64,000 nt of DNA from positions 1 through 64,000 of the forward strand of contig NZ_JACHGW010000006.1 of the NCBI RefSeq assembly GCF_014202505.1, in the 5' to 3' direction. Below the pieces are notes generated by a model. It had not been told where the DNA came from and did not search any database. It saw nothing but the letters and a program-made list of their open reading frames with translations. This DNA comes from Armatimonas rosea. Lineage in GTDB: Bacteria; Armatimonadota; Armatimonadia; Armatimonadales; Armatimonadaceae. Both the position numbers and the translations under genes were made by a program. Below are positions 1-64,000 of this stretch, piece after piece. Every line of letters starts with the position of its first letter. The stretch's first letter is position 1.

Positions 1-55
1 CTCGGTCTATGAGAAAGTGGGAACTCTTGAGGCTTCTGCGGTGTCCGCTTTTAAT

Positions 56-81
56 AAAAAGCTCCGGCCTTCAGGCCGGAG
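56..81 (-). terminator. Rho-independent terminator of the FG-GAP gene
   Basis: A perfect 8-bp stem (62-69 with 74-81, sequence CTCCGGCC/GGCCGGAG) closes a TTCA loop. Read on the minus strand it is followed by a run of five T (60-56). It sits 22 bp beyond the stop of the minus-strand gene ending at 104. A TATTTT on the other side means it could also act on plus-strand transcripts. Confidence 0.8.
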
Positions 82-103
82 TATTTTACTGCCCGGCGAC
101 GAT

Positions 104-1240
104 TTATCGCTTGCCTACGAATAGATACAGCCCACTCTTGCCGGGCGCGACAATATCGAGCCTGCCGTCGCGGTTGATGTCTTGGACGACAATCTGCAGG
201 CCGGTGCCGGTCTGGGTGCCGGAGTCGATGACGAACTTCTGCCAGGTCTTTTTCTTACGGTCGAACTGGTAGTAGTAGAGGCCTAGGGGCTCCTCTGCAC
301 CAGGATCGTGGTCGTGGGCGAGGTAGCGCTTGCCGGTGAAGACCTTGTCCCCAACCAAGACCAGCGTGTGGAACTGCGATGCGGAGAGGTCGATGGGAAG
401 CTGCTCCCACTTGCCGCCGCCAAGATTATGGAGCCAGTAGAGGCCGTAGTTGTGGCCGCTCCCAAAGACAATATCGTTCTTGCCATCGCCGTCCACATCA
501 AAGACCGGGGTCGAGATGCCCAGATCGCCAGGCTTGCAGGCGAACTCGGGGTGCCAGGTCCACTTGTCACTCGTTGCGTCGACATTCTCCCACCAGCCAC
601 TCGCGGTCACCAGGTCGCACTTGCGGTCGCCATTGACATCGCCAAAGCCAATCCCATGGCCCGCGCCCTGGTTGCCGACTTTATGCTCGACCCACTGGTG
701 CTCCCGCAGCTCGTACCAGACCACTTGCCCGCCGCAGTTGGGAAGAATATCTTTTGCGTTCTTGCCCGTAAGCGGGGCAAAGACCGTGGTCTCGGCGCTT
801 CCGGGCTTGGCGATGGCGTGGCGCGCCCAGTTTCCCGTCGCGCCGCCGTTGTTCTCGTGCCAGAAAAGCTCGCCGCTGGCGTAGTCCGACGAGACAATAT
901 CGACTTTCTTATCGCCATTGACATCGACCGGGAGCTCGGCGAAGCTGGCACGGTAGCCGCTGGAGCCCGGCCCACGGCCCCAGACCCCGATCTCGCGAAA
1001 CGGGTGCGGTGTCCACCTCGGCGCCTCGTACCACGTATCGCCCGAGATGAGATCGAGCTTGCCATCGCCGTTGATGTCGGCCACACCCGCGGCCTCAAAG
1101 TCCGACGCGGCATTGACCACGACCTTCTCGAACTTCAGCGCCGACGGCAGGGTGGGCGGGACAACGGCAGCGTTTTTCTGCTGGGCGCTCGCGGCGAGGG
1201 CAAGCAGGCAGAGAGAGAGTCCAAGGGAGCGTAGCATCAT
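104..1240 (-). CDS. Exported FG-GAP/VCBS repeat protein
   Basis: This 378-residue protein starts with a hydrophobic signal peptide (LGLSLCLLALAASAQQ), so it is probably secreted or surface-exposed. At least five Ca-binding-like FG-GAP/VCBS motifs are visible: DINGDGKLDLISGD, DVNGDKKVDIVSSD, DVNGDRKCDLVTASG, DVDGDGKNDIVFGSG and DINRDGRLDIVAPG. They are spaced along the chain as blades of one seven-bladed integrin-like propeller. No catalytic domain is seen. The start is two consecutive ATGs (1240, 1237) 9 nt after a TATAAT box. A terminator follows the stop. The family is common and binding-related; the ligand cannot be read from sequence. Confidence 0.85.
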   Translation of the reverse strand: MMLRSLGLSLCLLALAASAQQKNAAVVPPTLPSALKFEKVVVNAASDFEAAGVADINGDGKLDLISGDTWYEAPRWTPHPFREIGVWGRGPGSSGYRASFAELPVDVNGDKKVDIVSSDYASGELFWHENNGGATGNWARHAIAKPGSAETTVFAPLTGKNAKDILPNCGGQVVWYELREHQWVEHKVGNQGAGHGIGFGDVNGDRKCDLVTASGWWENVDATSDKWTWHPEFACKPGDLGISTPVFDVDGDGKNDIVFGSGHNYGLYWLHNLGGGKWEQLPIDLSASQFHTLVLVGDKVFTGKRYLAHDHDPGAEEPLGLYYYQFDRKKKTWQKFVIDSGTQTGTGLQIVVQDINRDGRLDIVAPGKSGLYLFVGKR

Positions 1241-1249
1241 AGCACTGGG

Positions 1250-1255
1250 ATTATA
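1250..1255 (-). promoter_or_regulatory. Extended -10 (GGTATAAT) of the FG-GAP gene
   Basis: On the minus strand the sequence GGTATAAT ends 9 nt before the ATG at 1240. Transcription would start about 2-3 nt before the start codon, giving a leaderless or nearly leaderless mRNA. No Shine-Dalgarno sequence fits in that space. The same arrangement recurs through the window. Confidence 0.6.
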
Positions 1256-1362
1256 CCAGCGAGCAATGCCCCCTAACCCCCGCCCGGTAGGGGGACAACA
1301 AGGTATTCGTCTTATTTCCTCCGCTTGCGGGGGGCAGGGGGCTGGCTACGCTACCAGCGAGC
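1254..1362. repeat. Small inverted-repeat element with flanking 11-bp direct repeats
   Basis: The direct repeat TACCAGCGAGC occurs at 1254-1264 and 1352-1362. Between them lies a C-rich arm (from about 1267, GCCCCCTAACCCCCGC) and an opposing G-rich arm (about 1326-1344, GCGGGGGGCAGGGGGC). The right-hand direct repeat falls in the last codons of the uridine kinase gene. The layout resembles a short non-coding insertion with a target duplication. Confidence 0.45.
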
Positions 1363-1951
1363 GGATTTTATGGCTGAGAAGCTCTACGACCAGGTCGAAG
1401 TTGGCTTTCTCGGGGATGATCAGGTCGGCGAACTTCTGGCTGGGGGCGACAAACTGCTGGTGCATCGGGCGCACGGTGGCGGCGTACTGGTCCAGCACGG
1501 ACTCCAGGCTACGGCCGCGCTCGCGCGTATCCCGGCGGATGCGGCGCAGGAGCCGGATGTCGTCGTCGGTGTCTACAAAGATCTTCAGGTCCAAGAGCTC
1601 GCGGAGGGCGGGGTGGGTGAAGATCAAGATTCCCTCCACCAAGATGACCGGGTGGGCGCGCTGCTCAGTCGTGGTGGGGAGCCGGTGGTGGGTCGCGAAG
1701 TCGTACTGGGGCACGGGGACACTGTGTCCGGCTCGGAGCGCTTCGAGCTGCTGGACGAGCAAGGGGAAGTCGATACAGTCTGGGTGGTCGAAGTTGCCGG
1801 AGGCCCGTAGCGCCTCGGGGAGCGTGTCGATATCGCGGTAGTAGCTGTCTTGCTGGAGCGCGACCAGCCGCTCCGCCCCGACCGCATCCCGCAAGCGGGT
1901 CGCCAGCGTGGTCTTCCCCGAGCCCGAGCCGCCTGCAATTCCAATGATCAT
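1346..1951 (-). CDS. udk: Uridine kinase
   Basis: The protein (201 residues) phosphorylates uridine and cytidine to UMP and CMP with ATP or GTP in pyrimidine salvage in the cytoplasm. The P-loop GGSGSGKTT lies at residues 7-15, directly after the first strand. The family signatures DSYYRD and NFDHPDCIDF (substrate-binding loop) and EGILIF (Walker B-like strand) follow in the expected order, and DTDDDIRLLRRIRRDTRERGR matches the lid/arginine region. Length matches the family (200-215). The ATG at 1951 overlaps the stop of the upstream haloperoxidase-like gene by 4 bp, so the two are probably translationally coupled although functionally unrelated. Confidence 0.93.
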   Translation of the reverse strand: MIIGIAGGSGSGKTTLATRLRDAVGAERLVALQQDSYYRDIDTLPEALRASGNFDHPDCIDFPLLVQQLEALRAGHSVPVPQYDFATHHRLPTTTEQRAHPVILVEGILIFTHPALRELLDLKIFVDTDDDIRLLRRIRRDTRERGRSLESVLDQYAATVRPMHQQFVAPSQKFADLIIPEKANFDLVVELLSHKIRSLVA

Positions 1952-3294
1952 GTGCGTGTCCCCTGAAGATACCCCATCACGCGGTCCCAGACAAGACCGC
2001 CCACCAGCCGCCCGATACGCCGTCCCTCCAGATCAGCGGACTCAAAATGAATCCCGCCGTAGCGCCGGGAGACACCCGCCTGCTCCGCGGCTCCTGAGAA
2101 GGTTGTCCACTGGCCAGCCAGAGGCGCGATCCGCCCGGTGCTGTAGACAAAGTCATCGCTACCCGTAAAGCGCTTGAGCACCTCTGCCGCCGCCGCGCTA
2201 AACGTGCTGTGCCCCGACGTATACTCGGGGAAGGGAGGGGTCAGGAAGTCGGCGGACTGCGACGGTACCCAGAAGGCGTTTCCGGGGGAGAGCGCACGGA
2301 TGGCGGTGATGGGCCGCGAGGTATTGTAGTGGCGCTTGCACTCCCAGCAGGAGATACCTGCGTCCATCACAGCATTTCCCACCAGGAAGAAGCACTGCAC
2401 ATCACGGTCCAGGCTGTGACTGTCGCGGGCGGAGACCGCAAGGGCGAAGAGGAGCCAGTGGCCGGGGGGCTGCACCGAGCGGGGACCGTCGGCCCAGTAC
2501 TCCACCCAGGACTTTTGCTGTGGGGTGAGGTCCGCCGTGAGCTGAATCACCTCGTTCATCTCCGCGATATAGAGCGCGGACCCAAACTCCGGGGGAGCAG
2601 CGGGGCGCAAGACCGACGACGAGCTCAGGGCGAAGGGGGTGACATTGCCCCAGTGCGGGCCGATATAGGCAGGAGTCGCGCCATTGGGAAAGCGAATCTG
2701 CTGCCAGTACTTGGGATCGACCACGGTATCGGGGCCATTGACTGGGACATAGCCCGTGGTATCGGCGTAGTTGTTGAGCTGGTTGGAGCCATCGCTGTGG
2801 CGGAACGTGAGTAGCTCCTGGGCGCACCGGTTGCCGATCCCCGCTGCCGTGGTCGTATCCAGCGACATATTGCTGGGGTCGTAGCCCAGCGCGAGTAGCT
2901 GCTCGTCGAAGCTGGCTTTATGGGCGGGATACAGATCGACCAGGACCCGGTAGGCAGCAAAGCTCACCGCTTGTGCCTTATTGCTCTCGGTGCGCTCGCC
3001 CTCGGGTCGTCGAAGCGCTCCCCCGAGCCGCGTCCCCAGCGCCACAGAGTCGTAGCACGACCAGGCATCGTAGGCTGCGGTGAAGACCATGGCAATAGCA
3101 CGCGCATTCATCGGGGGGCCAAGTGTGGCATGTGAAATGGCGTCCAGAGTCGCCTCCGCCCACTTCCCTACCACCGTTCGTGGGATACTCGCTCCTCCCC
3201 CGCCACCGCCACAGCCGATCAGCGCGAGAGTAGGGGGGAGAGCCAGACCACCCAGCAGAAATTGGCGTCGTGTCAGAGGTGTATCGTTCGTCAT
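1948..3294 (-). CDS. Vanadium-dependent haloperoxidase / PAP2-like lipoprotein
   Basis: The 448-residue protein begins TRRQFLLGGLALPPTLALIGCGGGG, a Tat-type twin-arginine signal combined with a lipobox Cys, so it is likely exported folded and lipid-anchored. The C-terminal half carries the vanadate/phosphate pocket of the vanadium chloroperoxidase/PAP2 superfamily: KRHYNTSRP, then EYTSGHSTFSAA (PSGH-type motif with T for P), then SRRYGGIHFESAD (SRxxxxH). It could act as a halide oxidase or an acid phosphatase; sequence does not decide. The start ATG lies only 5 nt after a TAGAAT box (3300-3305). Confidence 0.85.
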   Translation of the reverse strand: MTNDTPLTRRQFLLGGLALPPTLALIGCGGGGGGASIPRTVVGKWAEATLDAISHATLGPPMNARAIAMVFTAAYDAWSCYDSVALGTRLGGALRRPEGERTESNKAQAVSFAAYRVLVDLYPAHKASFDEQLLALGYDPSNMSLDTTTAAGIGNRCAQELLTFRHSDGSNQLNNYADTTGYVPVNGPDTVVDPKYWQQIRFPNGATPAYIGPHWGNVTPFALSSSSVLRPAAPPEFGSALYIAEMNEVIQLTADLTPQQKSWVEYWADGPRSVQPPGHWLLFALAVSARDSHSLDRDVQCFFLVGNAVMDAGISCWECKRHYNTSRPITAIRALSPGNAFWVPSQSADFLTPPFPEYTSGHSTFSAAAAEVLKRFTGSDDFVYSTGRIAPLAGQWTTFSGAAEQAGVSRRYGGIHFESADLEGRRIGRLVGGLVWDRVMGYLQGTRT

Positions 3295-3299
3295 CGGTG

Positions 3300-3305
3300 A
3301 TTCTA
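3300..3305 (-). promoter_or_regulatory. -10 box (TAGAAT) of the haloperoxidase gene
   Basis: On the minus strand TAGAAT precedes the ATG at 3294 by 5 nt. A GGGAGG just upstream of the box is too far from the ATG to be a normal Shine-Dalgarno once transcription starts near the ATG. This is another leaderless-type promoter. Confidence 0.5.
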
Positions 3306-3366
3306 TCCTCCCTAACGACTGCGTTCCTCAGGTAAATGTTTCGAAAATTATACGGCAACAGGACCT

Positions 3367-4047
3367 TCAGCCTTCTTGCCAGAGAAAGCAGTGGCAGCTC
3401 TCCTGAAAATCAGATGCCATCATGTGCTCTATCGAATCGATAACTTCCTGGAGATACTCCGGGCTCTCACGATGACGATAATGACCATGCCAGTCTTTGA
3501 AGAATAGAATTGCCTCATTGGGCATGAGCTGGACGCTAAGAGTCCACTCAAAGGGCGGTGGAGTCTTTGGTTGTATCCCTAACTCTAGGGAGATCTTTAG
3601 CTTTCTAAACGACGCCAGGGTCTCTTCACGTAGTTTGCTCGGACGAATCTGGGAATGGAGAACGGGAAAGCGAGCGGCAAAGAGTTCGAGAAAACGCAGC
3701 TTGGCTACACCCTGCCGTCGGTCAACTTCCACTTCCCAGTGGTCCGCCGCATACCGTGCCTCGGGGGTCTCCAGGAGCGCATTTTTCTCCGCCACCCACC
3801 GCTCCGCGTCGTCCTGCGTGTACTCTTCGCCCCACGTGCCGATCATGCCACAGCCGGTGCAGGTGTACGAAAGATGCCAGCTTGTGCGGTAGCCGTAGCT
3901 CTGAATCTCCGCCCGAAGCGCCGCTGCCGCGGACTCTGGGCCATGAGCGAGCTTGCTCCAGAGCGCACGAGGAGCCAGCGACGGCGACATGGTCGTCACC
4001 TTGAACCGAAAGGGGCAGCCGCAGTAGTCGCAATTTGACTTCATCAT
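3367..4047 (-). CDS. Hypothetical protein with N-terminal zinc-ribbon-like cysteines
   Basis: No family is recognised for this 226-residue protein. It has an N-terminal CDYCGC and, about 50 residues later, CTGCGMIGTWG; the four cysteines could form one zinc ribbon. No signal peptide or membrane helix is visible, so it is probably cytoplasmic. The rest is mixed alpha/beta without clear motifs. Two adjacent ATGs (4047, 4044) could start it. It ends 72 bp before the haloperoxidase gene and 182 bp separate it from the next gene upstream; I see no promoter or terminator of note in that gap. Confidence 0.65.
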   Translation of the reverse strand: MMKSNCDYCGCPFRFKVTTMSPSLAPRALWSKLAHGPESAAAALRAEIQSYGYRTSWHLSYTCTGCGMIGTWGEEYTQDDAERWVAEKNALLETPEARYAADHWEVEVDRRQGVAKLRFLELFAARFPVLHSQIRPSKLREETLASFRKLKISLELGIQPKTPPPFEWTLSVQLMPNEAILFFKDWHGHYRHRESPEYLQEVIDSIEHMMASDFQESCHCFLWQEG

Positions 4048-4229
4048 GGGACGTTATCGCTCCAGCGACGAAAATTAGCAAACAAGCCACGACACAGACG
4101 ATTTCCGCCACGCCTCGCTAGGTTTCTGCCTCTGGGCATAGGATCCCCACATCGCTCCATAAGACTTCTCAGACGCCAAATAGCGCTTCAAGCACGCTTC
4201 ATAAGACCTCCACCAAGCGCGACAAGGCA

Positions 4230-4637
4230 TCAGCCAGGGGGACTAGCGTGTCGGCTGAGGAGGACGAGGGTGGCGATGATACCGGGGATAAACGCGATGC
4301 CGCCCGCCAAGATGCCGTAGATCCAGAGCCCCATCACCCCCGAGTTGCGCGAGTCGCCGTAGTCGATGCCGTCGATCAGCTTGAAGAGGCACGCATTCAC
4401 CCCGATCACCACCGCGACAATCACACGCCCTAGGAGCCAGCTACGGGAGACGCCGGGGACAAGAAAGACCGTGAAGGTCAGCGCGATAGCGACAATGGCT
4501 CCGACGATGCAGGTGCGCTCTAGAAACGTGTTGCCCGCTGGGGTGGGCGGTGTGTTGCGTGCTGCCAGCCAGCAAGAGAGCAGAAAAAAGAGGAACCAGA
4601 GTAGCTCAGGGCCAAGGAGAATAAGAGATCGCTTCAT
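4230..4637 (-). CDS. Small integral membrane protein, unknown
   Basis: The 135-residue protein has four strongly hydrophobic stretches: LILLGPELLWFLFFLLSCWL (about 4-23), TCIVGAIVAIALTFTVFLV, LLGRVIVAVVIGVNACLF and GLWIYGILAGGIAFIPGIIA. This predicts a four-helix inner-membrane protein. No family motif is recognised. The start lies 5 bp after the DUF1501 stop, so it is the last gene of the operon running from 8909. Confidence 0.6.
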   Translation of the reverse strand: MKRSLILLGPELLWFLFFLLSCWLAARNTPPTPAGNTFLERTCIVGAIVAIALTFTVFLVPGVSRSWLLGRVIVAVVIGVNACLFKLIDGIDYGDSRNSGVMGLWIYGILAGGIAFIPGIIATLVLLSRHASPPG

Positions 4638-4642
4638 AGGGT

Positions 4643-6094
4643 TTAGGAGAGGATCGGCTTTATCACCGTACCGCTAACATCGGTGAGGCGCATGTTTCTC
4701 CCGCTGTAGGGATAGGTCAGCTTAGTGTGGTCCAGCCCGAGCAGGTGAAGAACGGTTGCATTGAGATCGTAGACCGTCTGGACATTCTCCGACGCGATAT
4801 ACCCCAGCTCGTCCGACGCGCCGTAGATGGTCCCGCCTTTCACCCCCGCACCCGCCAGCCAGACCGAGAATGCCTTGGGATTGTGGTCACGTCCCGAGCC
4901 GCCCTCGGTGAAGGGCATGCGGCCAAACTCGGTGTGGAAGACCACTAGGGTATCATCGAGCAGGCCACGTTGCTTGAGGTCCTTGAGCAGGCCCGCCACC
5001 GGGATATCGATCTCCCGAGCGCGCTTCTCGTGGTTGGCCACCATCCCATTGTGGGCGTCCCAGCTCTGGTCAAAGACCCCGCCGCCGGAGTAGATCTGGA
5101 CAAAGCGCACCCCACGCTCGACCAGCCGTCGCGCCAGCAGGCACTGCCGCCCTACCAGCTCGGTCTCCGGCTTGTCCATGCCATAGAGCGCTTTTGTTGC
5201 CGCGGTCTCTTTACTCAGCTCCACCGCCTCGGTCGCCTCGGACTGCATCCGGTACGCCAGTTCGTAGGCGCGAATCCGGGCCGCGAGCTCTTGCTCTTGG
5301 GGCCGCTCGCGCAGGAACTCATCGTTGAGCTGGTGCAGGAGGTTCAGCTGCTCGCGTTGTTTCTCGGGGGAGAGGCCGCTCGGGGGCTTGAGGTTGAGCA
5401 CGGGAAGGCCGGCGCTACGAAACTGCACGCCCTGGTAGTTGCTGGGCAGAAACCCCGCGCTCCAGTTGCCCGCGCCGCCGCCCACGAGCGCACGGGGATC
5501 GGTCATCACCACAAAGGCGGGCAGGTTCTGGTTCTCCGTTCCCAGGCCATAGCTCACCCAGCTCCCCAGGCCCGGTCGGCCGGCGAGGATCGAGCCTGTG
5601 AGCATGTGGTAGACCGCCGGGACATGGTTGTTACTCTCCGAGCGCATCGAGCGGATCAGCGCGAGCTCATCGGCGCAGCCTCCGATGTTGGGGAGGAGGT
5701 CCGAGACCGGCATCCCACACGTGCCGTAGTTCTTGAAGGCCCAGGGGCTCTTCATCAGCTTGCCGGGCGCGCTCCGTCCGCCCGTGTCGAACTCCTTCTT
5801 CCCTGCCACCGAGACCCCGTCTTGCTTCACGAGCTCGGGCTTGGGATCGAAGGTGTCCATGTGCGAGAGACCGCCAAAGCAAAAGATCGAGATCACCCGC
5901 TTGGCCTTGGGAGGGAAGTGCGGCTTCTTCGGCGCGAGTGGATCGTTGGCCCCCTCCGCCCCCACACGTGGAGGAACTGCTGCGGCATCTTCGGCGAGAA
6001 GCGCGTTGAGTGCCAGGGCACCGATGCCGCCGCCGGCACGGGCGAGGAACTCACGGCGGGGGAGGTAGTTTTTAGGGAACATAGACAAACTCAT
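4643..6094 (-). CDS. DUF1501 family protein (sulfatase-fold, Tat-exported)
   Basis: The 483-residue protein has an N-terminal YLPRREFLARAGGGIGALAL, a Tat-like signal. It then shows DUF1501 hallmarks: KAKRVISIFCFGGLSHMDTFDPKP near residue 65, LIRSMRSESNNHVPAVYHMLTGS, GSWVSYGLGTENQNLPAFVV and a C-terminal FHTEFGRMPFTEGGSGRDHNP. DUF1501 belongs to the alkaline phosphatase/sulfatase fold and is nearly always encoded beside a DUF1553/DUF1549 protein, as here. The biochemical role of the pair is not established. The start overlaps the DUF1553 gene end by 23 bp, implying coupling. Confidence 0.92.
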   Translation of the reverse strand: MSLSMFPKNYLPRREFLARAGGGIGALALNALLAEDAAAVPPRVGAEGANDPLAPKKPHFPPKAKRVISIFCFGGLSHMDTFDPKPELVKQDGVSVAGKKEFDTGGRSAPGKLMKSPWAFKNYGTCGMPVSDLLPNIGGCADELALIRSMRSESNNHVPAVYHMLTGSILAGRPGLGSWVSYGLGTENQNLPAFVVMTDPRALVGGGAGNWSAGFLPSNYQGVQFRSAGLPVLNLKPPSGLSPEKQREQLNLLHQLNDEFLRERPQEQELAARIRAYELAYRMQSEATEAVELSKETAATKALYGMDKPETELVGRQCLLARRLVERGVRFVQIYSGGGVFDQSWDAHNGMVANHEKRAREIDIPVAGLLKDLKQRGLLDDTLVVFHTEFGRMPFTEGGSGRDHNPKAFSVWLAGAGVKGGTIYGASDELGYIASENVQTVYDLNATVLHLLGLDHTKLTYPYSGRNMRLTDVSGTVIKPILS

Positions 6095-8207
6095 TGAGAT
6101 TGACGAGTGTGTGACAGAGCTCGGCGAGGGAGCGGGTCTTGAGGAAGCTCAGGCTGAGCTGGCGCTCTCGGGGGCTGGGACTGCGGCCAAAGCAGAGCCG
6201 GTACGCCCGATCGACTTGTGCCCAGGTGTCGCCGGGACGCTCACGCTGGAGCCGCTCGGCGAAGAGGGCGGCCTGACGCAGGATCAGCGGGTCGTTGAGG
6301 AGGGTGAGGGCCTGGAGCGGGGTGGTGGTGACATTGCGCTGGGCGACCGTGTAGGTGATCTCGGGGCAGTCAAATACCTCCAGCTGGGGCAGGAGGAGAG
6401 AGCGCTTGACCTTTACGTAGACACTCCGCCTCCAGGTCTTGGGGCTATCTTCTGCCTCGTTGGGCCAGTTGAGTCCCTGGAACGTATCGGCACGCAGCGA
6501 CGAATCGACGGGGGGATAGACCGCGGGGCCGCCGACTTCTAAGTTGAGTGTTCCCGCGACCGAGAGCAGGCTATCGCGCACGGCCTCCCCCTCAAGCCGG
6601 CGGACCGGCATGCGCCAGAAGAGCTTGTTGAGCGGGTCGGTTTTGAGGGCGGCGGGACGGATATCCGATGCCTGCTGGTAGGTCTGCGAGAGGAGCATCG
6701 TCCGGTGGAGGGCCTTGATGCTCCAGCCGCTCGCCATAAACTGCTGCGCGAGCGTGTCCAAGAGCTCGGGGTGGCTTGGCAGCTCCCCATTCAGGCCGAA
6801 GTTACTCGTGGTGGCGACCAGCCCGCGCCCGAAGTGGTGCTGCCAGACTCGGTTCACAAGGACGCGCGCGGTGAGGGGGTTCTCTTTGCTGGTTAGCCAC
6901 TTTGCCAGCGCGGCGCGGCGTCCGGTTGTCTTTGCGCCTGCGGCGCTGGGGCCCACTTCGATAGCACCGCCGGGCAAGGAGCAGACAAACCCGGGCTTGA
7001 TCTCTTTGTCGGGCTGGTAGGCATCGCCGCGGCGTAGGAGAAACGACGGTCCAAAAGTCGGGGCTTTGTCGGTGACCGCTAGGGCCTTACCACCAGGGAC
7101 ATCGACCTCGCGACGCTCGGTGGGGGCGAAGATCGCTGCCAGGCGGTAGTAGTCGGTCATCTTCACAGGATCGTACTTGTGGTCGTGGCAGCGCGCACAG
7201 CCAATCGTCAGTCCCAGCACGACCGAGCCCGTCGTGGCCACCAGGTCGTCGAGCTCGTTGGCGCGGGTTCGGACGTTGTTCTCGACGATATCCTGAGGAC
7301 CGCACGCCAGATAGCCCGTGGCGATCAGCGCACTTGGATCACTGGGCTTGAGCTCATCGCCGGCAATTTGCAGCCGGATGAACTCATCGTAGGGCAGGTC
7401 TTTGTTGAAGGCATCGATCACCCAGTCCCGGTACCGGTACATCAAAGGCCGGTCTTTATCGCCCTCGAAGCCCCCCGAGTCGGCGTAGCGCGCCAGGTCC
7501 AGCCAGTGCCGCCCCCAGCGCTCGCCGTAGCGCGGCGAGGCAAGGAGCCTCTCGATCAGCTTCTCGTAGGCGCGTGGGTCGGTGTCACGGACAAACGCCT
7601 CCACGTCTTCGGGCGCGGGCGGCAGTCCCCAGAGATCGGCGTAGACCCGGCGGATCAGCACACGTCGCGGGGCGGGCGGCGAGAGGGAGAGGTTGTTTTC
7701 CTTGAGCTTGGCAGTGATGAAGGTGTCGATACCTCTCCCCAACCCCTCTCCCAGACGCTCATTCTTCGCTGGGAAAGGGGCTTTAATGGGTTGGAACGAC
7801 CACCAGGTCTGCTTTTGACGAGATGCGAGGCTTGTGGTCACTCCCCAGGGCGCACCGCCGTCGATCCAGGTCTTGAGGGTCGCGAGCTCGCTGGCGGGGA
7901 GCTTTCCTGAGGGCGGCATGAGCGGCGCGCGGCTTCCGGTCAGGAGAATATGCATCAGGCTCTTGGCGGCGTTGCCGGGCACGAGTGCCGCGCCACGGGT
8001 GCCGCCCTTGAGCGTGCTCTCCCGGCTCCGCAGGTCAAAGTGCGAGAGCTGCGTCTCCGCCCCGTGACAACCCACGCAGCGCTTCTCCAGAATCGGCTGG
8101 ACTTTCTGGGTGAAATACACGGTGTCAACTTTGACCGTTGGCTGCGAGGGTTTCTGCGCTAGGCTTGGGAGGGCGAGTGCAAAAAAGAGCAGCGTTGCGA
8201 GCTTCAT
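6072..8207 (-). CDS. PSCyt1/DUF1549/DUF1553 cytochrome-domain protein
   Basis: The 711-residue protein has a signal peptide (ATLLFFALALPSLAQ). A planctomycete-type cytochrome c domain follows with haem motif CVGCH at about residue 44. DUF1549 comes next (LIRRVYADLWGLPP, ERWGRHWLDLARYADS, then CARCHDHKYDPV). The C-terminal DUF1553 contains LTARVLVNRVWQHHFGRGLV and SHPELLDTLAQQF. It is shorter than many relatives, the linker between DUF1549 and DUF1553 being reduced. Residues about 140-158 (PFPAKNERLGEGLGRG) look like a repeat inserted in frame. It is probably periplasmic or surface, working with the DUF1501 partner. The ATG overlaps the upstream nucleotidyltransferase stop by 4 bp. Confidence 0.92.
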   Translation of the reverse strand: MKLATLLFFALALPSLAQKPSQPTVKVDTVYFTQKVQPILEKRCVGCHGAETQLSHFDLRSRESTLKGGTRGAALVPGNAAKSLMHILLTGSRAPLMPPSGKLPASELATLKTWIDGGAPWGVTTSLASRQKQTWWSFQPIKAPFPAKNERLGEGLGRGIDTFITAKLKENNLSLSPPAPRRVLIRRVYADLWGLPPAPEDVEAFVRDTDPRAYEKLIERLLASPRYGERWGRHWLDLARYADSGGFEGDKDRPLMYRYRDWVIDAFNKDLPYDEFIRLQIAGDELKPSDPSALIATGYLACGPQDIVENNVRTRANELDDLVATTGSVVLGLTIGCARCHDHKYDPVKMTDYYRLAAIFAPTERREVDVPGGKALAVTDKAPTFGPSFLLRRGDAYQPDKEIKPGFVCSLPGGAIEVGPSAAGAKTTGRRAALAKWLTSKENPLTARVLVNRVWQHHFGRGLVATTSNFGLNGELPSHPELLDTLAQQFMASGWSIKALHRTMLLSQTYQQASDIRPAALKTDPLNKLFWRMPVRRLEGEAVRDSLLSVAGTLNLEVGGPAVYPPVDSSLRADTFQGLNWPNEAEDSPKTWRRSVYVKVKRSLLLPQLEVFDCPEITYTVAQRNVTTTPLQALTLLNDPLILRQAALFAERLQRERPGDTWAQVDRAYRLCFGRSPSPRERQLSLSFLKTRSLAELCHTLVNLNEFVYVP
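7733..7786. repeat. Repeat-like segment inserted in frame in the DUF1549 domain
   Basis: The plus-strand sequence ACCTCTCCCCAACCCCTCTC at the left end and GGGAAAGGGG at the right end have the look of a dispersed intergenic repeat. The segment codes for an 18-residue Gly/Arg/Glu-rich insertion exactly where DUF1549 proteins normally run straight from 'WSFQP' to 'IDTFI'. Repeat status is inferred from composition and position; a genome search was not possible. Confidence 0.4.
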
Positions 8208-8707
8208 GCTTCTTCTTCTTCAGCGATTATTTTTTTTAGTGCGTAGAGCTCCATAAGATGCCGCTCGTCTTTGGGGCGGCCTGCGGCTTTTTTCATCGCG
8301 ATAAGATCGTCAATAGAAGCAACACGGATGGAGAAGCCACCCAGATCCATAACGTTTGCCCTCTCCCAGAGTCCGTCAAAAGAGTCGATACCTGAGGGGA
8401 GAGGCAGAAGGTCAATGGCTCCAAGGTCCGTTTTCAGATTCAGGAAGCGGACTCGGCTAAGTTGGGATGCGGTGACACTGAATGGATTGTACGAGGGCCA
8501 GCCAAGTGGCTTTGCGTGCATCTCATTCATCGTGACAGCCAGACGCTCTCGATTCCCATCCTCAGGCGCAAAGCTAAAGTCAATGTCTTTTGTCAGGTGG
8601 GCTCCCCCATGTAAGTTTAACGCAATGCCACCAACCACAACAAACTGGACTTGCGCTTTGTGGAGACGTTCTATTGCTTCGACAAAGCGGGGATCAATTT
8701 CCGGCAT
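8204..8707 (-). CDS. Nucleotidyltransferase-fold protein (DUF6036/AbiEii-like)
   Basis: The 167-residue protein contains VQFVVVGGIALNLHGG at about residue 20 and THLTKDIDFSF-type sequence (KDIDFSF) shortly after. This is the GG plus DxD arrangement of minimal nucleotidyltransferases. A third acidic position is plausible at DLGAIDLLPL. The C-terminus has IDDLIAMKKAAGRPKDERHL, a signature shared with AbiEii/DUF6036-type proteins. Such proteins are often toxins, antitoxins or orphan NTases. Its start overlaps an upstream 71-aa gene by 14 bp and its stop overlaps the DUF1553 ATG by 4 bp. It could be a toxin-antitoxin component or a modifier tied to the DUF1553/1501 operon. Confidence 0.8.
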   Translation of the reverse strand: MPEIDPRFVEAIERLHKAQVQFVVVGGIALNLHGGAHLTKDIDFSFAPEDGNRERLAVTMNEMHAKPLGWPSYNPFSVTASQLSRVRFLNLKTDLGAIDLLPLPSGIDSFDGLWERANVMDLGGFSIRVASIDDLIAMKKAAGRPKDERHLMELYALKKIIAEEEEA

Positions 8708-8909
8708 GACGGTTTATCTTGACTCTCTCTTGAAGGCGCATCAAGCCGGAGACACAGCGCTCTAGCTCCTCTAGACGCTGCCTTGGAGTCAGGAGGCGAT
8801 TCTCCCGGAGCTGATCGCGGCTGATGCCGTTCTCATCTGGATCGCCATTCCCACGGGCGTTGAGCCACTCAATAATCTCGTCCTCTGTCTTTGGTGCTTC
8901 GGTGCTCAT
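8694..8909 (-). CDS. Small charged protein paired with the nucleotidyltransferase
   Basis: This is a 71-residue, strongly charged, mostly helical protein (DEIIEWLNARGNGDPDENG, then RLEELERCVSGLMRLQERVK). The length, helical content and 14-bp overlap with the downstream nucleotidyltransferase gene resemble the small partner of a two-gene toxin-antitoxin-like module. No DNA-binding motif is obvious. It is the first gene of the operon; the ATG lies 16 nt after a TATAAT box that is shared with the divergent gene at 8942. Confidence 0.7.
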   Translation of the reverse strand: MSTEAPKTEDEIIEWLNARGNGDPDENGISRDQLRENRLLTPRQRLEELERCVSGLMRLQERVKINRHAGN

Positions 8910-8924
8910 AAGAATCCTATCGAG

Positions 8925-8931
8925 TATTATA
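8925..8931. promoter_or_regulatory. Overlapping bidirectional -10 boxes
   Basis: The sequence GAGTATTATACCGAGTATT (8922-8940) carries TATTAT on the plus strand (8925-8930), 11 nt before the ATG at 8942, and TATAAT on the minus strand (8931-8926), 16 nt before the ATG at 8909. The two divergent genes thus appear to share one nearly superimposed -10 element, which would make their transcription mutually exclusive. Confidence 0.55.
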
Positions 8932-8941
8932 CCGAGTATTC

Positions 8942-9931
8942 ATGACCCCGCTTGAGCAAGCAGCCCTGATCTGTCTTCACTACAGCATGTACTGCACGCT
9001 GGAGAAAATGCCGCTCTGGGTGGTGGGGGAGTGGGCGCTGGGGCAGGAGTTCAACCCGGAGATTAAACTTGAGACGGCGGATACCTACCACGCCGCCTTG
9101 GAGGGAATGCTGGCCAAAGGTTGGCTCCGTGTGGTGGACAAGACCCCGGAGGAGCGGCTTGCGAAGCTCCGGGCGGCGGGCTGGATCGGCCCCAACCCCC
9201 ACTGGATTCCCCAGAAAGGCGACCTTGACTTCACGCGCAAAGGCTACACGCTCTACCGTCGTATCTGCCGCGCGAACGGAACGGCGCATCCGGAGAGCCT
9301 TCTGTTTGTCGAGGAGAGCAAGCGTGTTGTTCAGATTGTGGCTTCGACAAAGGCACAGTGCTTGAGGGCCTTTCAGGAGAGCATGGGAAGCTCCCCCGGA
9401 CGCTACGGAGACGAGCTTGCCTCCTATGTCGGCAAGCCTGTACGCGTACTTCGTGTTGAGGAGCCTGAGCGCGTGGGGCGCTGGATGGAGCGTGAGATGA
9501 GCCCGCATCGTGGGGGCTGGCGGATTCAGGTGCACTACCAACCTATTCGACGCTGTCGGGTCGAGATCCCAGAGCTGGGCGTGACGGGCTGGCGTGAGAC
9601 CATGCACCGGACGACCATCACAGGGAGAGTTCGCCCGGAAGGCGCAAAAAAGTCACTCCATTTCGAGCTCTCAGAACCCGTCGATTGCGATAGCCGCAAA
9701 ACCGTGAGCTACCGCCCCCGCTTGATTGTCTACGATGGTAAAAACACGCCAAAGCCGATTTTGACGGTCTACCACGGCGATAGTGTGAGTGCCGGTGGGA
9801 TTGGGGATGGCTTTACCCACTTTCAGTGGCACGGTAGCACGGCGCTGCCCCAGCCCATGACACCGGAGCTGGCCGTTGCGGCTCTGCGCGAGGGCATTCT
9901 TGCCTGGCAGAGCCACAGGTCGGGGGGCTAG
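8942..9931 (+). CDS. Hypothetical protein
   Basis: I do not recognise a family for this 329-residue protein. The N-terminal 120 residues are helical and read like a small DNA-binding or regulator-type fold (VVGEWALGQEF, then YHAALEGMLAKGWLRVVDKTP, with DLDFTRKGYTLYRRI resembling a winged-helix wing and last helix). The C-terminal half is beta-rich. No signal peptide or membrane helix is seen. It is divergent from the nucleotidyltransferase operon and convergent with the GH4 gene, sharing the CTAG at 9928-9931 as stop codon on both strands. Confidence 0.6.
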   Translation: MTPLEQAALICLHYSMYCTLEKMPLWVVGEWALGQEFNPEIKLETADTYHAALEGMLAKGWLRVVDKTPEERLAKLRAAGWIGPNPHWIPQKGDLDFTRKGYTLYRRICRANGTAHPESLLFVEESKRVVQIVASTKAQCLRAFQESMGSSPGRYGDELASYVGKPVRVLRVEEPERVGRWMEREMSPHRGGWRIQVHYQPIRRCRVEIPELGVTGWRETMHRTTITGRVRPEGAKKSLHFELSEPVDCDSRKTVSYRPRLIVYDGKNTPKPILTVYHGDSVSAGGIGDGFTHFQWHGSTALPQPMTPELAVAALREGILAWQSHRSGG

Positions 9932-11361
9932 TCGGTCTTTTGCTCGATGAGGGTGCCAAAGCGCTTGCCGATCGCGAGGGCGGGATCGAGGGGAACATCG
10001 ACCGCAACGCAATCGGCGGGGATGGAGATGGTCGGGGTGGCGCGGAGCGATTTCCCCTCGAACTGCGGCAGGTAGGGGCGCAGCTCGTCGAGCATCTCAC
10101 TGGTTAGCTCCCGAATCTCCTTGAGCGTGCAGACCGCCGAGGTGAGCGGATCCAGCGCGAGGGCGTGGACTAGGTGCTCCGGGTCGCCGCCCAGGGCGGC
10201 CTCGGCGCAGAGGGTCTGGACATTGATATTGGTCTGGCAGAGCGCGGCGCACTGGGGCGGGAGCTCGCCAATCACGGTCGGATGCAGACCGGTGTCGTCG
10301 GCGAAGGTGGGCACCTCGACACAGCAGCCATTGGGGAGGTTGGTGATGTAGCCATCGTTGCGGACATTGCCCATCAGGCGAAACGGCTTGCCGGTGACGA
10401 CAGCCTCCAAGATGTAGGAGCAGTACTCCACACTCCGGGCCTCGATCGTGGTGGACTCGAACTGGAGCGGATCGACCTTCTCGTACTTCTCCGCCATCGC
10501 CTTACCCCACTTGTAGTACGCGCCGCTCTCCCCGCCAAAGCCTGGCTCGTCACAGTAGAGGTCGAGCGCTTTCTGGTTGTTGCGAAACCACGGCACATAC
10601 TCGCTCAGGTGCCCGGTGGACTCGGTCATGAAGTAGCCGAACTGCCGGAAGACCTCGCCGCGCACTTTCTCATTTTTGTAGTACTCGGGCTTCTCAAAGA
10701 GCTCGCGGAGCTGGGGGTAGAGATCGCGGCCGTTGTGCGAGAGCTTGAGGAACCAGTCCATGTGGTTGATCCCCCCACAGACAAAGCTAATCTCGTCTTT
10801 GGGGACGCCACAGTACCCGCCGATGAGATCAAGGGTCGTCTGCACCCCGTGGCACAGCCCGATAAACGGGACCGTGCTCACACGGCCCAGCGCGAGGCAG
10901 TTGGCGGCCATGGGGTTGGCGTACTGGAGCAGGATCGCGCCCGGCTTGGCGAGCGCCTCCATGTCCTTGGCGATCTCCGCGAGCACGGGGATATGGCGCT
11001 GGCCACGGAAGAGGCCGCCCGGCCCGAGCGTGTCGCCGATGCACTGATCGACTCCGTACTTGAGGGGAATCTCGTAGTCCACGCCGTAGGCATGAAAGCC
11101 GCCGACCTGGATCATCACCACCACGAAGTCGGCATCCTTGATGGCTTCTTGGCGGCTGGTGGTCGCCCAGACACTGCCCGGCAGTCCATTGTCAGCGAGC
11201 ATGCGCTGCCCGAACGCCTCCATCCGGCGGAGCTTGCTCTCGGTGGGGCTCATCAGGGCGAACTCACAGCCGTGCAGGGCGGGGGTTGCCATAATATCGG
11301 ACATCAGGGTCTTACAAAAGACGACGCTTCCTGCGCCGATCATTGCGATCTTCTTCGACAT
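9928..11361 (-). CDS. GH4 family alpha-galactosidase/alpha-glucosidase-like enzyme
   Basis: GH4 enzymes use NAD+ and a divalent metal to hydrolyse alpha-glycosides by an oxidation-elimination mechanism in the cytoplasm. This 477-residue protein has the N-terminal Rossmann motif KIAMIGAGSVVF, the substrate/NAD region YANPMAANC, the metal-binding Cys in GLCHGVQ (about residue 170) and the metal-binding His in GGINHMDWFLKL (about residue 200). The CHGVQ form is closest to the MelA (alpha-galactosidase) branch, but glucosidase or glucuronidase activity is possible. The ATG is 6 nt after GGTAAAAT (11368-11373), a leaderless-type promoter. Confidence 0.88.
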   Translation of the reverse strand: MSKKIAMIGAGSVVFCKTLMSDIMATPALHGCEFALMSPTESKLRRMEAFGQRMLADNGLPGSVWATTSRQEAIKDADFVVVMIQVGGFHAYGVDYEIPLKYGVDQCIGDTLGPGGLFRGQRHIPVLAEIAKDMEALAKPGAILLQYANPMAANCLALGRVSTVPFIGLCHGVQTTLDLIGGYCGVPKDEISFVCGGINHMDWFLKLSHNGRDLYPQLRELFEKPEYYKNEKVRGEVFRQFGYFMTESTGHLSEYVPWFRNNQKALDLYCDEPGFGGESGAYYKWGKAMAEKYEKVDPLQFESTTIEARSVEYCSYILEAVVTGKPFRLMGNVRNDGYITNLPNGCCVEVPTFADDTGLHPTVIGELPPQCAALCQTNINVQTLCAEAALGGDPEHLVHALALDPLTSAVCTLKEIRELTSEMLDELRPYLPQFEGKSLRATPTISIPADCVAVDVPLDPALAIGKRFGTLIEQKTD

Positions 11362-11367
11362 ACCCAG

Positions 11368-11373
11368 ATTTTA
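11368..11373 (-). promoter_or_regulatory. Extended -10 (GGTAAAAT) of the GH4 gene
   Basis: On the minus strand GGTAAAAT is followed by CTGGGT and then the ATG at 11361. The 6-nt spacing leaves essentially no 5' leader. Confidence 0.55.
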
Positions 11374-11388
11374 CCTGATCCGGCCGTT

Positions 11389-12219
11389 CTAACGGGGGAG
11401 GTGGGCGTAGAATTCGGCGCGCTCGGGCTGGTCGAGGGCGCGGTAGAGGTGCTCCAGCTCCTCGAAGACATAGGGATCGGGCGCACCCGCGGCGGCGCAC
11501 TCTTGCTCCAGGCGAAGCTGAATCGTCAGGGCTTCTTGGAGCTCGCCCTTTGCCCGCAGGGTCCAGGCGATCATCCAGTGGGCAACCCGGATACTCTCGG
11601 GCTTGCCCGTCCGTTCCTGGGCGGCGAGGGCGAGCCGGAACTGGGCGAGGGCATCGTCGTAGCGCCCGAGCTGGTGCAGGGCATAGCCGACATTGTTGCG
11701 TAGGCTCGCCTCCCACTTCTTGGCCTCGGCTTGCGCCGATTGCTCCATGTAGGTGAGGGCCTTCAGGTCCCAGTCGAGCTGCGCCTGCGGCTCGGTGTCT
11801 ACAAAGGCCATCATGTGGAGCGCATCGACCGCGAGGTAGTCGAGCTGGGACGCTTTTGCCCGCTCAAAAGCGCGGGTGTAGCTCTCGCGTGCGGTCTGCT
11901 TGGTTTCGGGGGTCTGCGCTTCTGCCGCGTGGGCCGCGGAGGCATGGGCACGTCCGAGCTCTAGGAAGTAGCGGACCTGGGCCTCCGGTGAGGCGGCGGT
12001 GATCTCTGGCTCAAGTGTTTTGAGGAGCTCCTGGGCCTTGGCGAAGTCGCGGCGGAGCCCAAACGTGCGGGCGAGCTGTGTCTGCAAGATCAGGGCATCG
12101 TCCCCGGTTGCGCGCAGCAGTGCCTCGCGGAAGCGCTGCTCACTGAGAGCGGGATTCGCAAAGTCCCAGAGGGAGGAGAGGTCTACCACGCGTTTTGTTT
12201 CCTTTACTGGCGCCCACAC
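11389..12219 (-). CDS. TPR-repeat protein
   Basis: The protein is up to 276 residues and almost entirely helical. Degenerate tetratricopeptide repeats are visible, for example LRNNVGYALHQLGRYDDALAQFRLALAAQERTG-type sequence near residue 170 and FRDFAKAQELLKTLEP earlier. TPRs mediate protein-protein contacts; the partner is unknown. No signal peptide is seen. The start is uncertain: GTG at 12219 has AAGGAG only 1 nt upstream and lies inside a hairpin, whereas GTG at 12189 has AAAGGA 10 nt upstream and gives 266 residues. It follows mqnC on the same strand by 36 bp. Confidence 0.8.
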   Translation of the reverse strand: MWAPVKETKRVVDLSSLWDFANPALSEQRFREALLRATGDDALILQTQLARTFGLRRDFAKAQELLKTLEPEITAASPEAQVRYFLELGRAHASAAHAAEAQTPETKQTARESYTRAFERAKASQLDYLAVDALHMMAFVDTEPQAQLDWDLKALTYMEQSAQAEAKKWEASLRNNVGYALHQLGRYDDALAQFRLALAAQERTGKPESIRVAHWMIAWTLRAKGELQEALTIQLRLEQECAAAGAPDPYVFEELEHLYRALDQPERAEFYAHLPR

Positions 12220-12234
12220 TCCTTGAGCGCCAGT
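12206..12234. other. Hairpin between mqnC and the TPR gene
   Basis: The arms ACTGGCGC (12206-12213) and GCGCCAGT (12227-12234) form a perfect 8-bp stem around a 13-nt loop. No T-run follows in the minus direction, so it is a weak terminator candidate at best. The loop contains AAGGAG on the minus strand, a possible sequestered ribosome-binding site for the TPR gene. Confidence 0.4.
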
Positions 12235-12255
12235 GAACCCGGAAAGAGTTATTTG

Positions 12256-13371
12256 CTAGACCCGCTCGTAGCGCGTGTTGCGCCGGGCGGGGGTGTAGCC
12301 TGCGTCCACGATCAGGCGCTCCATCTCGTCGGTGGAGACCGCGAAGGTGCAACCGGCCGTGCTCACCACGTTCTCCTCCATCATGGTCTGCCCAAAGTCA
12401 TCGACCCCGTAGCGCAGGGAGAGCTGCCCGATCTTGGGGCCTTGGGTCACCCAGCTTGCCTGCATGTGGGCGAAGTTGTCCAGCATGAGGCGGGAGATGG
12501 CGATCGTGCGGAGATAGTCCAGCCCCGAGGCGCGGGTGCCGCCCAGCTCGGTGCCATCGGGCTGGTAGCTCCACGCGGCAAACGCCGTGAAACGCGCGGG
12601 AGAGTTTGCGATGCTCTCGTCCTGGAGCGCACGCAGGCGCAGGAAGTGCTCGACCCGGTCCTCGTAGGTATCCACGGAGCCGTACATCATGGTCGCGGTG
12701 GAGGGAATCCCCACTTTGTGCGCGACCCGCATGCAGTCCAGCCACTCATCGGCGGTGTCTTTGTACTTGCTGATAAAGTTGCGGACGCGGTCGGTGAGGA
12801 TCTCCGCGCCGCCGCCGGGGATCGACTGCAGGCCCGCGGCCTTGAGGCGGGTGAGGGTCTCCTCCATGGTCAGCTTGCTGATGTTCTTGATGTAGATCAG
12901 CTCGGCGGGGGAGAAGCAGTGGCGGATGATGTGCGGGAACTCGGCGCGCATCCAGCTGAGGAGCTCCTCGTACCACTCGATCTTGAGCTTGGGGTTGAGG
13001 CCACCTTGCATCAGCATCTCGACCCCCCCCACATCGGAGAGCTCCTGGAGCTTCTGGCGGATCTGCTCCCGGCTCAGGACATACGAGTCGCCGCTCTTGT
13101 CGCCCGGGGTACGGTAGAAGTTGCAGAAGCTGCAGCGCACCCAGCAGACATTGGTGTAGTTGATGTTGCGGCTGACGATATAGGTGACGGTCTTCTCGGG
13201 GTTGAGGCGGCGGCGCACCGCATCGGCGAGGAGCGCGAGCTCATCGAGGTTGGGGTGGTAAAACAGCCGCAGGGCATCGTCGGCGGTGAGGCGCTCTTGC
13301 GCCCAGACCTTCTCCGCGATGTCGGCGATATCGCTCTCGGGGGCACGCTTAGACGGGGTAAGGGGGAACAT
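12256..13371 (-). CDS. mqnC: Cyclic dehypoxanthinyl futalosine synthase
   Basis: MqnC is a radical-SAM enzyme that cyclises dehypoxanthine futalosine in the futalosine route to menaquinone. The protein has SRNINYTNVCWVRCSFCNFYR, in which CWVRCSFC supplies the CxxxCxxC cysteines for the 4Fe-4S cluster. It also has MQGGLNPKLKIEWYEELL, SIPGGGAEILTDRVR and TATMMYGSVDTYEDRVEHFL, all in MqnC order. I place the start at ATG 13371 (371 residues). A longer GTG start at 13407 would begin only 2 nt after GGTATACT, upstream of any likely transcript. Other mqn genes are not in the window. Confidence 0.9.
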   Translation of the reverse strand: MFPLTPSKRAPESDIADIAEKVWAQERLTADDALRLFYHPNLDELALLADAVRRRLNPEKTVTYIVSRNINYTNVCWVRCSFCNFYRTPGDKSGDSYVLSREQIRQKLQELSDVGGVEMLMQGGLNPKLKIEWYEELLSWMRAEFPHIIRHCFSPAELIYIKNISKLTMEETLTRLKAAGLQSIPGGGAEILTDRVRNFISKYKDTADEWLDCMRVAHKVGIPSTATMMYGSVDTYEDRVEHFLRLRALQDESIANSPARFTAFAAWSYQPDGTELGGTRASGLDYLRTIAISRLMLDNFAHMQASWVTQGPKIGQLSLRYGVDDFGQTMMEENVVSTAGCTFAVSTDEMERLIVDAGYTPARRNTRYERV

Positions 13372-13409
13372 GTTGGGTCGCCTTCTTGACTTCGTGATAG
13401 ATTTCACAA

Positions 13410-13415
13410 AGTATA
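13410..13415 (-). promoter_or_regulatory. Extended -10 (GGTATACT) of mqnC
   Basis: On the minus strand GGTATACT lies 38 nt before the ATG at 13371. The leader would be about 30 nt, unlike the leaderless genes nearby. The box argues against the longer GTG start at 13407. Confidence 0.5.
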
Positions 13416-13474
13416 CCGCCGCTGTATTTTTCTGTCAACTTTCGGGTTCATGGTACGATAGGAAGGAGATTAAC

Positions 13475-14071
13475 ATGAAGTACGCAGGAGTTTTCTTAGT
13501 CGGGCTGACAAGCCTTGCCTGGGGGCAGGAGAAGCCTCCTATCGCCCCGCCGCCCACCCAGACACAGAGCGAGCGTGCTACCCCGCAACCTGTTGCGCCC
13601 GCCACGGTCACCGACACGCAGGCACTGACTTTTGCCCCCCAGAAGATCGCGGTTCGCCTCCCGCTGGGCTGGCAGGTCTTGCCTGTCGCGACCCGCCAGT
13701 CCGGGACCCTGGCCAGCCTCGCCCCGCTGGGCACGTCGGGCGCGACCCTCGCGCTGTCCTACGCCGATGACCCCACACGCACACGGCTCCCCGACAACCT
13801 CCCGGCAACCATCGCCACGGCGCTGGGCAAGCGCTATCCGGGATTTCAGCAGACCGCCAAGCAGCGCCTGGCACTCGCCGGCGGCGATGCCTGGGTCCTC
13901 GATGGCCAAGTTCGCCCCTCGGGGCAGAGTGTCGTCGTGAAGAACCGGCAGGTCTATCTGTGCCACGCGGGCCGAATCTATATCTTCACGCTCACCAGCA
14001 AGAAAGACGACTTCGAGCGCCTGACCCCATCTCTGGACCGCATGCTCAAGAGCATTACCTGGCTCGACTAA
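13475..14071 (+). CDS. Exported DcrB/PsbP-like protein
   Basis: The start is the ATG at 13475, preceded by a strong Shine-Dalgarno AGGAAGGAGAT at 13460-13470. The 198-residue product has a signal peptide (YAGVFLVGLTSLAWGQ), a Pro/Thr/Gln-rich linker, then about 140 residues with the pattern of DcrB/DUF1795 proteins: VRLPLGWQVLP, ATLALSYADDP and the C-terminal IYIFTLTSKKDDFERL before SLDRMLKSITW. Such domains are periplasmic or surface proteins of unclear function. The next gene begins 42 bp downstream. Confidence 0.7.
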   Translation: MKYAGVFLVGLTSLAWGQEKPPIAPPPTQTQSERATPQPVAPATVTDTQALTFAPQKIAVRLPLGWQVLPVATRQSGTLASLAPLGTSGATLALSYADDPTRTRLPDNLPATIATALGKRYPGFQQTAKQRLALAGGDAWVLDGQVRPSGQSVVVKNRQVYLCHAGRIYIFTLTSKKDDFERLTPSLDRMLKSITWLD

Positions 14072-14113
14072 GCACGACGCAACCAGAGCGGCATTACAGG
14101 TATCCTAGGGGTC

Positions 14114-16825
14114 ATGGGAACTCTGATTCAACCTCCTGCACTTGTGCCGGGGATCGTCGCGCCGCAGGCCACGGGCACCGCAAGCTCGCTGGACTCGGTC
14201 CTCTCCAAGCTGTACTGGAGTGTCCAAGCACGCGGACCACTGCTGGTTGTCGGTGCGGAGAAGTACACGCTGGTCCCCGAGCCCAAGCCGCTAGACTTTT
14301 TTAGCGCGGGAATGGGCGGGATGTTTGGTGCGATGGGCAACATGGCCGAGCTCATGGGCCAGAAAAAGACCCCGCCGCCGACCCTGGAGCCCACCCCGCG
14401 TGAGGGCTGGAACCCGACCGTGCTCGCTCCGCGCTTTGGGGGACAGCTCGTGCGCTGCGGCACGGTGACGGTCTTTGCGCCGCTCTTGCTCCCCGATGCC
14501 TCCAAGAAAAACGATCCCTTCGGTGGGCAAGACATGGCCGAGCTCATGCAAGAGGGGATGGCGATGGGAATGGGCGGGAGCCGCTTGCTTCCTCTGCTGG
14601 CGAGCCTCACCCCCAGCCAGGTGACCCAGGCCAGCTCGACTGCGGGCCTGCCGCTTGCCAGCCTCGATAAAAACCAGCGTGCGCTCCTGCAGCCCCTGAT
14701 GCGGCGGACACTCACGTTCCGGTTTGCCCAGAAGCCCAATCTGCCGCCGGCGACCCCGTTGGACCCGGCTCCCCTGATCCCGCAGGCCGACCAGAACCAG
14801 TTCCGGCTCCGCCTCTCCCGCAGCCTGAGTATCACCCCGCAACTACCGCAGTTCACCGCGAGTGGGGGCGGGCCGCGCATGGCGATGCGCCTTGGTAACC
14901 TCGTGGCGGAGAAGAATGTGGGCGAGTCGCGTGCGCTGGCGCTCAAGCCGGGCAAGCAGCTCAATCCCATGGCGATGCTCAGCATGCTGGGAATGGGCGG
15001 CAACGACAAAGGCACTCCCGCCCGCCGCAAGCCCTCCGACCTCAACCCGGACTCGGGTGCCCTGAATGCCCGTGTCTCTCTGGAGGGGGTCAGTACGGTC
15101 GAGGAGCTCGTCGCTCGAATCGCTGCTGCTACCAAGGTTCCGCTCCTCGCCGACCAGCGCATTGGCAAGCTCAAGGTGAGCGTTCGCGGGACAAGCGCCC
15201 GTGCCGGAGATCTCGTCGAGGCGCTCTGCTGGGCTGTCGGCGGGGCGGTGCGGCGCATCAGCGACGACCGCGAGGCGGTGTTCTTGCTAACGGAGCAAGC
15301 CCCGCTCAAGACCAGTGCCAATCCAATTGCAACCATGATGCCCGCGATCACCGGCATGATGCAGGACCAGAAAAGCGCTGAGCGCAAGGCGGTCGATGCC
15401 CGGATTCGGCTGATCCGCCAGCGTACCCTCGCAGGCATCTCACGCGGGACGGGCTCCGAGTTTGGGGAGCAGTTCTGGCGGATCGCGGAGGCACGCCCCA
15501 CTCCCGAGGGGAACCTCATTCCCGCCGCTGAGCTCTCGCCGGATGTCCTAAAGCAGGCCCAGGAGCGCTACAACGGCTTTGCCACGGCTATCGCCGCCAT
15601 CCCGGATGGGACGCCGGGGATCACCAAGCCGGCTCAGGGCGGCCTGACCCATGTTCGCTGTGGCCAAGAGCTGGTTGCGGAGCTGGTGGCACCGACCCTG
15701 GGAGCTGTCGCGACCCTCACCACCACCGATGCCAATGAGATCCACCCCGAGCTTCCCGTTCCTGCGCCGCCCCCGGCGGTCGGCTTCCCTGAGACACTGA
15801 AGCAGCGCGTCCTCTCGGTGGCGCTCCCGGAGACAGCCGCGCTTGCGGAGGCCCTGGTAGAGTCGGCGAGTACGCATGGCATCACCGAGCTTAGAGTTTC
15901 CGTGCCTGCGTCGGGGGAGAGAGCGCTCGCGACCCTGGCTGCCGCCGCAAAGGGTAAGGTCGGTGTGGTCGCGGTGTTAAGCCCGCTGGAGCCACTCACC
16001 TCCGAGGCCCCGCGGGATCGGTCGTGGGCGGGCCAGACCTTTCCTGAGTGGTTTGCCCTCCCGGAGTCGAAGAAGATGATGTCCGACCTGCCCCCTCAGC
16101 TCGCACCATTCCTGAGCCGGATGTTTGCGCAAGACTTCCTGACGCCGGAGAGCGCAGATGTGGCGAGCTTTGTCGCACGTACCAAGCGCCTCCTCGCCCT
16201 GCCGGGGGTTACGGGATTTGCTCTGGAGCGCCTCGCCGCGCCGGGCTACCGCGAGGGAATCGGGGGAATGGGCGGTGCCGAGGGCTTCTTCTGGCAGGGG
16301 GGGGCGAACGCACGGGAGCGGGTCGCCTTTGCCCGAGACCAAAGGTCCGACCCGGCGGAGCTGGGCGGCTTTAGCTTTACCGATATCTTCAGCGGCGGGA
16401 GCGTCCGCAGTGCCTGGACCAAGCGCACGACAGCCCGTAGCGATGCCTTCCTTGGGCGCCTCACCGCAGGGCTCACGAAGGCGGGGCTCGCCCCCAGCTC
16501 GGTGCTGACCACTGCCGAGCCCCCGCGCTGGGAGAAGTGGACGGGCAAGTACCCTGGGGGCTCTACCGTCAGCAGCGCGATTCGTCCCGTGCTCAAGACC
16601 CTCTCCTACAGCCGAATCCTCGCCCAGCCGGGGCAGTTTGGCGATGCCAGTGAGTTCGCGGGCTTCGACGACCCCGATCAGTTTACAGGAGTCCTTGGCA
16701 AGGAGCTCAGTGGCTTCAATGCCCCGGACGCGGAAGTGCGCTGGGATGGCCTGGTACTCGACCTGGCAGACCAGACCGTGGAGACCACGTTGGCAATTCT
16801 AGAGCGTGCTCTGCTCAAAAAATAA
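14114..16825 (+). CDS. Large Met/Gly/Pro-rich protein of unknown function with STN-like segment
   Basis: The protein has 903 residues and no family I can name. The N-terminal third has low-complexity GMGGMFGAMGNMAELMG and a second GMAMGMGGSR stretch. Around residues 316-400 an STN-like (secretin/TonB short N-terminal) pattern is visible: LEGVSTVEELVARIAAATKV, PLLADQRIGKLKVSVRG, LVEALCWAVGG. The rest looks like a mosaic of alpha/beta modules. No classical signal peptide is present at ATG 14114. TATCCT lies 7 nt upstream with an overlapping AGGGG. The upstream gene codes for an exported protein, so an envelope role is possible but unproven. Confidence 0.65.
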   Translation: MGTLIQPPALVPGIVAPQATGTASSLDSVLSKLYWSVQARGPLLVVGAEKYTLVPEPKPLDFFSAGMGGMFGAMGNMAELMGQKKTPPPTLEPTPREGWNPTVLAPRFGGQLVRCGTVTVFAPLLLPDASKKNDPFGGQDMAELMQEGMAMGMGGSRLLPLLASLTPSQVTQASSTAGLPLASLDKNQRALLQPLMRRTLTFRFAQKPNLPPATPLDPAPLIPQADQNQFRLRLSRSLSITPQLPQFTASGGGPRMAMRLGNLVAEKNVGESRALALKPGKQLNPMAMLSMLGMGGNDKGTPARRKPSDLNPDSGALNARVSLEGVSTVEELVARIAAATKVPLLADQRIGKLKVSVRGTSARAGDLVEALCWAVGGAVRRISDDREAVFLLTEQAPLKTSANPIATMMPAITGMMQDQKSAERKAVDARIRLIRQRTLAGISRGTGSEFGEQFWRIAEARPTPEGNLIPAAELSPDVLKQAQERYNGFATAIAAIPDGTPGITKPAQGGLTHVRCGQELVAELVAPTLGAVATLTTTDANEIHPELPVPAPPPAVGFPETLKQRVLSVALPETAALAEALVESASTHGITELRVSVPASGERALATLAAAAKGKVGVVAVLSPLEPLTSEAPRDRSWAGQTFPEWFALPESKKMMSDLPPQLAPFLSRMFAQDFLTPESADVASFVARTKRLLALPGVTGFALERLAAPGYREGIGGMGGAEGFFWQGGANARERVAFARDQRSDPAELGGFSFTDIFSGGSVRSAWTKRTTARSDAFLGRLTAGLTKAGLAPSSVLTTAEPPRWEKWTGKYPGGSTVSSAIRPVLKTLSYSRILAQPGQFGDASEFAGFDDPDQFTGVLGKELSGFNAPDAEVRWDGLVLDLADQTVETTLAILERALLKK

Positions 16826-16884
16826 AACCAAGGGCAAGGCTAAGAATAAGACTATTTTAAGAGCATTAAATAATTGCGCTGTGA

Positions 16885-16916
16885 TATAATCCCCTGTCCC
16901 CAAAACAGGGGATTAT
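16885..16916. promoter_or_regulatory. Perfect 12-bp palindrome overlapping a TATAAT box
   Basis: The arms ATAATCCCCTGT (16886-16897) and ACAGGGGATTAT (16905-16916) are exact reverse complements around a 7-nt loop. TATAAT (16885-16890) overlaps the left arm, and the pseudopilin ATG is 25 bp after the right arm. There is no T-run, so it is unlikely to be a terminator of the upstream gene. It could be an operator or a 5' leader hairpin. Confidence 0.55.
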
Positions 16917-16941
16917 CCCTTATTGTTGAGGTACTTTTTCA

Positions 16942-17826
16942 ATGCAACGACGTGCATTTACTCTAATTGAGCTTCTCGTAGTGATTGCGATCATTGCGAT
17001 TCTTGCCGCCATTCTCTTTCCTGTTTTCGCTCAAGCTCGTGACAAGGCTCGCTCCGCAGCGTGTCTTTCGAATACGAAGCAGCTTGCGCTTGGTGTGTAC
17101 CAGTACGCGCAGGACTACGACGAGACCCTTCCTGTTGCGGGCTACAACGCGCAATGCCGTGGCCGCTGGCAGTGGCAGATCTATCCCTATGTCAAGAACG
17201 AGCAGGTCTTTACCTGTCCCAACATCTCGCAGCAGCCTTGGCGCGCCACAACCGGTGTGAACTTCAACTACACCTGTCCTAACAGCGGCCAGGTGATCAC
17301 ATCGGGGCTGGGCCAGAACGACAAGGGCGGCTACGGCTGGAACTACGCCCTGCACGGCGACTCGGGCGATGTAACCGGTGCCGCGCTTGACCGCGCACCA
17401 GGCTACTCCTTGGCCGCGATCAACAAGCCTGCCGATACCGTCATTATTGGTGAGACCGGCTTCATTGGAACCGCGGGAACGGCCTCCGGCTGGGCGATGA
17501 TGGCGTGGGACCCACGCAACACCGGATCCGCTGGCTTCTCGCAACCGGGCCTCTTTGCCCAGGGCCGCCACAACAGCGAGCAGACCGTCACCATGCAAGG
17601 CATGCCCGTTCCGGTGAAGGGGCGCCTGAACGTGGTCTTCCTGGATGGCCACGCCAAGAACCTCAGCCTGGGGCAGCTCTTCGAGAAAGCACCCAACGTG
17701 GGAGGAGTCGCTGTCGAAGACGGTGTCACCTTGACCAATGAAGATGGTGTCGCGACCTATGCTCAGGGTACCTGTGTGAACTGTGTCCGCTCGCACAACT
17801 ACTACCGGCTCCTGAACCGCGACTAG
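16942..17826 (+). CDS. Type IV pilin-like / DUF1559-type protein, copy A
   Basis: The 294-residue protein has a classic prepilin N-terminus: MQRRAFTLIELLVVIAIIA, with the cleavage/methylation site AFTLIELL and a 20-residue hydrophobic helix. It then shows CLSNTKQLALGVYQYAQDYDE, typical of the large pseudopilin families of Armatimonadota and Planctomycetes. The C-terminal NVVFLDGHAKNLSLGQLF is the DG motif found at the end of DUF1559 proteins. It is probably processed by a prepilin peptidase and acts in a type II secretion or pilus-like system or as a surface protein. The first 212 nt are identical to copy B at 17959. Confidence 0.9.
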   Translation: MQRRAFTLIELLVVIAIIAILAAILFPVFAQARDKARSAACLSNTKQLALGVYQYAQDYDETLPVAGYNAQCRGRWQWQIYPYVKNEQVFTCPNISQQPWRATTGVNFNYTCPNSGQVITSGLGQNDKGGYGWNYALHGDSGDVTGAALDRAPGYSLAAINKPADTVIIGETGFIGTAGTASGWAMMAWDPRNTGSAGFSQPGLFAQGRHNSEQTVTMQGMPVPVKGRLNVVFLDGHAKNLSLGQLFEKAPNVGGVAVEDGVTLTNEDGVATYAQGTCVNCVRSHNYYRLLNRD

Positions 17827-17840
17827 TCCGCGCTTCGCTA

Positions 17841-17883
17841 AAAAAAATCTCTACGTTCCCGCAGGGGACGTAGAGATTTTTTT
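17841..17883 (+). terminator. Terminator of pseudopilin copy A
   Basis: A 20-bp stem (17841-17860 with 17864-17883, one T-G wobble) closes a 3-nt loop GCA. The stem includes seven A on the left and seven T on the right, so it can terminate in both directions. It separates the two pseudopilin genes. Confidence 0.9.
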
Positions 17884-17958
17884 ATGAGGGGCCGGGTATA
17901 CTCTAAATGTTCGGCAAGGTGCCGGATAATTTCTTATAGGTATGGGGTTCCTAAATTC

Positions 17959-18837
17959 ATGCAACGACGTGCATTTACTCTAATTGAGCTTCTCGTAGTG
18001 ATTGCGATCATTGCGATTCTTGCCGCCATTCTCTTTCCTGTTTTCGCTCAAGCTCGTGACAAGGCTCGCTCCGCAGCGTGTCTTTCGAATACGAAGCAGC
18101 TTGCGCTTGGTGTGTACCAGTACGCGCAGGACTACGACGAGACCCTTCCTGTTGCGGGCTACAACGCGCAGTGCCGTGGCCGCTGGCAGTGGCAGATCTT
18201 CCCCTACGTCAAGAACGAGCAGGTCTTTACCTGTCCCAACATCTCGCAGCGTCCCTGGGTGAAGACTACCAACAATAACTTTACCTGTCCCAACAGCGGG
18301 CAGGTGATCACATCGGGGCTGGGCCAGAACGACAAGGGCGGCTACGGCTGGAACTACGCCCTGCAAGGCGACAATGGAAACGGTGCATCCAGCCTCGACT
18401 CCGCTCCGGGCTACGCCCTCGCGGCTATCGGCAAGCCCGCCGACACCGTGATCATCGGCGAGACCGGCTTCGTCCCCAATGTCGCCGCCGCTTCCGGCTG
18501 GGCAATGATGGCGTTCGATCCTCGCCTCACCGGGGCCGCCGCAGGCTTTGCACAGCCGGGCTTGCTGGCCCAGGGCCGCCATAACACGGAGCAGACCTTC
18601 ACGATGCAGGGCATGCCCGTTCCGATCAAGGGACGTCTCAACGTGGTCTTCATGGACGGCCACGCCAAGAACCTCAGCCTGGGGCAGCTCTTTGAGGTGG
18701 CACCCGTGGTGGGAGGCGTTGCCGTCGAAGATGGTGTGTCGCTCGTGAATGAGAACAATGTCGCAACCGCGACACCGGGGACGCTGGTGAACCACACCCG
18801 ACCCAACATCCGCTACAGACTCCTGAACATCTACTAG
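17959..18837 (+). CDS. Type IV pilin-like / DUF1559-type protein, copy B
   Basis: The 292-residue paralogue of the preceding gene has the same MQRRAFTLIELLVVIAIIA prepilin signal and a C-terminal NVVFMDGHAKNLSLGQLF. ATG 17959 is chosen because it aligns exactly with copy A; an open frame extends further upstream but lacks the prepilin signal. The first 212 nt match copy A perfectly, after which synonymous and coding differences accumulate. The middle (about residues 100-200) is most diverged. It probably assembles in, or is secreted by, the same prepilin-peptidase-dependent machinery. Confidence 0.9.
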   Translation: MQRRAFTLIELLVVIAIIAILAAILFPVFAQARDKARSAACLSNTKQLALGVYQYAQDYDETLPVAGYNAQCRGRWQWQIFPYVKNEQVFTCPNISQRPWVKTTNNNFTCPNSGQVITSGLGQNDKGGYGWNYALQGDNGNGASSLDSAPGYALAAIGKPADTVIIGETGFVPNVAAASGWAMMAFDPRLTGAAAGFAQPGLLAQGRHNTEQTFTMQGMPVPIKGRLNVVFMDGHAKNLSLGQLFEVAPVVGGVAVEDGVSLVNENNVATATPGTLVNHTRPNIRYRLLNIY

Positions 18838-18856
18838 GATACGCGTTGCCCGACGG

Positions 18857-18893
18857 AGCCCACTCTCTGGATTCAGAGAGTGGGCTGTTTTTT
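18857..18893 (+). terminator. Terminator of pseudopilin copy B
   Basis: A perfect 13-bp stem (18857-18869 with 18874-18886) closes a GATT loop, followed by TGTTTTTT. It lies 19 bp after the stop of copy B and just before the adk promoter. Confidence 0.92.
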
Positions 18894-18903
18894 CTTCGGG
18901 CGG

Positions 18904-18909
18904 TACAAT
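18904..18909 (+). promoter_or_regulatory. Extended -10 (GGTACAAT) of adk
   Basis: GGTACAAT ends 8 nt before the ATG at 18918, so the mRNA would be nearly leaderless. Confidence 0.5.
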
Positions 18910-18917
18910 AGCCCGTT

Positions 18918-19517
18918 ATGTCACAACGCTATCGCACCATCTTGCTCTTTGGACGCCCAGGGTCGGGGAAGGGCACGATCGGGAAAGTCCTGGGCGCTGT
19001 CCCCGGCTTCTTTCACATGGCCTGCGGCGATGTCTTTCGCACGATCGACCTCTCCACCGACCTCGGAAAGATCTTCAATGAGTACTCGTCGCGCGGGGAG
19101 CTGGTCCCCGACGACGCGACTGTCAAGCTGTGGAAGGTGACGTGCGATGCACAGGTCGCAACCCACCGCTACCGCCCCGACTCGGACTTGCTGATCCTGG
19201 ATGGGATACCGCGCAACCTGGAGCAGGCCAAGATCATGGAGGAGCACATCCAAGTGGAGCGCGTCTTTCACCTGGTCTGCACCGATGAGCCCGAGATGAT
19301 GGCCCGCCTGCGCCGCCGCGCCCTCCGTGAGAACCGCTTCGACGATGCCTCTGAGGACGTGATCCGCCGCCGCTGGCAGGTCTACACCGATGAGACACGC
19401 CCCGTGCTCAACTACTACGCCCCCGAGAAGATCGAGCGAGTCGATGCTATGGGCTCGCCCGCCAAGGTCATCCACGATATCCTCGGGCGCATGATGGGCT
19501 GGGGGCTGATTAAGTAA
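18918..19517 (+). CDS. adk: Adenylate kinase (short type)
   Basis: The enzyme interconverts ATP plus AMP and two ADP in the cytoplasm. The P-loop GRPGSGKGT lies at residues 11-19, followed by FFHMACGDVFR (NMP-binding start), LILDGIPRNLEQAK (the DG-PR motif that normally reads DGFPR), and LRRRALRENRFDDASEDVIRRRW, whose arginines act in phosphate transfer. At 199 residues with a short lid region it is a lid-less variant; a UMP/CMP-kinase-like specificity cannot be excluded. It stands alone behind its own promoter. Confidence 0.85.
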   Translation: MSQRYRTILLFGRPGSGKGTIGKVLGAVPGFFHMACGDVFRTIDLSTDLGKIFNEYSSRGELVPDDATVKLWKVTCDAQVATHRYRPDSDLLILDGIPRNLEQAKIMEEHIQVERVFHLVCTDEPEMMARLRRRALRENRFDDASEDVIRRRWQVYTDETRPVLNYYAPEKIERVDAMGSPAKVIHDILGRMMGWGLIK

Positions 19518-19688
19518 CCGTTGTTTATCCCGCCCGTTGGAGGGGCGGGACTGGAGAGCCTTCGGCTGGGAAGCCCGTGCCGGGCATAATTCGGTATGGC
19601 CGAAGGCCTTCGTGTCGGAGCGTGCGACGACAGCAAGACGCCCCCCTCCAACGGGGGCGGTCTAAAACGGGCGGGATAGATCAACACT
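19518..19688. repeat. Intergenic inverted-repeat cluster
   Basis: The 171-bp gap is made of repeated, palindromic pieces: CCCGCCCGTTGGAGGGGCGGG, AGCCTTCGGCTGGGAAGCC, TATGGCCGAAGGCCTTC (19595-19611) and CCTCCAACGGGGGCGG. The 17-bp TATGGCCGAAGGCCTTC recurs exactly at 44221-44237, and the reverse complement of the left half resembles the sequence after it there. I see no gene in the gap. Confidence 0.6.
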
Positions 19689-20630
19689 ATGCAAGCAATA
19701 CGTTTTCACCAGTTTGGCGGGCCGGAGGTACTCCAGCTCGATACGCTCGACGACCTCACCCCCGGTCCGGGGGAGGTACGAATCGCCGTGAAGGCATCGG
19801 GGGTCAACCCGGTCGATACCTACATTCGCTCAGGGATCTATGGGCCACGACCGTTTCCCTTCACTGCCGGGCTCGATCCTGCCGGTGTTGTCGATGCCGT
19901 GGGCGAGGGCGTTACCAAGATCGCGGTGGGGCAGCGGGTCTATGCGGCAGGAGTGAAGACCGGTGCCTACGCCGAACAGTGCCTCGCCGATGCTAGCCTC
20001 GTCTTCCCGCTACCGGACTCGATCTCGTTTTCCCAAGCGGCAGGGATCAATGTTCCCTACGCCACCGCCTACCGTGCGCTCCATGGCCGCGCCCATGCCC
20101 GCCCGGGAGAGCGCGTGCTGATCCACGGGGCCTCGGGGGGAGTCGGGATCGCCGCCTGCCAGCTCGCACGGGCGCTCGGGATGACGGTCACCGGGACGGC
20201 AAGCACCGCCGAGGGCCGCGAGCTGGTCCTGCGCGAGGGAGCCCACAGGGCGCTCGACCACACGCAAGAGGGCTATCTCGACGGCCAGACCTTTGATGTG
20301 ATCATCGAGATGCTCGCCAATGTCAACCTCGCACGCGACCTGGCCGCCCTCAACCGCTATGGTCGGGTGGTGGTGATCGGAAACCGGGGCACCATCGAGC
20401 TCAACCCGCGGGAGACCATGAGCCGGGACGCGGCCATTCTGGGCATGACCCTCTTCAATGTCCCCCCCGACGAGCTCCAGAGCATCCATGCCGCGCTCTA
20501 CGCGGGGTTTGAAAACGGCACCCTGCGCCCCGTGGTGGGGCAGGAGTTCCCTCTGGCGGAGGCCGCTGCGGCACAACTCGCGGTCATGGCACCAGGAAAG
20601 CTCGGCAAGATCGTGCTCACTGTCGGCTAG
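19689..20630 (+). CDS. qor: NADPH:quinone oxidoreductase (zeta-crystallin-like MDR)
   Basis: A 313-residue medium-chain dehydrogenase/reductase without the catalytic zinc ligands. The N-terminal GroES-like part has IRFHQFGGPEVLQLDTL and VKASGVNPVDTYIRSG. The nucleotide-binding Rossmann motif HGASGGVGIAACQLARALG is at about residues 141-159, with VVIGNRGTIELNPRETM downstream. The typical reaction is one- or two-electron reduction of quinones with NADPH. The gene is convergent with the barrel-protein gene and shares the CTAG stop at 20627-20630. Confidence 0.88.
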   Translation: MQAIRFHQFGGPEVLQLDTLDDLTPGPGEVRIAVKASGVNPVDTYIRSGIYGPRPFPFTAGLDPAGVVDAVGEGVTKIAVGQRVYAAGVKTGAYAEQCLADASLVFPLPDSISFSQAAGINVPYATAYRALHGRAHARPGERVLIHGASGGVGIAACQLARALGMTVTGTASTAEGRELVLREGAHRALDHTQEGYLDGQTFDVIIEMLANVNLARDLAALNRYGRVVVIGNRGTIELNPRETMSRDAAILGMTLFNVPPDELQSIHAALYAGFENGTLRPVVGQEFPLAEAAAAQLAVMAPGKLGKIVLTVG

Positions 20631-23600
20631 TTAAACCGCGCTCGTAGGTCGAAGTTGAAGGTGCGGGCGCGGTAGGAGAAGTTCGGGGCGTCACGGTCGG
20701 TCATCTGGATAAAGCGCACGTCCACGGAGGCCGAGAGCAGGCTGCTGAGGCCCCACTCCGTTCCCAGACGAATCTCACTATTGCGGTAGTTGAGTGCGTT
20801 GTGTGCCCCCGAAAGTGTCCCGGTTCCCGCTCCCGTATCGCTTGTCGACGACTCGGGGCTGGTGGCATTGAGCAGACGCCACTCCATAAAGGGCAAGAAC
20901 GGCGTCTCACGCGCGGGGCCTGCCGTTGCGCCTTTCTTGCGCTGGGAGAGAGTCACCGCATAGGTGCTGCGCAGCACCAGCGTGTCCGTGATTCCCTGCT
21001 GGCCGAGGCCGCTGAAGCCACTTCCCAGGCCCCCCGAGAGGCCGCCGCCCAGCCCCCCGCCGAGTCCTCCCCCGAGGCCACTGCCCGACGAATTACTAAA
21101 GACCGAGCCAAACCCCATGTGCGCTCCACTCACCGTGAAGTTCGCCCGCTTGAACGGTCCCAGGGTCGCTTGCAGGATGTAGTTGCTATTGTCCGAGTTC
21201 CCGGTGCTCCCGACATAGGTTGTTGCTTGCTGGCTCCACTGTCCCAGGAGCTTGACCTTAGGATTGAGGCTGTAGTCCATCGAGACATCGGTGGTCGAGC
21301 TCTCGGTGTTGTCGTAGCCAGGAATCAGCGAGAGCTGCTGGATATAGCCGGTCTCCATGCGGAAGCGCTGGTTGGGTGTGAAGGAGAGGCGGGCGTTGCG
21401 GGAGCGCGTGCGCTGGCCGGTCGAGGAGCCCCCTAGAGTGTTACCCGTGGTATCGAGGCCACTGCCCGTGTTGTAGAACCCCGTGAGGCTCTGGCCATTG
21501 GCGGTGTCGGTGAGGTCGATCTGGAGCTGTACCTTATCGACAATGGGGGAGTAGGTGGTCGAGAACGCCAGGTCCTTACCTTGAAATGTCCCCCCGCCCG
21601 AGTGGTTGGTAGTCACTCCGATGGTCGTGGAGTAGGTGAAGTTGGGGCTGGGGGCCATGTTGAAGCGCAGCTGGGCGTTCTCCGACGACGAGTTGGTCGT
21701 GGTCTGGGCCGTGGTACCGTCGCGGTAGCCCCCCAGCAAGCCCCCCGAGCTCCCCGAGGTTCCCGTTCCTACTGTCGAGGTGTAGCCGTAGGCGAAGATA
21801 CTGCGCCCGTTCGAGCCGGTCTTGGAGAGAGTCGCCTCCAGGCTGCCCTTGGGAAGATCGTAGGTCGCCGCCAGGGTATCGCTCGCAAAAGTGGCTGTGT
21901 TGGTCCCGCTTCCTTGGGTCGTCCCCGCGTGGGCGAAGCGGACCTTAGGGAGCCTGCGCTTGCCGGTGGCGCTGGGTGACCATGTCGTGCCGATATTAAA
22001 GGTCTGGTTGCGAAACGAGGTCGGAGTCGTGGCGGTGGAGCTGCTGCTGGTTGCGGAGAGTGCCTGAGAGACAGTCGAGTCGTTGATGGCCAGGTCGTAG
22101 GCCCACTCCGGTGAGGGCGTGAAAGAAAAGGTCCCTCGAAGCCCCTTCTCGGAGCGCAGGAGCGCCGCCGCCGTGGACTCGATACTGGAGAAGCCCGGCT
22201 CGATATTGCGCAGGCTGAGTGTCCCGTTCCAGCGCGACGAGCCTTGGGGGAGGTCCTTATTGGGTTTTTCTCGCTCCCCAAAGAGCTCCTGCCGGTCCGC
22301 GCGTGGCTGGCGCGTGTCGGGAGTCCCAAAGGTCGCGTTCAGGATCAAGCCCGAGCCCGAGTTCTGCTTGGTGATTCCCTGGCTCTGGCCAAACTGAAGG
22401 TTGACCCTTGTTCCCGTGGCCGGGGTGAACTGGGTATCGAACCCAAGAACCTGCTTGTCGCCCGCCACCCCGGACTGGGGGACAGGCGTGTAGGTCACGG
22501 CCAGCGACGAGATCCCGAGCAGGGCGGTGTCGGCGGGCAGGGAGCGCCGGAGCTGGATGTAGTTGAGGTCCCGGTTGACGATGTAGTCGGCGTTGATTCC
22601 TTCGGTGAGCAGCCGCTCCTGGTAGCGTACCTGGACAGGTGTGTTGGCGGTGATGGGCGACGGAAGGGTGTAGCGCGAGGCGAGGTCGGCGGAGACGGGG
22701 AAGTACTGGGTCACGGGCCGGTTCGACGATCCGTTGCCGCCTGTGGTCTGCTTGAGGAGGGTCACTCCCATCCGGGCGTTCTTGGCATACTCCACCGGCA
22801 TCTCGTAGCGCAGGCCCGTGAGCACGCCTGGCGCTGTGTTGAAGTTCTGCGCCTCGTAGGTGAACTCGACCGTGTCCTCGCGGTTGAGGATCTTGCTCTT
22901 CTTCATCCGCACCGTGCCCAAGACATAGTCCAGCTCGTAGTCTTCGTAGGAGACCAGGAGCTGCCCGTTGAGGTAGAGCTTCTCCGAGCCCGGGATGATC
23001 TGGCTGGCGTTCATGTAGTAGGGGCCGGTGGTGCCATTGCCCTGGAAACTCCCGCGGCGCGTCAGAGCGCGGGTGATCGACGCCACGGTCGAGAAGGTCC
23101 GCCCGCCTCCGAGCTGGCGGTCGTACTGCACCCCGACAAGCCGCCGCGAGAAGGTCACCAGCTCATTGCCCGAGAGGTTGCCATTGACATCGCCAAAGGC
23201 CGCCTTGGTGCGCTTGTCGGCGCTCTCGTACTCAAAGCCCAGGAGCTGCGCGAGGCTGGTCTGGGCCGCCACTCGGTTGTTGGTGAGGCTGGTGTTGACC
23301 CGGACGGCGTTGAACATGCTCCCCATCAGGGTCAGGTCGAGCTGCTGCTGAAACGGCCCCAGGGAGCTGGTGTTGAAGAACTGGTTGTTGTTCTGGAAGT
23401 TGAACCACTGCTTGGCGGCATCGCTGCCCGTTACGTTGTTGGAGCGCAGGGTGAGCACCCAGTTGCCGTACGCGTTGAGGTCTTTCCCCAGCGGGCCGAT
23501 CAGGCGCTCGGGGAAGGTCTTGCCATCGCGTGGGCCGCCCCCCAGTCCGCCCCCGCCTGTCGAGTTGATCCGAAACTGGTCGCGGCGTTTTTTCTCCTCG

Positions 23601-23740
23601 GGCTTGCCTGCCTCTTGGGTGGTCGTGGCTCCCTCAACAAACTTGAGCTCGTTCTTGACCTCGGTCTCTTGCGCCCAGGCGGTCAGGGACGCGAGCGGCA
23701 AGGCTGCCGCCAGGAACCAGCGGATGTTATCTCTCTTCAT
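20627..23740 (-). CDS. Large outer-membrane beta-barrel-like protein
   Basis: I start the gene at ATG 23740 (1037 residues) because ATGA there overlaps the csaB stop. A signal peptide ([16 protein letters not shown]) is followed by a Gly-rich linker and then a long chain of alternating polar/hydrophobic beta strands (for example [40 protein letters not shown]). The chain ends in [30 protein letters not shown], with a terminal aromatic strand expected of an outer-membrane barrel. A Gly-rich tract [19 protein letters not shown] lies near residue 910. The cargo is unknown; the link to csaB suggests a cell-surface role. Confidence 0.75.
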
Positions 23741-24741
23741 AAAAACCACTCAGATGCCAGGGCTGCGGGGCGGTGTGCACGGAGGCGCTCGGTGCGGGCA
23801 AAGTCTTGGAGCTGGCACCGACGCTCGACACTGGTCTCACGAACTCGGCGGACGGTCTCCCGGAGCTGTTCGGGCGTGACGGTTGTCGCATCGAGGAGGG
23901 CATCGTCTTGGCCCGCCGCCCGCGCCAGTGCCACGACCTTGGGGTCGTAGGAGAGGGCCACAAACGGAGTTGCGCACCGGGCGGCAAAGATCAGCGCGTG
24001 GAGCCGCATCGCCACACAGAGCTCGGCCACCGCGACCTGGCCCAGGACATCCTCCACCCGCGCTCCGGCCTGCTGCCAGTTGTAGCACGGGAGCTCCCCC
24101 TGTGCCTCGAGGTCGTCGGGGAGGTGCATCGGGAGCGCGGTCGCGCCCGGGAGCGCATGGGCGAGCGTCGCGGGTGAGACACCCGGCCAGCGCCGGAGCG
24201 CAACCAGGACGCCTTGGGGCTGGCTTGCGGGAGCAGGGGTGAGAGCGAATGCGGGGTCGGCCACTACTTCTATAGATCGCTTTACGCCCAACTCCTTCAA
24301 AAGTGCCGCACTTTTCTCATCGCGCACCGTGAGGGCATCGGCCTGGTTGCCGATCAGCCGCACCAGGGTTCGCGAACTTGGGCTCTGCAGAGGCCCGACA
24401 CCCTGACCCCACCAGAGCACCCGCTTTGCCTTCCGCCGGGCGAGCGCCGCCATCAGGGCGTACCAGAGCACCGAGCGCGCGCTGGTCGCATCCTGGAGCA
24501 AGCTCCCGCCACCAAAGACAAAGAGATCTGTCCCCTGAAGAGCCGCAAGGGCGTCTCTCCAGCGCCAGCGGTTGGCAGTCTGAACACCCGGATGGAGGGT
24601 CTGGGTTGCCGTGGCATCGTTGGTGAGCACCAGGAGCTCGGCCTTGGGAAAGGTCTCCCCGAGCGCCGTCCGAATCCCCGCGAGAACTGCCTCGTCGCCC
24701 AGATTGCCAAAGCCGTAGTAGCCGAGGGCCGCGATCTTCAT
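23737..24741 (-). CDS. csaB: Polysaccharide pyruvyl transferase CsaB
   Basis: CsaB adds ketal-pyruvate from PEP to a cell-wall-linked polysaccharide, the ligand for SLH-domain surface proteins. The 334-residue protein has [17 protein letters not shown] at residues 8-24, [16 protein letters not shown] near 92, [12 protein letters not shown] near 130 and [16 protein letters not shown] near 158. C-terminally [27 protein letters not shown] is the family's conserved MRLHALIFA block. It overlaps both the DUF5693-like gene and the barrel-protein gene by 4 bp, making a coupled three-gene unit. Confidence 0.93.
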
Positions 24742-26678
24742 CGGCGCTTCCCGTAGCGCTCCACGAGGGCGATCAGGGCAAGCCCAATCAGAGCGCCGAG
24801 CAAGAGCCCCAGGATATCGCGGCGGACACTGACAAGCAGGGGGATATGGAGATGGCAGAAGGTGTTAAGGTAGTCCGTGACCGCGATCACCCCAAGGAGA
24901 AACACGGGGATGGCAAGCTTGCGCTCACCCCGACCCGCCAGATAGATTCCCAGCATCAGCGCGCCAAAGAGATTGGCCTTGAAGCGGGGACGCACCGGAA
25001 GGGTCATGTCCAGCAGATCACGGAACCGAAGCTCGAAGTCCGTCACCACCGCCGCGCCATCGTTGCCCGAGCGCAGCCAGAGCAGCGCCAGCACTACGAG
25101 GGCGAGCAGTGCCGCCGCGACCTGCCAGAGCCGAATGGGATCGTCGGCGAGGGCGATTCCCTGCCGCACCCGAAGCTTGAGCTTCTCCCAGAGTGCCAGC
25201 GGACTGGGGGCGTGGAGGTCGAGGGCCCAGTAGAGAGTCGCCAGGAGGAGGGGAGCGTAGAGCGCGAGCTTGATCCCCACGAAGGCATCGGCCTTGATCA
25301 GAAAGACCTGCTCTGCCAGGAGCCCCACAACTGCCGTGAGGCCCAAAGTGACGATCCCCACGACCCGTGCCAGCCGCCGCAGCACCGTGGGGAGGGGCTT
25401 GTCGGTGGGGTCAAAGGGCAAGAACAGCTCGGGCTGGACCACGGCGAGCGCGGCAAAGATCACCGCAGCGGCCAAGGCTCCTAGCTTGGGGGTGACAAAA
25501 CAGCCCGCGACCAGCCCGAGCGCCACCACGCCCAGCCCGACCCCCACCAGGCCCCGTCCATTGCTCAGGGTTCCCGCGAAGGCATCGGTCAGGAGGAGGA
25601 AAGCGGCGGCAACTCCAAGCCCGATCAGGGCGCGGACCACGCGCGGCACGGCGAACTTGGGATAGGTCTGGCTGACAGGCTCATTGGCGCGCGCGGGTTG
25701 GATCGTGAGCCCCCCGCGCTCCAGCGCCCGTGCGATCTTACCGACATACTCCAGGTTGGCGTCTAGGGGGTTGGGCTTGTCGAGAAAGAGCCGGATGTAG
25801 AGCAGGCGCATGTTGCGTTCACGGGCGGCGAGGGAGAAGCGCTGGACATTGTCCTCGGGGGTGGCGGTCGCCATCTCCGTGCCGAGGACCGTATGGACCC
25901 GGATCACGTGCGAGGCAGCGAGCTTTTGGAGGACCGCATCGCCCTTCATTTTGGAGAACTCGACCGTTCCAAAGCGAAGTCCCGTTTTTTCCAGGGCGTC
26001 CCGGGTGGCTTCCAGCTTCTTGTCATAGCCCAGGACATCATCGCCGGAGAAGATGACGGTGTGGACGCCCTGTTGCTTTAGCTGGTCCAGGGTCCAGCCA
26101 ATGCCGGCATCGGGGATGTTGGGGGAGTTGCCCACACGCCCGACAACCCCCAGGTGTGCGGCGCGCGCAATCGAGACAAGGTCGGGGTCCAGCCCGACCC
26201 CAAGGCTCTTCACGAGGCTAAAGGGATGGTGGAGCTGCAGGCCGATATCCTGCGCCTTGAGCTTTTCGTAGTCGGGGGGGAAGCTTAGCTCCGCGTTGGG
26301 GTTGCCGGGATCGGGCCGCAGGTGGGTGCGGTGCAAGAGCGCGGCGGCGATGCGCCCAAAGTTTCCCTGGTGGGCCATGAGGTAGGTGAAGCCCCGTAGC
26401 GCCGAGGGGACGATCTCCACCCGCCGCGACTCCTCAAGGGAGCCGAGCGTGTCTTCCGTGATCGCGACCGACTGAATGCCCTGCTGCTTGAACTTCTGCA
26501 GGACAACCGGTAGCGGCTTACCTTCGGCGAGGGCTAGCTTCTGGAGCTCGGTCATGTCCAGGGTCAGCTCGACCCGGCGGTTCTTTTGCTCGACCCGAAA
26601 GCGCTCGACTGCTCCGTAGAGCCCGGCCAACATCCCGATCCCAATCATTACCCAGAGCGCTACGCGCAAGTTTTGCAT
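24738..26678 (-). CDS. DUF5693-like polytopic membrane protein
   Basis: I start at ATG 26678 (646 residues) because the translation then opens with a membrane helix ([20 protein letters not shown]) and avoids overlapping the upstream gene. A soluble extracytoplasmic part of about 300 residues follows ([56 protein letters not shown]). It reads like the DUF5693 proteins encoded beside csaB in Firmicutes. The C-terminal half has about eight to nine hydrophobic helices. The function is unknown but is probably tied to pyruvylated surface polysaccharide. Confidence 0.8.
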
Positions 26679-26697
26679 TCTACTAATGGTGCCATCC

Positions 26698-28323
26698 TCA
26701 AGATTTCTGTCGCAAGTACGCACGAGCCGCGAGCTCGCGTTCCACGTCCAGGGTCAAGAGCCGCAGGACAGTCGCGATATTTTCGGGTATTCCGCCGCTT
26801 TGTGCCACCCCTTCCACAGAGAGTGCGGGGCCGAGCCGTGGGATTTCTTTCCCGAGCTGCACCAAGAGCGCGGTGCGTAGGCTCGCCTCTCCGGTGGACT
26901 GGGCGGCGTCTGGGGGGCGTCCAAGGCGGCGTGCCGCTAGCTCCTGCCAGACTCCGCGTGCCTCTGTGTTGTCTTGTGGGACAAGGGCGGTGAGGCGGCG
27001 CTGGTAGCGGCGGATACGGGCGAGAGACAGAAAGCGCCAGGCAATCCCCGCTGCCTTGTCCGCACGGGAGAGCTCGCTCTCGGCGTAGCGTACCAGTCCC
27101 TCAATCGCGCCGATTCGGGTCCACTGTGCGCCGCTGCTCAAGTGGTAGAAGCGCCCCAGCTGGAGATCGGCGAGGGCGGTGAGGGCGGCCTGGCTGGCGC
27201 GCTGTAGGGGAGCCGGGACGCCCTCGAGCCGCCGTAGCGCCTCCTTGACCTCTGCCCGCCCGAGCTCACACTCGCGGGGATCGCCGTGGCTGCCAGTCGC
27301 GAGGTCGTCCCAGACCGGTGCCGCTACCCGCAGGCTACGGACCGTGCGGGCGTAGGTGTCCTGGATGCGAAACTGCACCAGGTACGCATGGGTTGCCAGC
27401 GCCAGAAAGCGGATGTCCTGGCTTGGGGCGGTGAGCAGGAGAAGCTGCTGGAGGGTACTGGCGGTCACGAGCGGCTTGTAGGTCTTGAGGAGCCCCTTGA
27501 GAAGTGCGCTCTGGGAGCGCTCCAGCGCCAATCGCTGGTCGCGCAGGCCCTCGGGGATCTGGGGGGCGCTCAGGGTCGGCAGTGCGAGGGGGTCTCGACC
27601 CAGCCGCGCGAGCTCCGCTACCCCCACAAACCCCCGCTGGGCAAAGCCTGCGGCGAGTGTCGCACGGCTATCGGGGCTCGTGTCTTGTAGCAAGGCAAGC
27701 GCGCGCCCGGCCTGAGCGCGCTTGGCTCCGGGCGGGTGGGTGGCAAAGTACTCCTCCCAGCGTGCCATCGGGCCACTGGCCATGGTCTCGATAAAGCGCA
27801 AAAGCCCCAGCGGCGCGTAGCCCGCCGCTGCTGCAAACCCCAGGCCGACGTGATCTGCCTGGTACTCATTGTCGCGGCTCTGGGCGAGGGCACGGAGCAG
27901 GTTGAGAATCGGCAGGCCCTGCTGGAGCAGCGCGCCCTTGGGCTTGAGCAGGCGCATCGCCAACGCAAAGAGCGCGTTTCCCTCGATCTGCTGCCACGCA
28001 TGGCGCTTGGCGACATGGGCGCTCTCGTGGGCCAACACCCCTGCCAGCTCGTCGTCGCTAGTGATCTCATCGAGGAGCCCTCGCGTCACCAAGACTTTAC
28101 TTCCGGGTAGGGTCAGCGCATTGGCGACATCGCTGCCCAGGATCAGAAACTCTGGCTTGCTATCGAGCCGGTCGGAGTGCGCCGTGACCTCGCCCCCGAT
28201 CCGCGTCACCCAGCCTGCAAGGAGGGGATCGTCGTCAACCCCCGATGCCCCAATGAGCGCATCGCTGGAGGCCCGGCCCAGAAGTTTTTCGAGCTCGTTG
28301 GCAAGGGTATCGGGTCTCTTCAC
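26698..28323 (-). CDS. M48-type metallopeptidase with extended C-terminus
   Basis: The 541-residue protein has the zinc motif in LAHESAHVAKRHAWQQIEGN at about residues 98-117 (HESAH) and the third-ligand region NEYQADHVGLGFAAAAGY near 155, in the order and spacing of M48 (HtpX/Ste24/BepA-like) proteases. There is no clear signal peptide and only weak hydrophobic stretches, so it may be cytoplasmic or peripheral. The remaining 300 residues look like TPR/helical repeats, as in BepA-type proteins. The GTG at 28323 starts it, 46 nt after GGTATAAT (28375-28370). It lies 19 bp upstream of the DUF5693-like gene. Confidence 0.85.
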   Translation of the reverse strand: MKRPDTLANELEKLLGRASSDALIGASGVDDDPLLAGWVTRIGGEVTAHSDRLDSKPEFLILGSDVANALTLPGSKVLVTRGLLDEITSDDELAGVLAHESAHVAKRHAWQQIEGNALFALAMRLLKPKGALLQQGLPILNLLRALAQSRDNEYQADHVGLGFAAAAGYAPLGLLRFIETMASGPMARWEEYFATHPPGAKRAQAGRALALLQDTSPDSRATLAAGFAQRGFVGVAELARLGRDPLALPTLSAPQIPEGLRDQRLALERSQSALLKGLLKTYKPLVTASTLQQLLLLTAPSQDIRFLALATHAYLVQFRIQDTYARTVRSLRVAAPVWDDLATGSHGDPRECELGRAEVKEALRRLEGVPAPLQRASQAALTALADLQLGRFYHLSSGAQWTRIGAIEGLVRYAESELSRADKAAGIAWRFLSLARIRRYQRRLTALVPQDNTEARGVWQELAARRLGRPPDAAQSTGEASLRTALLVQLGKEIPRLGPALSVEGVAQSGGIPENIATVLRLLTLDVERELAARAYLRQKS

Positions 28324-28444
28324 GTTGAATTCTCAGTCTCTCAGAAAAACGGGCTCGCTTTCCGGGGGCATTATACCGCTGCCAGGGCTCCAGGTCGTTG
28401 TGGACCCAATCGCTTTTCGAGCGACAGAAGGGAGGTCTTGACGG

Positions 28445-28516
28445 AGAGCGGGCCGGACTCGAACCGACATCCTTTGCCTTGGCAGGGCAATGTTCTTCCG
28501 CTTGAACTACCGCTTT
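28445..28516 (-). tRNA. tRNA-Gly(GCC), with an unusual acceptor stem
   Basis: On the minus strand a full cloverleaf can be drawn. The D-stem is GTTC/GAAC, the anticodon stem TTGCC/GGCAA with loop CTGCCAA (anticodon GCC, Gly), the variable loop AGGAT, and the T-arm GTCGG-TTCGAGT-CCGGC. The 7-bp acceptor AAAGCGG/CCGCTCT has an A-C mismatch at pair 2-71 and an A1-T72 pair, and C occupies position 73; bacterial tRNA-Gly normally has G1-C72, C2-G71 and U73. CCA is not encoded. The 5' end overlaps the last codons of the HEAT-like gene. It may be functional, divergent or a pseudo-tRNA. Confidence 0.7.
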
Positions 28517-29463
28517 CCAGGGTAAGTATACCGCCGCAGGGCTTCTAGCTCATCGAGAGCGTGCTGGCGAACTTCAAACGAGAGCGTAGAATCGTAGGCG
28601 ACTTGGCTAAGTCGTTCCTTTCTACCAGGCGTCTCAAGCTGTGCTCTTCTCGACTCGCGCCAGTAGGCACTCCAAGAGTCCGAGTGGCTCGGCGAGAGCC
28701 TAAGGCTTTCGTTTCTACGCTTGCGCTCCATACGAAGCTGCTTTTGAACCTTGCGAGCGGTGGGTGTGCTGAGAGATTCCAGGGCATCCCACCCCTGCGG
28801 CGTCCGAATCTCCCCAAGTAGCTCAACGAGTACCGTTTTATTTTTTCCTGTTGCGCGAGCAATGCCGTCAAGGACGAAGGGAATTGCCTCATTTTGAAAG
28901 GTGGCGATGCAGCGGATAACCTGCCCACAGGTGGTCTCGTAGAGATTGGGAGTGCTTGCAAGCCAGGTGACCAGGCTTGGGAGCGCGGGAGAAAACCGTG
29001 CGCGGGCAATCGCCTGGAGGAGGACGGTGCGGTCCTCAGGAAAGAACAGATGAAGGTCTCCTGACCAGGAATCGGGATTGCGACGGAGTTGCTCAGGGAG
29101 GTAGTGCCCCAGCCTAAAGTGGGGGTCCAAGAGCGAGCGGTGCTTTCGCATGAGGATGCGTGCGCTACGGCGCACACGCGGCCAGTCGTCGTGAAGGGCA
29201 CGGGTGAGAACTGTCTCTGCATCCGCTGGAAAACCGCCTACAAGTGCCTGGAGCGCCGCAATCCTACCAGGAGGATCCTCCTTTAGGGTGTCGTAGGCAA
29301 GCAGAAGGAGCTCATGACCAAAGTCGCCAAACAGCGCCAATCGTCCCGCCGCGAGCATGCGTAGTGCGGTTTCTTCGTAGGGATCAAACAAGGCATTACA
29401 GTAGGCATCCAAGTTGTCTTGGGCCAAGAGCTCGTGTCGTGCCTGGTTGAGAGAGGGGCTCAC
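28507..29463 (-). CDS. HEAT-like helical-repeat protein
   Basis: The 318-residue protein is almost all helix, with HEAT-like units such as ETALRMLAAGRLALFGDFGH, RIAALQALVGGFPADAETVL and DWPRVRRSARILMRKH; no other domain is seen. It is probably a cytoplasmic scaffold or binding protein of unknown partner. The start is GTG 29463, 6 nt after GGTAGAAT. The last codons (YTYPGKR, TAG) lie inside the tRNA-Gly gene, and the TATACT that probably drives the tRNA lies in codons just before. Confidence 0.7.
   Translation of the reverse strand: MSPSLNQARHELLAQDNLDAYCNALFDPYEETALRMLAAGRLALFGDFGHELLLLAYDTLKEDPPGRIAALQALVGGFPADAETVLTRALHDDWPRVRRSARILMRKHRSLLDPHFRLGHYLPEQLRRNPDSWSGDLHLFFPEDRTVLLQAIARARFSPALPSLVTWLASTPNLYETTCGQVIRCIATFQNEAIPFVLDGIARATGKNKTVLVELLGEIRTPQGWDALESLSTPTARKVQKQLRMERKRRNESLRLSPSHSDSWSAYWRESRRAQLETPGRKERLSQVAYDSTLSFEVRQHALDELEALRRYTYPGKR
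28525..28530 (-). promoter_or_regulatory. -10 box (TATACT) for the tRNA-Gly, inside a CDS
   Basis: GGTATACT on the minus strand lies 8 nt before the first tRNA base and is embedded in the coding sequence of the HEAT-like gene. It allows the tRNA to be transcribed separately from the protein gene. Confidence 0.45.
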
Positions 29464-29469
29464 GAGACT

Positions 29470-29486
29470 ATTCTACCGGGTACACT
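29470..29486. promoter_or_regulatory. Symmetric divergent promoter pair
   Basis: The sequence ATTCTACCGGGTACACT holds GGTAGAAT on the minus strand (box 29475-29470) and GGTACACT on the plus strand (box 29481-29486), back to back. Each is exactly 6 nt from its start codon (GTG 29463 and ATG 29493). Both mRNAs would be leaderless, and two RNA polymerases could not bind at once. Confidence 0.6.
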
Positions 29487-29492
29487 CTCCGT

Positions 29493-30116
29493 ATGTCCCA
29501 CCGTGCCTTTGACCCGTCGGCGATGGCGATCCCGGATGCCTACAAGCTCCTCAATGTCTGTGTCTCGCCGCGCCCGATTGCCTTTGTCTCGACCCTCTCG
29601 CCCGAGGGCAAGCCAAATCTCGCGCCGTTCTCGTACTTCATGGCGGGTGGGGCCAATCCGCCTTCGGTGACCATCTCGCCGCTGAACAACCGCCACGGGG
29701 AGCCCAAGGACACGCTCGTCAATATCGAGGCGACCGGGGAGTACACGATCTCGATCGTGACCTACGGGATTCGCGAGAAGATGAACCAGGCGTCGTTGGA
29801 GTACCCCTACGGCGTGAGTGAGTGGGAAGAAGCGGGCTTTACCCCAGGCCCGACCGAGGTGGTCAAGCCTGCCCGCGTGCTCGAGTCGCCGCTGGCGATG
29901 GAGTGCAAGCTCTTTCAGGTAGTTAAGCACGGGCCAGGGCCGCTCTCCGCCAACTACATTATCGGGGAGGTGGTGCGGTACTGGATCGACGAAGCCTTAC
30001 TTGACGAAAATGGGGTGGTGGACCCGACTCAGGTGGACTATATCGCTCGAATGAGCGGTGACTGGTACACCCGCGCCACTCCCACGGCGATGTTTGAGCT
30101 AGCACGCCCGACCTGA
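29493..30116 (+). CDS. Flavin reductase-like FMN-binding protein
   Basis: The 207-residue protein belongs to the flavin-reductase-like split-barrel family. The N-terminal block MAIPDAYKLLNVCVSPRPIAFVSTLSPEGKPNLAPFSYF-type sequence (residues about 10-48) is the characteristic FMN-phosphate-binding region. It is followed by PKDTLVNIEATGEYTISIV and later AMECKLFQVV and NYIIGEVVRYWI. It probably binds FMN and reduces flavins or small substrates with NAD(P)H. Its last codons (MFELARPT) are duplicated at 31181, within the neighbouring propeller-gene array. Confidence 0.88.
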   Translation: MSHRAFDPSAMAIPDAYKLLNVCVSPRPIAFVSTLSPEGKPNLAPFSYFMAGGANPPSVTISPLNNRHGEPKDTLVNIEATGEYTISIVTYGIREKMNQASLEYPYGVSEWEEAGFTPGPTEVVKPARVLESPLAMECKLFQVVKHGPGPLSANYIIGEVVRYWIDEALLDENGVVDPTQVDYIARMSGDWYTRATPTAMFELARPT

Positions 30117-30137
30117 CTGCCGTAAAATGGGACATGC
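30089..30137 (+). repeat. 49-bp direct repeat, copy 1
   Basis: It covers the last eight codons of the flavin reductase gene, the TAAAAT promoter box (30123-30128) and the ATG of the first propeller gene. It matches 31181-31229 at 47 of 49 positions. The duplicated unit is therefore a gene end plus a ready-made promoter and start. Confidence 0.9.
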
Positions 30138-31138
30138 GCCCGACGACAACGCTGCTGCCCCGTCCTTTACGCCATCTGGTACGCGCCACGGCGCTGTGGA
30201 CGACTTTTCTCCTTCCCGTACTGGTGGTTGGGGGCGTGGTTGCCCGCCGTACCCCACGACAACCAGTGTCCGCTCCTGTCCTTTTCTGCCCGCTTCCGAG
30301 CGATGCTGATTTTGAGGGGGAGTTTTCCTTCTTTGGCTCGGAGCAAGTCGTCCTCACAGCCACGGACGCCGCTGTTCCGCGGCACGCACAAGGAAGTGGC
30401 GGGCTTGCTTTCAATACAAGAACCGGCAAAAGAGAGGCAATCGAGATCCGCCTTTCAAGCCCGATGCTGCTCATGGGGCGGCAGGAGTTTGCCCCGTTGG
30501 TACGTTCCTGGGACGACAAGGTCAGAGCCCGCTACATCGACAAGCCCGGCGTGGCTCGCTGGATGTTCGGGCATCCCGATCACCCCGACTCGCCCCCTGT
30601 CGCCCGAGAGGTGCCTGGTGTCCGACTCACCAAGGCGATTCTCTCTCCAAAAGGCCGCTATCTGGTCGGCTGGGGAGATGCCGGGGCGGACGGTAAACAG
30701 CTGGTGATCTGGGAACACGGTGTCCACCCGCCAAGGATACTGAAGGGGCTGGGAGGCAAGTCACTCAATGTCCTCCGCTTCTCCCCCGATGAGCGCTATC
30801 TTCTTATCTCGCATCGGGAAGCGGAGCTTAGCGGGGAGCTCGCCTGCCGGGAGCTGGCGACTGGAAAGCTGTGCTGGCTCGTGAGACTCCCCGCCACGGG
30901 AGGCAAGAACCTCCAAGTGGAGGATATGACGGTCTCGTGGGACAGCAAGTATGTCGCCACGGCTTTCGCGCAGGGACTGGCGATCCTCGACATTAAGACA
31001 GGGGCACCGCTGTGGCAGCAGCCGCGCCTGAATGGGTTCTATCCCCGTGCCATGCTCCAGTTCTCCCCCGATAGCCGCTTGCTGGGCGAGTCTCAGCAGG
31101 ATGGGGTCGCGCTCTGGGACTGGCAGAAAGGAAAGTAG
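30134..31138 (+). CDS. Membrane-anchored beta-propeller protein, paralogue 1
   Basis: The 334-residue protein has a basic N-terminus, one membrane helix (ATALWTTFLLPVLVVGGVVA, residues about 18-37) and an extracytoplasmic WD40/PQQ-like propeller. Degenerate blades end in phrases such as AILSPKGRYLVGWG, LRFSPDERYLLISH, VSWDSKYVATAFAQGLAILD and LQFSPDSRLLGESQ. The chain closes with GVALWDWQKGK, shared with paralogues 2 and 3. No enzyme motif is visible. It is the first gene of a five-paralogue array. TAAAAT lies 5 nt before the ATG. Function is unknown; surface binding or sensing is an inference. Confidence 0.75.
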   Translation: MRPTTTLLPRPLRHLVRATALWTTFLLPVLVVGGVVARRTPRQPVSAPVLFCPLPSDADFEGEFSFFGSEQVVLTATDAAVPRHAQGSGGLAFNTRTGKREAIEIRLSSPMLLMGRQEFAPLVRSWDDKVRARYIDKPGVARWMFGHPDHPDSPPVAREVPGVRLTKAILSPKGRYLVGWGDAGADGKQLVIWEHGVHPPRILKGLGGKSLNVLRFSPDERYLLISHREAELSGELACRELATGKLCWLVRLPATGGKNLQVEDMTVSWDSKYVATAFAQGLAILDIKTGAPLWQQPRLNGFYPRAMLQFSPDSRLLGESQQDGVALWDWQKGK

Positions 31139-31139
31139 G

Positions 31140-31208
31140 ATGCACACTCGCTCTCTCACCCCACGACAGCGCCGGGCAATGATGTTTGAGCTAGCGCGCC
31201 CGACCTGA
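31140..31208 (+). pseudogene. Truncated sixth propeller gene (start only)
   Basis: ATG 31140 opens MHTRSLTPRQRRA, which resembles the start of paralogue 3 (MHALTLTRRQQGA) and follows paralogue 1 directly, as paralogue 3 follows paralogue 2. After 13 codons the frame runs into a copy of the flavin reductase gene end (MMFELARPT, stop at 31206-31208). It is a remnant interrupted by the 49-bp duplication. Confidence 0.75.
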
Positions 31209-31229
31209 CTGCCGTAAAATGGAACATGC
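31181..31229 (+). repeat. 49-bp direct repeat, copy 2
   Basis: It is the second copy of 30089-30137, with 2 mismatches. It holds the flavin reductase tail, TAAAAT (31215-31220) and the ATG of paralogue 2. It supplies paralogue 2 with its own promoter 5 nt from the start codon. Confidence 0.9.
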
Positions 31230-31864
31230 AGCCAAGTCTAAGTAGACGTCACAGTAGGGTAGTCGGGCTCTCGATAGGCTTTCTGGTTCCCTTGGTTGCG
31301 ATTGGGTTGTACCAAGGAAACCGGCCTCCCGTGGGCTCGCGTGCCACTCAAAAACTCTTTCCCCGCGATCCTATCCCACAGGCGTATTTCGAGCTCCCCG
31401 ACGGCGCAGACGGTACGTTTGTTTTTACGCGCATGGACACGATTGTCGCTGGTCTCACCAAGCGTCACCCTGACGGTGTTGAGCATGTCTATCCGGAGTT
31501 TCTTCTCTTAAATGGTAAGTTGCAGCGGTATAACTCGGAAGTCGCTCCGCTGTATCCCGCTGTGATCGAGAAAAATAAGGAGCTGATGACAAAAATTCCC
31601 GTTCCTGAAAATATTGCCTCGCTCTTACCTGCTGGAGCGACACGTGAGTGCCTGGCGCTATCTTGGGATAAGGTCTATGTCGCAATGGGCTATACAGATG
31701 GTATCGTCATCTGGGAGAGCGCGACCGGGAAGTTGCGGAGGCAAATCAAGCGCCACAATGGCTTCCCGCAGTACTCCTATCTGCAGTTCTCCTCCGATGG
31801 TCAGCTCCTCGGGGATGCCTATGTCGATGGGATTGCCCTCTGGGACTGGCAGAAAGGGACATAG
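31226..31864 (+). CDS. Membrane-anchored propeller-related protein, paralogue 2 (short)
   Basis: The 212-residue protein has a membrane helix (VVGLSIGFLVPLVAIGLYQG, residues about 12-31) and a shortened extracytoplasmic part. The last two blades are clear: CLALSWDKVYVAMGYTDGIVIWESATGKL and LQFSSDGQLLGDAYVDGIALWDWQKGT, in which GIALWDWQKGT matches the ends of paralogues 1 and 3. About 120 residues are missing relative to those, so it may be an internally deleted copy. It starts from the duplicated promoter. The DNA is somewhat more AT-rich than its neighbours. Confidence 0.7.
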   Translation: MQPSLSRRHSRVVGLSIGFLVPLVAIGLYQGNRPPVGSRATQKLFPRDPIPQAYFELPDGADGTFVFTRMDTIVAGLTKRHPDGVEHVYPEFLLLNGKLQRYNSEVAPLYPAVIEKNKELMTKIPVPENIASLLPAGATRECLALSWDKVYVAMGYTDGIVIWESATGKLRRQIKRHNGFPQYSYLQFSSDGQLLGDAYVDGIALWDWQKGT

Positions 31865-31865
31865 A

Positions 31866-32870
31866 TTGCACGCTCTAACCCTCACACGACGGCAACAGGG
31901 GGCGCTGGTTCCTCTGGGAATCGGGCTCCTGCTCCCCGCGGTTGCGACGGCACTCTACGGCCCCCAGGTCTATCAGCGAGAGCAGATTGCCCGTGGACTC
32001 GCCCCCGCCGTTCGGCTTCGGCTTCCCTCCGGCAAGTCGGCCAAGTCGTTTTCCTTTGACCTTGAGACCCACCGTGTCGAGGTGGAGGCAGTCCGCGCAG
32101 AAACCGCGTCCGAGGATGAGAACCTGAGAGTACGGCACCCTAGGACCGACCTTTTTGTCTTTGACCCGGCGACGGGTGCACTGCTGGCGGAGGGGAGCGG
32201 GAGCACGGCCCGCAGCGGTGAGTTCTCCGACGAGCATGCGATCTCCGCGGACAGGCAATTTATCGCAAAGCCCACCGATCTCTACCTCGACCATGGCTGG
32301 AAGGTGCTGGATCCGAGGGGAAAGGAGCTCAGCACGACTCCCTCCAACCTCTCGCTCTCCCGTGTCCTTCTCTCGCCGCACGGGAAGTACCTGCTGGGCT
32401 GGGGACAGACACACTCGCCGCGCCAGGGACGGGGAGAGGGGATGTACTTTCTGACCGGCCCCCAGAGAGACAATCCCCGGCCGATGCGGGACCTCAGCCG
32501 GTGGGACCTGATCGCCTTCACGCCCGATGAGACCGGGCTGATGGTGGTGTCTCCTGCGCCCCAGGGGCTTTGGTCACGCCTTCGCTACATAGGCCTCTCG
32601 ACCACTGCGAGCTGGGAGTGCACGCTTCCTCAAGAGTCTCTCCCCCCGCAGGCTCTGACTGTCTCCCCTGATGGGCGCTTTGTCGCGGTTGCCTCCCAAA
32701 ATAGCCTTCTTGTCTTTGATGCCCACAACGGGCTACTACTACGGACAATTCCCCGGACCGCGGGCTGGGCGAGTCACTGCATCGTTCGCTTCTCCCCCGA
32801 GAGCCGCTGGCTGGGGGACCTGACACCCGAGGGTGTCGACCTCTGGGACTGGCAAAAACACAGACCCTGA
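31866..32870 (+). CDS. Membrane-anchored beta-propeller protein, paralogue 3
   Basis: A TTG at 31866 is the likely start (334 residues), one base after the stop of paralogue 2. An open frame extends upstream but lies inside paralogue 2. The membrane helix is ALVPLGIGLLLPAVATALYG (residues about 13-32). Propeller blades include VLLSPHGKYLLGWG, IAFTPDETGLMVVSP, LTVSPDGRFVAVASQNSLLV and VRFSPESRWLGDLT, ending GVDLWDWQKHRP. Its length equals that of paralogue 1. The weak TTG and lack of spacing imply coupling to paralogue 2. Confidence 0.7.
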   Translation: MHALTLTRRQQGALVPLGIGLLLPAVATALYGPQVYQREQIARGLAPAVRLRLPSGKSAKSFSFDLETHRVEVEAVRAETASEDENLRVRHPRTDLFVFDPATGALLAEGSGSTARSGEFSDEHAISADRQFIAKPTDLYLDHGWKVLDPRGKELSTTPSNLSLSRVLLSPHGKYLLGWGQTHSPRQGRGEGMYFLTGPQRDNPRPMRDLSRWDLIAFTPDETGLMVVSPAPQGLWSRLRYIGLSTTASWECTLPQESLPPQALTVSPDGRFVAVASQNSLLVFDAHNGLLLRTIPRTAGWASHCIVRFSPESRWLGDLTPEGVDLWDWQKHRP

Positions 32871-32880
32871 AAACACAACG

Positions 32881-34203
32881 ATGCGACTGAAGAACACTCC
32901 CGCTCCTCGTAGCCAGGCCGCACCGACGCAGTACAGTACGGCACCCGCACCAACGGCATCTACGACCGCCACGACGCCCTCGGTGACTGCGAGCGTCGCA
33001 GCTCCCGTGCAGACGCGTCCAGGCCGACGGCGGTGGCGACGGCTTGGGCTCTTGGCATGCTTTCTTACCCCGCTTGCCGTGCTCGGGACCAAGGTGCCAC
33101 GCCTTCTGGCAGCTCAGCAGCAGCAAGCGTTTCTTCGGAGCCCCGAGGCACGCGAGTCATTGCTCGTCCCGCCCGGCTGGGATGCCGTCACGAGCTCCTT
33201 TTCCCCGGATGGCAAGACCCTTGCGGTGGTGGTAAGCAAGCCGTATCCCAAGTCCTACGCGGGGCTCATGCTGCCCGCGTATGTCAGTTTCTGGGACTGG
33301 AAAGCCCGTAAGGAGCTAGGGACGAGAGTGCCGCTCATCAGCTGGGCGACCCCCTTGGTCTGGAGCAACAAGGGTAAGGAGCTGATCCTGCCGGGGGCCA
33401 AGGCGAGGCGGGTCGAGGTTGCCACGGGTAAGGTTACGCCTCTCGCACCCAATGTCGCCTTTGCCACCGACGGCAAGCTCATGATCCGTAACCGTCCTGA
33501 AGAGGCGGTCTCCAAGTGGGTTCAAGGGGATCGGGTCGCACGGCGCATGTTCACGTCGTTCACCGTGGCGGATGTCGGCACCGGAAAAGCGCTTGGCCGC
33601 CTCAAGCTTCCGCCGTCGTTCCTTGCGGATGAGGGGCTCGTCTCAACACAGCGCTGGAGCTTCTCGCCCGACCACCGTCACGTCGCCTTGGCGATGCTGA
33701 ATTTTGGGACGCGCAACACAACCTCATCAACGAGCCTCGTGTACTGGGAGCGGGGGCGAGAGGCTCCGCTCTGGACCGCGGAGATCGAGGACTCCGCACC
33801 GGTCGCCTTCAACGCAGACGGGACACGGATTTACTCCATTGTGCGTGATCTGACGACAACCCGGGATAGCCGCGGCATGACATCGGGCTACAACGGGCCA
33901 CACTTAGTCTGTTTCGATACAAAGACGGGACAGCAGGTGTGGAAAGCGCGCGCCGATGAAGCCCTCTCGGTGTGGAGTAGCGAGCTTCTGGTGACGGGGG
34001 ACAGTGTCCTGGTGACCACGCCCAGCGGGATCCGGCTCTACGACCCCCATGTCCAGTATTGGGGGCCATTGCTGCCGCTGACCGCCTTTGGTTCCACGGG
34101 GTACAGTGGCGTCCCCCGAGTCGCACTCTCGCCCGATGGCACGACCATCGCGGAGCGGTACGAGTTTGGGATTCGGCTACGGCCCCTCGTGGGAGGTGAC
34201 TAA
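32881..34203 (+). CDS. Membrane-anchored beta-propeller protein, paralogue 4
   Basis: ATG 32881 gives 440 residues. The N-terminal 45 residues are a Thr/Ala/Pro/Ser-rich cytoplasmic tail ending in a basic patch (RPGRRRWRRLG). One membrane helix follows (LLACFLTPLAVLGTKVPRLLA) and then a propeller with blades such as SSFSPDGKTLAVVV, WSFSPDHRHVALAML, VAFNADGTRIYSIV and VALSPDGTTIAERY. A tryptophan/aspartate phrase FWDWKARKELG recalls the WDWQK of paralogues 1-3. The stop TAA at 34201-34203 directly abuts the next start. Confidence 0.72.
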   Translation: MRLKNTPAPRSQAAPTQYSTAPAPTASTTATTPSVTASVAAPVQTRPGRRRWRRLGLLACFLTPLAVLGTKVPRLLAAQQQQAFLRSPEARESLLVPPGWDAVTSSFSPDGKTLAVVVSKPYPKSYAGLMLPAYVSFWDWKARKELGTRVPLISWATPLVWSNKGKELILPGAKARRVEVATGKVTPLAPNVAFATDGKLMIRNRPEEAVSKWVQGDRVARRMFTSFTVADVGTGKALGRLKLPPSFLADEGLVSTQRWSFSPDHRHVALAMLNFGTRNTTSSTSLVYWERGREAPLWTAEIEDSAPVAFNADGTRIYSIVRDLTTTRDSRGMTSGYNGPHLVCFDTKTGQQVWKARADEALSVWSSELLVTGDSVLVTTPSGIRLYDPHVQYWGPLLPLTAFGSTGYSGVPRVALSPDGTTIAERYEFGIRLRPLVGGD

Positions 34204-35514
34204 GTGCGCCTGACCACAAACACGCCCACACCGACCACGCAAACACAACCCACAAGCCAGCACATCACGGCCCCTACACCTGTCGTGGCCGCTTCAACGG
34301 TGCTGGTGACGACGGGCGCTCGGACGCGTCGGAGGCGCAGCAGTAGTGGGCATCTCGTGCTCTGGGGCACGTTGCTGGTGCCGGTGGTGGCACTTGGGCT
34401 GGCGCTGAGACCCGCCGTGCAAACACAGCTGGTTGAGCGGCGGCTTGCGCCGCGCCAGCTCCTGGCCGTGTTGCCTGGCACGGAGACAAATGGGATGGCG
34501 CTGAGCGCGAATGGTCGCTATATGGCGGTGCGGTCTCTCAAGCTAGAACGTGGAAGTGGTGAGGGGATTGCATGGCTCAACCAGACCCAGGTCTACGACA
34601 CAGGCACAGGCAAACAACTCGGAACGGTTCGCACTCCTGATGGCACCTCTTCTATGGTCGGAATCACCGCGGATGGCACACGGATAGTGACAGCGGAGTA
34701 CGGTAACGCGAAGAAAAACCAGGGGCAGCTGAGCTGGTGGGATGTGGCTAGCGGCAAGCCGATTAATACGGTCACCTACCCTAGTACCACCGCTGAGAAC
34801 CTGCTCTCCGTCGCGGGAACGGAGCTTCTGGAGTCTCAGGACGGGGTGCTGACGTTGCGGAGTACGGAGACGGGAGCACTGCTGGCTCGCTTTCCCATCC
34901 CCTCAACTCTAGCGGGGCAGCCGACCAATCCACGCTGCTACCAGCTCGCGCTCTCCCCCAATTCTCAGTGGGTCGCGGCGCGTGTCTCCCTCAAAAACAG
35001 CACAGGGCTCTACGGTCTCGTGGGCGCGGAGCTGGTGCTCTGGAAGCGCGGCGAGCAAAAGCCCCGCTGGAGTTTCCCCGTTCGCGAGCATAACGCGGCG
35101 AACACGGTCATGGTCGCCAATGATGGCACGGTGCTAGCAACGGTCGAGAAGGTAATACAAGACGCCAGGCAATTCATCAATCTCAATGATGCCATGTATC
35201 GGGGAGTGATCTGCCTGGACGCAACTACAGGCAAGGAGCGCTGGTTTATCCCGCACGGTAAGGGCTTCACGGGGCTTACGTATGCCCTCGCAATCGACCC
35301 GGCACGAAACCGGGTGGCCCTGCGCTACGGGGAGCGCTTTATCGGGCTACATCGCCTGACGGATGGGAGCCTGATCTCCACGATTGATACCCGGCAGAAA
35401 ATCAGTAATGGAGGGGTTTTGGGAGAGCGGGTGCGCTTCTCCGACGATGGCAAGACCCTGTATGACCGACAAGTCGGTGGGATTGCCGTCTGGAGCCTGG
35501 AGGGGCTGAAGTGA
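34204..35514 (+). CDS. Membrane-anchored beta-propeller protein, paralogue 5
   Basis: It starts with GTG 34204 immediately after the stop of paralogue 4 (436 residues). Like paralogue 4 it has a long Thr/Pro/Gln-rich tail of about 40 residues, a basic patch (RTRRRRSSSG) and one helix (LVLWGTLLVPVVALGLALRP). Blades include MALSANGRYMAVRSL, VGITADGTRIVTAEYG, LALSPNSQWVAARVSL and VRFSDDGKTLYDRQVGGIAVW, closing with a WSLEGLK variant of the terminal motif. Its stop TGA overlaps the GTG of the YaeQ-like gene. Confidence 0.72.
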   Translation: MRLTTNTPTPTTQTQPTSQHITAPTPVVAASTVLVTTGARTRRRRSSSGHLVLWGTLLVPVVALGLALRPAVQTQLVERRLAPRQLLAVLPGTETNGMALSANGRYMAVRSLKLERGSGEGIAWLNQTQVYDTGTGKQLGTVRTPDGTSSMVGITADGTRIVTAEYGNAKKNQGQLSWWDVASGKPINTVTYPSTTAENLLSVAGTELLESQDGVLTLRSTETGALLARFPIPSTLAGQPTNPRCYQLALSPNSQWVAARVSLKNSTGLYGLVGAELVLWKRGEQKPRWSFPVREHNAANTVMVANDGTVLATVEKVIQDARQFINLNDAMYRGVICLDATTGKERWFIPHGKGFTGLTYALAIDPARNRVALRYGERFIGLHRLTDGSLISTIDTRQKISNGGVLGERVRFSDDGKTLYDRQVGGIAVWSLEGLK

Positions 35515-36026
35515 AGTACAGCTTCACGCTCCTCGAAGACGGCGAGCGTGAGAAGCTGATCCTGGAGAGTGGCGGGGACCTTCCGCGCCACGTCGTGCTG
35601 AAGCTGCTGGCCTATCTCCTCTACCGAAAACAGCACGCGCTGGAGATCGAGAAGGGGGTAGGGCAGCGCCACAAGCCGGACTTGGTCGCGCAAAACCCCG
35701 TCACGGGGCAGGTTCAGCTCTGGATCGACTGTGGCCAGATCGAGACCGATCGGCTGGGGCGCATTGTTGCCAAGAACCGCCACGCGGAGGTAGTCGTGGT
35801 GAAGGCAACCGCGCGTGAGGCCGAGCGCTACGCGGCCGTGGCGGCCAGAGATGTCACGGGGCACGCGACGGTTCTCGGCTTCGACGACGGCTTCACGGAG
35901 CGTTTTGTGGAGCTGCTACGCGGCACCAACACCGTTGAGGTCGTGTGCTTGGAGGAGACGATCCGTATTGTGCTCAACGGCGAGGCGCTGGAGAGTGCTA
36001 GGCAAGCCTGCTCTTGCCGGGCGTGA
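35511..36026 (+). CDS. YaeQ-like protein (PD-(D/E)XK nuclease fold)
   Basis: The 171-residue protein resembles the YaeQ family (PF07152), small proteins with a restriction-nuclease-like core whose activity is unproven. Visible features are LKLLAYLLYRKQHALEIEKG and RHKPDLVAQNPVTGQVQLWIDCGQIETDRL, where PDL...WIDCGQ matches the usual PDVW...WIEVG core (acidic residues at about 64 and 79). No membrane segment is present. GTG 35511 overlaps the stop of paralogue 5 (GTGA), so it is translationally tied to the propeller array. The 3' end overlaps the convergent TolB-like gene by 29 bp. Confidence 0.65.
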   Translation: MKYSFTLLEDGEREKLILESGGDLPRHVVLKLLAYLLYRKQHALEIEKGVGQRHKPDLVAQNPVTGQVQLWIDCGQIETDRLGRIVAKNRHAEVVVVKATAREAERYAAVAARDVTGHATVLGFDDGFTERFVELLRGTNTVEVVCLEETIRIVLNGEALESARQACSCRA

Positions 36027-36930
36027 GAAACACGGCGAGCGCGCTCAAGCAGCCCCGCCGCGATGATTTTCCATCTTTCCAGCTGGGGGGATCACTAAAG
36101 AGCGTGTCATCGGCGAGGCACTCCTGGCCGATGCCATCGGTCTGGATGCGCCAGAGGCTGGAGTCGTTGAGGAAGTAGATCGTCTTGCCATCCGGGGAGA
36201 AGGCCGGGTTGCGCGGGCTCGTCCCCGATTTTTTAAAGACCCCGAGTGCGCGAGCCGGTGCGCCCGGTGCGTCCGCGTAGAACAGCTCGTGGCGGAACTC
36301 CTGCGGGTCGGCGATAAAGGTAAAGCCCGTCCCGACCGGAGCGAAGCGCGGGTTGCAGACCGCGCCGCCCTTGGTGTAGAGGTAGACCGGGGCGGCCTTG
36401 GTACGCAGGGAGACCGTGGCAATCCCATTGCGCGTGTTCTCGTCTTCGTAGGCCCAGAACGCGACGGTCTGGTTGTCCAGTGCGACATGCGGGTTCATGG
36501 CGCAGCGGTAGTCCTGGCCGGAGTGCGTCGTAAAGTCTGTGCCATCGATTCGGACCGAGGCAATACCACCTGCCGTATGATTCGGGCCGATCCAGTGGGA
36601 GTACATAAAGACAATGCGCGAGCCGTCTGGGGTGACCGTGGGAGCACCGTGAAAGTGGCGCGACTTTGACAGGAGTGGGGTGTTTTCGCCACTGCCCACC
36701 TCAACGCGCCAAAGCGCGCTCTGGTCGTCGTAGAGCTTCTCGGTGCGGGAGTAGATCACCGCGGAGCCATCGGGGGTGAAGGCGGGATGGTAGGCGTAGA
36801 TTCCCGGCGCGGTGAGGGGCTTCACCTCCCGCGCGACCAGGTCAAAGAGAAACAGCCCCAGGTGCTTACCGCCCCAGGGGGAGAAGACAAGCCAGCGGCC
36901 GTCGGGGGAGAGATCAAATGTCCGGCTCAT
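35998..36930 (-). CDS. TolB-like WD40/PD40 beta-propeller protein
   Basis: The 310-residue protein has repeated PD40 motifs: LSPDGRWLVFSPWGGKHLGL, PAFTPDGSAVIYSRTEKLYD, PTVTPDGSRIVFMYSHWIG and PAFSPDGKTIYFLNDSSLW. This is typical of TolB-type six-bladed propellers. No signal peptide is seen at ATG 36930, unusual for TolB-like proteins and perhaps a sign that it is cytoplasmic. It lies 20 bp downstream of the Gfo/Idh/MocA gene on the same strand and probably shares its transcript. The extreme C-terminus overlaps the YaeQ-like gene. Confidence 0.85.
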   Translation of the reverse strand: MSRTFDLSPDGRWLVFSPWGGKHLGLFLFDLVAREVKPLTAPGIYAYHPAFTPDGSAVIYSRTEKLYDDQSALWRVEVGSGENTPLLSKSRHFHGAPTVTPDGSRIVFMYSHWIGPNHTAGGIASVRIDGTDFTTHSGQDYRCAMNPHVALDNQTVAFWAYEDENTRNGIATVSLRTKAAPVYLYTKGGAVCNPRFAPVGTGFTFIADPQEFRHELFYADAPGAPARALGVFKKSGTSPRNPAFSPDGKTIYFLNDSSLWRIQTDGIGQECLADDTLFSDPPSWKDGKSSRRGCLSALAVFLTPGKSRLA

Positions 36931-36950
36931 CTTCTTGGTTTTCGGGCTTT

Positions 36951-37991
36951 CTAAGCGTAGGGACCCGCGCCCGCCTTGGCGTAGATGGCGTTGAGGAGCG
37001 CGACCACACGCACCCCTTCCTCGGGCTTGATGAGCGACTCTTTGCCCTCACGGACCGCGGCGATAAAGTCCCGGTAGTTGGCCTCGTGCTGGTTCGACGA
37101 GAGCGCGAGGGGATCGGCGGCTTTGTTCTCCGCGCCGGTCTCTTCCGCCACTGCCGCGCTCGCTTCCTCAAAGGGCTCACGGGTCTTGAACTTGACCAAG
37201 GTCTCCCCATCGAAGGCCGCGCTGCCGTCGGTGCCGCAGATCAGCACCCGCTGCGCCATGCCATCGTAGGCGAGTGTCGTTCCCGTGATCGTGGCGATGG
37301 CTCCGTTCTTCAGGCGCACGGTCGCCACTCCCAGGGTCTCGGCCTCAATATCCCGGAACTTCCCGAGGGAGCAGACCGCATGGAGCACCTCGTCCCAGTC
37401 GCCTGCCAGCCAGAGCAGGCGATCGACCATGTGCACGCCTTGGTTGGTGAGGACGCCGCCATCGAGGTCCCAGGTTCCCCGCCACGCGCCCGAGTCGTAG
37501 TAGCTCTGGGCGCGGTACCACGGGGTCTCGCAGTGGACATAGACCAGCTCGCCAAACGCCCCAGCCTGCACCGCGCGGCGCACTTTCTGGACACCCGCAT
37601 TGAAGCGCTGCTGGAAGATGCCGCTCAGCACGACACCCGCCTCCTTTGCCGCCGCCACCGCCGCCGCCGCGCGCTCCGCATTGGTATCGAGTGGCTTCTC
37701 TGAGAGCGCGTGCCGCCCGGACTTAACCACTTGAATCGCGTGCTGGGCATGAAGCCCACTGGGCGAGGTGACCGCCACGGCGTCGATATCGTCGCGTGCC
37801 AGCAGGCTCTCCAGCGAGTCGTGCATCGGGATTCCCCACTTCTCTCCAAAGGCAGCTCGCCGCCCCGGATCGCTCTCTGCTCCCGCGACCAGCACCGCCG
37901 TGCCGTCTTTCTCTAGCCCATCGCGAAAGGTCCGCGCGTGCAGCCCCGCGATCCCGCCACAACCCACAATCCCAAAGCGCAGTGGTTTCAT
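36951..37991 (-). CDS. Gfo/Idh/MocA-family NAD(P)-dependent oxidoreductase
   Basis: The 346-residue protein (start ATG 37991 chosen because GAGG lies 6 nt upstream; ATG 37997 would leave no spacing) has the Rossmann motif FGIVGCGGIAGLHARTF at residues 5-21. It also has AVTSPSGLHAQHAI and the catalytic-lysine signature GRHALSEKPLDTNAERA (EKP at about residue 100). The C-terminal domain holds GGVLTNQGVHMVDRLLWLAG, in which the HxxD pair is family-typical. The likely role is oxidation or reduction of a sugar or inositol derivative; the substrate is unknown. Confidence 0.9.
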   Translation of the reverse strand: MKPLRFGIVGCGGIAGLHARTFRDGLEKDGTAVLVAGAESDPGRRAAFGEKWGIPMHDSLESLLARDDIDAVAVTSPSGLHAQHAIQVVKSGRHALSEKPLDTNAERAAAAVAAAKEAGVVLSGIFQQRFNAGVQKVRRAVQAGAFGELVYVHCETPWYRAQSYYDSGAWRGTWDLDGGVLTNQGVHMVDRLLWLAGDWDEVLHAVCSLGKFRDIEAETLGVATVRLKNGAIATITGTTLAYDGMAQRVLICGTDGSAAFDGETLVKFKTREPFEEASAAVAEETGAENKAADPLALSSNQHEANYRDFIAAVREGKESLIKPEEGVRVVALLNAIYAKAGAGPYA

Positions 37992-38022
37992 GAACATCCT
38001 CAGTGCTTCCTAAAGTTTGTTC

Positions 38023-38028
38023 ATTATA
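38023..38028 (-). promoter_or_regulatory. -10 box (TATAAT) of the Gfo/Idh/MocA gene
   Basis: TATAAT on the minus strand lies 31 nt before ATG 37991, leaving room for a leader that includes the GAGG Shine-Dalgarno. No convincing -35 is seen. Confidence 0.4.
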
Positions 38029-38055
38029 GCTTGTCAATCTTGCCGGAACCACGTG

Positions 38056-38116
38056 AGCCCTGAGAACAAGTAAGCCCGGACAACGAGTGTCCGGGCTTGA
38101 GAGGGCTACGGGCTGC
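38056..38116. repeat. Dispersed hairpin repeat (family with 40101-40202)
   Basis: A perfect 11-bp stem (AAGCCCGGACA at 38072-38082 with TGTCCGGGCTT at 38088-38098, loop ACGAG) is preceded by CCTGAGAACAAGT and followed by GAGAGGGCTACGGG. The same blocks recur at 40093-40202. It may also terminate the minus-strand gene ending at 38117, but no T-run supports that. Confidence 0.6.
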
Positions 38117-38584
38117 CTACATTCCCAGATTAAAGAACGGCTCGGGCTCAGCGGCGAGCGGGGCGGTGAAGAGCTCCTCGCCGATCAAGAACGAGAGCAC
38201 CCGGTCGAGCTGCGCGACACGGTTCTGGAGCTCCTCGCTGCGGTGCGTGTAACGCTCTTGCACTTTATCGCGTCGGTCCCAGAGTGCCTCGATCTGCGCC
38301 GTGATCGCCACCTGCTCGCTCTCCTCCTCTTGAGCGAGGCTCTCCAGCGAGCTCATCAAGTCACGCTTCTGCCAGGCTAGCTCCCCGACAAGGGTCTCCG
38401 GGTCGAACGTGGACTTCCGGGAGAGGATGTTCTGCACAATCCGGCGCTGCTGGTCGGCGGGGAGGTGGGTGGGGAGGGCGGCTAGCAGCTCCAGGATCAG
38501 CTCGGGGCGCTCGGTAAGGCTGACGTCCTGGGGCGCGGTGAGGGCGATTGGGCGGGGAAGGAGAGGGTTGGTAAAGCTACTCAT
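38117..38584 (-). CDS. Hypothetical coiled-coil protein
   Basis: The 155-residue protein starts at ATG 38584 (MSSFTNPLLPRPIAL). A much longer open frame upstream runs antisense to trhO and is not real. The C-terminal half is a long charged helix (SLESLAQEEESEQVAITAQI and RYTHRSEELQNRVAQLDRVL), predicting a coiled coil. No family is recognised; it is probably cytoplasmic. The 87-bp space to the divergent trhO holds the promoters of both. Confidence 0.6.
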   Translation of the reverse strand: MSSFTNPLLPRPIALTAPQDVSLTERPELILELLAALPTHLPADQQRRIVQNILSRKSTFDPETLVGELAWQKRDLMSSLESLAQEEESEQVAITAQIEALWDRRDKVQERYTHRSEELQNRVAQLDRVLSFLIGEELFTAPLAAEPEPFFNLGM

Positions 38585-38656
38585 CGTTGTTAATCGGTTC
38601 CTACTGGAGATATGCCATATATTTCTCGGAACAGAAGCTAAGTTTTTTAGGGGCGG

Positions 38657-38662
38657 TAAAAT
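38657..38662 (+). promoter_or_regulatory. Extended -10 (GGTAAAAT) of trhO
   Basis: GGTAAAAT ends 9 nt before the ATG at 38672; AAGTGA is the only sequence between box and start that could help ribosome binding. Confidence 0.5.
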
Positions 38663-38671
38663 GCAAGTGAA

Positions 38672-39565
38672 ATGACCTACGCGATCGCTGCCTTCTACCG
38701 ATTTGTCCCACTCACCCCCGAGCGGGTGCTTGCCCTCCGCGACCAGCTCCTCTCCTTGGGGAAGGCGCAGGGGATTCAAGGGCTGATCCTGCTGGCAACC
38801 GAGGGAATCAACGCGACTATCTGCGCGCTCCCCGAGGCGTTGGCGGCATTTAAGACGGCGCTGGTCGCGCTCCCGGAGTTTGCGGACCTCACCTTTAAGG
38901 ACTCGTTCTCCGAAACACCCGCATTTCGGCGGCTGACCATCCAGATCCGCGAGGAGATTGTCACCGCGGAGCTGCCCGGTCTCTACCCGACCTCGACACA
39001 GCACCGCCACCTGGCTCCCAAGGAGTGGCACGCGCTCTTGGAGCGGGGGGAGGACGAGGTCGTGGTGGTGGATACCCGCAATACCTACGAGACCAAGATC
39101 GGGAAGTTCAAAGGGGCGGTCGCGCCCCCGATCCGGCAGTTCTCGGAGTTTGGGCGCTTTATCGACGAGAACCCGCTGCCGCAGGACAAGACTGTCTTGA
39201 TCTACTGCACCGGGGGAATCCGCTGCGAGAAGGCGATCTTGGCGCTCGAGGAGAAGGGCTACGAGAATGTCTACCAGCTCGATGGGGGCATCCTCAACTA
39301 CTTTGCCGAGTTCCCCGACGGTGGCGCGTTCGAGGGGGAGTGCTTTCTCTTCGACCACCGTGTCGCGGTAGACAGCAAGCTCCAGCCGTCGCAGCAGTAT
39401 AGCCTCTGCCCCCACTGCGGCGACCCCGCGACCGAGAGCTTCGCGTGTGGGTACTGCAAGGGGGCAGGCCAGGTCTGTGAGGCGTGTGCGGGCAAGCCAC
39501 ACTGTGGTAAGGCGTGCACTAAGAACTGTGCCTACCACCTGCGACGCCTGGCACAGCGGGTCTAG
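38672..39565 (+). CDS. trhO: tRNA uridine(34) hydroxylase (rhodanese-domain, UPF0176)
   Basis: TrhO hydroxylates U34 of certain tRNAs to 5-hydroxyuridine in an oxygen-dependent reaction. The 297-residue protein has the N-terminal UPF0176 domain (YRFVPLTPERVLALRDQLL, GLILLATEGINATICALPEA). The rhodanese domain contains VVVDTRNTYETKIGKFKGAV, and the catalytic Cys loop is IYCTGGIRCEKAILAL at about residue 184. A Cys-rich tail (CPHCGD, CGYCKG, CEACAG, CGKACTKNC) is typical of the long form and may bind zinc. It shares the CTAG stop 39562-39565 with the convergent BON gene. Confidence 0.93.
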   Translation: MTYAIAAFYRFVPLTPERVLALRDQLLSLGKAQGIQGLILLATEGINATICALPEALAAFKTALVALPEFADLTFKDSFSETPAFRRLTIQIREEIVTAELPGLYPTSTQHRHLAPKEWHALLERGEDEVVVVDTRNTYETKIGKFKGAVAPPIRQFSEFGRFIDENPLPQDKTVLIYCTGGIRCEKAILALEEKGYENVYQLDGGILNYFAEFPDGGAFEGECFLFDHRVAVDSKLQPSQQYSLCPHCGDPATESFACGYCKGAGQVCEACAGKPHCGKACTKNCAYHLRRLAQRV

Positions 39566-40014
39566 GGCTGGACCAGGAGCTGGTTCATCACCTTGTCCGT
39601 GCCCTGGTTCTCCTTAATCTTCTCCGTGGCGATCTTGGTGGCCTTGGCCTTGAGCGCATTGCTAGAGACATGCCCCTTGATATGGACAATCCCGTCCTTG
39701 GTGTCGATATCGATCTTGTTCTTGGCATCGTTGAGCTCGGTGTCGGCCGTGATCGCGGTCTTGATGAGGGGCGTGACTTCGAGGGCTCCGGTGACGTTCT
39801 GCCCCGCGCCCTTGGCGATCTCCCCAGCGCTATTGGCCATCTTGGCGGCGTTCTCACCCGCCTTCTCGGTCTCCGCCGACGCAGACTGTTTCGCGATCTC
39901 GGTGTCCTTGGACATGCCCTCTCCGGTGTTCTTACAGCCCGAGACCATGCCAAGCGTGAGCAGTGCGAGCGTTGCGCCGATGCTGTGGCGCAGGATGTTT
40001 TCCGTGTGAATCAT
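39562..40014 (-). CDS. BON-domain lipoprotein
   Basis: ATG 40014 is preceded by AAGGAGAA and gives 150 residues. A lipoprotein signal (HSIGATLALLTLGMVSGCKN, Cys at about residue 25) is followed by a short helical linker rich in Ala/Glu/Lys and one BON domain at about residues 80-148. Its motif is AITADTELNDAKNKIDIDTKDG, then VHIKGHVSSNALK, with the conserved Gly. BON domains bind phospholipid and are typical of OsmY/DolP-type envelope-stress proteins. It is probably anchored in the periplasm. Confidence 0.88.
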   Translation of the reverse strand: MIHTENILRHSIGATLALLTLGMVSGCKNTGEGMSKDTEIAKQSASAETEKAGENAAKMANSAGEIAKGAGQNVTGALEVTPLIKTAITADTELNDAKNKIDIDTKDGIVHIKGHVSSNALKAKATKIATEKIKENQGTDKVMNQLLVQP

Positions 40015-40092
40015 AGGGGTGATTCTCCTTTTCTGTGACGCTCTATATCCCAATAACCTCCCAAGGTTCCCTGGAATTTAGCGTGTGCTGAG

Positions 40093-40227
40093 TCCCTGAG
40101 AACAAGTCTCTGGGCTTAAGAGGGCGACGGCTCCCTGCGGAGCCAAGCGAATCTCGTGGCGACGAAGGTCGCCGTCGCCCTTTCAAGCCCGGACACTCGT
40201 TGTCCGGTTACTCGTTGTCTGGGGGTC
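40093..40227. repeat. MITE-like inverted repeat element
   Basis: An imperfect inverted repeat of about 30 bp pairs 40101-40130 (ending GGGCTTAAGAGGGCGACGG) with 40172-40202 (starting CCGTCGCCCTTTCAAGCCC). The 41-bp centre contains GGCTCCCTGCGGAGCC. The left block CCTGAGAACAAGT and the hairpin AAGCCCGGACA...TGTCCGG are shared with 38056-38116. No gene lies here. Confidence 0.65.
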
Positions 40228-40245
40228 GTGTGGTTCCGGTGGCGG

Positions 40246-40251
40246 TAGAAT
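40246..40251 (+). promoter_or_regulatory. Extended -10 (GGTAGAAT) of the HExxH gene
   Basis: GGTAGAAT ends 9 nt before ATG 40261, in the same arrangement as trhO. Confidence 0.5.
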
Positions 40252-40260
40252 AAGAGCACT

Positions 40261-41586
40261 ATGCGCCAAGCTCCCCCCCGTGTCACCGCTCCGCCAGAGA
40301 GCTTCTTCCTGGGGTTTCGGCCCGACGACCAAGAGCCCGCGCGGCGCTTCTACCGCAAGCACGTCGACCTCAAGGGGCTCCATATCGCGGCGGCGGCGGT
40401 CGTGGACGATGCCGCGCTGGTGCGGACGCACTTTCTGGTCTCGCACCTGCTGGCGGGACGCGCCGATGTTCTGGAGACCATGGCACGCGTTGGGACGCGG
40501 CTGATCGTGATCGGCAAGGACCAGGTCTACACCGACATGCCTGAGTACCGCAACGCGCCCAACCCCGCCTACCTCAACGAGCGGGTGCGCGGAACGGGTG
40601 GGCTGGATGTGACGAGCTTTGGGGAGGAGAACCTGCTCAACTTGCCGCTGGACCGCTACGACGATGAGAGTATTGCGGTGCATGAGTTCTGCCACACGGT
40701 CGATGCTGCGCTTGCAAAACTCGATCCGGGGTGGCGCGCGCGGCTGCGGCAGACTTTCCAGGGGGCGCTCGACAAGGGGCTCTGGAAAAATACCTACGCG
40801 GCCTCCAATCCGGGCGAGTACTGGGGAGAGATCGCGCAGAGCTACTTCGACTGCAACCGGGTCAACAACTGGAACCACGGGCCCATCGGGACCCGCGAGC
40901 AGCTGGAAAAGTACGACCCCGACGGCTTTGCGCTCGTCCGGGAGACCTTCCGGCTCACGGGGGGCGACGACTGGCGCTACACGCCCGTGCGCCGGCAGCC
41001 GTCGGTGATCGCGCCGCCCGCCAAGCTTGGGTTCCGCCCGGAGTTTACGAAGTTCACCCTAGCGCGGGAGTTTCCCGTGGTGGGGGTGGCCAAGACCCGC
41101 GACTCCGCACTCCTCAAGGCCAACGACACGATCCGCAAGCTCTTCGCCTACCGCCACGATATCCTCAAGGCCCTGATCCAGGCAGGTATCTCGCTGGCGG
41201 TCTTGCCCAAGGGCTACACGCGCACCGCGCCCGACCCGCGCCAGCTAGCGATCTCCCAGGAGCAGCTCTCCGACCTTGTGGGCCTCTTCGCCCGCGCGCT
41301 CTACACCACCACCGCGACCCGCCCCGTGGACCCCGAGTTCGAGGCTCGCCGCGATAAGCAGCAGTACGAGCTCCGGGTGAAGCGCCTCGATATCACCTTT
41401 GACAACCGCCTCAAGGCCCTCTACGGCGATCAGCGTCTGGAGCGGTGGGTTTCTGGAGTGGAGGCCTACTTCGACACCAAGAAGCGGGGGAGCCGTGAGG
41501 CGCTCAAGGCGACCGACCCGGCTCTGTTTGCCCTTGTCCTAGAGACCTTCGCCTACGCCGACCACCCGGACTGGCGCTTCTCGTAG
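40261..41586 (+). CDS. Putative zinc metallopeptidase (HEFCH motif)
   Basis: The 441-residue protein has a gluzincin-like zinc site. HEFCHTVDAAL at about residue 142 supplies two His and the catalytic Glu, and EYWGEIAQSYFDCNRVNNW about 45 residues later offers the third ligand (Glu of GEIAQ). This spacing and the N/W-rich follow-on recall the lethal-factor-like/MtfA superfamily. No signal peptide is evident. A related helical block recurs near the C-terminus (QRLERWVSGVEAYFDTKKRG, DPALFALVLETFAYADHPDW), echoing DPDGFALVRETFRLTGGDDW, so the protein has an internal repeat. The substrate is unknown. Confidence 0.7.
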   Translation: MRQAPPRVTAPPESFFLGFRPDDQEPARRFYRKHVDLKGLHIAAAAVVDDAALVRTHFLVSHLLAGRADVLETMARVGTRLIVIGKDQVYTDMPEYRNAPNPAYLNERVRGTGGLDVTSFGEENLLNLPLDRYDDESIAVHEFCHTVDAALAKLDPGWRARLRQTFQGALDKGLWKNTYAASNPGEYWGEIAQSYFDCNRVNNWNHGPIGTREQLEKYDPDGFALVRETFRLTGGDDWRYTPVRRQPSVIAPPAKLGFRPEFTKFTLAREFPVVGVAKTRDSALLKANDTIRKLFAYRHDILKALIQAGISLAVLPKGYTRTAPDPRQLAISQEQLSDLVGLFARALYTTTATRPVDPEFEARRDKQQYELRVKRLDITFDNRLKALYGDQRLERWVSGVEAYFDTKKRGSREALKATDPALFALVLETFAYADHPDWRFS

Positions 41587-42062
41587 CGGACGACGTGGAG
41601 CCAGCCAAAGACGGTGCGCTCATCGACCCGCTGAAAGCCCGCCGCTTCGTAGAGGGCTCGGAGCTTAGGACGGTCCGCGCGGCAGTCGAGCTTGAGGTAG
41701 GGGACACCCGCCGCCACGGTTTCTGCCTCGGCTTGGCGCAGTAGCGCCTGCGACACCCCACGCCCCGCCGCCCGCCGCGCCACGGCGACCCTGTGGACAT
41801 AGAGCGCCGCACCAGGGGCATCCTCCGGCCAGAAGTCTTCGTCGGTGGCGGCGACCAGCATCGTCCCCACGGGATCGGAGCCGTCCCAGGCCAGCCAGAG
41901 CTCACCGCGCTCGGCGTTGGGGACCATGCTCTCGGGCGTAAACCACTCGGGCTCCCAGTTCTTCTGCCCAATCGCCACAAGCCACTCCGAGACCTCCAAC
42001 AAGATCGCCGCCGCCAGCGGTGCCTCGTCCACGGTTGCGCGTGCCACCCGAAACTCACTCAT
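41553..42062 (-). CDS. GNAT-family N-acetyltransferase
   Basis: The start is ATG 42062 (169 residues), 7 nt after GGTACTAT; a longer frame upstream overlaps the divergent gene and lacks homology-like content. The acetyl-CoA-binding motif A is ALYVHRVAVARRAAGRGVSQ followed by LLRQAEAET (R-x-x-G-x-G/A type at about residues 100-108). Motif B is KLDCRADRPKLRALYEAAGF, ending in the usual YE.GF. The substrate is unknown. The 3' end overlaps the convergent peptidase gene by 34 bp. Confidence 0.88.
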   Translation of the reverse strand: MSEFRVARATVDEAPLAAAILLEVSEWLVAIGQKNWEPEWFTPESMVPNAERGELWLAWDGSDPVGTMLVAATDEDFWPEDAPGAALYVHRVAVARRAAGRGVSQALLRQAEAETVAAGVPYLKLDCRADRPKLRALYEAAGFQRVDERTVFGWLHVVRYEKRQSGWSA

Positions 42063-42131
42063 GAGACGGATAGTACCCGGCTCTTGTGCAAACGGGAAGC
42101 GCTCTGCGATACTGTGTCTAGGATAACTCTG

Positions 42132-42566
42132 ATGTCTGGCTACACCCACCGTCTCTATAAACAGCACCTCGCTTGCTTTGCCTGCCGCAAGGTCTGGCGT
42201 CAGGAGCGGCTCGACTCCGAGAGTGCGCCCCTCTGCCCCGACTGCCACCAGCCCCTCACGGACATGGGCAAGGACTTCAAAGCCCCGCGCCGCAACGCCA
42301 CCGCGCAGTGGGCCAAGGCCGAGGCGCTTGTCAAGAACGGGATTCGCTTTAGCTCATTGGGAACGTCTGGCACGATTCCTCAGCGCCTCAATGAAGTCGA
42401 GGCATTTGTCGAGGCCCGGGCACAGTCCGCGGCGGAGCAAGCCGCCGCGAGTGAGCGGTACGAGCGTCAGCGCGCCAAGGAGCAGCGCCTCGCTGAGGTC
42501 TGGGATCGCCGTGAGCAGCAGCGGGTGCGGCAGTACCAGAAGAAGCTGTCTCGTCCTGCCGATTAG
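42132..42566 (+). CDS. Hypothetical zinc-ribbon protein with charged coiled-coil tail
   Basis: ATG 42132 gives 144 residues. CFACRKVW (about residue 15) and CPDCHQPL (about 34) make a four-cysteine zinc ribbon. The C-terminal half is a long charged helix (SERYERQRAKEQRLAEVWDR). AGGA lies about 9 nt upstream. I see no catalytic motif; nucleic-acid or protein binding is possible. Confidence 0.65.
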   Translation: MSGYTHRLYKQHLACFACRKVWRQERLDSESAPLCPDCHQPLTDMGKDFKAPRRNATAQWAKAEALVKNGIRFSSLGTSGTIPQRLNEVEAFVEARAQSAAEQAAASERYERQRAKEQRLAEVWDRREQQRVRQYQKKLSRPAD

Positions 42567-42591
42567 AACGGTGGGACTGGAGAGATTCCAG

Positions 42592-43023
42592 CTATGCCTC
42601 AGGATTTGGCTTTGGAGGTAAGGGGGGGAAGTTCTCGGCAAATTGTTGCACCAGGTGCTCCGCTTTTTCTCGGGAGTCCTCGGAATCGTCTGTCGGAAAG
42701 GACCTTAAGGTTCGCGGAAAGCCGCCTTCCCGAATCTTCCGCAGTGCCTTTGGCTCATAGATGACTTTGGCTCGCCAGTTCGTAAGCCAGCTTGGCCGCA
42801 TCACCATAGCAACCAGGCGTGGGCTTCCGCGGTGTTTTCCCACCACACGAATCTTCGTAAGCTCGGCGTCCCAGTTAACACCGACCACATAGACCTTCGT
42901 TCCGGGCGAAAAATGCTTCGTGCCGATCTGCACCCACTCCCCTTGGTTGGGGCCGTAGTAGATAGCCTCACGGACGTTTGCTACGACGCACCACTGTGGT
43001 GGCTCGCCAGTTTGGTCTTCCAT
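42592..43023 (-). CDS. Hypothetical protein
   Basis: The protein has 143 residues and no recognised family. The N-terminal half is beta-rich (CVVANVREAIYYG, VQIGTKHFSPGTKVYVVG, AELTKIRVVGKHRG), resembling a small beta-barrel as in SH3- or immunity-type proteins. The end is Pro-rich (FPPLPPKPNPEA). It lies 20 bp from the next minus-strand gene and forms an apparent three-gene unit with it and the SUKH gene. Confidence 0.55.
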   Translation of the reverse strand: MEDQTGEPPQWCVVANVREAIYYGPNQGEWVQIGTKHFSPGTKVYVVGVNWDAELTKIRVVGKHRGSPRLVAMVMRPSWLTNWRAKVIYEPKALRKIREGGFPRTLRSFPTDDSEDSREKAEHLVQQFAENFPPLPPKPNPEA

Positions 43024-43043
43024 TGATACTCCACTTCAAGACG

Positions 43044-43652
43044 TTATGATCTCACCGCCTGAACGGCGTTGAGAAACCACTGTGCCAGCTCATCTCCATG
43101 GTCCCAAAAATCATCCGCGAGGGCTTTCTGGACATGGGGAAGCTCTAATACTCCGGGAAGCCAGGGGCACTCACGGCAGAGATACTTTAAGCTGGCTGTT
43201 GCCTTGGGTGCGCAGACCCCACTCCAGAGCCGCTCCCGTGCGCGTGGCTCAAAGTCGGGGTCGCAGAGGAAGGCCATCACGAGAAGCTGGGGGGAGACCC
43301 AGCTCTCCCGATCCACCGCTTCCCAGAGAGCCAGGAGCGTCTTTGGTGTCCGAACTCCCAGCCAGACCGCGCAGGCTCCCACGAGATGGGGACGGTACAT
43401 CTTCCCCGCCAACAAGGCCAAGACCTCGGCTTCGGAGTCCTTGCTCTTTGCCACACAGCGCCGCACAATCTCAACGGACCACGCTGGCTCGGCAAACCCC
43501 AGGAGCAAGTTACAAGGCGAGCGCAGCCAGGTCGCGGTCAGGTAGCCGCGAAAGGCCGGCTCAAACGACCGATACCCACCACGCCGCGCCTGCTCCCGTG
43601 CCTGACGATTGACCTGCCGAATCACTGCCAGCCGGTGTAGGTAATCTCGCAT
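43044..43652 (-). CDS. Hypothetical helical-repeat protein
   Basis: The 202-residue protein is almost entirely alpha-helical with HEAT-like helix pairs (AEVLALLAGKMYRPHLVGAC, TPKTLLALWEAVDRESW, ASLKYLCRECPWLPGVLELP). No signal peptide or catalytic motif is seen and I cannot name a family. It lies between the unknown gene at 42592 and the SUKH gene, all on the minus strand. Confidence 0.55.
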   Translation of the reverse strand: MRDYLHRLAVIRQVNRQAREQARRGGYRSFEPAFRGYLTATWLRSPCNLLLGFAEPAWSVEIVRRCVAKSKDSEAEVLALLAGKMYRPHLVGACAVWLGVRTPKTLLALWEAVDRESWVSPQLLVMAFLCDPDFEPRARERLWSGVCAPKATASLKYLCRECPWLPGVLELPHVQKALADDFWDHGDELAQWFLNAVQAVRS

Positions 43653-43679
43653 AACAGAGAAGATTTGACCTATTCGCTT

Positions 43680-44210
43680 TTAGGATTGGCGAAAGAAACG
43701 CTCTTGCATGGGTTCAATATCCTCGGGATACCACTGGTTTCCAACCTCAGGATTCGTGATCGTGCCGGAGAACCAGCCAACCAAAAGCTCATGCCATCTG
43801 ACACTTAAAAACACATGGCTACCTTCGCTGAAGCCATTGTCAAAATTGATGAGAGTCCATTGATCTGGTGAACCTTTTGTGCTCCAGGCAAACTGACTAT
43901 TTCCGTCGTCGTGCCCACACGCAAGTAGCCCTCCGCGTTCGGGATAAATCACAAATTTTTCTTCCTCCCAAAACTCAGTAACAATGCTCCAGAACTCTCC
44001 CGAACGCTTACAAACATCAACAATCTCTCGTGGGTGCCGCAGGCGAATCCACTCCCCAAAAAATCCATCACCGTAAGTCTGGATGATCTGTTTGTAATCC
44101 GACGGAAACGCACACCCCAGCGCCGCTTCATACCGCGCCCATTCCTCCGCCGAGGGCACATTTTTCGGCTCCACAGGCGGCGGAACCAATTGAATCAAAT
44201 CTTCAATCAT
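43680..44210 (-). CDS. SMI1/KNR4 (SUKH) family protein
   Basis: The 176-residue protein has the SUKH core: ARYEAALGCAFPSDYKQIIQ followed by TYGDGFFGEWIRL (residues about 25-60) and later IYPERGGLLACGHDDGNSQF. SUKH proteins often serve as immunity proteins against polymorphic or contact-dependent toxins, or as toxin-domain partners. No toxin gene is visible nearby, so it may be an orphan immunity gene. Confidence 0.82.
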   Translation of the reverse strand: MIEDLIQLVPPPVEPKNVPSAEEWARYEAALGCAFPSDYKQIIQTYGDGFFGEWIRLRHPREIVDVCKRSGEFWSIVTEFWEEEKFVIYPERGGLLACGHDDGNSQFAWSTKGSPDQWTLINFDNGFSEGSHVFLSVRWHELLVGWFSGTITNPEVGNQWYPEDIEPMQERFFRQS

Positions 44211-44220
44211 CTTTGTTCTC

Positions 44221-44301
44221 TATGGCCGAAGGCCTTCCCAGCCGTAGGCTCGTTGACGCCCCGCTCCAACCGGGGCGACCTAATCCAACCGGGGCGACCT
44301 A
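44221..44301. repeat. Dispersed repeat with an 18-bp tandem
   Basis: TATGGCCGAAGGCCTTC (44221-44237) matches 19595-19611 exactly. TCCAACCGGGGCGACCTA occurs at 44265-44282 and again at 44284-44301; the second copy contains the mutS stop codon (44299-44301). The following text CCCAGCCG.AGGCTC also matches the reverse complement of the 19518-19688 element. Confidence 0.65.
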
Positions 44302-46926
44302 CTTCGTTGCGCGTTTTTGCAGCCGTTGCAGCGCGATCAGCGCCTCGACCGGGGAGAGCGTGTTGATATCCAGCCCGCGCAGCTCCTCCACCACCGGGTG
44401 CTCCTCGGCCTCAAAGAGCGTCATCTGGAGCTTCTGTGCCTTGGGCGCGACACTGACACCACCGAGCGTATCGCGCCGCTTGGAGCCGTCGCGCTCCAGG
44501 TCGCTCAGAATCTCTTTCGAGCGCTCGATCACGGTGGGGGGCAGGCCGGCCATGCGGCCTACTTGGATGCCGTAGCTCTTGTCCGTGCCGCCGGGGAGGA
44601 CTTTTCGGAGCCAGATAATCCGGTCGTTGGTCTCTTTTACCGCGATCCGGTAGTTCTTCACGTTGGGGAGCTGCTTTTCGAGCTCATTGAGCAGGTGGTA
44701 GTGGGTCGCAAAGAGAGTCTTGCAGCCGCGTGCCGCCAGAAACTCCGCGACCGCCCAGGCAATCGAGACCCCATCAAACGTGCTCGTGCCGCGCCCGATC
44801 TCATCGAGGATCACCAGGCTGCGCTCAGTGGCATTATTGAGAATCTCCGCGGTCTCGGTCATCTCCACCATGAAGGTCGATTGCCCGGCGGCGAGGTCAT
44901 CGTGCGCCCCGACACGGGTGAAGATGCGGTCCACCAGCCCGACCCGCACGGAGTCCGCGGGGACAAAGCTCCCGACCTGGGCTAGCAAGACAATCAGCGC
45001 GACTTGCCGCAGCACCGTGGACTTACCGGCGGAGTTGGGGCCCGTGATGATGTGCACCTGCTGCTGGTCGGTGTCGAGATACGTGTCGTTGGGGATAAAG
45101 TTCGCCGCCGAGCCCATCAGCCGCTCGACCACCGGGTGCCGCCCGCCCTTGATCTCCAGTGCATCGCCGGTATCCACGACGGGCCGGACAAAGCGGTTGT
45201 TCTGCGCGACTTCCGCTAGCGCCGCGACTACGTCTAGCTTGGCGACTGCCTGCGCCACCGCCAGCACGGGGCCAGTGAACTCCTGCGCCACATAGTCCCG
45301 CACCGAGACAAAGAGATCGTACTCCAGGGAGTTGATGCGCTCCTCGGCCCCGAGCACCTTGGACTCCATCTCCTTGAGCTCGGGGGTGATGTAGCGCTCG
45401 CCGGTCGCGGTGGTCTGCTTGCGGATGTAGTCTTTCGGGACATAGGCCAGGTTTGCCTTGGTCACCTCGATAAAGTAGCCAAACACCGAGTTAAAGCCCA
45501 CCTTCAGGCTCTTGATCCCCGTCTTCTCCCGCTCATCGGCCTCCAGAGTTGCGATCCAGCTCTTGCCGCCCCGGACAATCTGCCGCAGCTCGTCGAGGTT
45601 CTCGTCGTAGCCGTCCTTGATGAGGTTGCCCTCGCGCACCGTCAGCGGCGGCTCATCGGCGATGGCAGACGTCAGAAGCTCGGTGAGCGCGGGCAGGCCA
45701 TCGAGTGCGCTTGCCAAAGCCTGAATTGCCGGGTGCTCGATCTGGAGCGCCTGCGCCGCGACCTCAGGGATGCGCTCTAGTGACTGGCGTAGCGCGACAA
45801 GATCGCGGGCGTTGGCCGCGCCGGTCGAGAGGCGGGCCATGAGCCGCTCTAGGTCGGCGATCCCGCGGAGCGTGTCGCGCACATCGCCGCGGGGCAGGGC
45901 ATCGTCGTAGAAGGCCTCGACCGCATCGAGCCGTGCATTGATCTTCTCCACCGAGAGCAGGGGGGCATCGAGCCACTTCTTGAGCATGCGCCCGCCCATC
46001 GATGTCCGCGTCTCATCGAGCACGGCGAGGAGCGACTTGCTGCGGGCGCTGTCGTAGAGGCCCGCCGTCAGCTCTAAATTCCGCCGCGCCGATGCGTCTA
46101 AGTACATCGCGTCCTCGGTGGAGTAGGTCGCCAGGGTCCGAATGTGCCCGACCGCGCCCATGTGGGTTGCCTTCAGGTACTCCAGGAGCGCGGCGGCGGC
46201 GCTGAGCCCCGCGGAGTAGTCGTCGCAGCCGAAGCCCTTGAGCGTCTGCACCCCGAAGTGCTCCAGCAGCGCCTCGCGCGGCAGGCGGGGGAGCTTGCCC
46301 TTCCCGAGCCGCGTCAGGGTCGCCGGGCACGCCGCGGCGATCGCCTCCGCGAGCTCGTCCATGCCCTCGGGCACCAGGCACTCGGCGGGCTGGAGGCGCA
46401 GGATCTCCTCGACCACCTTGGCGATTCCCTCGTCCTCCCCGACCTCCGTGATCAGAAACTCACCGGTCGAGACATCCACCACTCCAATCCCGTTCACCGG
46501 CTTGGAGAGAATCGCCGCGACTAAGTAGTTGTTGCTCTTGGCATCGAGCAGCGCATCCTCAACCAGCGTCCCCGGTGTCACGACTCTCGTCACGGCGCGC
46601 TTTACCAGTCCCTTGGCCTGCTTCGGGTCCTCGATCTGATCGCAGATCGCGACCTTGAAGCCCTTCTGCACCAGCCGTGCCATGTAGCGCTCCAGCGCGT
46701 GGTGGGGAACGCCCGCCATCGGGTACTTGCCGTCGTAGCCCTGCACCTCGCGCCCCGTGAGCGTGATCTCCAGCTCCCGCGCGATCAGCTCGGCATCGTC
46801 GCCGTACGCCTCGAAGAAGTCTCCCACCCGCATAAAGAGCACACAGTCGGGACGCTCCAGCTTCATGGTCACGTAGAGTCGGAGCATCGGGGTCAGTTTT
46901 TCCAGGGGGATGTCAGGGGTCGGCAT
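44299..46926 (-). CDS. mutS: DNA mismatch repair protein MutS
   Basis: MutS recognises mispairs and small loops and starts repair with MutL. The 875-residue protein has the N-terminal mismatch-contact motif FFEAYGDDA (Phe-x-Glu, about residue 33). The connector and core domains follow, and then the ATPase: Walker A GPNSAGKST near residue 630, the signature STFMVEMTETAEILNNAT, Walker B LVILDEIGRGTSTFDG, and FATHYHLL. Walker A has SA where E. coli has MG; this is a tolerated variation. Length is typical. The gene starts directly at the prophage junction; its stop lies in a repeat. Confidence 0.96.
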   Translation of the reverse strand: MPTPDIPLEKLTPMLRLYVTMKLERPDCVLFMRVGDFFEAYGDDAELIARELEITLTGREVQGYDGKYPMAGVPHHALERYMARLVQKGFKVAICDQIEDPKQAKGLVKRAVTRVVTPGTLVEDALLDAKSNNYLVAAILSKPVNGIGVVDVSTGEFLITEVGEDEGIAKVVEEILRLQPAECLVPEGMDELAEAIAAACPATLTRLGKGKLPRLPREALLEHFGVQTLKGFGCDDYSAGLSAAAALLEYLKATHMGAVGHIRTLATYSTEDAMYLDASARRNLELTAGLYDSARSKSLLAVLDETRTSMGGRMLKKWLDAPLLSVEKINARLDAVEAFYDDALPRGDVRDTLRGIADLERLMARLSTGAANARDLVALRQSLERIPEVAAQALQIEHPAIQALASALDGLPALTELLTSAIADEPPLTVREGNLIKDGYDENLDELRQIVRGGKSWIATLEADEREKTGIKSLKVGFNSVFGYFIEVTKANLAYVPKDYIRKQTTATGERYITPELKEMESKVLGAEERINSLEYDLFVSVRDYVAQEFTGPVLAVAQAVAKLDVVAALAEVAQNNRFVRPVVDTGDALEIKGGRHPVVERLMGSAANFIPNDTYLDTDQQQVHIITGPNSAGKSTVLRQVALIVLLAQVGSFVPADSVRVGLVDRIFTRVGAHDDLAAGQSTFMVEMTETAEILNNATERSLVILDEIGRGTSTFDGVSIAWAVAEFLAARGCKTLFATHYHLLNELEKQLPNVKNYRIAVKETNDRIIWLRKVLPGGTDKSYGIQVGRMAGLPPTVIERSKEILSDLERDGSKRRDTLGGVSVAPKAQKLQMTLFEAEEHPVVEELRGLDINTLSPVEALIALQRLQKRATK

Positions 46927-47059
46927 GTTATCTATAACCTCGTTTTTGGGTGCTTGTAGAGGGAAATCGGCTGTTTCTGTAGCTGGTTTGCGGTGCTACT
47001 GTAGCAACCCTACAGCTACTTGGCAGGAAAACGGGGCAAATCATGGCCCATTGTACCAA
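46927..47059. other. Probable prophage left attachment region (attL)
   Basis: This 133-bp gap between the mutS start and the integrase stop carries CTGTAGC at 46977-46983 and 46999-47005, TTGTAG at 46954-46959, and the inverted CTACAGC at 47010-47016. Such short repeats may be integrase arm-binding sites. The core sequence cannot be fixed without the right junction. No tRNA is present. Confidence 0.45.
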
Positions 47060-48232
47060 CTAACTACCCTCTGGCTTTCCGTCCACCAGCTCGTCCATCA
47101 CCACGGCCACAACGTCGGTGGAGCTCTGCAGCGCGTGGGCATAGACCCGCATGGTGACTCCCGGATTGGCGTGGCCGAGGCTCTTGGATACAACCGGCAC
47201 CGGGACGCCCTCATGCAGGAGCAGGCTGGCGTAGGCGTGGCGCAAGTGATGGAGCGTGATGCCCTCGATGCCATGCACCTTCAAGTGGTGTGCTGTGGCC
47301 GCCGCCACGCTGGAGTAGCGCAAGGGCGCTCCCGTGGGCGTCGTGAAGACCAAGCCGAAGGGATTGGACCACGCTTCACCCGCCGCGCCTTTGTGGCCCT
47401 CCTGCTCGATCCGGCGAGCCTCCAGCGCCGCGACCAGGAAGCGGGGCATGGCGCACTGGCGCACACTACTCTTGCTCTTGGGCTTGCGAAGCACTGCCGC
47501 GCCCTTGGCCGCGCCTTCTGCGCGCCCCAGGGAGTAGCGCACGTGCAAGATGCCAGCCGCCAGGTCGATGTCCTCCCAGCGAAGCCCGAGGCACTCTCCG
47601 ATCCGCAGGCCACAGCCCAGCAGGACAGCTACAATCGGGTAATAGTCGATCTTGGCCGTGTGCCCCTTGGCGTAGCCGCGGGGGATGGGCGTCTGCATCG
47701 CCGTGAGGATGCCTCGAATGTCATCTCGGCTGAGGTCCTTGGGCTTGCGTGGCGTGACCTTGGGCGCCGTGGTCAGCTCGACCGGGTTGCGGGGCAGCCA
47801 GTCGTAGCGCACTGCCAGAGCACACGAGCGAAAGAGAACGCCTCGGGCCACCTGAGCCGAGCGGGTCTGCCCCAGCTTGCGGAGCCACACGCTCACGGCG
47901 TGAATGGTGAGGTTTGCCAGCTTGACCTTACCCAGGTGGGGGGTGATGTACAGGCGAATGTGCATCTCGGCAACTTGGTAGGTGTGGGGTGCCCAGCCCG
48001 CCTTCTTCTCGGCCAGGTACTCCGCGCAGAGCTGCTCCACCGTGATGTCCTTGCGCGCCTCGGGAAGCAGGCTGTTTGCCTGAGCCTGGAGCTCCTGGAG
48101 CTTCTGGGCGGCAAGGGCTCGCGTCTTGGCGTAGCGCACCTTCCTGCCCTCGGGAGTGCTGATCGCCGCCACCCACAGACCATCTTTTCGCTGGTAGATC
48201 GAGCCCTCGTTTTGGCCTCGCTTTTTTGCCAC
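47060..48232 (-). CDS. int: Tyrosine-family phage integrase
   Basis: The 390-residue site-specific recombinase is expected to insert and excise the prophage. The N-terminal 60 residues read KRGQNEGSIYQRKDGLWVAA (AP2-like arm-binding domain). A SAM-like core-binding domain follows. The catalytic domain has the first Arg in GCGLRIGECLGLRWEDID (about residue 210), HxxR in LHHLRHAYASLLLHEG (about 327), and HANPGVTMRVYAH with the nucleophilic Tyr at about 363. It is complete and apparently active. It is divergent from the replication genes. Confidence 0.95.
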   Translation of the reverse strand: MAKKRGQNEGSIYQRKDGLWVAAISTPEGRKVRYAKTRALAAQKLQELQAQANSLLPEARKDITVEQLCAEYLAEKKAGWAPHTYQVAEMHIRLYITPHLGKVKLANLTIHAVSVWLRKLGQTRSAQVARGVLFRSCALAVRYDWLPRNPVELTTAPKVTPRKPKDLSRDDIRGILTAMQTPIPRGYAKGHTAKIDYYPIVAVLLGCGLRIGECLGLRWEDIDLAAGILHVRYSLGRAEGAAKGAAVLRKPKSKSSVRQCAMPRFLVAALEARRIEQEGHKGAAGEAWSNPFGLVFTTPTGAPLRYSSVAAATAHHLKVHGIEGITLHHLRHAYASLLLHEGVPVPVVSKSLGHANPGVTMRVYAHALQSSTDVVAVVMDELVDGKPEGS

Positions 48233-48257
48233 TTCCCTAACTCCTTGGAGGTTTCCT

Positions 48258-49118
48258 GTGCCTTATATTGAGTCTCACCAAGAGCTCGGTCGTCACCCTA
48301 AGACTAAGCGCTTGGCCCGTCTTCTGTCCGTCTCGCTGCCCTGCGCCGTTGGTCACCTCCAGTTCCTCTGGTGGTGGGCAATGGACTACGCCCAAGATGG
48401 CGACCTCACCAAGTTCGATGCCTTCGATATCGCCGATGCGGCTGGATGGGAAGGCAATCCGCAGGTGTTTCTTGATGCCCTGATCCAGTGCGGCATAGGC
48501 GACGGAGCGGGCTTTGTAGAGCACGACCAGTACGGCACGATGTGGCTCCATGACTGGAACCAGTACGGAGGAAAGCTCTTTGAAGAGCGCCGCAAAAATG
48601 CCCAGCGCGTGGCCTCACATCGCTCAAAACAGGTCACCGAAAAGGCTCCCCGTGGTGAGGGAAATGATACCCCGCCGTTACGTAATGCGCACGTAACGCG
48701 TACGTCACCCGTTACCCTTAAGGAGAGGAGAGGAGAGGAGAGTGTAGAGAAGCCTGCGGCTTCTACGCGCGAGGACGCGCCAGCCGCCGCCGATGCCCAA
48801 CCACCCAAGACCGTCTTCGACCCCTCGAAGCCCTTGCCTGTCGTCGTGGAGAACTTCCTGAGCCACATGCCTGACCCGCCTCTCTGGAGGTCGTGGCTGC
48901 TCGATGAGCTCACGGGCCGAGAGTTCCACTCCCTGGAGCGCTACGCCCTAGGAGTGCTGCGCGAGAAGAAGCAACAAGGCGGACTTCCACCATCTCCGCC
49001 CCGGCGAAGCTCCGAAGCTCCACCACAGAGACAACGGCGAATGACCCACGAGGAGGCCGTGCTCGATTCACGGCGACTGCTGACAGAACTTTTGACCGAA
49101 GGAGACGGCTTTGAATAA
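48258..49118 (+). CDS. Phage replication initiator/DnaD-like protein
   Basis: The GTG at 48258 has GGAGG 10 nt upstream. The 286-residue protein opens with MPYIESHQELGRHPKTKRLA and a winged-helix-like N-terminal domain (DGDLTKFDAFDIADAAGWEG, DQYGTMWLHDWNQYGGKLFE), as in DnaD/Lin1244-type phage replication organisers. A disordered linker (about residues 120-190, including KERRGEESVEKPAAS) leads to a helical C-terminal domain. The linker DNA carries inverted GTTACGT units and a GGAGA-type tandem, a possible origin. It probably recruits the host helicase to the phage origin. Confidence 0.75.
   Translation: MPYIESHQELGRHPKTKRLARLLSVSLPCAVGHLQFLWWWAMDYAQDGDLTKFDAFDIADAAGWEGNPQVFLDALIQCGIGDGAGFVEHDQYGTMWLHDWNQYGGKLFEERRKNAQRVASHRSKQVTEKAPRGEGNDTPPLRNAHVTRTSPVTLKERRGEESVEKPAASTREDAPAAADAQPPKTVFDPSKPLPVVVENFLSHMPDPPLWRSWLLDELTGREFHSLERYALGVLREKKQQGGLPPSPPRRSSEAPPQRQRRMTHEEAVLDSRRLLTELLTEGDGFE
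48677..48742 (+). repeat. Possible phage replication origin: iterons plus purine tract
   Basis: GTTACGT (48677-48683), its inverse ACGTAAC (48691-48697), CGTACGT (48699-48705) and GTTAC (48711-48715) are followed by a pure AGGAG pentamer tandem, 4.4 units (48721-48742). Placing iterons and a strand-asymmetric tract inside the replication gene linker is the layout of the lambda-type origin. Confidence 0.4.
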
Positions 49119-49716
49119 CCTAGCAACTACCCGCAGCACGGGCTTTACTCGCGTTGGAGACACCCAGATCGGCCCTGGAATCAGCCCTGCTCGCAAGAGT
49201 GCCGAAATCAAGTACCCGGAGCACATCGAGACTTTCCTGTCGCTGATTCGCACCCGTTTCGCCCAGGCCAAGGACGCCCCGGAGTTCGACAAAAACGATG
49301 TCCGGGTCTACGTGAAGCTGATCCTGCCACTCACGCCGCCTCAGTGCCGCGACCTGATCGACAAGCTCCGTGCAGACCATCTCTGGCGTCCCAGCCCCGC
49401 CACTGTCCGCGAGGCCATCGACGAGCTGCTCGACACCTCGCAGCCCATTGCCGCCGATCTTGCCATTCGCACGATCACCATGAGCCCACAGACGGCCGCC
49501 GCTATCCTAGCTGACCCCAATGCCAGCCCGGAGAACCAAGCCATCGCTCGCAAGGTCCTGGGGGAGTTCCCCGCGCTTCCCAGCACGGGGGAGGGGCCAG
49601 GTCGAAGCCGGGCGCGCGAGATCCTCAACAACCTGCGCCAGCGCTCGGGACTTCCGCCCAAAGAGAGCATGGCTGCCACGGCAAAGTATTCGGCACCGAA
49701 TAACCATGGGAATTGA
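49111..49716 (+). CDS. Phage protein, possible replication/helicase-loader accessory
   Basis: The product has 201 residues; a TTG at 49111 overlaps the previous gene by 8 bp. Helical segments such as EHIETFLSLIRTRFAQAKDA and PQCRDLIDKLRADHLWRPS are visible, plus a C-terminal SRAREILNNLRQRSGLPP. The region CRDLIDKL to DELL resembles helicase-loader or replisome accessory proteins in position only. I do not recognise the family. Cytoplasmic. Confidence 0.55.
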   Translation: MNNLATTRSTGFTRVGDTQIGPGISPARKSAEIKYPEHIETFLSLIRTRFAQAKDAPEFDKNDVRVYVKLILPLTPPQCRDLIDKLRADHLWRPSPATVREAIDELLDTSQPIAADLAIRTITMSPQTAAAILADPNASPENQAIARKVLGEFPALPSTGEGPGRSRAREILNNLRQRSGLPPKESMAATAKYSAPNNHGN

Positions 49717-50461
49717 CAAGATGGCAATAACCGCATACAATTCGCCTAACAATATCGGCCACCATGCCGAACGGTCAGCATCGAGCCTCCGAGCAGACTT
49801 GCCGCCTCAGATGCCCGCCGCCCTCTCGCCCGAGCAGGGGATGACCAGCGACTTTGCTGGTTCAAGCTCACAGGCGCAAAGCACCGGCAATACCGGGGCA
49901 GGGGCCACCGCTTTCTCTCTTTCTCCAATTTCGCCCTCTATTGAGGCCGCGAGCATTACTCTCCGCTCCCGCCGAGTCGCCCCCCTTGCCCTTGTCTCCT
50001 CCCGTCGCCGTGCGCGCTTGCGCTACGAGGACCGCAACGGCCACTTGGTTCGCATCCACCCTGACGGAAGCACCTCGCCCGTTGGGATCGAGTGCGACCG
50101 CTACGAGGGAGCCTTCACCGTTGCTGTTCAGCAGGCCACCGGGCTCATCAAGGGCGGCAAGACGCTTCCCCTGGACGCGATCACCGTGCTGCTCACCCGC
50201 ATCGTGGTGCACATGGGCGAGAAAGAGCGCTCCTGCCGCTTGTATCGTCTGCCTGTCGTGCTGGCCTTGATCGGCTGCCCAGATGCCTCTGGCGTCGCGC
50301 CTGAAGAGGAGGCGATCGCTCGAAGGGCCAACAAGACCGAGCGAGCCATAGCTGCTGCGATCCGCTCTCTCTGCCTTGATGGCGGGGAGATGAAGAGCCT
50401 GGCTCGGCGTCAAGCTGGCATCGAGGTGCGCGAGATCCGAACGACGAAGGGAGGCAAGTAA
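49706..50461 (+). CDS. Phage hypothetical protein
   Basis: ATG 49706 overlaps the previous gene by 11 bp and gives 251 residues. The first 80 residues are Ser/Ala/Pro-rich and look disordered. A basic folded part follows (LRSRRVAPLALVSSRRRARL, YEDRNGHLVRIHPDGST) with a C-terminal helical region (RRANKTERAIAAAIRSLCLD). It could be a DNA-binding regulator, but no motif proves it. Confidence 0.5.
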   Translation: MGIDKMAITAYNSPNNIGHHAERSASSLRADLPPQMPAALSPEQGMTSDFAGSSSQAQSTGNTGAGATAFSLSPISPSIEAASITLRSRRVAPLALVSSRRRARLRYEDRNGHLVRIHPDGSTSPVGIECDRYEGAFTVAVQQATGLIKGGKTLPLDAITVLLTRIVVHMGEKERSCRLYRLPVVLALIGCPDASGVAPEEEAIARRANKTERAIAAAIRSLCLDGGEMKSLARRQAGIEVREIRTTKGGK

Positions 50462-51268
50462 GTGGCCTCAAAGTCGGGAAACCCCATGCTAGAGGTTGAA
50501 GCAGGGAAACCCCATGCTACGGCTCGCTGCGGAGCTCTAACGAAAGCGGGCGCTCCCTGTACTAAGGCTGCTGGGTGGCGAACAGATCACCCTGGATCAG
50601 GTCGGTGCTACCTGCATGGTGGGGCAGGGGGCCGGCCGATCGAGCATGGGCGGTACAGTCGCTACAGCATCATCACCAGCGCCGAGGCAAGGCGGCTTAG
50701 GGAGCACTTCGAGGCAGATCCCGACCCGCTGAACCTGCTGCCCGAGGTGATCGAGCTGAGAGTGCGCATCGCGGACTTCTGCAACCGCTACGATGAGTTC
50801 TCGACCGCCCTCCTGGGCTGGCATGGGAGCTGGAGCGGGGACTGGAGTCAGGCGGTCGAGAGCTGGGAAGAAGACTACGCCAACTGGCACGCTAAGTATG
50901 TCGAGCTGATCGAGCGGGTACAGGACCTACGAAAAAACGATCGGACGCTGGCAAACCTGGGCGACCCACCCGCGCCACCTGACCCGGGCGATATGCTCCA
51001 GAGGCCGCGCAAGATCGTCGATATCTTGCAGGCAGGGCAGTTTCTCGGCCTGGCCGGGACGATGGTAGACCGGATCAAGCGGCGCGAGGAGGAGAAGGGC
51101 TTCACCCTTCAGGACATCGACGCGATCATCAAGCAGCATGGCGTGGAGTTCGTGGCGGCTCTCCGGGAAGTTTTAGGGGACAACGATGAGCTGCGAGAGC
51201 AGATTCTCACTGCGGTCGCTGATCGGTGGGATATCATCCCCATCGCTAAAGCCGCAAAAGGCAAGTAA
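50462..51268 (+). CDS. HGG-type small terminase-like protein
   Basis: GTG 50462 follows the previous stop directly (268 residues). The N-terminus has CGALTKAGAPCTKAAGWRTD then GRCYLHGGAGGRPIEHGRYS, the CG..T..G.PC and HGG signature of phage proteins encoded just upstream of large terminases. The Cys/His set suggests a zinc-binding DNA-contact module. The remaining 200 residues are helical. By position it is the terminase small subunit or its accessory. The large terminase start overlaps its 3' end by 83 bp. Confidence 0.7.
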   Translation: MASKSGNPMLEVEAGKPHATARCGALTKAGAPCTKAAGWRTDHPGSGRCYLHGGAGGRPIEHGRYSRYSIITSAEARRLREHFEADPDPLNLLPEVIELRVRIADFCNRYDEFSTALLGWHGSWSGDWSQAVESWEEDYANWHAKYVELIERVQDLRKNDRTLANLGDPPAPPDPGDMLQRPRKIVDILQAGQFLGLAGTMVDRIKRREEEKGFTLQDIDAIIKQHGVEFVAALREVLGDNDELREQILTAVADRWDIIPIAKAAKGK

Positions 51269-52973
51269 CCCGGCCTCAGAGGTCTTGCGGGGGAGGCTGC
51301 AAAAGGCCAACCCCATCACGCTCTTCGACCTGTGGATTCAGGTCAAGGATGGCCCCCCGATCAACCTGGGAGCCAACCTCAACGAGCCGCAGAAGATCGC
51401 GCTGGACTATTTGGCACCGGGCTGGAGAGAGGGGGACTACACCCTAGCCCGCGGTGCTCGCCTGACGTTCCTCAAGGGGCGACAGGAGGGCATGACCACG
51501 CTGATCCTGGCGCTTTGCTTTTGTCACGTGTGCAACGTGAGCGACCAGAACGCGGTCTTCATCGCCGACGATGCCTCGAACTCAGAGACAGCCTTCGGAA
51601 AGATCGCTTACTTCTGGGAGCATCTGCCCGAAGAGAAGCGCCCCAAGCGTAAGTACTCCTCCCGCAAGGAGCTGGTTCTCGCCAGCAACGACTCTACCTT
51701 CCGCATCCTGACGGCAGGGGCGGGGCGCGTGGGGCAGTCGCGTACCATCCATATCCTGCACTGCTCGGAGGTATCCAACTGGCCTAATGCGGTCGAGACG
51801 ACGCCGGGCTTGCTGCAGTCGATCCCCAGCTCTGGATTCATCGCCTTCGAGACGACGGCCAAGGGCGACGGAGAGTACGACGAGCAGACCAACGAGTATC
51901 TCGGTGGCAAGGGCGCTTTCTTTGCGGTCGAGTACAAGCGGGCGAAGGCAGGCAAGAACGGCTATACGGCCATCTTCCTCCCCTGGCACAAGATGCGGGA
52001 GTACCGCCGCACTCCGCCAGAGTGGTACACGCAGGAAAATCTTGTCAGCATCGAGGACAACGCCGACGAAGCGCCCGTAGAAAGACGTCGCCTCTATGCG
52101 CGCTTTGGCGATGAGCGCTCCCTGGTCATCCGCTTCGGGCTGGACCTGCATCAGCTTTGGTGGCGTCGGTGCAAGATCGAAGAGCCAGGCATGGGGCTTC
52201 TCATGTTCCGGCAAGAGTATCCCTGCGACGAGGAGGAAGCCTTCGCCGTCAGCGGCCAGCGCTTCGTCCCGCTCTTCGACACCCAGCCAGGCGGAATGCA
52301 CGTTGTCCCGTACCGGAGCCTGGAAGAGCTGACAGAGCTCTATGGGGCACCGGATGAGATTGTTGGTGGCTACGACTGGGGAAAATCCAGTCCCTACGCC
52401 TTTGAGCTGATTGCTCGGTGGAACTCTGGGATAAGGCGGCGCGAGATCCTCGACGAGTGCGGAGGCCCAAACAAGACCGAAGAAGAGCACGCTGCCGAGA
52501 TCATCAAGGTGCTAGAAGGGCGTGGCCTCAAACCTCACCAGGTTCCCATCTTTTGTGACCCGAGCATCTTTGGGAGCGAAAACGAGAAGCGGCGCACGGG
52601 TGAGTACATCGAAGACAAGCTCAAGCGAGGTGGCCTGAAGATCTACCGAGCTATCAACGACCGAGCGACGACTCACCCAGGCGTGCGCGACCTGGTGAAC
52701 ACTCCCGGCAGGCTGGCGATTCAGGTGCAGTGCCAGGGGCTTATTACGAGCCTTGCTTCACTGGAGACCGATCCCAAGAACCCAGAGTTCTGGGTCGAGG
52801 GTGGCAAAGACCACTACCCCGATGCGGGCGTGCGCTATGGCTGCCAGAGCGAGATTCCCGAGGAACAAAACAAGGTCGTAGGAATCAACCCCGCAGCTAT
52901 TCTTTCGGGCTCTGGAAAAGTTGGGGGGCTTCCGATCGGAAATCTACCACGGCGCAGCGCTTCCCTGTTTTGA
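51186..52973 (+). CDS. terL: Phage terminase large subunit
   Basis: The 595-residue motor/nuclease packages phage DNA. A Walker A-like loop KGRQEGMTTLIL lies at residues 97-108, unusual in having EGMT where GKST is common but matching the GRQxGxT form. The segment RTIHILHCSEVSNWPNAVE (about 190) is the Walker B region with the acidic residue. The nuclease domain begins at GGYDWGKSSPYAFEL (Asp at about 396) and continues to PIFCDPSIFGSENEKRRTG. ATG 51186 has AGGGGA 8 nt upstream, so I prefer it over TTG 51285, although it lies 83 bp inside the previous gene. Confidence 0.88.
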   Translation: MSCESRFSLRSLIGGISSPSLKPQKASNPASEVLRGRLQKANPITLFDLWIQVKDGPPINLGANLNEPQKIALDYLAPGWREGDYTLARGARLTFLKGRQEGMTTLILALCFCHVCNVSDQNAVFIADDASNSETAFGKIAYFWEHLPEEKRPKRKYSSRKELVLASNDSTFRILTAGAGRVGQSRTIHILHCSEVSNWPNAVETTPGLLQSIPSSGFIAFETTAKGDGEYDEQTNEYLGGKGAFFAVEYKRAKAGKNGYTAIFLPWHKMREYRRTPPEWYTQENLVSIEDNADEAPVERRRLYARFGDERSLVIRFGLDLHQLWWRRCKIEEPGMGLLMFRQEYPCDEEEAFAVSGQRFVPLFDTQPGGMHVVPYRSLEELTELYGAPDEIVGGYDWGKSSPYAFELIARWNSGIRRREILDECGGPNKTEEEHAAEIIKVLEGRGLKPHQVPIFCDPSIFGSENEKRRTGEYIEDKLKRGGLKIYRAINDRATTHPGVRDLVNTPGRLAIQVQCQGLITSLASLETDPKNPEFWVEGGKDHYPDAGVRYGCQSEIPEEQNKVVGINPAAILSGSGKVGGLPIGNLPRRSASLF

Positions 52974-52982
52974 CACCTTTTA

Positions 52983-53014
52983 GACTCTTTGACACGCCGC
53001 CCGACTCTTTGACA
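52983..53014 (+). repeat. Tandem GACTCTTTGACAC upstream of the portal gene
   Basis: GACTCTTTGACAC is at 52983-52995 and again at 53002-53014; TTTTGACAC (52977-52985 region) adds a partial third. TTGACA resembles a -35 hexamer but no -10 is spaced properly before the portal ATG. Similar TTCTTTGAC occurs in the holin gene repeats. Confidence 0.5.
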
Positions 53015-53022
53015 CAACGACT

Positions 53023-54708
53023 ATGGCAACAACGCACCACTCTAAAACCCAGCCCAGAGAAGGCGGTCGATTTGTGTCAAAGACCACGGGCGAAGCTACC
53101 AAGCTCGGCACAAGCGCCGCCCCCAAGTCCAGCACTACTGCTGATGTGCCCACGAAGCAGGTCGGCACGAAGACAAACGCTACCGCGGACTGGACCACCC
53201 TAAACGGGAAGCCGGGCGCGCTCTCCTCGACCGGCTACATTGGGCCCAGTGCCTTCACGCCCGAGGCAGCGCCGGATATGTTTGGGCGCTTTTCTCGCCC
53301 CGGCTACTTCAACGGATACGCCTCCTACCTGGGGATCGTGCCGCGCCGTGGCTGGGACGAGCAGACCCAGCACTGGATCGGGCAGAGCTCCGGGATGCCG
53401 CTGCGCTCGGTCGAGCAGTGGGCACAGTCGGCTCCCCTGGTGCTTCTGCGCCTGCTTGCCTACCTGCACCCGCTGGCAAGCCAGGCGGTGGGCAATAACC
53501 TCGACCTAGCCTTCGCCCCCGAGGACGTGAGCATCGTTGCCGTCGAGCTCGTGACGCGCTCCGATGGCACTACGACGGAGAAGGTCTCCAGCGAGGGGAC
53601 TGCAGTTCTCACAGCGCTCTGGGACAAGCTGGCCCCCGAGCTAGGTAAAGAGCGCGGCCTGATGCGCTCCTGTGGCCTGCGCCTGATGGACTGTGGCCTG
53701 GCGATGCTGGAGGGAGTGCCTGACGAAAACCCTCGAAACGGCCTCAAAGACATCTACACGATCGACCCGCTCACCATCCGCTTCCGCGACACGGACGAAG
53801 GTAGGCTGATCGAGCAGACGCAGTTCGGCTATGGGATTCCCTCCCAGCTCCCGCGCGAGCGCATTGCCTATGCCGCGCTCGATGGCGACTCCGACAACCC
53901 GTATGGCGAGCCGCTGTTTAAGGCCTTCCTCGCCGAGGCGCTGGCCGATGTGCGTGAGCAGAAGAACCTGGGCGATCTGATGCACTCGGTTGTTTGGCCC
54001 CGGCTCTTCTTCAGCTTCCCGTTTGAGCAGGTGGTCGAGTACGCCCGCACTACTCCCGAGGTCTTAGTTGGGGCGGGTGGGCTCGGTGCCGATGGCAATG
54101 CCATTGACCTATCTCCCACCCAGTACGCCTTTACCCAGATGGAGCTCTTTAAGAAGAGCATCCAGGCGCTTGCTGCCGACGATCAGCTCTTTGGCATCAA
54201 GGGGGGAGACGCAAAGACCCTGACCCTGGCTGAGGGGCTTGCCGCGCTCGATCCGATCTTCCAGCGCCGTGCTTTGCGCATCGCGTCCTCCCTGCGCCAC
54301 CCGGCAACTCTCCTCAACATCCAGATGGGAGGCACGCAAGGCCTGGGGGACACCAACTGGCGTGTCTATGCCACGCAGCTGCGATCTCTGCGTGCTTCGG
54401 GGGCTGCTCCCGTGCTGCAGATCGCAAACCTGCACCTGCGGCTGATGGGGCTCAACCTGGTTGCGCGGCTGAAGGCAGAGCCGATCCGCACCACCGAGAA
54501 GCTCACGGACGCACAGGCCGACCAGACAAGCATCGCCAACGCGATCACCAAGCGGGATCAGGGCTGGATCACCCAGGAAGAGGCCAGCATCGAGGTCACC
54601 GGCAGTGGTCCTGTTGGAGATGCCCCCGCCCCCATCGCTTCCGTAGCCATCCCGCCGAGCAATAGTTCTTCGCCGAGCAACAACCAGCCGACCAAGGAAA
54701 AGTCATGA
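53023..54708 (+). CDS. Phage portal protein (DUF935-like)
   Basis: The 561-residue protein is encoded between the terminase and the head protease, the usual portal position. The N-terminal 60 residues are Thr/Ser/Lys-rich and probably disordered. The core has YASYLGIVPRRGWDEQTQHW, LRLMDCGLAMLEGVPDENPR, VWPRLFFSFPFEQVVEYART and AALDPIFQRRALRIASSLRH. The long helical clamp region towards the C-terminus (PIRTTEKLTDAQADQTSIAN, DQGWITQEEASIEVTGSG) is typical of portals. It forms the dodecameric DNA gate at one capsid vertex. Confidence 0.75.
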   Translation: MATTHHSKTQPREGGRFVSKTTGEATKLGTSAAPKSSTTADVPTKQVGTKTNATADWTTLNGKPGALSSTGYIGPSAFTPEAAPDMFGRFSRPGYFNGYASYLGIVPRRGWDEQTQHWIGQSSGMPLRSVEQWAQSAPLVLLRLLAYLHPLASQAVGNNLDLAFAPEDVSIVAVELVTRSDGTTTEKVSSEGTAVLTALWDKLAPELGKERGLMRSCGLRLMDCGLAMLEGVPDENPRNGLKDIYTIDPLTIRFRDTDEGRLIEQTQFGYGIPSQLPRERIAYAALDGDSDNPYGEPLFKAFLAEALADVREQKNLGDLMHSVVWPRLFFSFPFEQVVEYARTTPEVLVGAGGLGADGNAIDLSPTQYAFTQMELFKKSIQALAADDQLFGIKGGDAKTLTLAEGLAALDPIFQRRALRIASSLRHPATLLNIQMGGTQGLGDTNWRVYATQLRSLRASGAAPVLQIANLHLRLMGLNLVARLKAEPIRTTEKLTDAQADQTSIANAITKRDQGWITQEEASIEVTGSGPVGDAPAPIASVAIPPSNSSSPSNNQPTKEKS

Positions 54709-56258
54709 CGAAACCCGCTACCCCTTCAAAACCCCCGGTTCCTCCCGCAAATCGCCTGCTCGCCATCTCGCTGGCGCTGGAGGCACTTTCTGGACCGCTG
54801 GCGCTCTGGCAGCCCGCGTGCAACGCCCTGATGCAGCGCCTAGCTTCGGGTCAGACCACAGGCGAGACCGTTGCTTTTTGGAACGACGACGAGGACGAAG
54901 ACGAGCCCGAGAGCGGCTACGAGGTCTTTGGGCAGGTTGCTCTGATCCCTGTGTCGGGCGTGCTGCTCCCTACGAGCTCGTGGTGGATGCGCTATCTGGG
55001 CTTTCGCTCGACCCCGGAGATTGCCGAGGCGATCAAGCGCGCCCAGGCCGATGCCAACATCAAGACCATCTTGCTCAAGATCGAGAGCCCTGGCGGCGCT
55101 GTGCAGGGAATCGCGGAGCTGGCTGACACGGTGAAGGCTTGCGATAAGCGGATCATCGCCTACACCGGGGGAGTCTGCGCTTCTGCCGCGCTCTGGGTGG
55201 CCAGCCAGTGCGATAAGGTCTACGCCTCGCGCCTGGCTGATGTAGGTTGCATTGGCACGCTCCGGGTAGTCTCCGACTGGAGCCAGTACTACAAGGCGAT
55301 GGGCGTGACGGTCAATGCGATCACCAGCACCGGCGCGGAGAGCTTCAAGGGCATGGGGGTCAATGGAACCCCGCTGACCGATGAGCAGAAAGCCGACCTC
55401 AAGCGCAACTGCGACGAAAGCCAGGTGCACTTCACCCAGGCGATCGCCGATGGCTTCTTCGGTGGGGACTTGGCAAAGGCGCAGGCCATCGCCACCGGCC
55501 AGGTCTGGGTCGGTCCAGCCGCCAAGGCGCAGGGCATCGCCCACGAGATCGTGCTGGACACCTTCGACACCTGGCTGCAGAAGCTCTCGGACGATCCCGA
55601 CGCCGAGCTCGATGAAGACGGTGGGACGGACGCGACCAAGACAGACGACGATGATACGACCTCTGATGAGGACGACGATATGCCTGGTTCACGCCGGGCA
55701 GAACTAGCCAGAAGCGGTGATAACACCGGCAATGGTAAGACCGCCGCGCAAACCCAACCAGGTAGCGGCAAGCGGAATGAAGACCCGCAGGAGAACGAAA
55801 TGGACGAAAAGACACAAGATAGTCTTGCTTCTAAAATCGTTGCCGGGCTATCTGGCCTGTTTAAAAGCAACGGCGCAAAGGAAGCAGCAACAACCCCGCC
55901 CGCAGATCCGCTTGCGGAGCGGAAGGACGCGCTCAAGAAGAGCATGGTCGCCGCGCTCGGGCAGGGACACCCCCAGCTCACCGCGCTTGCGGGCAATGTC
56001 GATGCGATCACCGAGGAGGGCGCTCTCACCGCTCTGGAGGCCGCCTGGACCATTGCCACCCCGGAGGCCCTGAAGCAGACCACCCGCGCCAGTCACAGCC
56101 AGCGCCTCGATGACCCAAGCACGGCCGTCGATCCGGTGCGCCAGCAGGAGGCTGGGATGACTGCCCAGCAGAAGGCGGACTACGAGTACACCCTCAATCA
56201 CACCGATCTGGGGCGGCGTGCAAGGAACGCTCGCAAGGAAGGACGGCTGGGACTCTAA
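54705..56258 (+). CDS. S49-type prohead protease fused to scaffold-like tail
   Basis: Overlapping the portal stop by 4 bp (ATGA), this 517-residue protein has an SppA/ClpP-like protease domain. KTILLKIESPGGAVQGIAEL (about residues 122-141) and AYTGGVCASAALWVASQCDK (nucleophilic Ser at about 158) are clear, and YASRLADVGCIGTL holds the oxyanion strand. Residues about 300-400 are acidic and Gln/Asn/Thr-rich, then a helical region (ADPLAERKDALKKSMVAALG) ends in TAQQKADYEYTLNHTDLGRR. Such fusions act as protease plus internal scaffold in capsid maturation and self-cleave. Confidence 0.85.
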   Translation: MTKPATPSKPPVPPANRLLAISLALEALSGPLALWQPACNALMQRLASGQTTGETVAFWNDDEDEDEPESGYEVFGQVALIPVSGVLLPTSSWWMRYLGFRSTPEIAEAIKRAQADANIKTILLKIESPGGAVQGIAELADTVKACDKRIIAYTGGVCASAALWVASQCDKVYASRLADVGCIGTLRVVSDWSQYYKAMGVTVNAITSTGAESFKGMGVNGTPLTDEQKADLKRNCDESQVHFTQAIADGFFGGDLAKAQAIATGQVWVGPAAKAQGIAHEIVLDTFDTWLQKLSDDPDAELDEDGGTDATKTDDDDTTSDEDDDMPGSRRAELARSGDNTGNGKTAAQTQPGSGKRNEDPQENEMDEKTQDSLASKIVAGLSGLFKSNGAKEAATTPPADPLAERKDALKKSMVAALGQGHPQLTALAGNVDAITEEGALTALEAAWTIATPEALKQTTRASHSQRLDDPSTAVDPVRQQEAGMTAQQKADYEYTLNHTDLGRRARNARKEGRLGL

Positions 56259-56280
56259 AACCAGCCCAGGAGAAACAACT

Positions 56281-56721
56281 ATGTCAGCACTTATTTACAG
56301 CAGTAATGCCTCTAAGCTGGAGCCCGCCTTTGATCCGTCCGAGGCGCGCACCATGGCCGGCCGCTTTATCGCCAGCACGACCTTCGCCAAGGGGACCATC
56401 ATCGGCCAGATCACTGCCGCAGGTGCAACTCAGGGACAGTTCAAGCCCTACGCCAGCGGCAACACTGACGGCAGCCAGGTGGCGGTCGGAATCGTGACCT
56501 ACGACTTTGTGACCGACGCCAATGGCAACGTGATCCTAGGGCCAGCCGGTAGCGCCGCCGACCTCGGGCGCGGCAACAACCCTACTGCGGAGTTCTACTA
56601 CAAGGGCGCTTTCTACCAAACCGAGCTTACCGGCCTCGATGCCACCGCGATTAGCAGCTTCAAGGCTCGCGAGTTTGGCATTACCGGCGTCGGAAACGGA
56701 AAGGTGCTCTACATCCCGTAG
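56281..56721 (+). CDS. Head decoration protein (gpD-like)
   Basis: ATG 56281 has AGGAG 11 nt upstream and gives 146 residues. The fold-pattern is that of lambda gpD-like proteins: TMAGRFIASTTFAKGTIIGQ, ATQGQFKPYASGNTDGSQVA, VGIVTYDFVTDANGNVILG and AEFYYKGAFYQTELTGLDAT. These proteins trimerise on the capsid surface and stabilise the expanded shell. Position between protease and capsid genes agrees. Confidence 0.82.
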   Translation: MSALIYSSNASKLEPAFDPSEARTMAGRFIASTTFAKGTIIGQITAAGATQGQFKPYASGNTDGSQVAVGIVTYDFVTDANGNVILGPAGSAADLGRGNNPTAEFYYKGAFYQTELTGLDATAISSFKAREFGITGVGNGKVLYIP

Positions 56722-56867
56722 CTACCGCGAAGGTTGGTACCTTCGCCCAAGCTTAGGTCCCGTAGCTACCGCGAAGGTACCACGCTTTTAAGGCCGCTCC
56801 CATTCAGGGAGTAGGCCTTTTGTTTTGACTGGAGCTCCCACGCAGGTTGGTACCTGCGCCAAGCTCC
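56714..56867 (+). terminator. Hairpin array and terminator between decoration and capsid genes
   Basis: A 21-bp direct repeat (56714-56734, 56758-56778) starts at the decoration stop. Hairpins GCGAAGGT-TGGT-ACCTTCGC (56727-56746) and CGCAGGT-TGGT-ACCTGCG (56841-56858) share the TGGT loop. Between them, AAGGCC/GGCCTT (56790-56795 with 56814-56819), with inner CTCCC/GGGAG and the run TTTTGTTTT, is a good intrinsic terminator. Capsid mRNA would need its own start or readthrough. Confidence 0.75.
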
Positions 56868-56886
56868 AATTGGTTGGAGACTAACT

Positions 56887-57927
56887 ATGCCAATTACCTA
56901 CGTTTTTCAGGACAGCTTCACGCTGACCCGCATCTCCCCCGATCTGATCCAGACGGCGGCGATGGATGATCCGATCTTTGATATCTTTCCCCTGCGTCCT
57001 CGCAACGCGGCCAAGCTCCGTTGGGCGATCAAGGACAAGTACACCGGCCTGATGGGGCTTCGTGGCCTGGGCGGCGAGCCCTCCCGCGTGAACCGCGTCG
57101 GGGAGAAGGTCTACGAGTCCGACCCCGGCGCCTACGGTGAGTTTGAGACCGTGGACGAGACCGAGATGACCAACCGCGGCGCAGGCTTCCCTGCCGGCAT
57201 GGACATCCCGATCGATATCCGCGACCTGGTGAGCGATGCCCAGTACCATTTGACGGTGCGCCAGGTGAGCCGCATGAAGCAGGTGGCTTGGGCTCTGGCG
57301 CTCTCCCAGACCATCACGGTGCTCCTGCCCGGCGGTGGTGTGGGGTGGCAGGAGAGCTACACGGGGCAGACACTCACCCCTGCTACTCCCTGGAGCACGC
57401 TGGCGACCTCGACCCCGCTGGCCGATCTGCGCTCCCTGCAGCCCACCTACGGGTTTGGAACGAGCAACAAGTTCAACAGCCAGGCTCGCCTGATTATGAA
57501 CTCGGTCACCAAGAACTACCTGCTGGGCAACACCAACGCGGCGGACCTTGGCGGCAAGCGTGTCGAGAACGGTGCGACCATCAACGACCTTCCGGGCATC
57601 AACCGGATTCTCGTGGCGCAGGATCTTCCTCCCATCGAGGTCTGGGACGATGGCTACATCGACGACGCGGGAGCCTTCCAGCTCTACATCCCCAACGGAC
57701 GTGCGCTGGTGGTCGGAGCTCGCCCCACGGGTGAGACGCCCGGCGAGTTCCAGCTCACTCGCAACATGAACAACCCCAACGGCGAGCCCGCGCCCTACGC
57801 CTTCGTGGACGATCGGACGAAGGGGGACAAGAAGAGCGTCCCGCCACGCATCGATGTGCACCAAGGCTTCAACGGTGGTCCCGTTGTGGAACGCCCCAGC
57901 CAGCTCGTTACCCTGGTTGTTGGATAG
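56887..57927 (+). CDS. Major capsid protein (phage capsid E-like)
   Basis: The 346-residue protein has LTRISPDLIQTAAMDDPIFD and FPLRPRNAAKLRWAIKDKYT near the N-terminus. The block AYGEFETVDETEMTNRGAGF follows, with FGTSNKFNSQARLIMNSVTK and KNYLLGNTNAADLGG, and then PPIEVWDDGYIDDAGAFQLY leading to IPNGRALVVGARPTGETPGE. This is the pattern of capsid E/lambda-gpE-type HK97-fold proteins. It builds the icosahedral shell together with the decoration protein encoded upstream. Confidence 0.85.
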   Translation: MPITYVFQDSFTLTRISPDLIQTAAMDDPIFDIFPLRPRNAAKLRWAIKDKYTGLMGLRGLGGEPSRVNRVGEKVYESDPGAYGEFETVDETEMTNRGAGFPAGMDIPIDIRDLVSDAQYHLTVRQVSRMKQVAWALALSQTITVLLPGGGVGWQESYTGQTLTPATPWSTLATSTPLADLRSLQPTYGFGTSNKFNSQARLIMNSVTKNYLLGNTNAADLGGKRVENGATINDLPGINRILVAQDLPPIEVWDDGYIDDAGAFQLYIPNGRALVVGARPTGETPGEFQLTRNMNNPNGEPAPYAFVDDRTKGDKKSVPPRIDVHQGFNGGPVVERPSQLVTLVVG

Positions 57928-57937
57928 GAAAGGGCAT

Positions 57938-57968
57938 GCCCTCCGGCTTGAGCACTAAGCCGGAGGGC
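57938..57968 (+). other. 12-bp stem-loop after the capsid gene
   Basis: GCCCTCCGGCTT (57938-57949) and AAGCCGGAGGGC (57957-57968) pair perfectly around a 7-nt loop. No T-run follows, so it may be a processing or mRNA-stability hairpin that protects the abundant capsid transcript rather than a terminator. Confidence 0.6.
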
Positions 57969-57978
57969 GACTAAAACG

Positions 57979-58788
57979 ATGAAACTCTACCTTGTCCTGA
58001 CCGGCATCCTGACCTTTGCCTCGGGAACGACAGCGCTAAAGGGGGCCGTGATCTCCCATGAGCAGCTGGAGACTGAGGCCGCCGATATCGACTTCCTTCT
58101 GGGAAACGCAGCCATCGAGCCGCATGACCCCGAGGCAACCTCCTCGGTCGAAACCGACCAGAATATCACCCAAGATGAAACGACTATCCAGCTTCTTCCC
58201 GGCATTGCTGTGTATCGGCCTGATGGCCTGCTTCCCGTCCTTATCGAAGGCGAGTCCACCCCCACCTGGTGCGTCCCCGGAGACTTCCAGCGCTATCTCC
58301 AGCCAGGAGAACCCGAGACACGAGCCAGCGGTCTTGTGCGAGAAATCCTCGTCGGTAGCTACCGTAGCCCCGCAGACGACGACAACGACGACCCAGCATG
58401 CCTGGGAACCTTTATCCCTGACTCGGAGTGGGACGCTGTCGTGGCTGCTGTCCACCGGGAGCGCTTGCAGCTCATTGAGGAAATCGGCTTCGATCCCACC
58501 ATCGAGCGCCCTGATGAGTCTAAGCCCCGCGGTGAAACTTGGCTGGCAGAGCGCAGTAATTGGGAAACCGAAGTGGTTGGTCTCAAAGAGCACATTGCCA
58601 GCCTCGAAGCCCAGCTCGCCGCTTCTGCGCCAGCTCCCGCACCCTCCGCGCTCCCTGAGAACGCTCTGGAGCTGATCCAGGCTGCTGGATCACTGAGCAA
58701 GCCCAAGGCTGAGGCGGTTCTAGCGGCGCTGACCAGCACGGCAACGCCCGAGAGCACAGGAGCGCCCGAGAGCTCTACCCCCGCGTAG
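57979..58788 (+). CDS. Phage structural-region hypothetical protein
   Basis: The 269-residue acidic protein has no recognised family. Residues 1-55 resemble a small beta module (KLYLVLTGILTFASGTTALK, GAVISHEQLETEAADIDFLL); the hydrophobic start could be a signal but is more likely a strand. The C-terminus is a helix plus an Ala/Pro/Ser-rich tail (SLEAQLAASAPAPAPSALPE). Its position after the capsid gene suggests a head-completion or connector-like role, not proven. Confidence 0.5.
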   Translation: MKLYLVLTGILTFASGTTALKGAVISHEQLETEAADIDFLLGNAAIEPHDPEATSSVETDQNITQDETTIQLLPGIAVYRPDGLLPVLIEGESTPTWCVPGDFQRYLQPGEPETRASGLVREILVGSYRSPADDDNDDPACLGTFIPDSEWDAVVAAVHRERLQLIEEIGFDPTIERPDESKPRGETWLAERSNWETEVVGLKEHIASLEAQLAASAPAPAPSALPENALELIQAAGSLSKPKAEAVLAALTSTATPESTGAPESSTPA

Positions 58789-58809
58789 AGAGCTCTAGAG
58801 GAAGAAAGA

Positions 58810-58835
58810 GGCCAGGGCTGATGTCAGCCCTGGCC
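58810..58835 (+). terminator. Strong hairpin, weak terminator candidate
   Basis: GGCCAGGGCTGA (58810-58821) and TCAGCCCTGGCC (58824-58835) are exact reverse complements. The tract that follows is only TTAG, so termination would be inefficient. The rest of the 58789-59042 gap holds nothing I can support beyond a 25-codon frame at 58847-58924. Confidence 0.55.
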
Positions 58836-59042
58836 TTAGTAATTCGATGGCAAGAAACAACAAACCTGAACCCGGAGAGGAGCGATTAGGACAGTTCGAG
58901 CTGTCTTTCTCGCCTGGGCTATAACGCAGCTTGGGAGCTGCGGCACGCCCCACCTCCCCGAGTCCTCCACACGATGCACCTCGTGCGGCACCGGCAATAT
59001 ACACGCCCCTCGCCTCACGTTTCAACGAACAGAAGGCAAACG

Positions 59043-59447
59043 ATGACACTACTCACCTGCACCGAAGAAGAAGCCGAGCAGCAGCTTGGCGACGAGCTGG
59101 GCTTCCCCACGGTCCCTTATCCGATACTCCCTGACTGGAGCAAATTCGGCAACTGGTGGCTCTGGCTACGCTCCAAAGTCCGCCTGGTTGAGCCTGCGCC
59201 TGACCCCGACCCCTACGAGATCGGCATTGACATCATCAACGCGATGCTCCCGATCCTCTACGGCCCGGCGTACCCCACGTTCCCCCTGCCGTCGCCCACA
59301 CCGCCGACCCCAGCCGACCCCGAGGCGGAGCTACCAAGCTCCAGCGATCCGGTCGCCATTGTCGAGATCGAGAGCTGGGAGCAGCTCGCGGCGATCCTCC
59401 TGGAGGCTGCGGAAGAGGCAGGCTACGACCTCTGGGCTACAGAGTAG
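59043..59447 (+). CDS. Phage hypothetical acidic protein
   Basis: ATG 59043 gives 134 residues. An upstream open frame is not supported by any start signal. The sequence has a Trp-rich patch (FGNWWLWLRSKVRLVEP), a Pro-rich stretch (FPLPSPTPPTPADPEAELPS) and an acidic C-terminal helix (SWEQLAAILLEAAEEAGYDL). I do not recognise it. It precedes the holin gene by 13 bp and may belong to the lysis cassette. Confidence 0.5.
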   Translation: MTLLTCTEEEAEQQLGDELGFPTVPYPILPDWSKFGNWWLWLRSKVRLVEPAPDPDPYEIGIDIINAMLPILYGPAYPTFPLPSPTPPTPADPEAELPSSSDPVAIVEIESWEQLAAILLEAAEEAGYDLWATE

Positions 59448-59460
59448 AAAGGCCACGGCC

Positions 59461-60231
59461 ATGATCTACGACACATTGGCCTATGCAGGCGCGATGGGGG
59501 GCGGTGGGCTGATGTGCGCCGCTCTCCTTGGCCTGCTTGGGCATGGGAGAGAGCGACATCGTGTGTCGCAACTGCCGGGGGGCGCACTCGCTTGCCAGCT
59601 ACCCCGCTTTGGAGAAAGTAGGAAGCGAGTGGGATACCGTTCTGGTGAGATTCTGTCGGCGCTGGTCGCCCTTATTGTGAGCTGGATGGGGCAACCGTCA
59701 CAGGTGCTCTATGTCGTCGTCGTCGGGGCGTGCCTGCTCTTTTTGCTGGACTACACGACGGCGCACAAAGCCGCCCGGCTGGCTGGCGAGGCGATCACCA
59801 CCCGCAAGATTCGGGAGATGACCAGCGCCAAGATCCTCTCGTACTGGATCACCGGCATGGCGTTCTGCTGCATCGGCCTCATGCTCCGGTCGTGGCTCCC
59901 GATCACGGGCATCTTCGGCTGGATTGCCTACTGCGAGGCGGTGAGCAACCTGGAGAACCTGCGCAAGATGGCGCTCGCCAGTGGACAGCAAGGGAGCCTC
60001 TTCTTCCGTGGCGTCCTCAACCTCGCCAACAAGTTCCTCGGCGAGCTACCCGGCGCACGTGAGGCACTGGGCACGGATGCCACCATCTCCCAGACGACGC
60101 AAAGAATCGATTCTTTGACTACCACGAACAAGGCCACGCAAAGAATCGATTCTTTGACGACCACCACGACCCAGACGGACACGACTGTCCATGTCTCGGC
60201 ACCGACTGAGCAGAAAGCGGGGCTCTCATGA
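59461..60231 (+). CDS. Phage holin (phage_holin_4/TcdE-like)
   Basis: ATG 59461 gives 256 residues; a longer frame is antisense-like to no known gene and lacks a start signal. Membrane segments are YAGAMGGGGLMCAALLGLLG, SGEILSALVALIVSWMG, VLYVVVVGACLLFLLDYTTA and ILSYWITGMAFCCIGLML. The motif LLDYTTAHKAARLAGE followed by RKIREMTSAKIL is typical of the phage_holin_4 family (DxxTG-type). It makes the membrane lesion that releases the endolysin. The C-terminal tail holds two TQRIDSLTTT repeats encoded by a palindromic 39-bp unit. Confidence 0.82.
   Translation: MIYDTLAYAGAMGGGGLMCAALLGLLGHGRERHRVSQLPGGALACQLPRFGESRKRVGYRSGEILSALVALIVSWMGQPSQVLYVVVVGACLLFLLDYTTAHKAARLAGEAITTRKIREMTSAKILSYWITGMAFCCIGLMLRSWLPITGIFGWIAYCEAVSNLENLRKMALASGQQGSLFFRGVLNLANKFLGELPGAREALGTDATISQTTQRIDSLTTTNKATQRIDSLTTTTTQTDTTVHVSAPTEQKAGLS
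60097..60158 (+). repeat. Two copies of a 23-bp unit with an 18-bp palindrome
   Basis: Copies at 60097-60119 and 60136-60158 (39-bp period) contain the perfect palindrome CAAAGAATCGATTCTTTG. They code for TQRIDSLTTT twice at the end of the holin gene. Confidence 0.8.
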
Positions 60232-60530
60232 ACTGGCTGAAGAACCTCCTCAACGGCCCTTTCGAGACTACCAAGGCCACCGTGCTCCGCGAGATCGACC
60301 GGGCCATCGGCAAGCTGGAAAGCGGCGCGACCGTCGCCGTCGTGGTTGAAGAGCTCCGCGAGCGCCTCACTCAGGCGCTGGCCACGGCCAAGCTCCCCGC
60401 AGGAGGGGCGATCCTGCTCAACATCGTGCTCGCACAGGTGAACTGGTCTGCTCTCCTGGGCAAGCTCCCCGCCGACGCTCTTGCCGAGCTGAAGCGGATG
60501 CGGACTCGGGTGGAAGGAGCCCGGCTGTGA
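60228..60530 (+). CDS. Small phage protein in lysis cassette
   Basis: The 100-residue protein has a start overlapping the holin stop (ATGA) and a stop overlapping the endolysin GTG. It is amphipathic helical (LLNGPFETTKATVLREIDRA, VVVEELRERLTQALATAKLP) with a hydrophobic middle (GGAILLNIVLAQVNWSALLG). No family is recognised. The tight coupling suggests a holin regulator or structural helper. Confidence 0.6.
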   Translation: MNWLKNLLNGPFETTKATVLREIDRAIGKLESGATVAVVVEELRERLTQALATAKLPAGGAILLNIVLAQVNWSALLGKLPADALAELKRMRTRVEGARL

Positions 60531-61414
60531 ACACTGCACTCCTACCGCTTGCCTGGACGCCTCCCTGCGCCATGCAGCGGGTCATCATCCACTGGTCGGA
60601 GGGGCGCAACCTCTCCAACGACACCGACCGCGAGCACTACCACCTCCTGATCGAGCAGGCAGAGGCCGGGCAGGTGCGCGTGATCCGGGGAGATCACTCC
60701 ATCGCGGACAACGCCAGCACCGGCGACGGGGACTATGCCGCTCACACACGGGACTGCAACACGGGCTCAATCGGCGTCGCCTTGTGCGGCATGATGGGCT
60801 GCCAGGAAAGCCCCTTTCAGGCTGGCCCTGCTCCGATCACCCTCGCGCAGTGGCGTCTGCTGGAGCAGGTCGTCGCCGAGCTCTGCCAGCGGTACCGGAT
60901 TGCTGTCACCCCGGAAACCGTGCTCTGCCACGGCGAGGTACAGCGCAACCTCAATATCCGCCAGCGGGGCAAGTGGGATCCGATGCGCTGGCCATGGGAC
61001 TTGAGCGTTCCCGGCTCCCAGATCGGCTCACAGTTTCGTATCGCTGTCCAGGGCCGAATCAGTGTGGCCGCCATGTCCAAGGGGGCTACGGCTCCTATTC
61101 AGCCTCCTACGCCAACGCGCCGGGTGATCCTGCCCGATAGCTTGGTGATTGACGCTCCTACTGTCCGGGTTGAGGATGGGGAGACGTGGCTTGGTCTGAG
61201 GTACATCGCTGATCACTATGGCTGGACGATCAAGACGACGACGACAAACAGCGCCACGGTCGCGATCAGCGGCGTAGATCACACGCTGGAGCTCGATATC
61301 GACGGCGGCACAGGCTATGTGCCGGTGCGCCAGGTCGCGGAGCTACTCGGAGCGTCGGTGAGCTGGGACGGGCCTAACAAGACGGTCACGCTGGCCAAGG
61401 AGCTCTCCCAGTGA
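60527..61414 (+). CDS. Endolysin: N-acetylmuramoyl-L-alanine amidase with stalk-like C-terminus
   Basis: The 295-residue protein starts at GTG 60527. An amidase_2 domain (zinc amidase cleaving the glycan-peptide bond of peptidoglycan) spans residues about 15-150. RVIIHWSEGRNLSNDTDREH holds the first His, HTRDCNTGSIGVALCGMMG the core, and VLCHGEVQRNLNIRQRGKWD the second His. From about 195 a copper-amine-oxidase-N-terminal-like stalk domain (RVILPDSLVIDAPTVRVEDG, GYVPVRQVAELLGASVSWDG) probably binds the wall. It lyses the cell with the holin. Confidence 0.9.
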   Translation: MNTALLPLAWTPPCAMQRVIIHWSEGRNLSNDTDREHYHLLIEQAEAGQVRVIRGDHSIADNASTGDGDYAAHTRDCNTGSIGVALCGMMGCQESPFQAGPAPITLAQWRLLEQVVAELCQRYRIAVTPETVLCHGEVQRNLNIRQRGKWDPMRWPWDLSVPGSQIGSQFRIAVQGRISVAAMSKGATAPIQPPTPTRRVILPDSLVIDAPTVRVEDGETWLGLRYIADHYGWTIKTTTTNSATVAISGVDHTLELDIDGGTGYVPVRQVAELLGASVSWDGPNKTVTLAKELSQ

Positions 61415-61518
61415 AGCGCGCACACACCCTAGGCACAGACCTGCTCTACAGCTTCTTGATCGTCGCCATCGTATCGGGGTTTACCCTGCTTGCCTTCCGC
61501 ATGGAGGGATGGATTTAG
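61411..61518 (+). CDS. 35-residue membrane protein in the lysis cassette
   Basis: GTG 61411 overlaps the endolysin stop (GTGA), and its stop TAG (61516-61518) directly abuts the next ATG. The 35-residue product is a single hydrophobic helix (LLYSFLIVAIVSGFTLLAF) with a basic N-terminus (KRAHTLG) and the tail RMEGWI. Placement and size fit a small phage lysis or spanin-like membrane protein. Exact abutment on both sides supports a real gene. Confidence 0.6.
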   Translation: MKRAHTLGTDLLYSFLIVAIVSGFTLLAFRMEGWI

Positions 61519-63591
61519 ATGCCAAGCAACCTCTTTGACCTCACCCACGCCAATGCGAGCTGGTTCGGGCGGCGCAACCAAAACGACTACGAGATCTATC
61601 TCGATGCCGGCAAGCGCATCAAGTTCGCCTTCACAGGCACGACCTGCCGCATCTTCGCCAAGAGCGACTATGCCGACGGGGTGACCAAGGGGTTTGCGGT
61701 CTCGGTCAACGGGGGGGCCTGGACGCTCTACGGCCCGACCACCTTCGGCAGTGGCACGGTCATCGCCAACGTGGCAGAGGGCACGCACACCATCGAGATC
61801 GACGGCGACTACAACAACGCCGGAGCGGGCACCCTCAAGCTCCGGCGCTTTGTGGACGGTGGCGCGGTCGAGATCACGGGGGCGGCTCCCAGCGTGCAGT
61901 ACGCCGCGGGCTTTGGCCGGGTGCGCCACTTTGGCAACACCGACACTGACCCGCTGCGCCAGCTCGCCGGTTGGATGAGCCTCACCGGGAGCGTGCTGAA
62001 CTTCGATACCTTGGTCTCCGGCCTCAACGCAGGCTCCCAGATCAGGATTCGCACCGCCGACCGCTACCTCTACTGCTACTACACCAGCCGGGGCAACGCT
62101 CCCGAGGTCTGTGTGTTCGACGGCCGCACCTCCACCCGGGGCGCGATCCTGGCCTACGGGACGCTGGCAAGCTCGACCGAAGACGCCGTGATGGTCCTCG
62201 ATACGGGGCTGACCGATGGCGTGGCACGCGACCTGGTGCTCGGCGTGGGGGGCGTGCCTCCTGCCTCAATTGGCACGGAGGGCACTGGACTCCTGACTCT
62301 GGGAGCGGACTGGCCCATCGCGGCGAGCCTGGGGACCTCGCTGACCGTAACGGCCAAGCCCAGCGTTCCCGCCTTCAACCAGAGCTCTAAGAGCTGGCCC
62401 AACCAGGTCGGCGTGCGCTTTGGCTGGCTCGTGGTGAACTTCGGCGTGGGGGGCTCCTCGCTCTCCGACTACGGTGGTCTGATCAGCGGCGGAGCGCCCA
62501 ACGCTCTAGGCCGCGACCGTGAAGATGAGGTAGCCACTCTGGGCTCCTCAATCGTCCTGACGAACCACTACGTCAACGATGCCCACGCGGCCTCCCAAGG
62601 CGCGGCGATCACCCCCACGATGTTTGGCGGGCAGATGCAGGCGCACCTGACGGCCCTGACCGCCATGCCCTTCGTCCAGAAGGTCTATGCCCTGGGTGGG
62701 GAGACGGCCTACGAGAGCGGTCTGCGCTCCACGTGGCTCCCCAAGATCAGCCAGGCGGTGGCGGCGGTCAACACGGCCAACGGCGACACCCGGTGTACCT
62801 ACCTCAGCACCGATGCCTTCTACGCCTCGGTCGATCTCTACGATGGCGTGCACCCGACGGTCGTTGGGGCCGACCAGATCGCCGACGGTGTGGAGACCGT
62901 TCTGCGTGCCACGCTGGACAACACCCCGCCCGCTCTCCTGATCGCCAGCACGGACGAGGGGGGCGTGCAGGTCTCCCTGGGCTTCGATGAGGCGATGGCG
63001 AGCGGCTACGACGGCCTCACGGTCAAGATCAACGGAAGCGCCGCCAGCGTGCTCTCCTACGCCTGGAATGGGCAGAAGACCATCTTGACGCTCACGATGG
63101 CCCGGGGGATCACGAGCACCGATGTGGTGACCCTGGACTATGCGCCGGGCACTCTGACCGACTTTGCAGGCAATGCCCTGGCCTCATTCACTGGGCATTC
63201 GGTATCGAATAATTCCACCGTTAGTGGTGGCGGAGGTTCTGACGTGGCATTTATCGCGACCCCCATGGAGATCTCCTGGGCTGGCAAGTGCAAGTGCTCT
63301 GTGATCGAGCTGCGGGCCGGGGACTGTGTGCCCAAGCGTCTGCACCTGACCGATGCCAATGGAGCGCCCGTCTCCGTGGCGACCGGCACTCTGACCGCAA
63401 AGTTCGTGCAGGCAGGAGTGGTGAAGGTGCCGAGCCTCACGATCACCACCATCGTCGCCGACGAGGGATTCCTCAACGTGAAGCTCGACACGCGCACGGG
63501 CCTCACGGGAGTAGCGAGCTGCGACCTGGTGATCCAGTGGACGGATGGAACGACGGTGCTGCTCTTTGAGGCACCGGTGAGGATTGGATAA
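61519..63591 (+). CDS. Phage fibre/host-surface protein with SGNH-hydrolase-like and SwmB domains
   Basis: The 690-residue protein begins with a beta-rich carbohydrate-binding-like region (NASWFGRRNQNDYEIYLDAG). A hydrolase-like core comes next, with SIVLTNHYVNDAHAA (about 345-360, the N/H part of SGNH-type esterases) and VDLYDGVHPTVVGADQIADG (about 435-455, DxxH catalytic pair). It has LLIASTDEGGVQVSLGFDEA and SVLSYAWNGQKTILTLTMAR, which read like an SwmB/Ig-like domain, then a C-terminal cap domain. Such fibres deacylate or bind cell-surface sugars to start infection. Confidence 0.75.
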   Translation: MPSNLFDLTHANASWFGRRNQNDYEIYLDAGKRIKFAFTGTTCRIFAKSDYADGVTKGFAVSVNGGAWTLYGPTTFGSGTVIANVAEGTHTIEIDGDYNNAGAGTLKLRRFVDGGAVEITGAAPSVQYAAGFGRVRHFGNTDTDPLRQLAGWMSLTGSVLNFDTLVSGLNAGSQIRIRTADRYLYCYYTSRGNAPEVCVFDGRTSTRGAILAYGTLASSTEDAVMVLDTGLTDGVARDLVLGVGGVPPASIGTEGTGLLTLGADWPIAASLGTSLTVTAKPSVPAFNQSSKSWPNQVGVRFGWLVVNFGVGGSSLSDYGGLISGGAPNALGRDREDEVATLGSSIVLTNHYVNDAHAASQGAAITPTMFGGQMQAHLTALTAMPFVQKVYALGGETAYESGLRSTWLPKISQAVAAVNTANGDTRCTYLSTDAFYASVDLYDGVHPTVVGADQIADGVETVLRATLDNTPPALLIASTDEGGVQVSLGFDEAMASGYDGLTVKINGSAASVLSYAWNGQKTILTLTMARGITSTDVVTLDYAPGTLTDFAGNALASFTGHSVSNNSTVSGGGGSDVAFIATPMEISWAGKCKCSVIELRAGDCVPKRLHLTDANGAPVSVATGTLTAKFVQAGVVKVPSLTITTIVADEGFLNVKLDTRTGLTGVASCDLVIQWTDGTTVLLFEAPVRIG

Positions 63592-63595
63592 CGAC

Positions 63596-64000
63596 ATGAC
63601 CACAGAACAACTACGAGCTCTGATCGAGAGCGATCCCGAGGCGCTGGAGCTGGCCCAGGCGGGCAATGACAGCGGGTGTGCAGAGCGCCTCTCGGAGATC
63701 GCGCCCAAGGTGATCGGCCCGGATAAGTTCATCCACGGTATGGACCTAGTGTCGGCTTTTGCCGACCCTGCCGTGGGAGCCGAGGCCTGGGCCAAGCTCA
63801 AGGCAGCGGCCCCCTCAAATGCTGTCGTGGCCCTCGCCGTCGAGTACATGGGGCCGTCTTCCGTGCGCGGTCTCAACATCGCCGACCAGCGCTCTCTGGC
63901 TATGTGCGATCAGCTCCGGCAGCTCGGCGTGTGGAATCAGGCCCAGTGCGATGGCGTGAAGGCGCTCGGCATGGTGGCGCAGACCATCACCGCCGACCAA
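63596..64000 (+). CDS. Phage protein, cut by window end
   Basis: ATG 63596 lies 4 bp after the fibre stop. No stop occurs before 64000, so at least 135 residues are coded and the gene continues outside. It opens TTEQLRALIESDPEALELAQ, followed by DSGCAERLSEIAPKVIGPDK and SVRGLNIADQRSLAMCDQLR. The protein is helical, soluble and without a signal. The family is not recognised; similar short helical proteins are common beside phage tail or fibre genes. Confidence 0.7.
   Translation, partial: MTTEQLRALIESDPEALELAQAGNDSGCAERLSEIAPKVIGPDKFIHGMDLVSAFADPAVGAEAWAKLKAAAPSNAVVALAVEYMGPSSVRGLNIADQRSLAMCDQLRQLGVWNQAQCDGVKALGMVAQTITADQ

Follow-up and report, generated by a model that had tools for sequence, protein, structure and literature searches.

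Tandem genes for membrane-anchored WD40/PQQ-like propellers, ending in a YaeQ-like gene, form a probable lineage-specific family in Armatimonas rosea

We analysed a 64,000-nt stretch of the Armatimonas rosea genome (the window) in which five tandem genes for paralogous, membrane-anchored WD40/PQQ-like propeller proteins (P1 to P5) are followed by a YaeQ-like gene (Table 1). The probable explanation, in our judgement, is a lineage-specific tandem family of anchored, outward-facing binding or scaffold propellers, joined in the operon by a YaeQ-like gene with a separate distribution. The points in its favour are the grouping of the paralogues, the structural model of P5 and its WD40 matches, the lack of full-length P5 relatives, a second propeller array in the same genome, the scars of duplication, and the gene neighbourhoods of the YaeQ relatives.

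Table 1. Features of the propeller array and its flanks (identities are to the same-genus genome G001)
Feature	Position	Strand	Evidence or size
Flavin-reductase-like gene, conserved left flank of variable block	29493-30116	+	PF01613 E 1e-20; 92% aa identity
Direct repeat (49 bp), copy 1: last codons of flavin-reductase gene and TAAAAT element just ahead of P1 ATG	30089-30137	+	
P1, membrane-anchored WD40/PQQ-like propeller	30134-31138	+	334 aa
Possible leftover 5' end of a P3-like gene, truncated by repeat copy 2	31140-31184	+	Inferred from sequence
49-bp direct repeat copy 2, ahead of P2	31181-31229	+	96% identical to copy 1
P2, paralogue shortened by an internal deletion to about four blades at most	31226-31864	+	212 aa; profile matches
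P3, anchored propeller paralogue, TTG start	31866-32870	+	334 aa
P4, anchored propeller paralogue, Thr/Pro/Ala-rich basic tail	32881-34203	+	440 aa
P5, anchored propeller paralogue, GTG start after GGAGGTGA	34204-35514	+	436 aa
YaeQ-like PD-(D/E)XK-fold gene, GTG start	35511-36026	+	171 aa; PF07152 E 7e-14
PD40 propeller gene, conserved right flank of variable block	35998-36930	-	PF07676 E 4e-18; 88% aa identity

The original prediction of five consecutive plus-strand genes was borne out, and the genes (30134-35514) encode true paralogues. Intergenic distances from P1 to the YaeQ-like gene were, in order, 87, 1, 10, 0, and -4 bp, in agreement with the predicted spacing of 0-10 bp everywhere except at a duplicated promoter and with a GTGA-type overlap at the end. 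The start of the YaeQ-like gene overlaps the P5 stop by 4 bp, and its Shine-Dalgarno-like sequence, GGAGGGG, sits within P5.

BLASTP divided the five proteins into two groups above chance, P1-P3 and P4-P5. Within the first, E-values were 1e-19 (P1/P3), 6e-19 (P1/P2), and 1e-12 (P2/P3); P4 and P5 matched each other at 4e-9 over 403 aa. Similarity between the groups was weak (P2/P5 4e-5, P1/P4 6e-4). Each protein carries a single hydrophobic N-terminal segment with a Leu-x-Pro common to all five and basic residues ahead of it. Of the plan foreseen for the family, the one membrane helix and the basic tail hold for every member, whereas the Thr/Pro-rich tail holds for P4 and P5 only, where about 50 residues are 63-67% Thr, Pro, Ser, Gln, or Ala. 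The charge difference across the helix is slight in P1-P3, so the membrane orientation is not firm. P1-P3 do end in LWDWQK, as had been noted; such a motif commonly forms the final strand of a WD-type blade and is unremarkable in a last blade.

The propeller fold was assessed with structure models and profile searches. The AlphaFold2 model of P5 (mean pLDDT 69.8) has a helix at residues 51-67 followed by a propeller spanning about 80-436; local pLDDT is mostly 60-90. Foldseek matched the model to WD40-type structures at E about 1e-14, with 1185 matches at E <= 0.001. For P1, AlphaFold2 and Foldseek gave a confident propeller region at residues 160-334 only, that is, in the C-terminal half; the model of the N-terminal half was not confident. 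A profile built from the five proteins matched WD40 structures strongly, in the last blades. Four-stranded blades are accordingly found in P5 by model and Foldseek and in P1 over residues 160-334, and extend to P3 and P4 via paralogy. P2 matched profile positions 7-89 and 205-337 only; with positions 90-204 absent (about 115, about a third of the profile), P2 alone cannot form a full propeller. Judged from its sequence, it would make up no more than about half a propeller, and it may have arisen by deletion. The expected propeller was thus recovered in P5 and in the C-terminal half of P1, whereas P2 proved too short for a full ring. Pfam scores lay below the curated cut-offs (PQQ_2 18.6-24 bits vs. 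27.6; WD40 14.6 vs. 27), and the NCBIfam search gave sub-threshold matches only. We therefore regard the propeller fold as supported and do not claim Pfam WD40 or PQQ_2 membership.

The presumed duplicated promoter region turned out to be the 49-bp direct repeat. Its core has two exact copies in the whole genome, both in the array, and it was rejected as a genome-wide regulatory element on that ground. Just ahead of repeat copy 2, a short frame, MHTRSLTPRQRRAM, resembles the P3 start, LHALTLTRRQQGAL. Repeat and putative remnant together would fit a segmental duplication within the array. In front of both P1 and P2, about five bases separate the end of the TAAAAT element from the ATG (30123-30134 and 31215-31226), a spacing that suggests leaderless transcripts. 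Across the window, TANNNT occurred at the same distance from the start in 9 of 44 long ORFs, compared to 0-4 at shifted positions.

The array site is variable within the genus. In G001, both flanking genes are kept and the whole block from P1 to the YaeQ-like gene is absent; the site holds one unrelated minus-strand membrane protein gene (388 aa, L052:1700-2866) that has neither a Pfam match nor a homologue in the A. rosea genome. A promoter-like stretch after the flavin reductase is conserved (TGCCGTAGAGTG vs. TGCCGTAAAATG). It is accompanied by a short frame beginning MRLKTTP, which resembles P4 (MRLKNTP), although 132 of 5000 shuffles (2.6%) scored as well. Taken together, the conserved stretch and the P4-like start hint at loss of an array gene in G001. 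At the other end of the block, the last codons of the YaeQ-like gene (35998-36026) are antisense to the 3' end of the PD40 gene, and the C-terminal tail that they encode is therefore not common to the relatives. This segment is likely the junction of the variable block.

Searches farther afield found no full-length P5 relative in 60 relatives or in a GTDB-wide pattern scan. Propeller-profile matches elsewhere in the phylum were general WD40/PQQ proteins, covered mainly in the C-terminal blades. An orthologous array in relatives was rejected, the best profile match in a genome of the same family (G006) being a soluble general WD40 protein.

These observations bear on a second explanation, a decaying paralogue cluster in which function is confined to some genes (e.g., P4 and P5) and the remaining copies are disappearing. 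It would account for a P2 without a third of the fold, for the possible P3-start remnant, and for an array gone from G001 with a possible P4-like start left behind. However, every frame of the block is open across 5.9 kb. The GC content at third codon positions (GC3) of the array frames (0.60-0.74) is somewhat under that of the flavin reductase and YaeQ genes (0.81-0.82), yet still coding-like. We consider decay unlikely, if worth keeping in mind.

A second array, Q1-Q3, lies outside the window about 100 kb from P1-P5 (C6:137798-141173; L071:1299-4674). It consists of three genes in a row, separated by 5 and 2 bp, for proteins of 379, 371, and 370 aa, each with a short tail, a single N-terminal helix, and a WD40/PQQ-like propeller. 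The array is preceded by an M28 peptidase gene, includes no YaeQ gene, and has no counterpart in G001. A T4-type RNA ligase gene (PF09511; L073:11178-12296, C6:141177-142295) is convergent with its end. Without a YaeQ gene, the second array indicates that this lineage tends to form tandem anchored propellers and that these do not need YaeQ. Weak PQQ_2/BamB-type matches in P1, P4, P5, and the second array would be in keeping with a housekeeping role in envelope assembly or docking, as proteins of a BamB-like or PQQ-like type. We find such a role quite improbable, as the propellers, unlike a housekeeping gene, are not conserved even within the genus.

The YaeQ-like protein scored 52.3 bits against PF07152 (curated cut-off 25), which upheld its assignment to the PD-(D/E)XK fold; with the models and Foldseek results, both proposed families, anchored propellers and YaeQ fold, are supported. 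E47, P56-D57-L58, and D73 do not vary between this protein and four relatives; these residues and the PDL and LWIDxGQ motifs align with the solved structure 2g3w. In this fold, E47, D57, and D73 would be the catalytic residues. The YaeQ subfamily was present in five of 291 genomes of the phylum, A. rosea included (4/290 others). The GTDB-wide scan returned ten loci of the subfamily and extended it to Elusimicrobia, Verrucomicrobia, and a Halodesulfovibrio bin. Viral origin was rejected, there being no relatives in viral contigs. In two genomes (G004 and G006), the YaeQ-like gene and the end of an ABC exporter gene overlap; its neighbours are different in two others (G008 and G061).

The original prediction had joined propellers and YaeQ in a sensor/effector system and had staked it on their adjacency in relatives. 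A propeller-profile match was found near the YaeQ relatives at none of the ten loci (up to 7 kb on each side; some contigs were shorter). These relatives are few, several of them on short contigs, and the propellers offer no orthologous array for a co-occurrence test. Since no checkable relative has YaeQ beside such propellers, the proposed system is not supported, and the phylum and GTDB scans and neighbourhood profiles led us to reject a conserved one. PADLOC defence models gave no match at E <= 0.01 for the ten proteins searched, and an anti-phage defence system was rejected on this result. Our literature search returned no paper on a propeller-YaeQ architecture and little on YaeQ function.

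In its specific form, the sensor/effector unit would have propellers that bind different envelope ligands and a YaeQ-like protein that acts as a signal-triggered nuclease, for example in phage defence or self-recognition. The 4-base overlap with the Shine-Dalgarno-like sequence inside P5, the retained catalytic-type residues, and the variability of the entire block between congeners are all compatible with it. It is nonetheless very unlikely, given YaeQ relatives that never adjoin such propellers, a PADLOC search without a match, a second array without YaeQ, and six proteins in which Pfam found no intermediate signalling domain. The joint absence of propellers and YaeQ from G001 between the same flanks does count against our preferred explanation; together with the co-expression of P5 and YaeQ implied by the gene overlap, it would also fit a functional unit. 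No relative carries an orthologous propeller array, so YaeQ and the propellers may still be partners in this genome alone. A genome-specific envelope recognition unit, with variable anchored propellers presenting ligands and a membrane-near YaeQ-like nuclease responding, nevertheless strikes us as extremely improbable. A propeller-YaeQ mechanism is based on one adjacency, seen nowhere else examined.

Under the lineage-specific family that we prefer, tandem duplication would have given rise to a set of single-pass inner-membrane proteins, each with a short basic cytoplasmic tail, a signal-anchor helix, and a WD40/PQQ-like propeller that presumably faces outward. The propellers would most likely work outside the cytoplasm as modules for binding or scaffolding, with binding surfaces that most likely diverge fast after duplication; P2 would be a partly deleted copy. 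The YaeQ-like gene, of nuclease fold, would have arrived separately to sit at the operon end, where it is probably translationally coupled to P5. This Armatimonadota genome, then, expands membrane-anchored propeller genes as short tandem arrays whose turnover is seen within a genus. The encoded proteins are, on that account, candidates for binding proteins that face the surface and evolve fast. The arrays reveal no new mechanism and have the look of gene duplication of the ordinary, lineage-specific kind. A YaeQ link, if true, would place a nuclease-fold family whose function is unproven in a biological context.

Comparison with known families places both components. The YaeQ-like protein shares its PDL and LWIDxGQ motifs and an above-cut-off score with the YaeQ family PF07152 (solved structures 2g3w of Xanthomonas and 7tcb), whereas its subfamily has an MKYTF-type start and gene neighbourhoods of its own. 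Q1-Q3 follow the same tandem, near-zero-gap, one-anchor propeller plan as P1-P5 but belong to a different subfamily, being 26-42% identical to one another and weakly similar to P1. With bacterial WD40/PQQ-like propellers (PF13360 PQQ_2, PF00400 WD40, and the PkwA WD40 domain, 5yzv), P1-P5 have the blade pattern SPDG...LWD in common. They differ in having a lone N-terminal anchor with no kinase or other catalytic domain, in being tandemly duplicated, and in scoring under the Pfam curated cut-offs.
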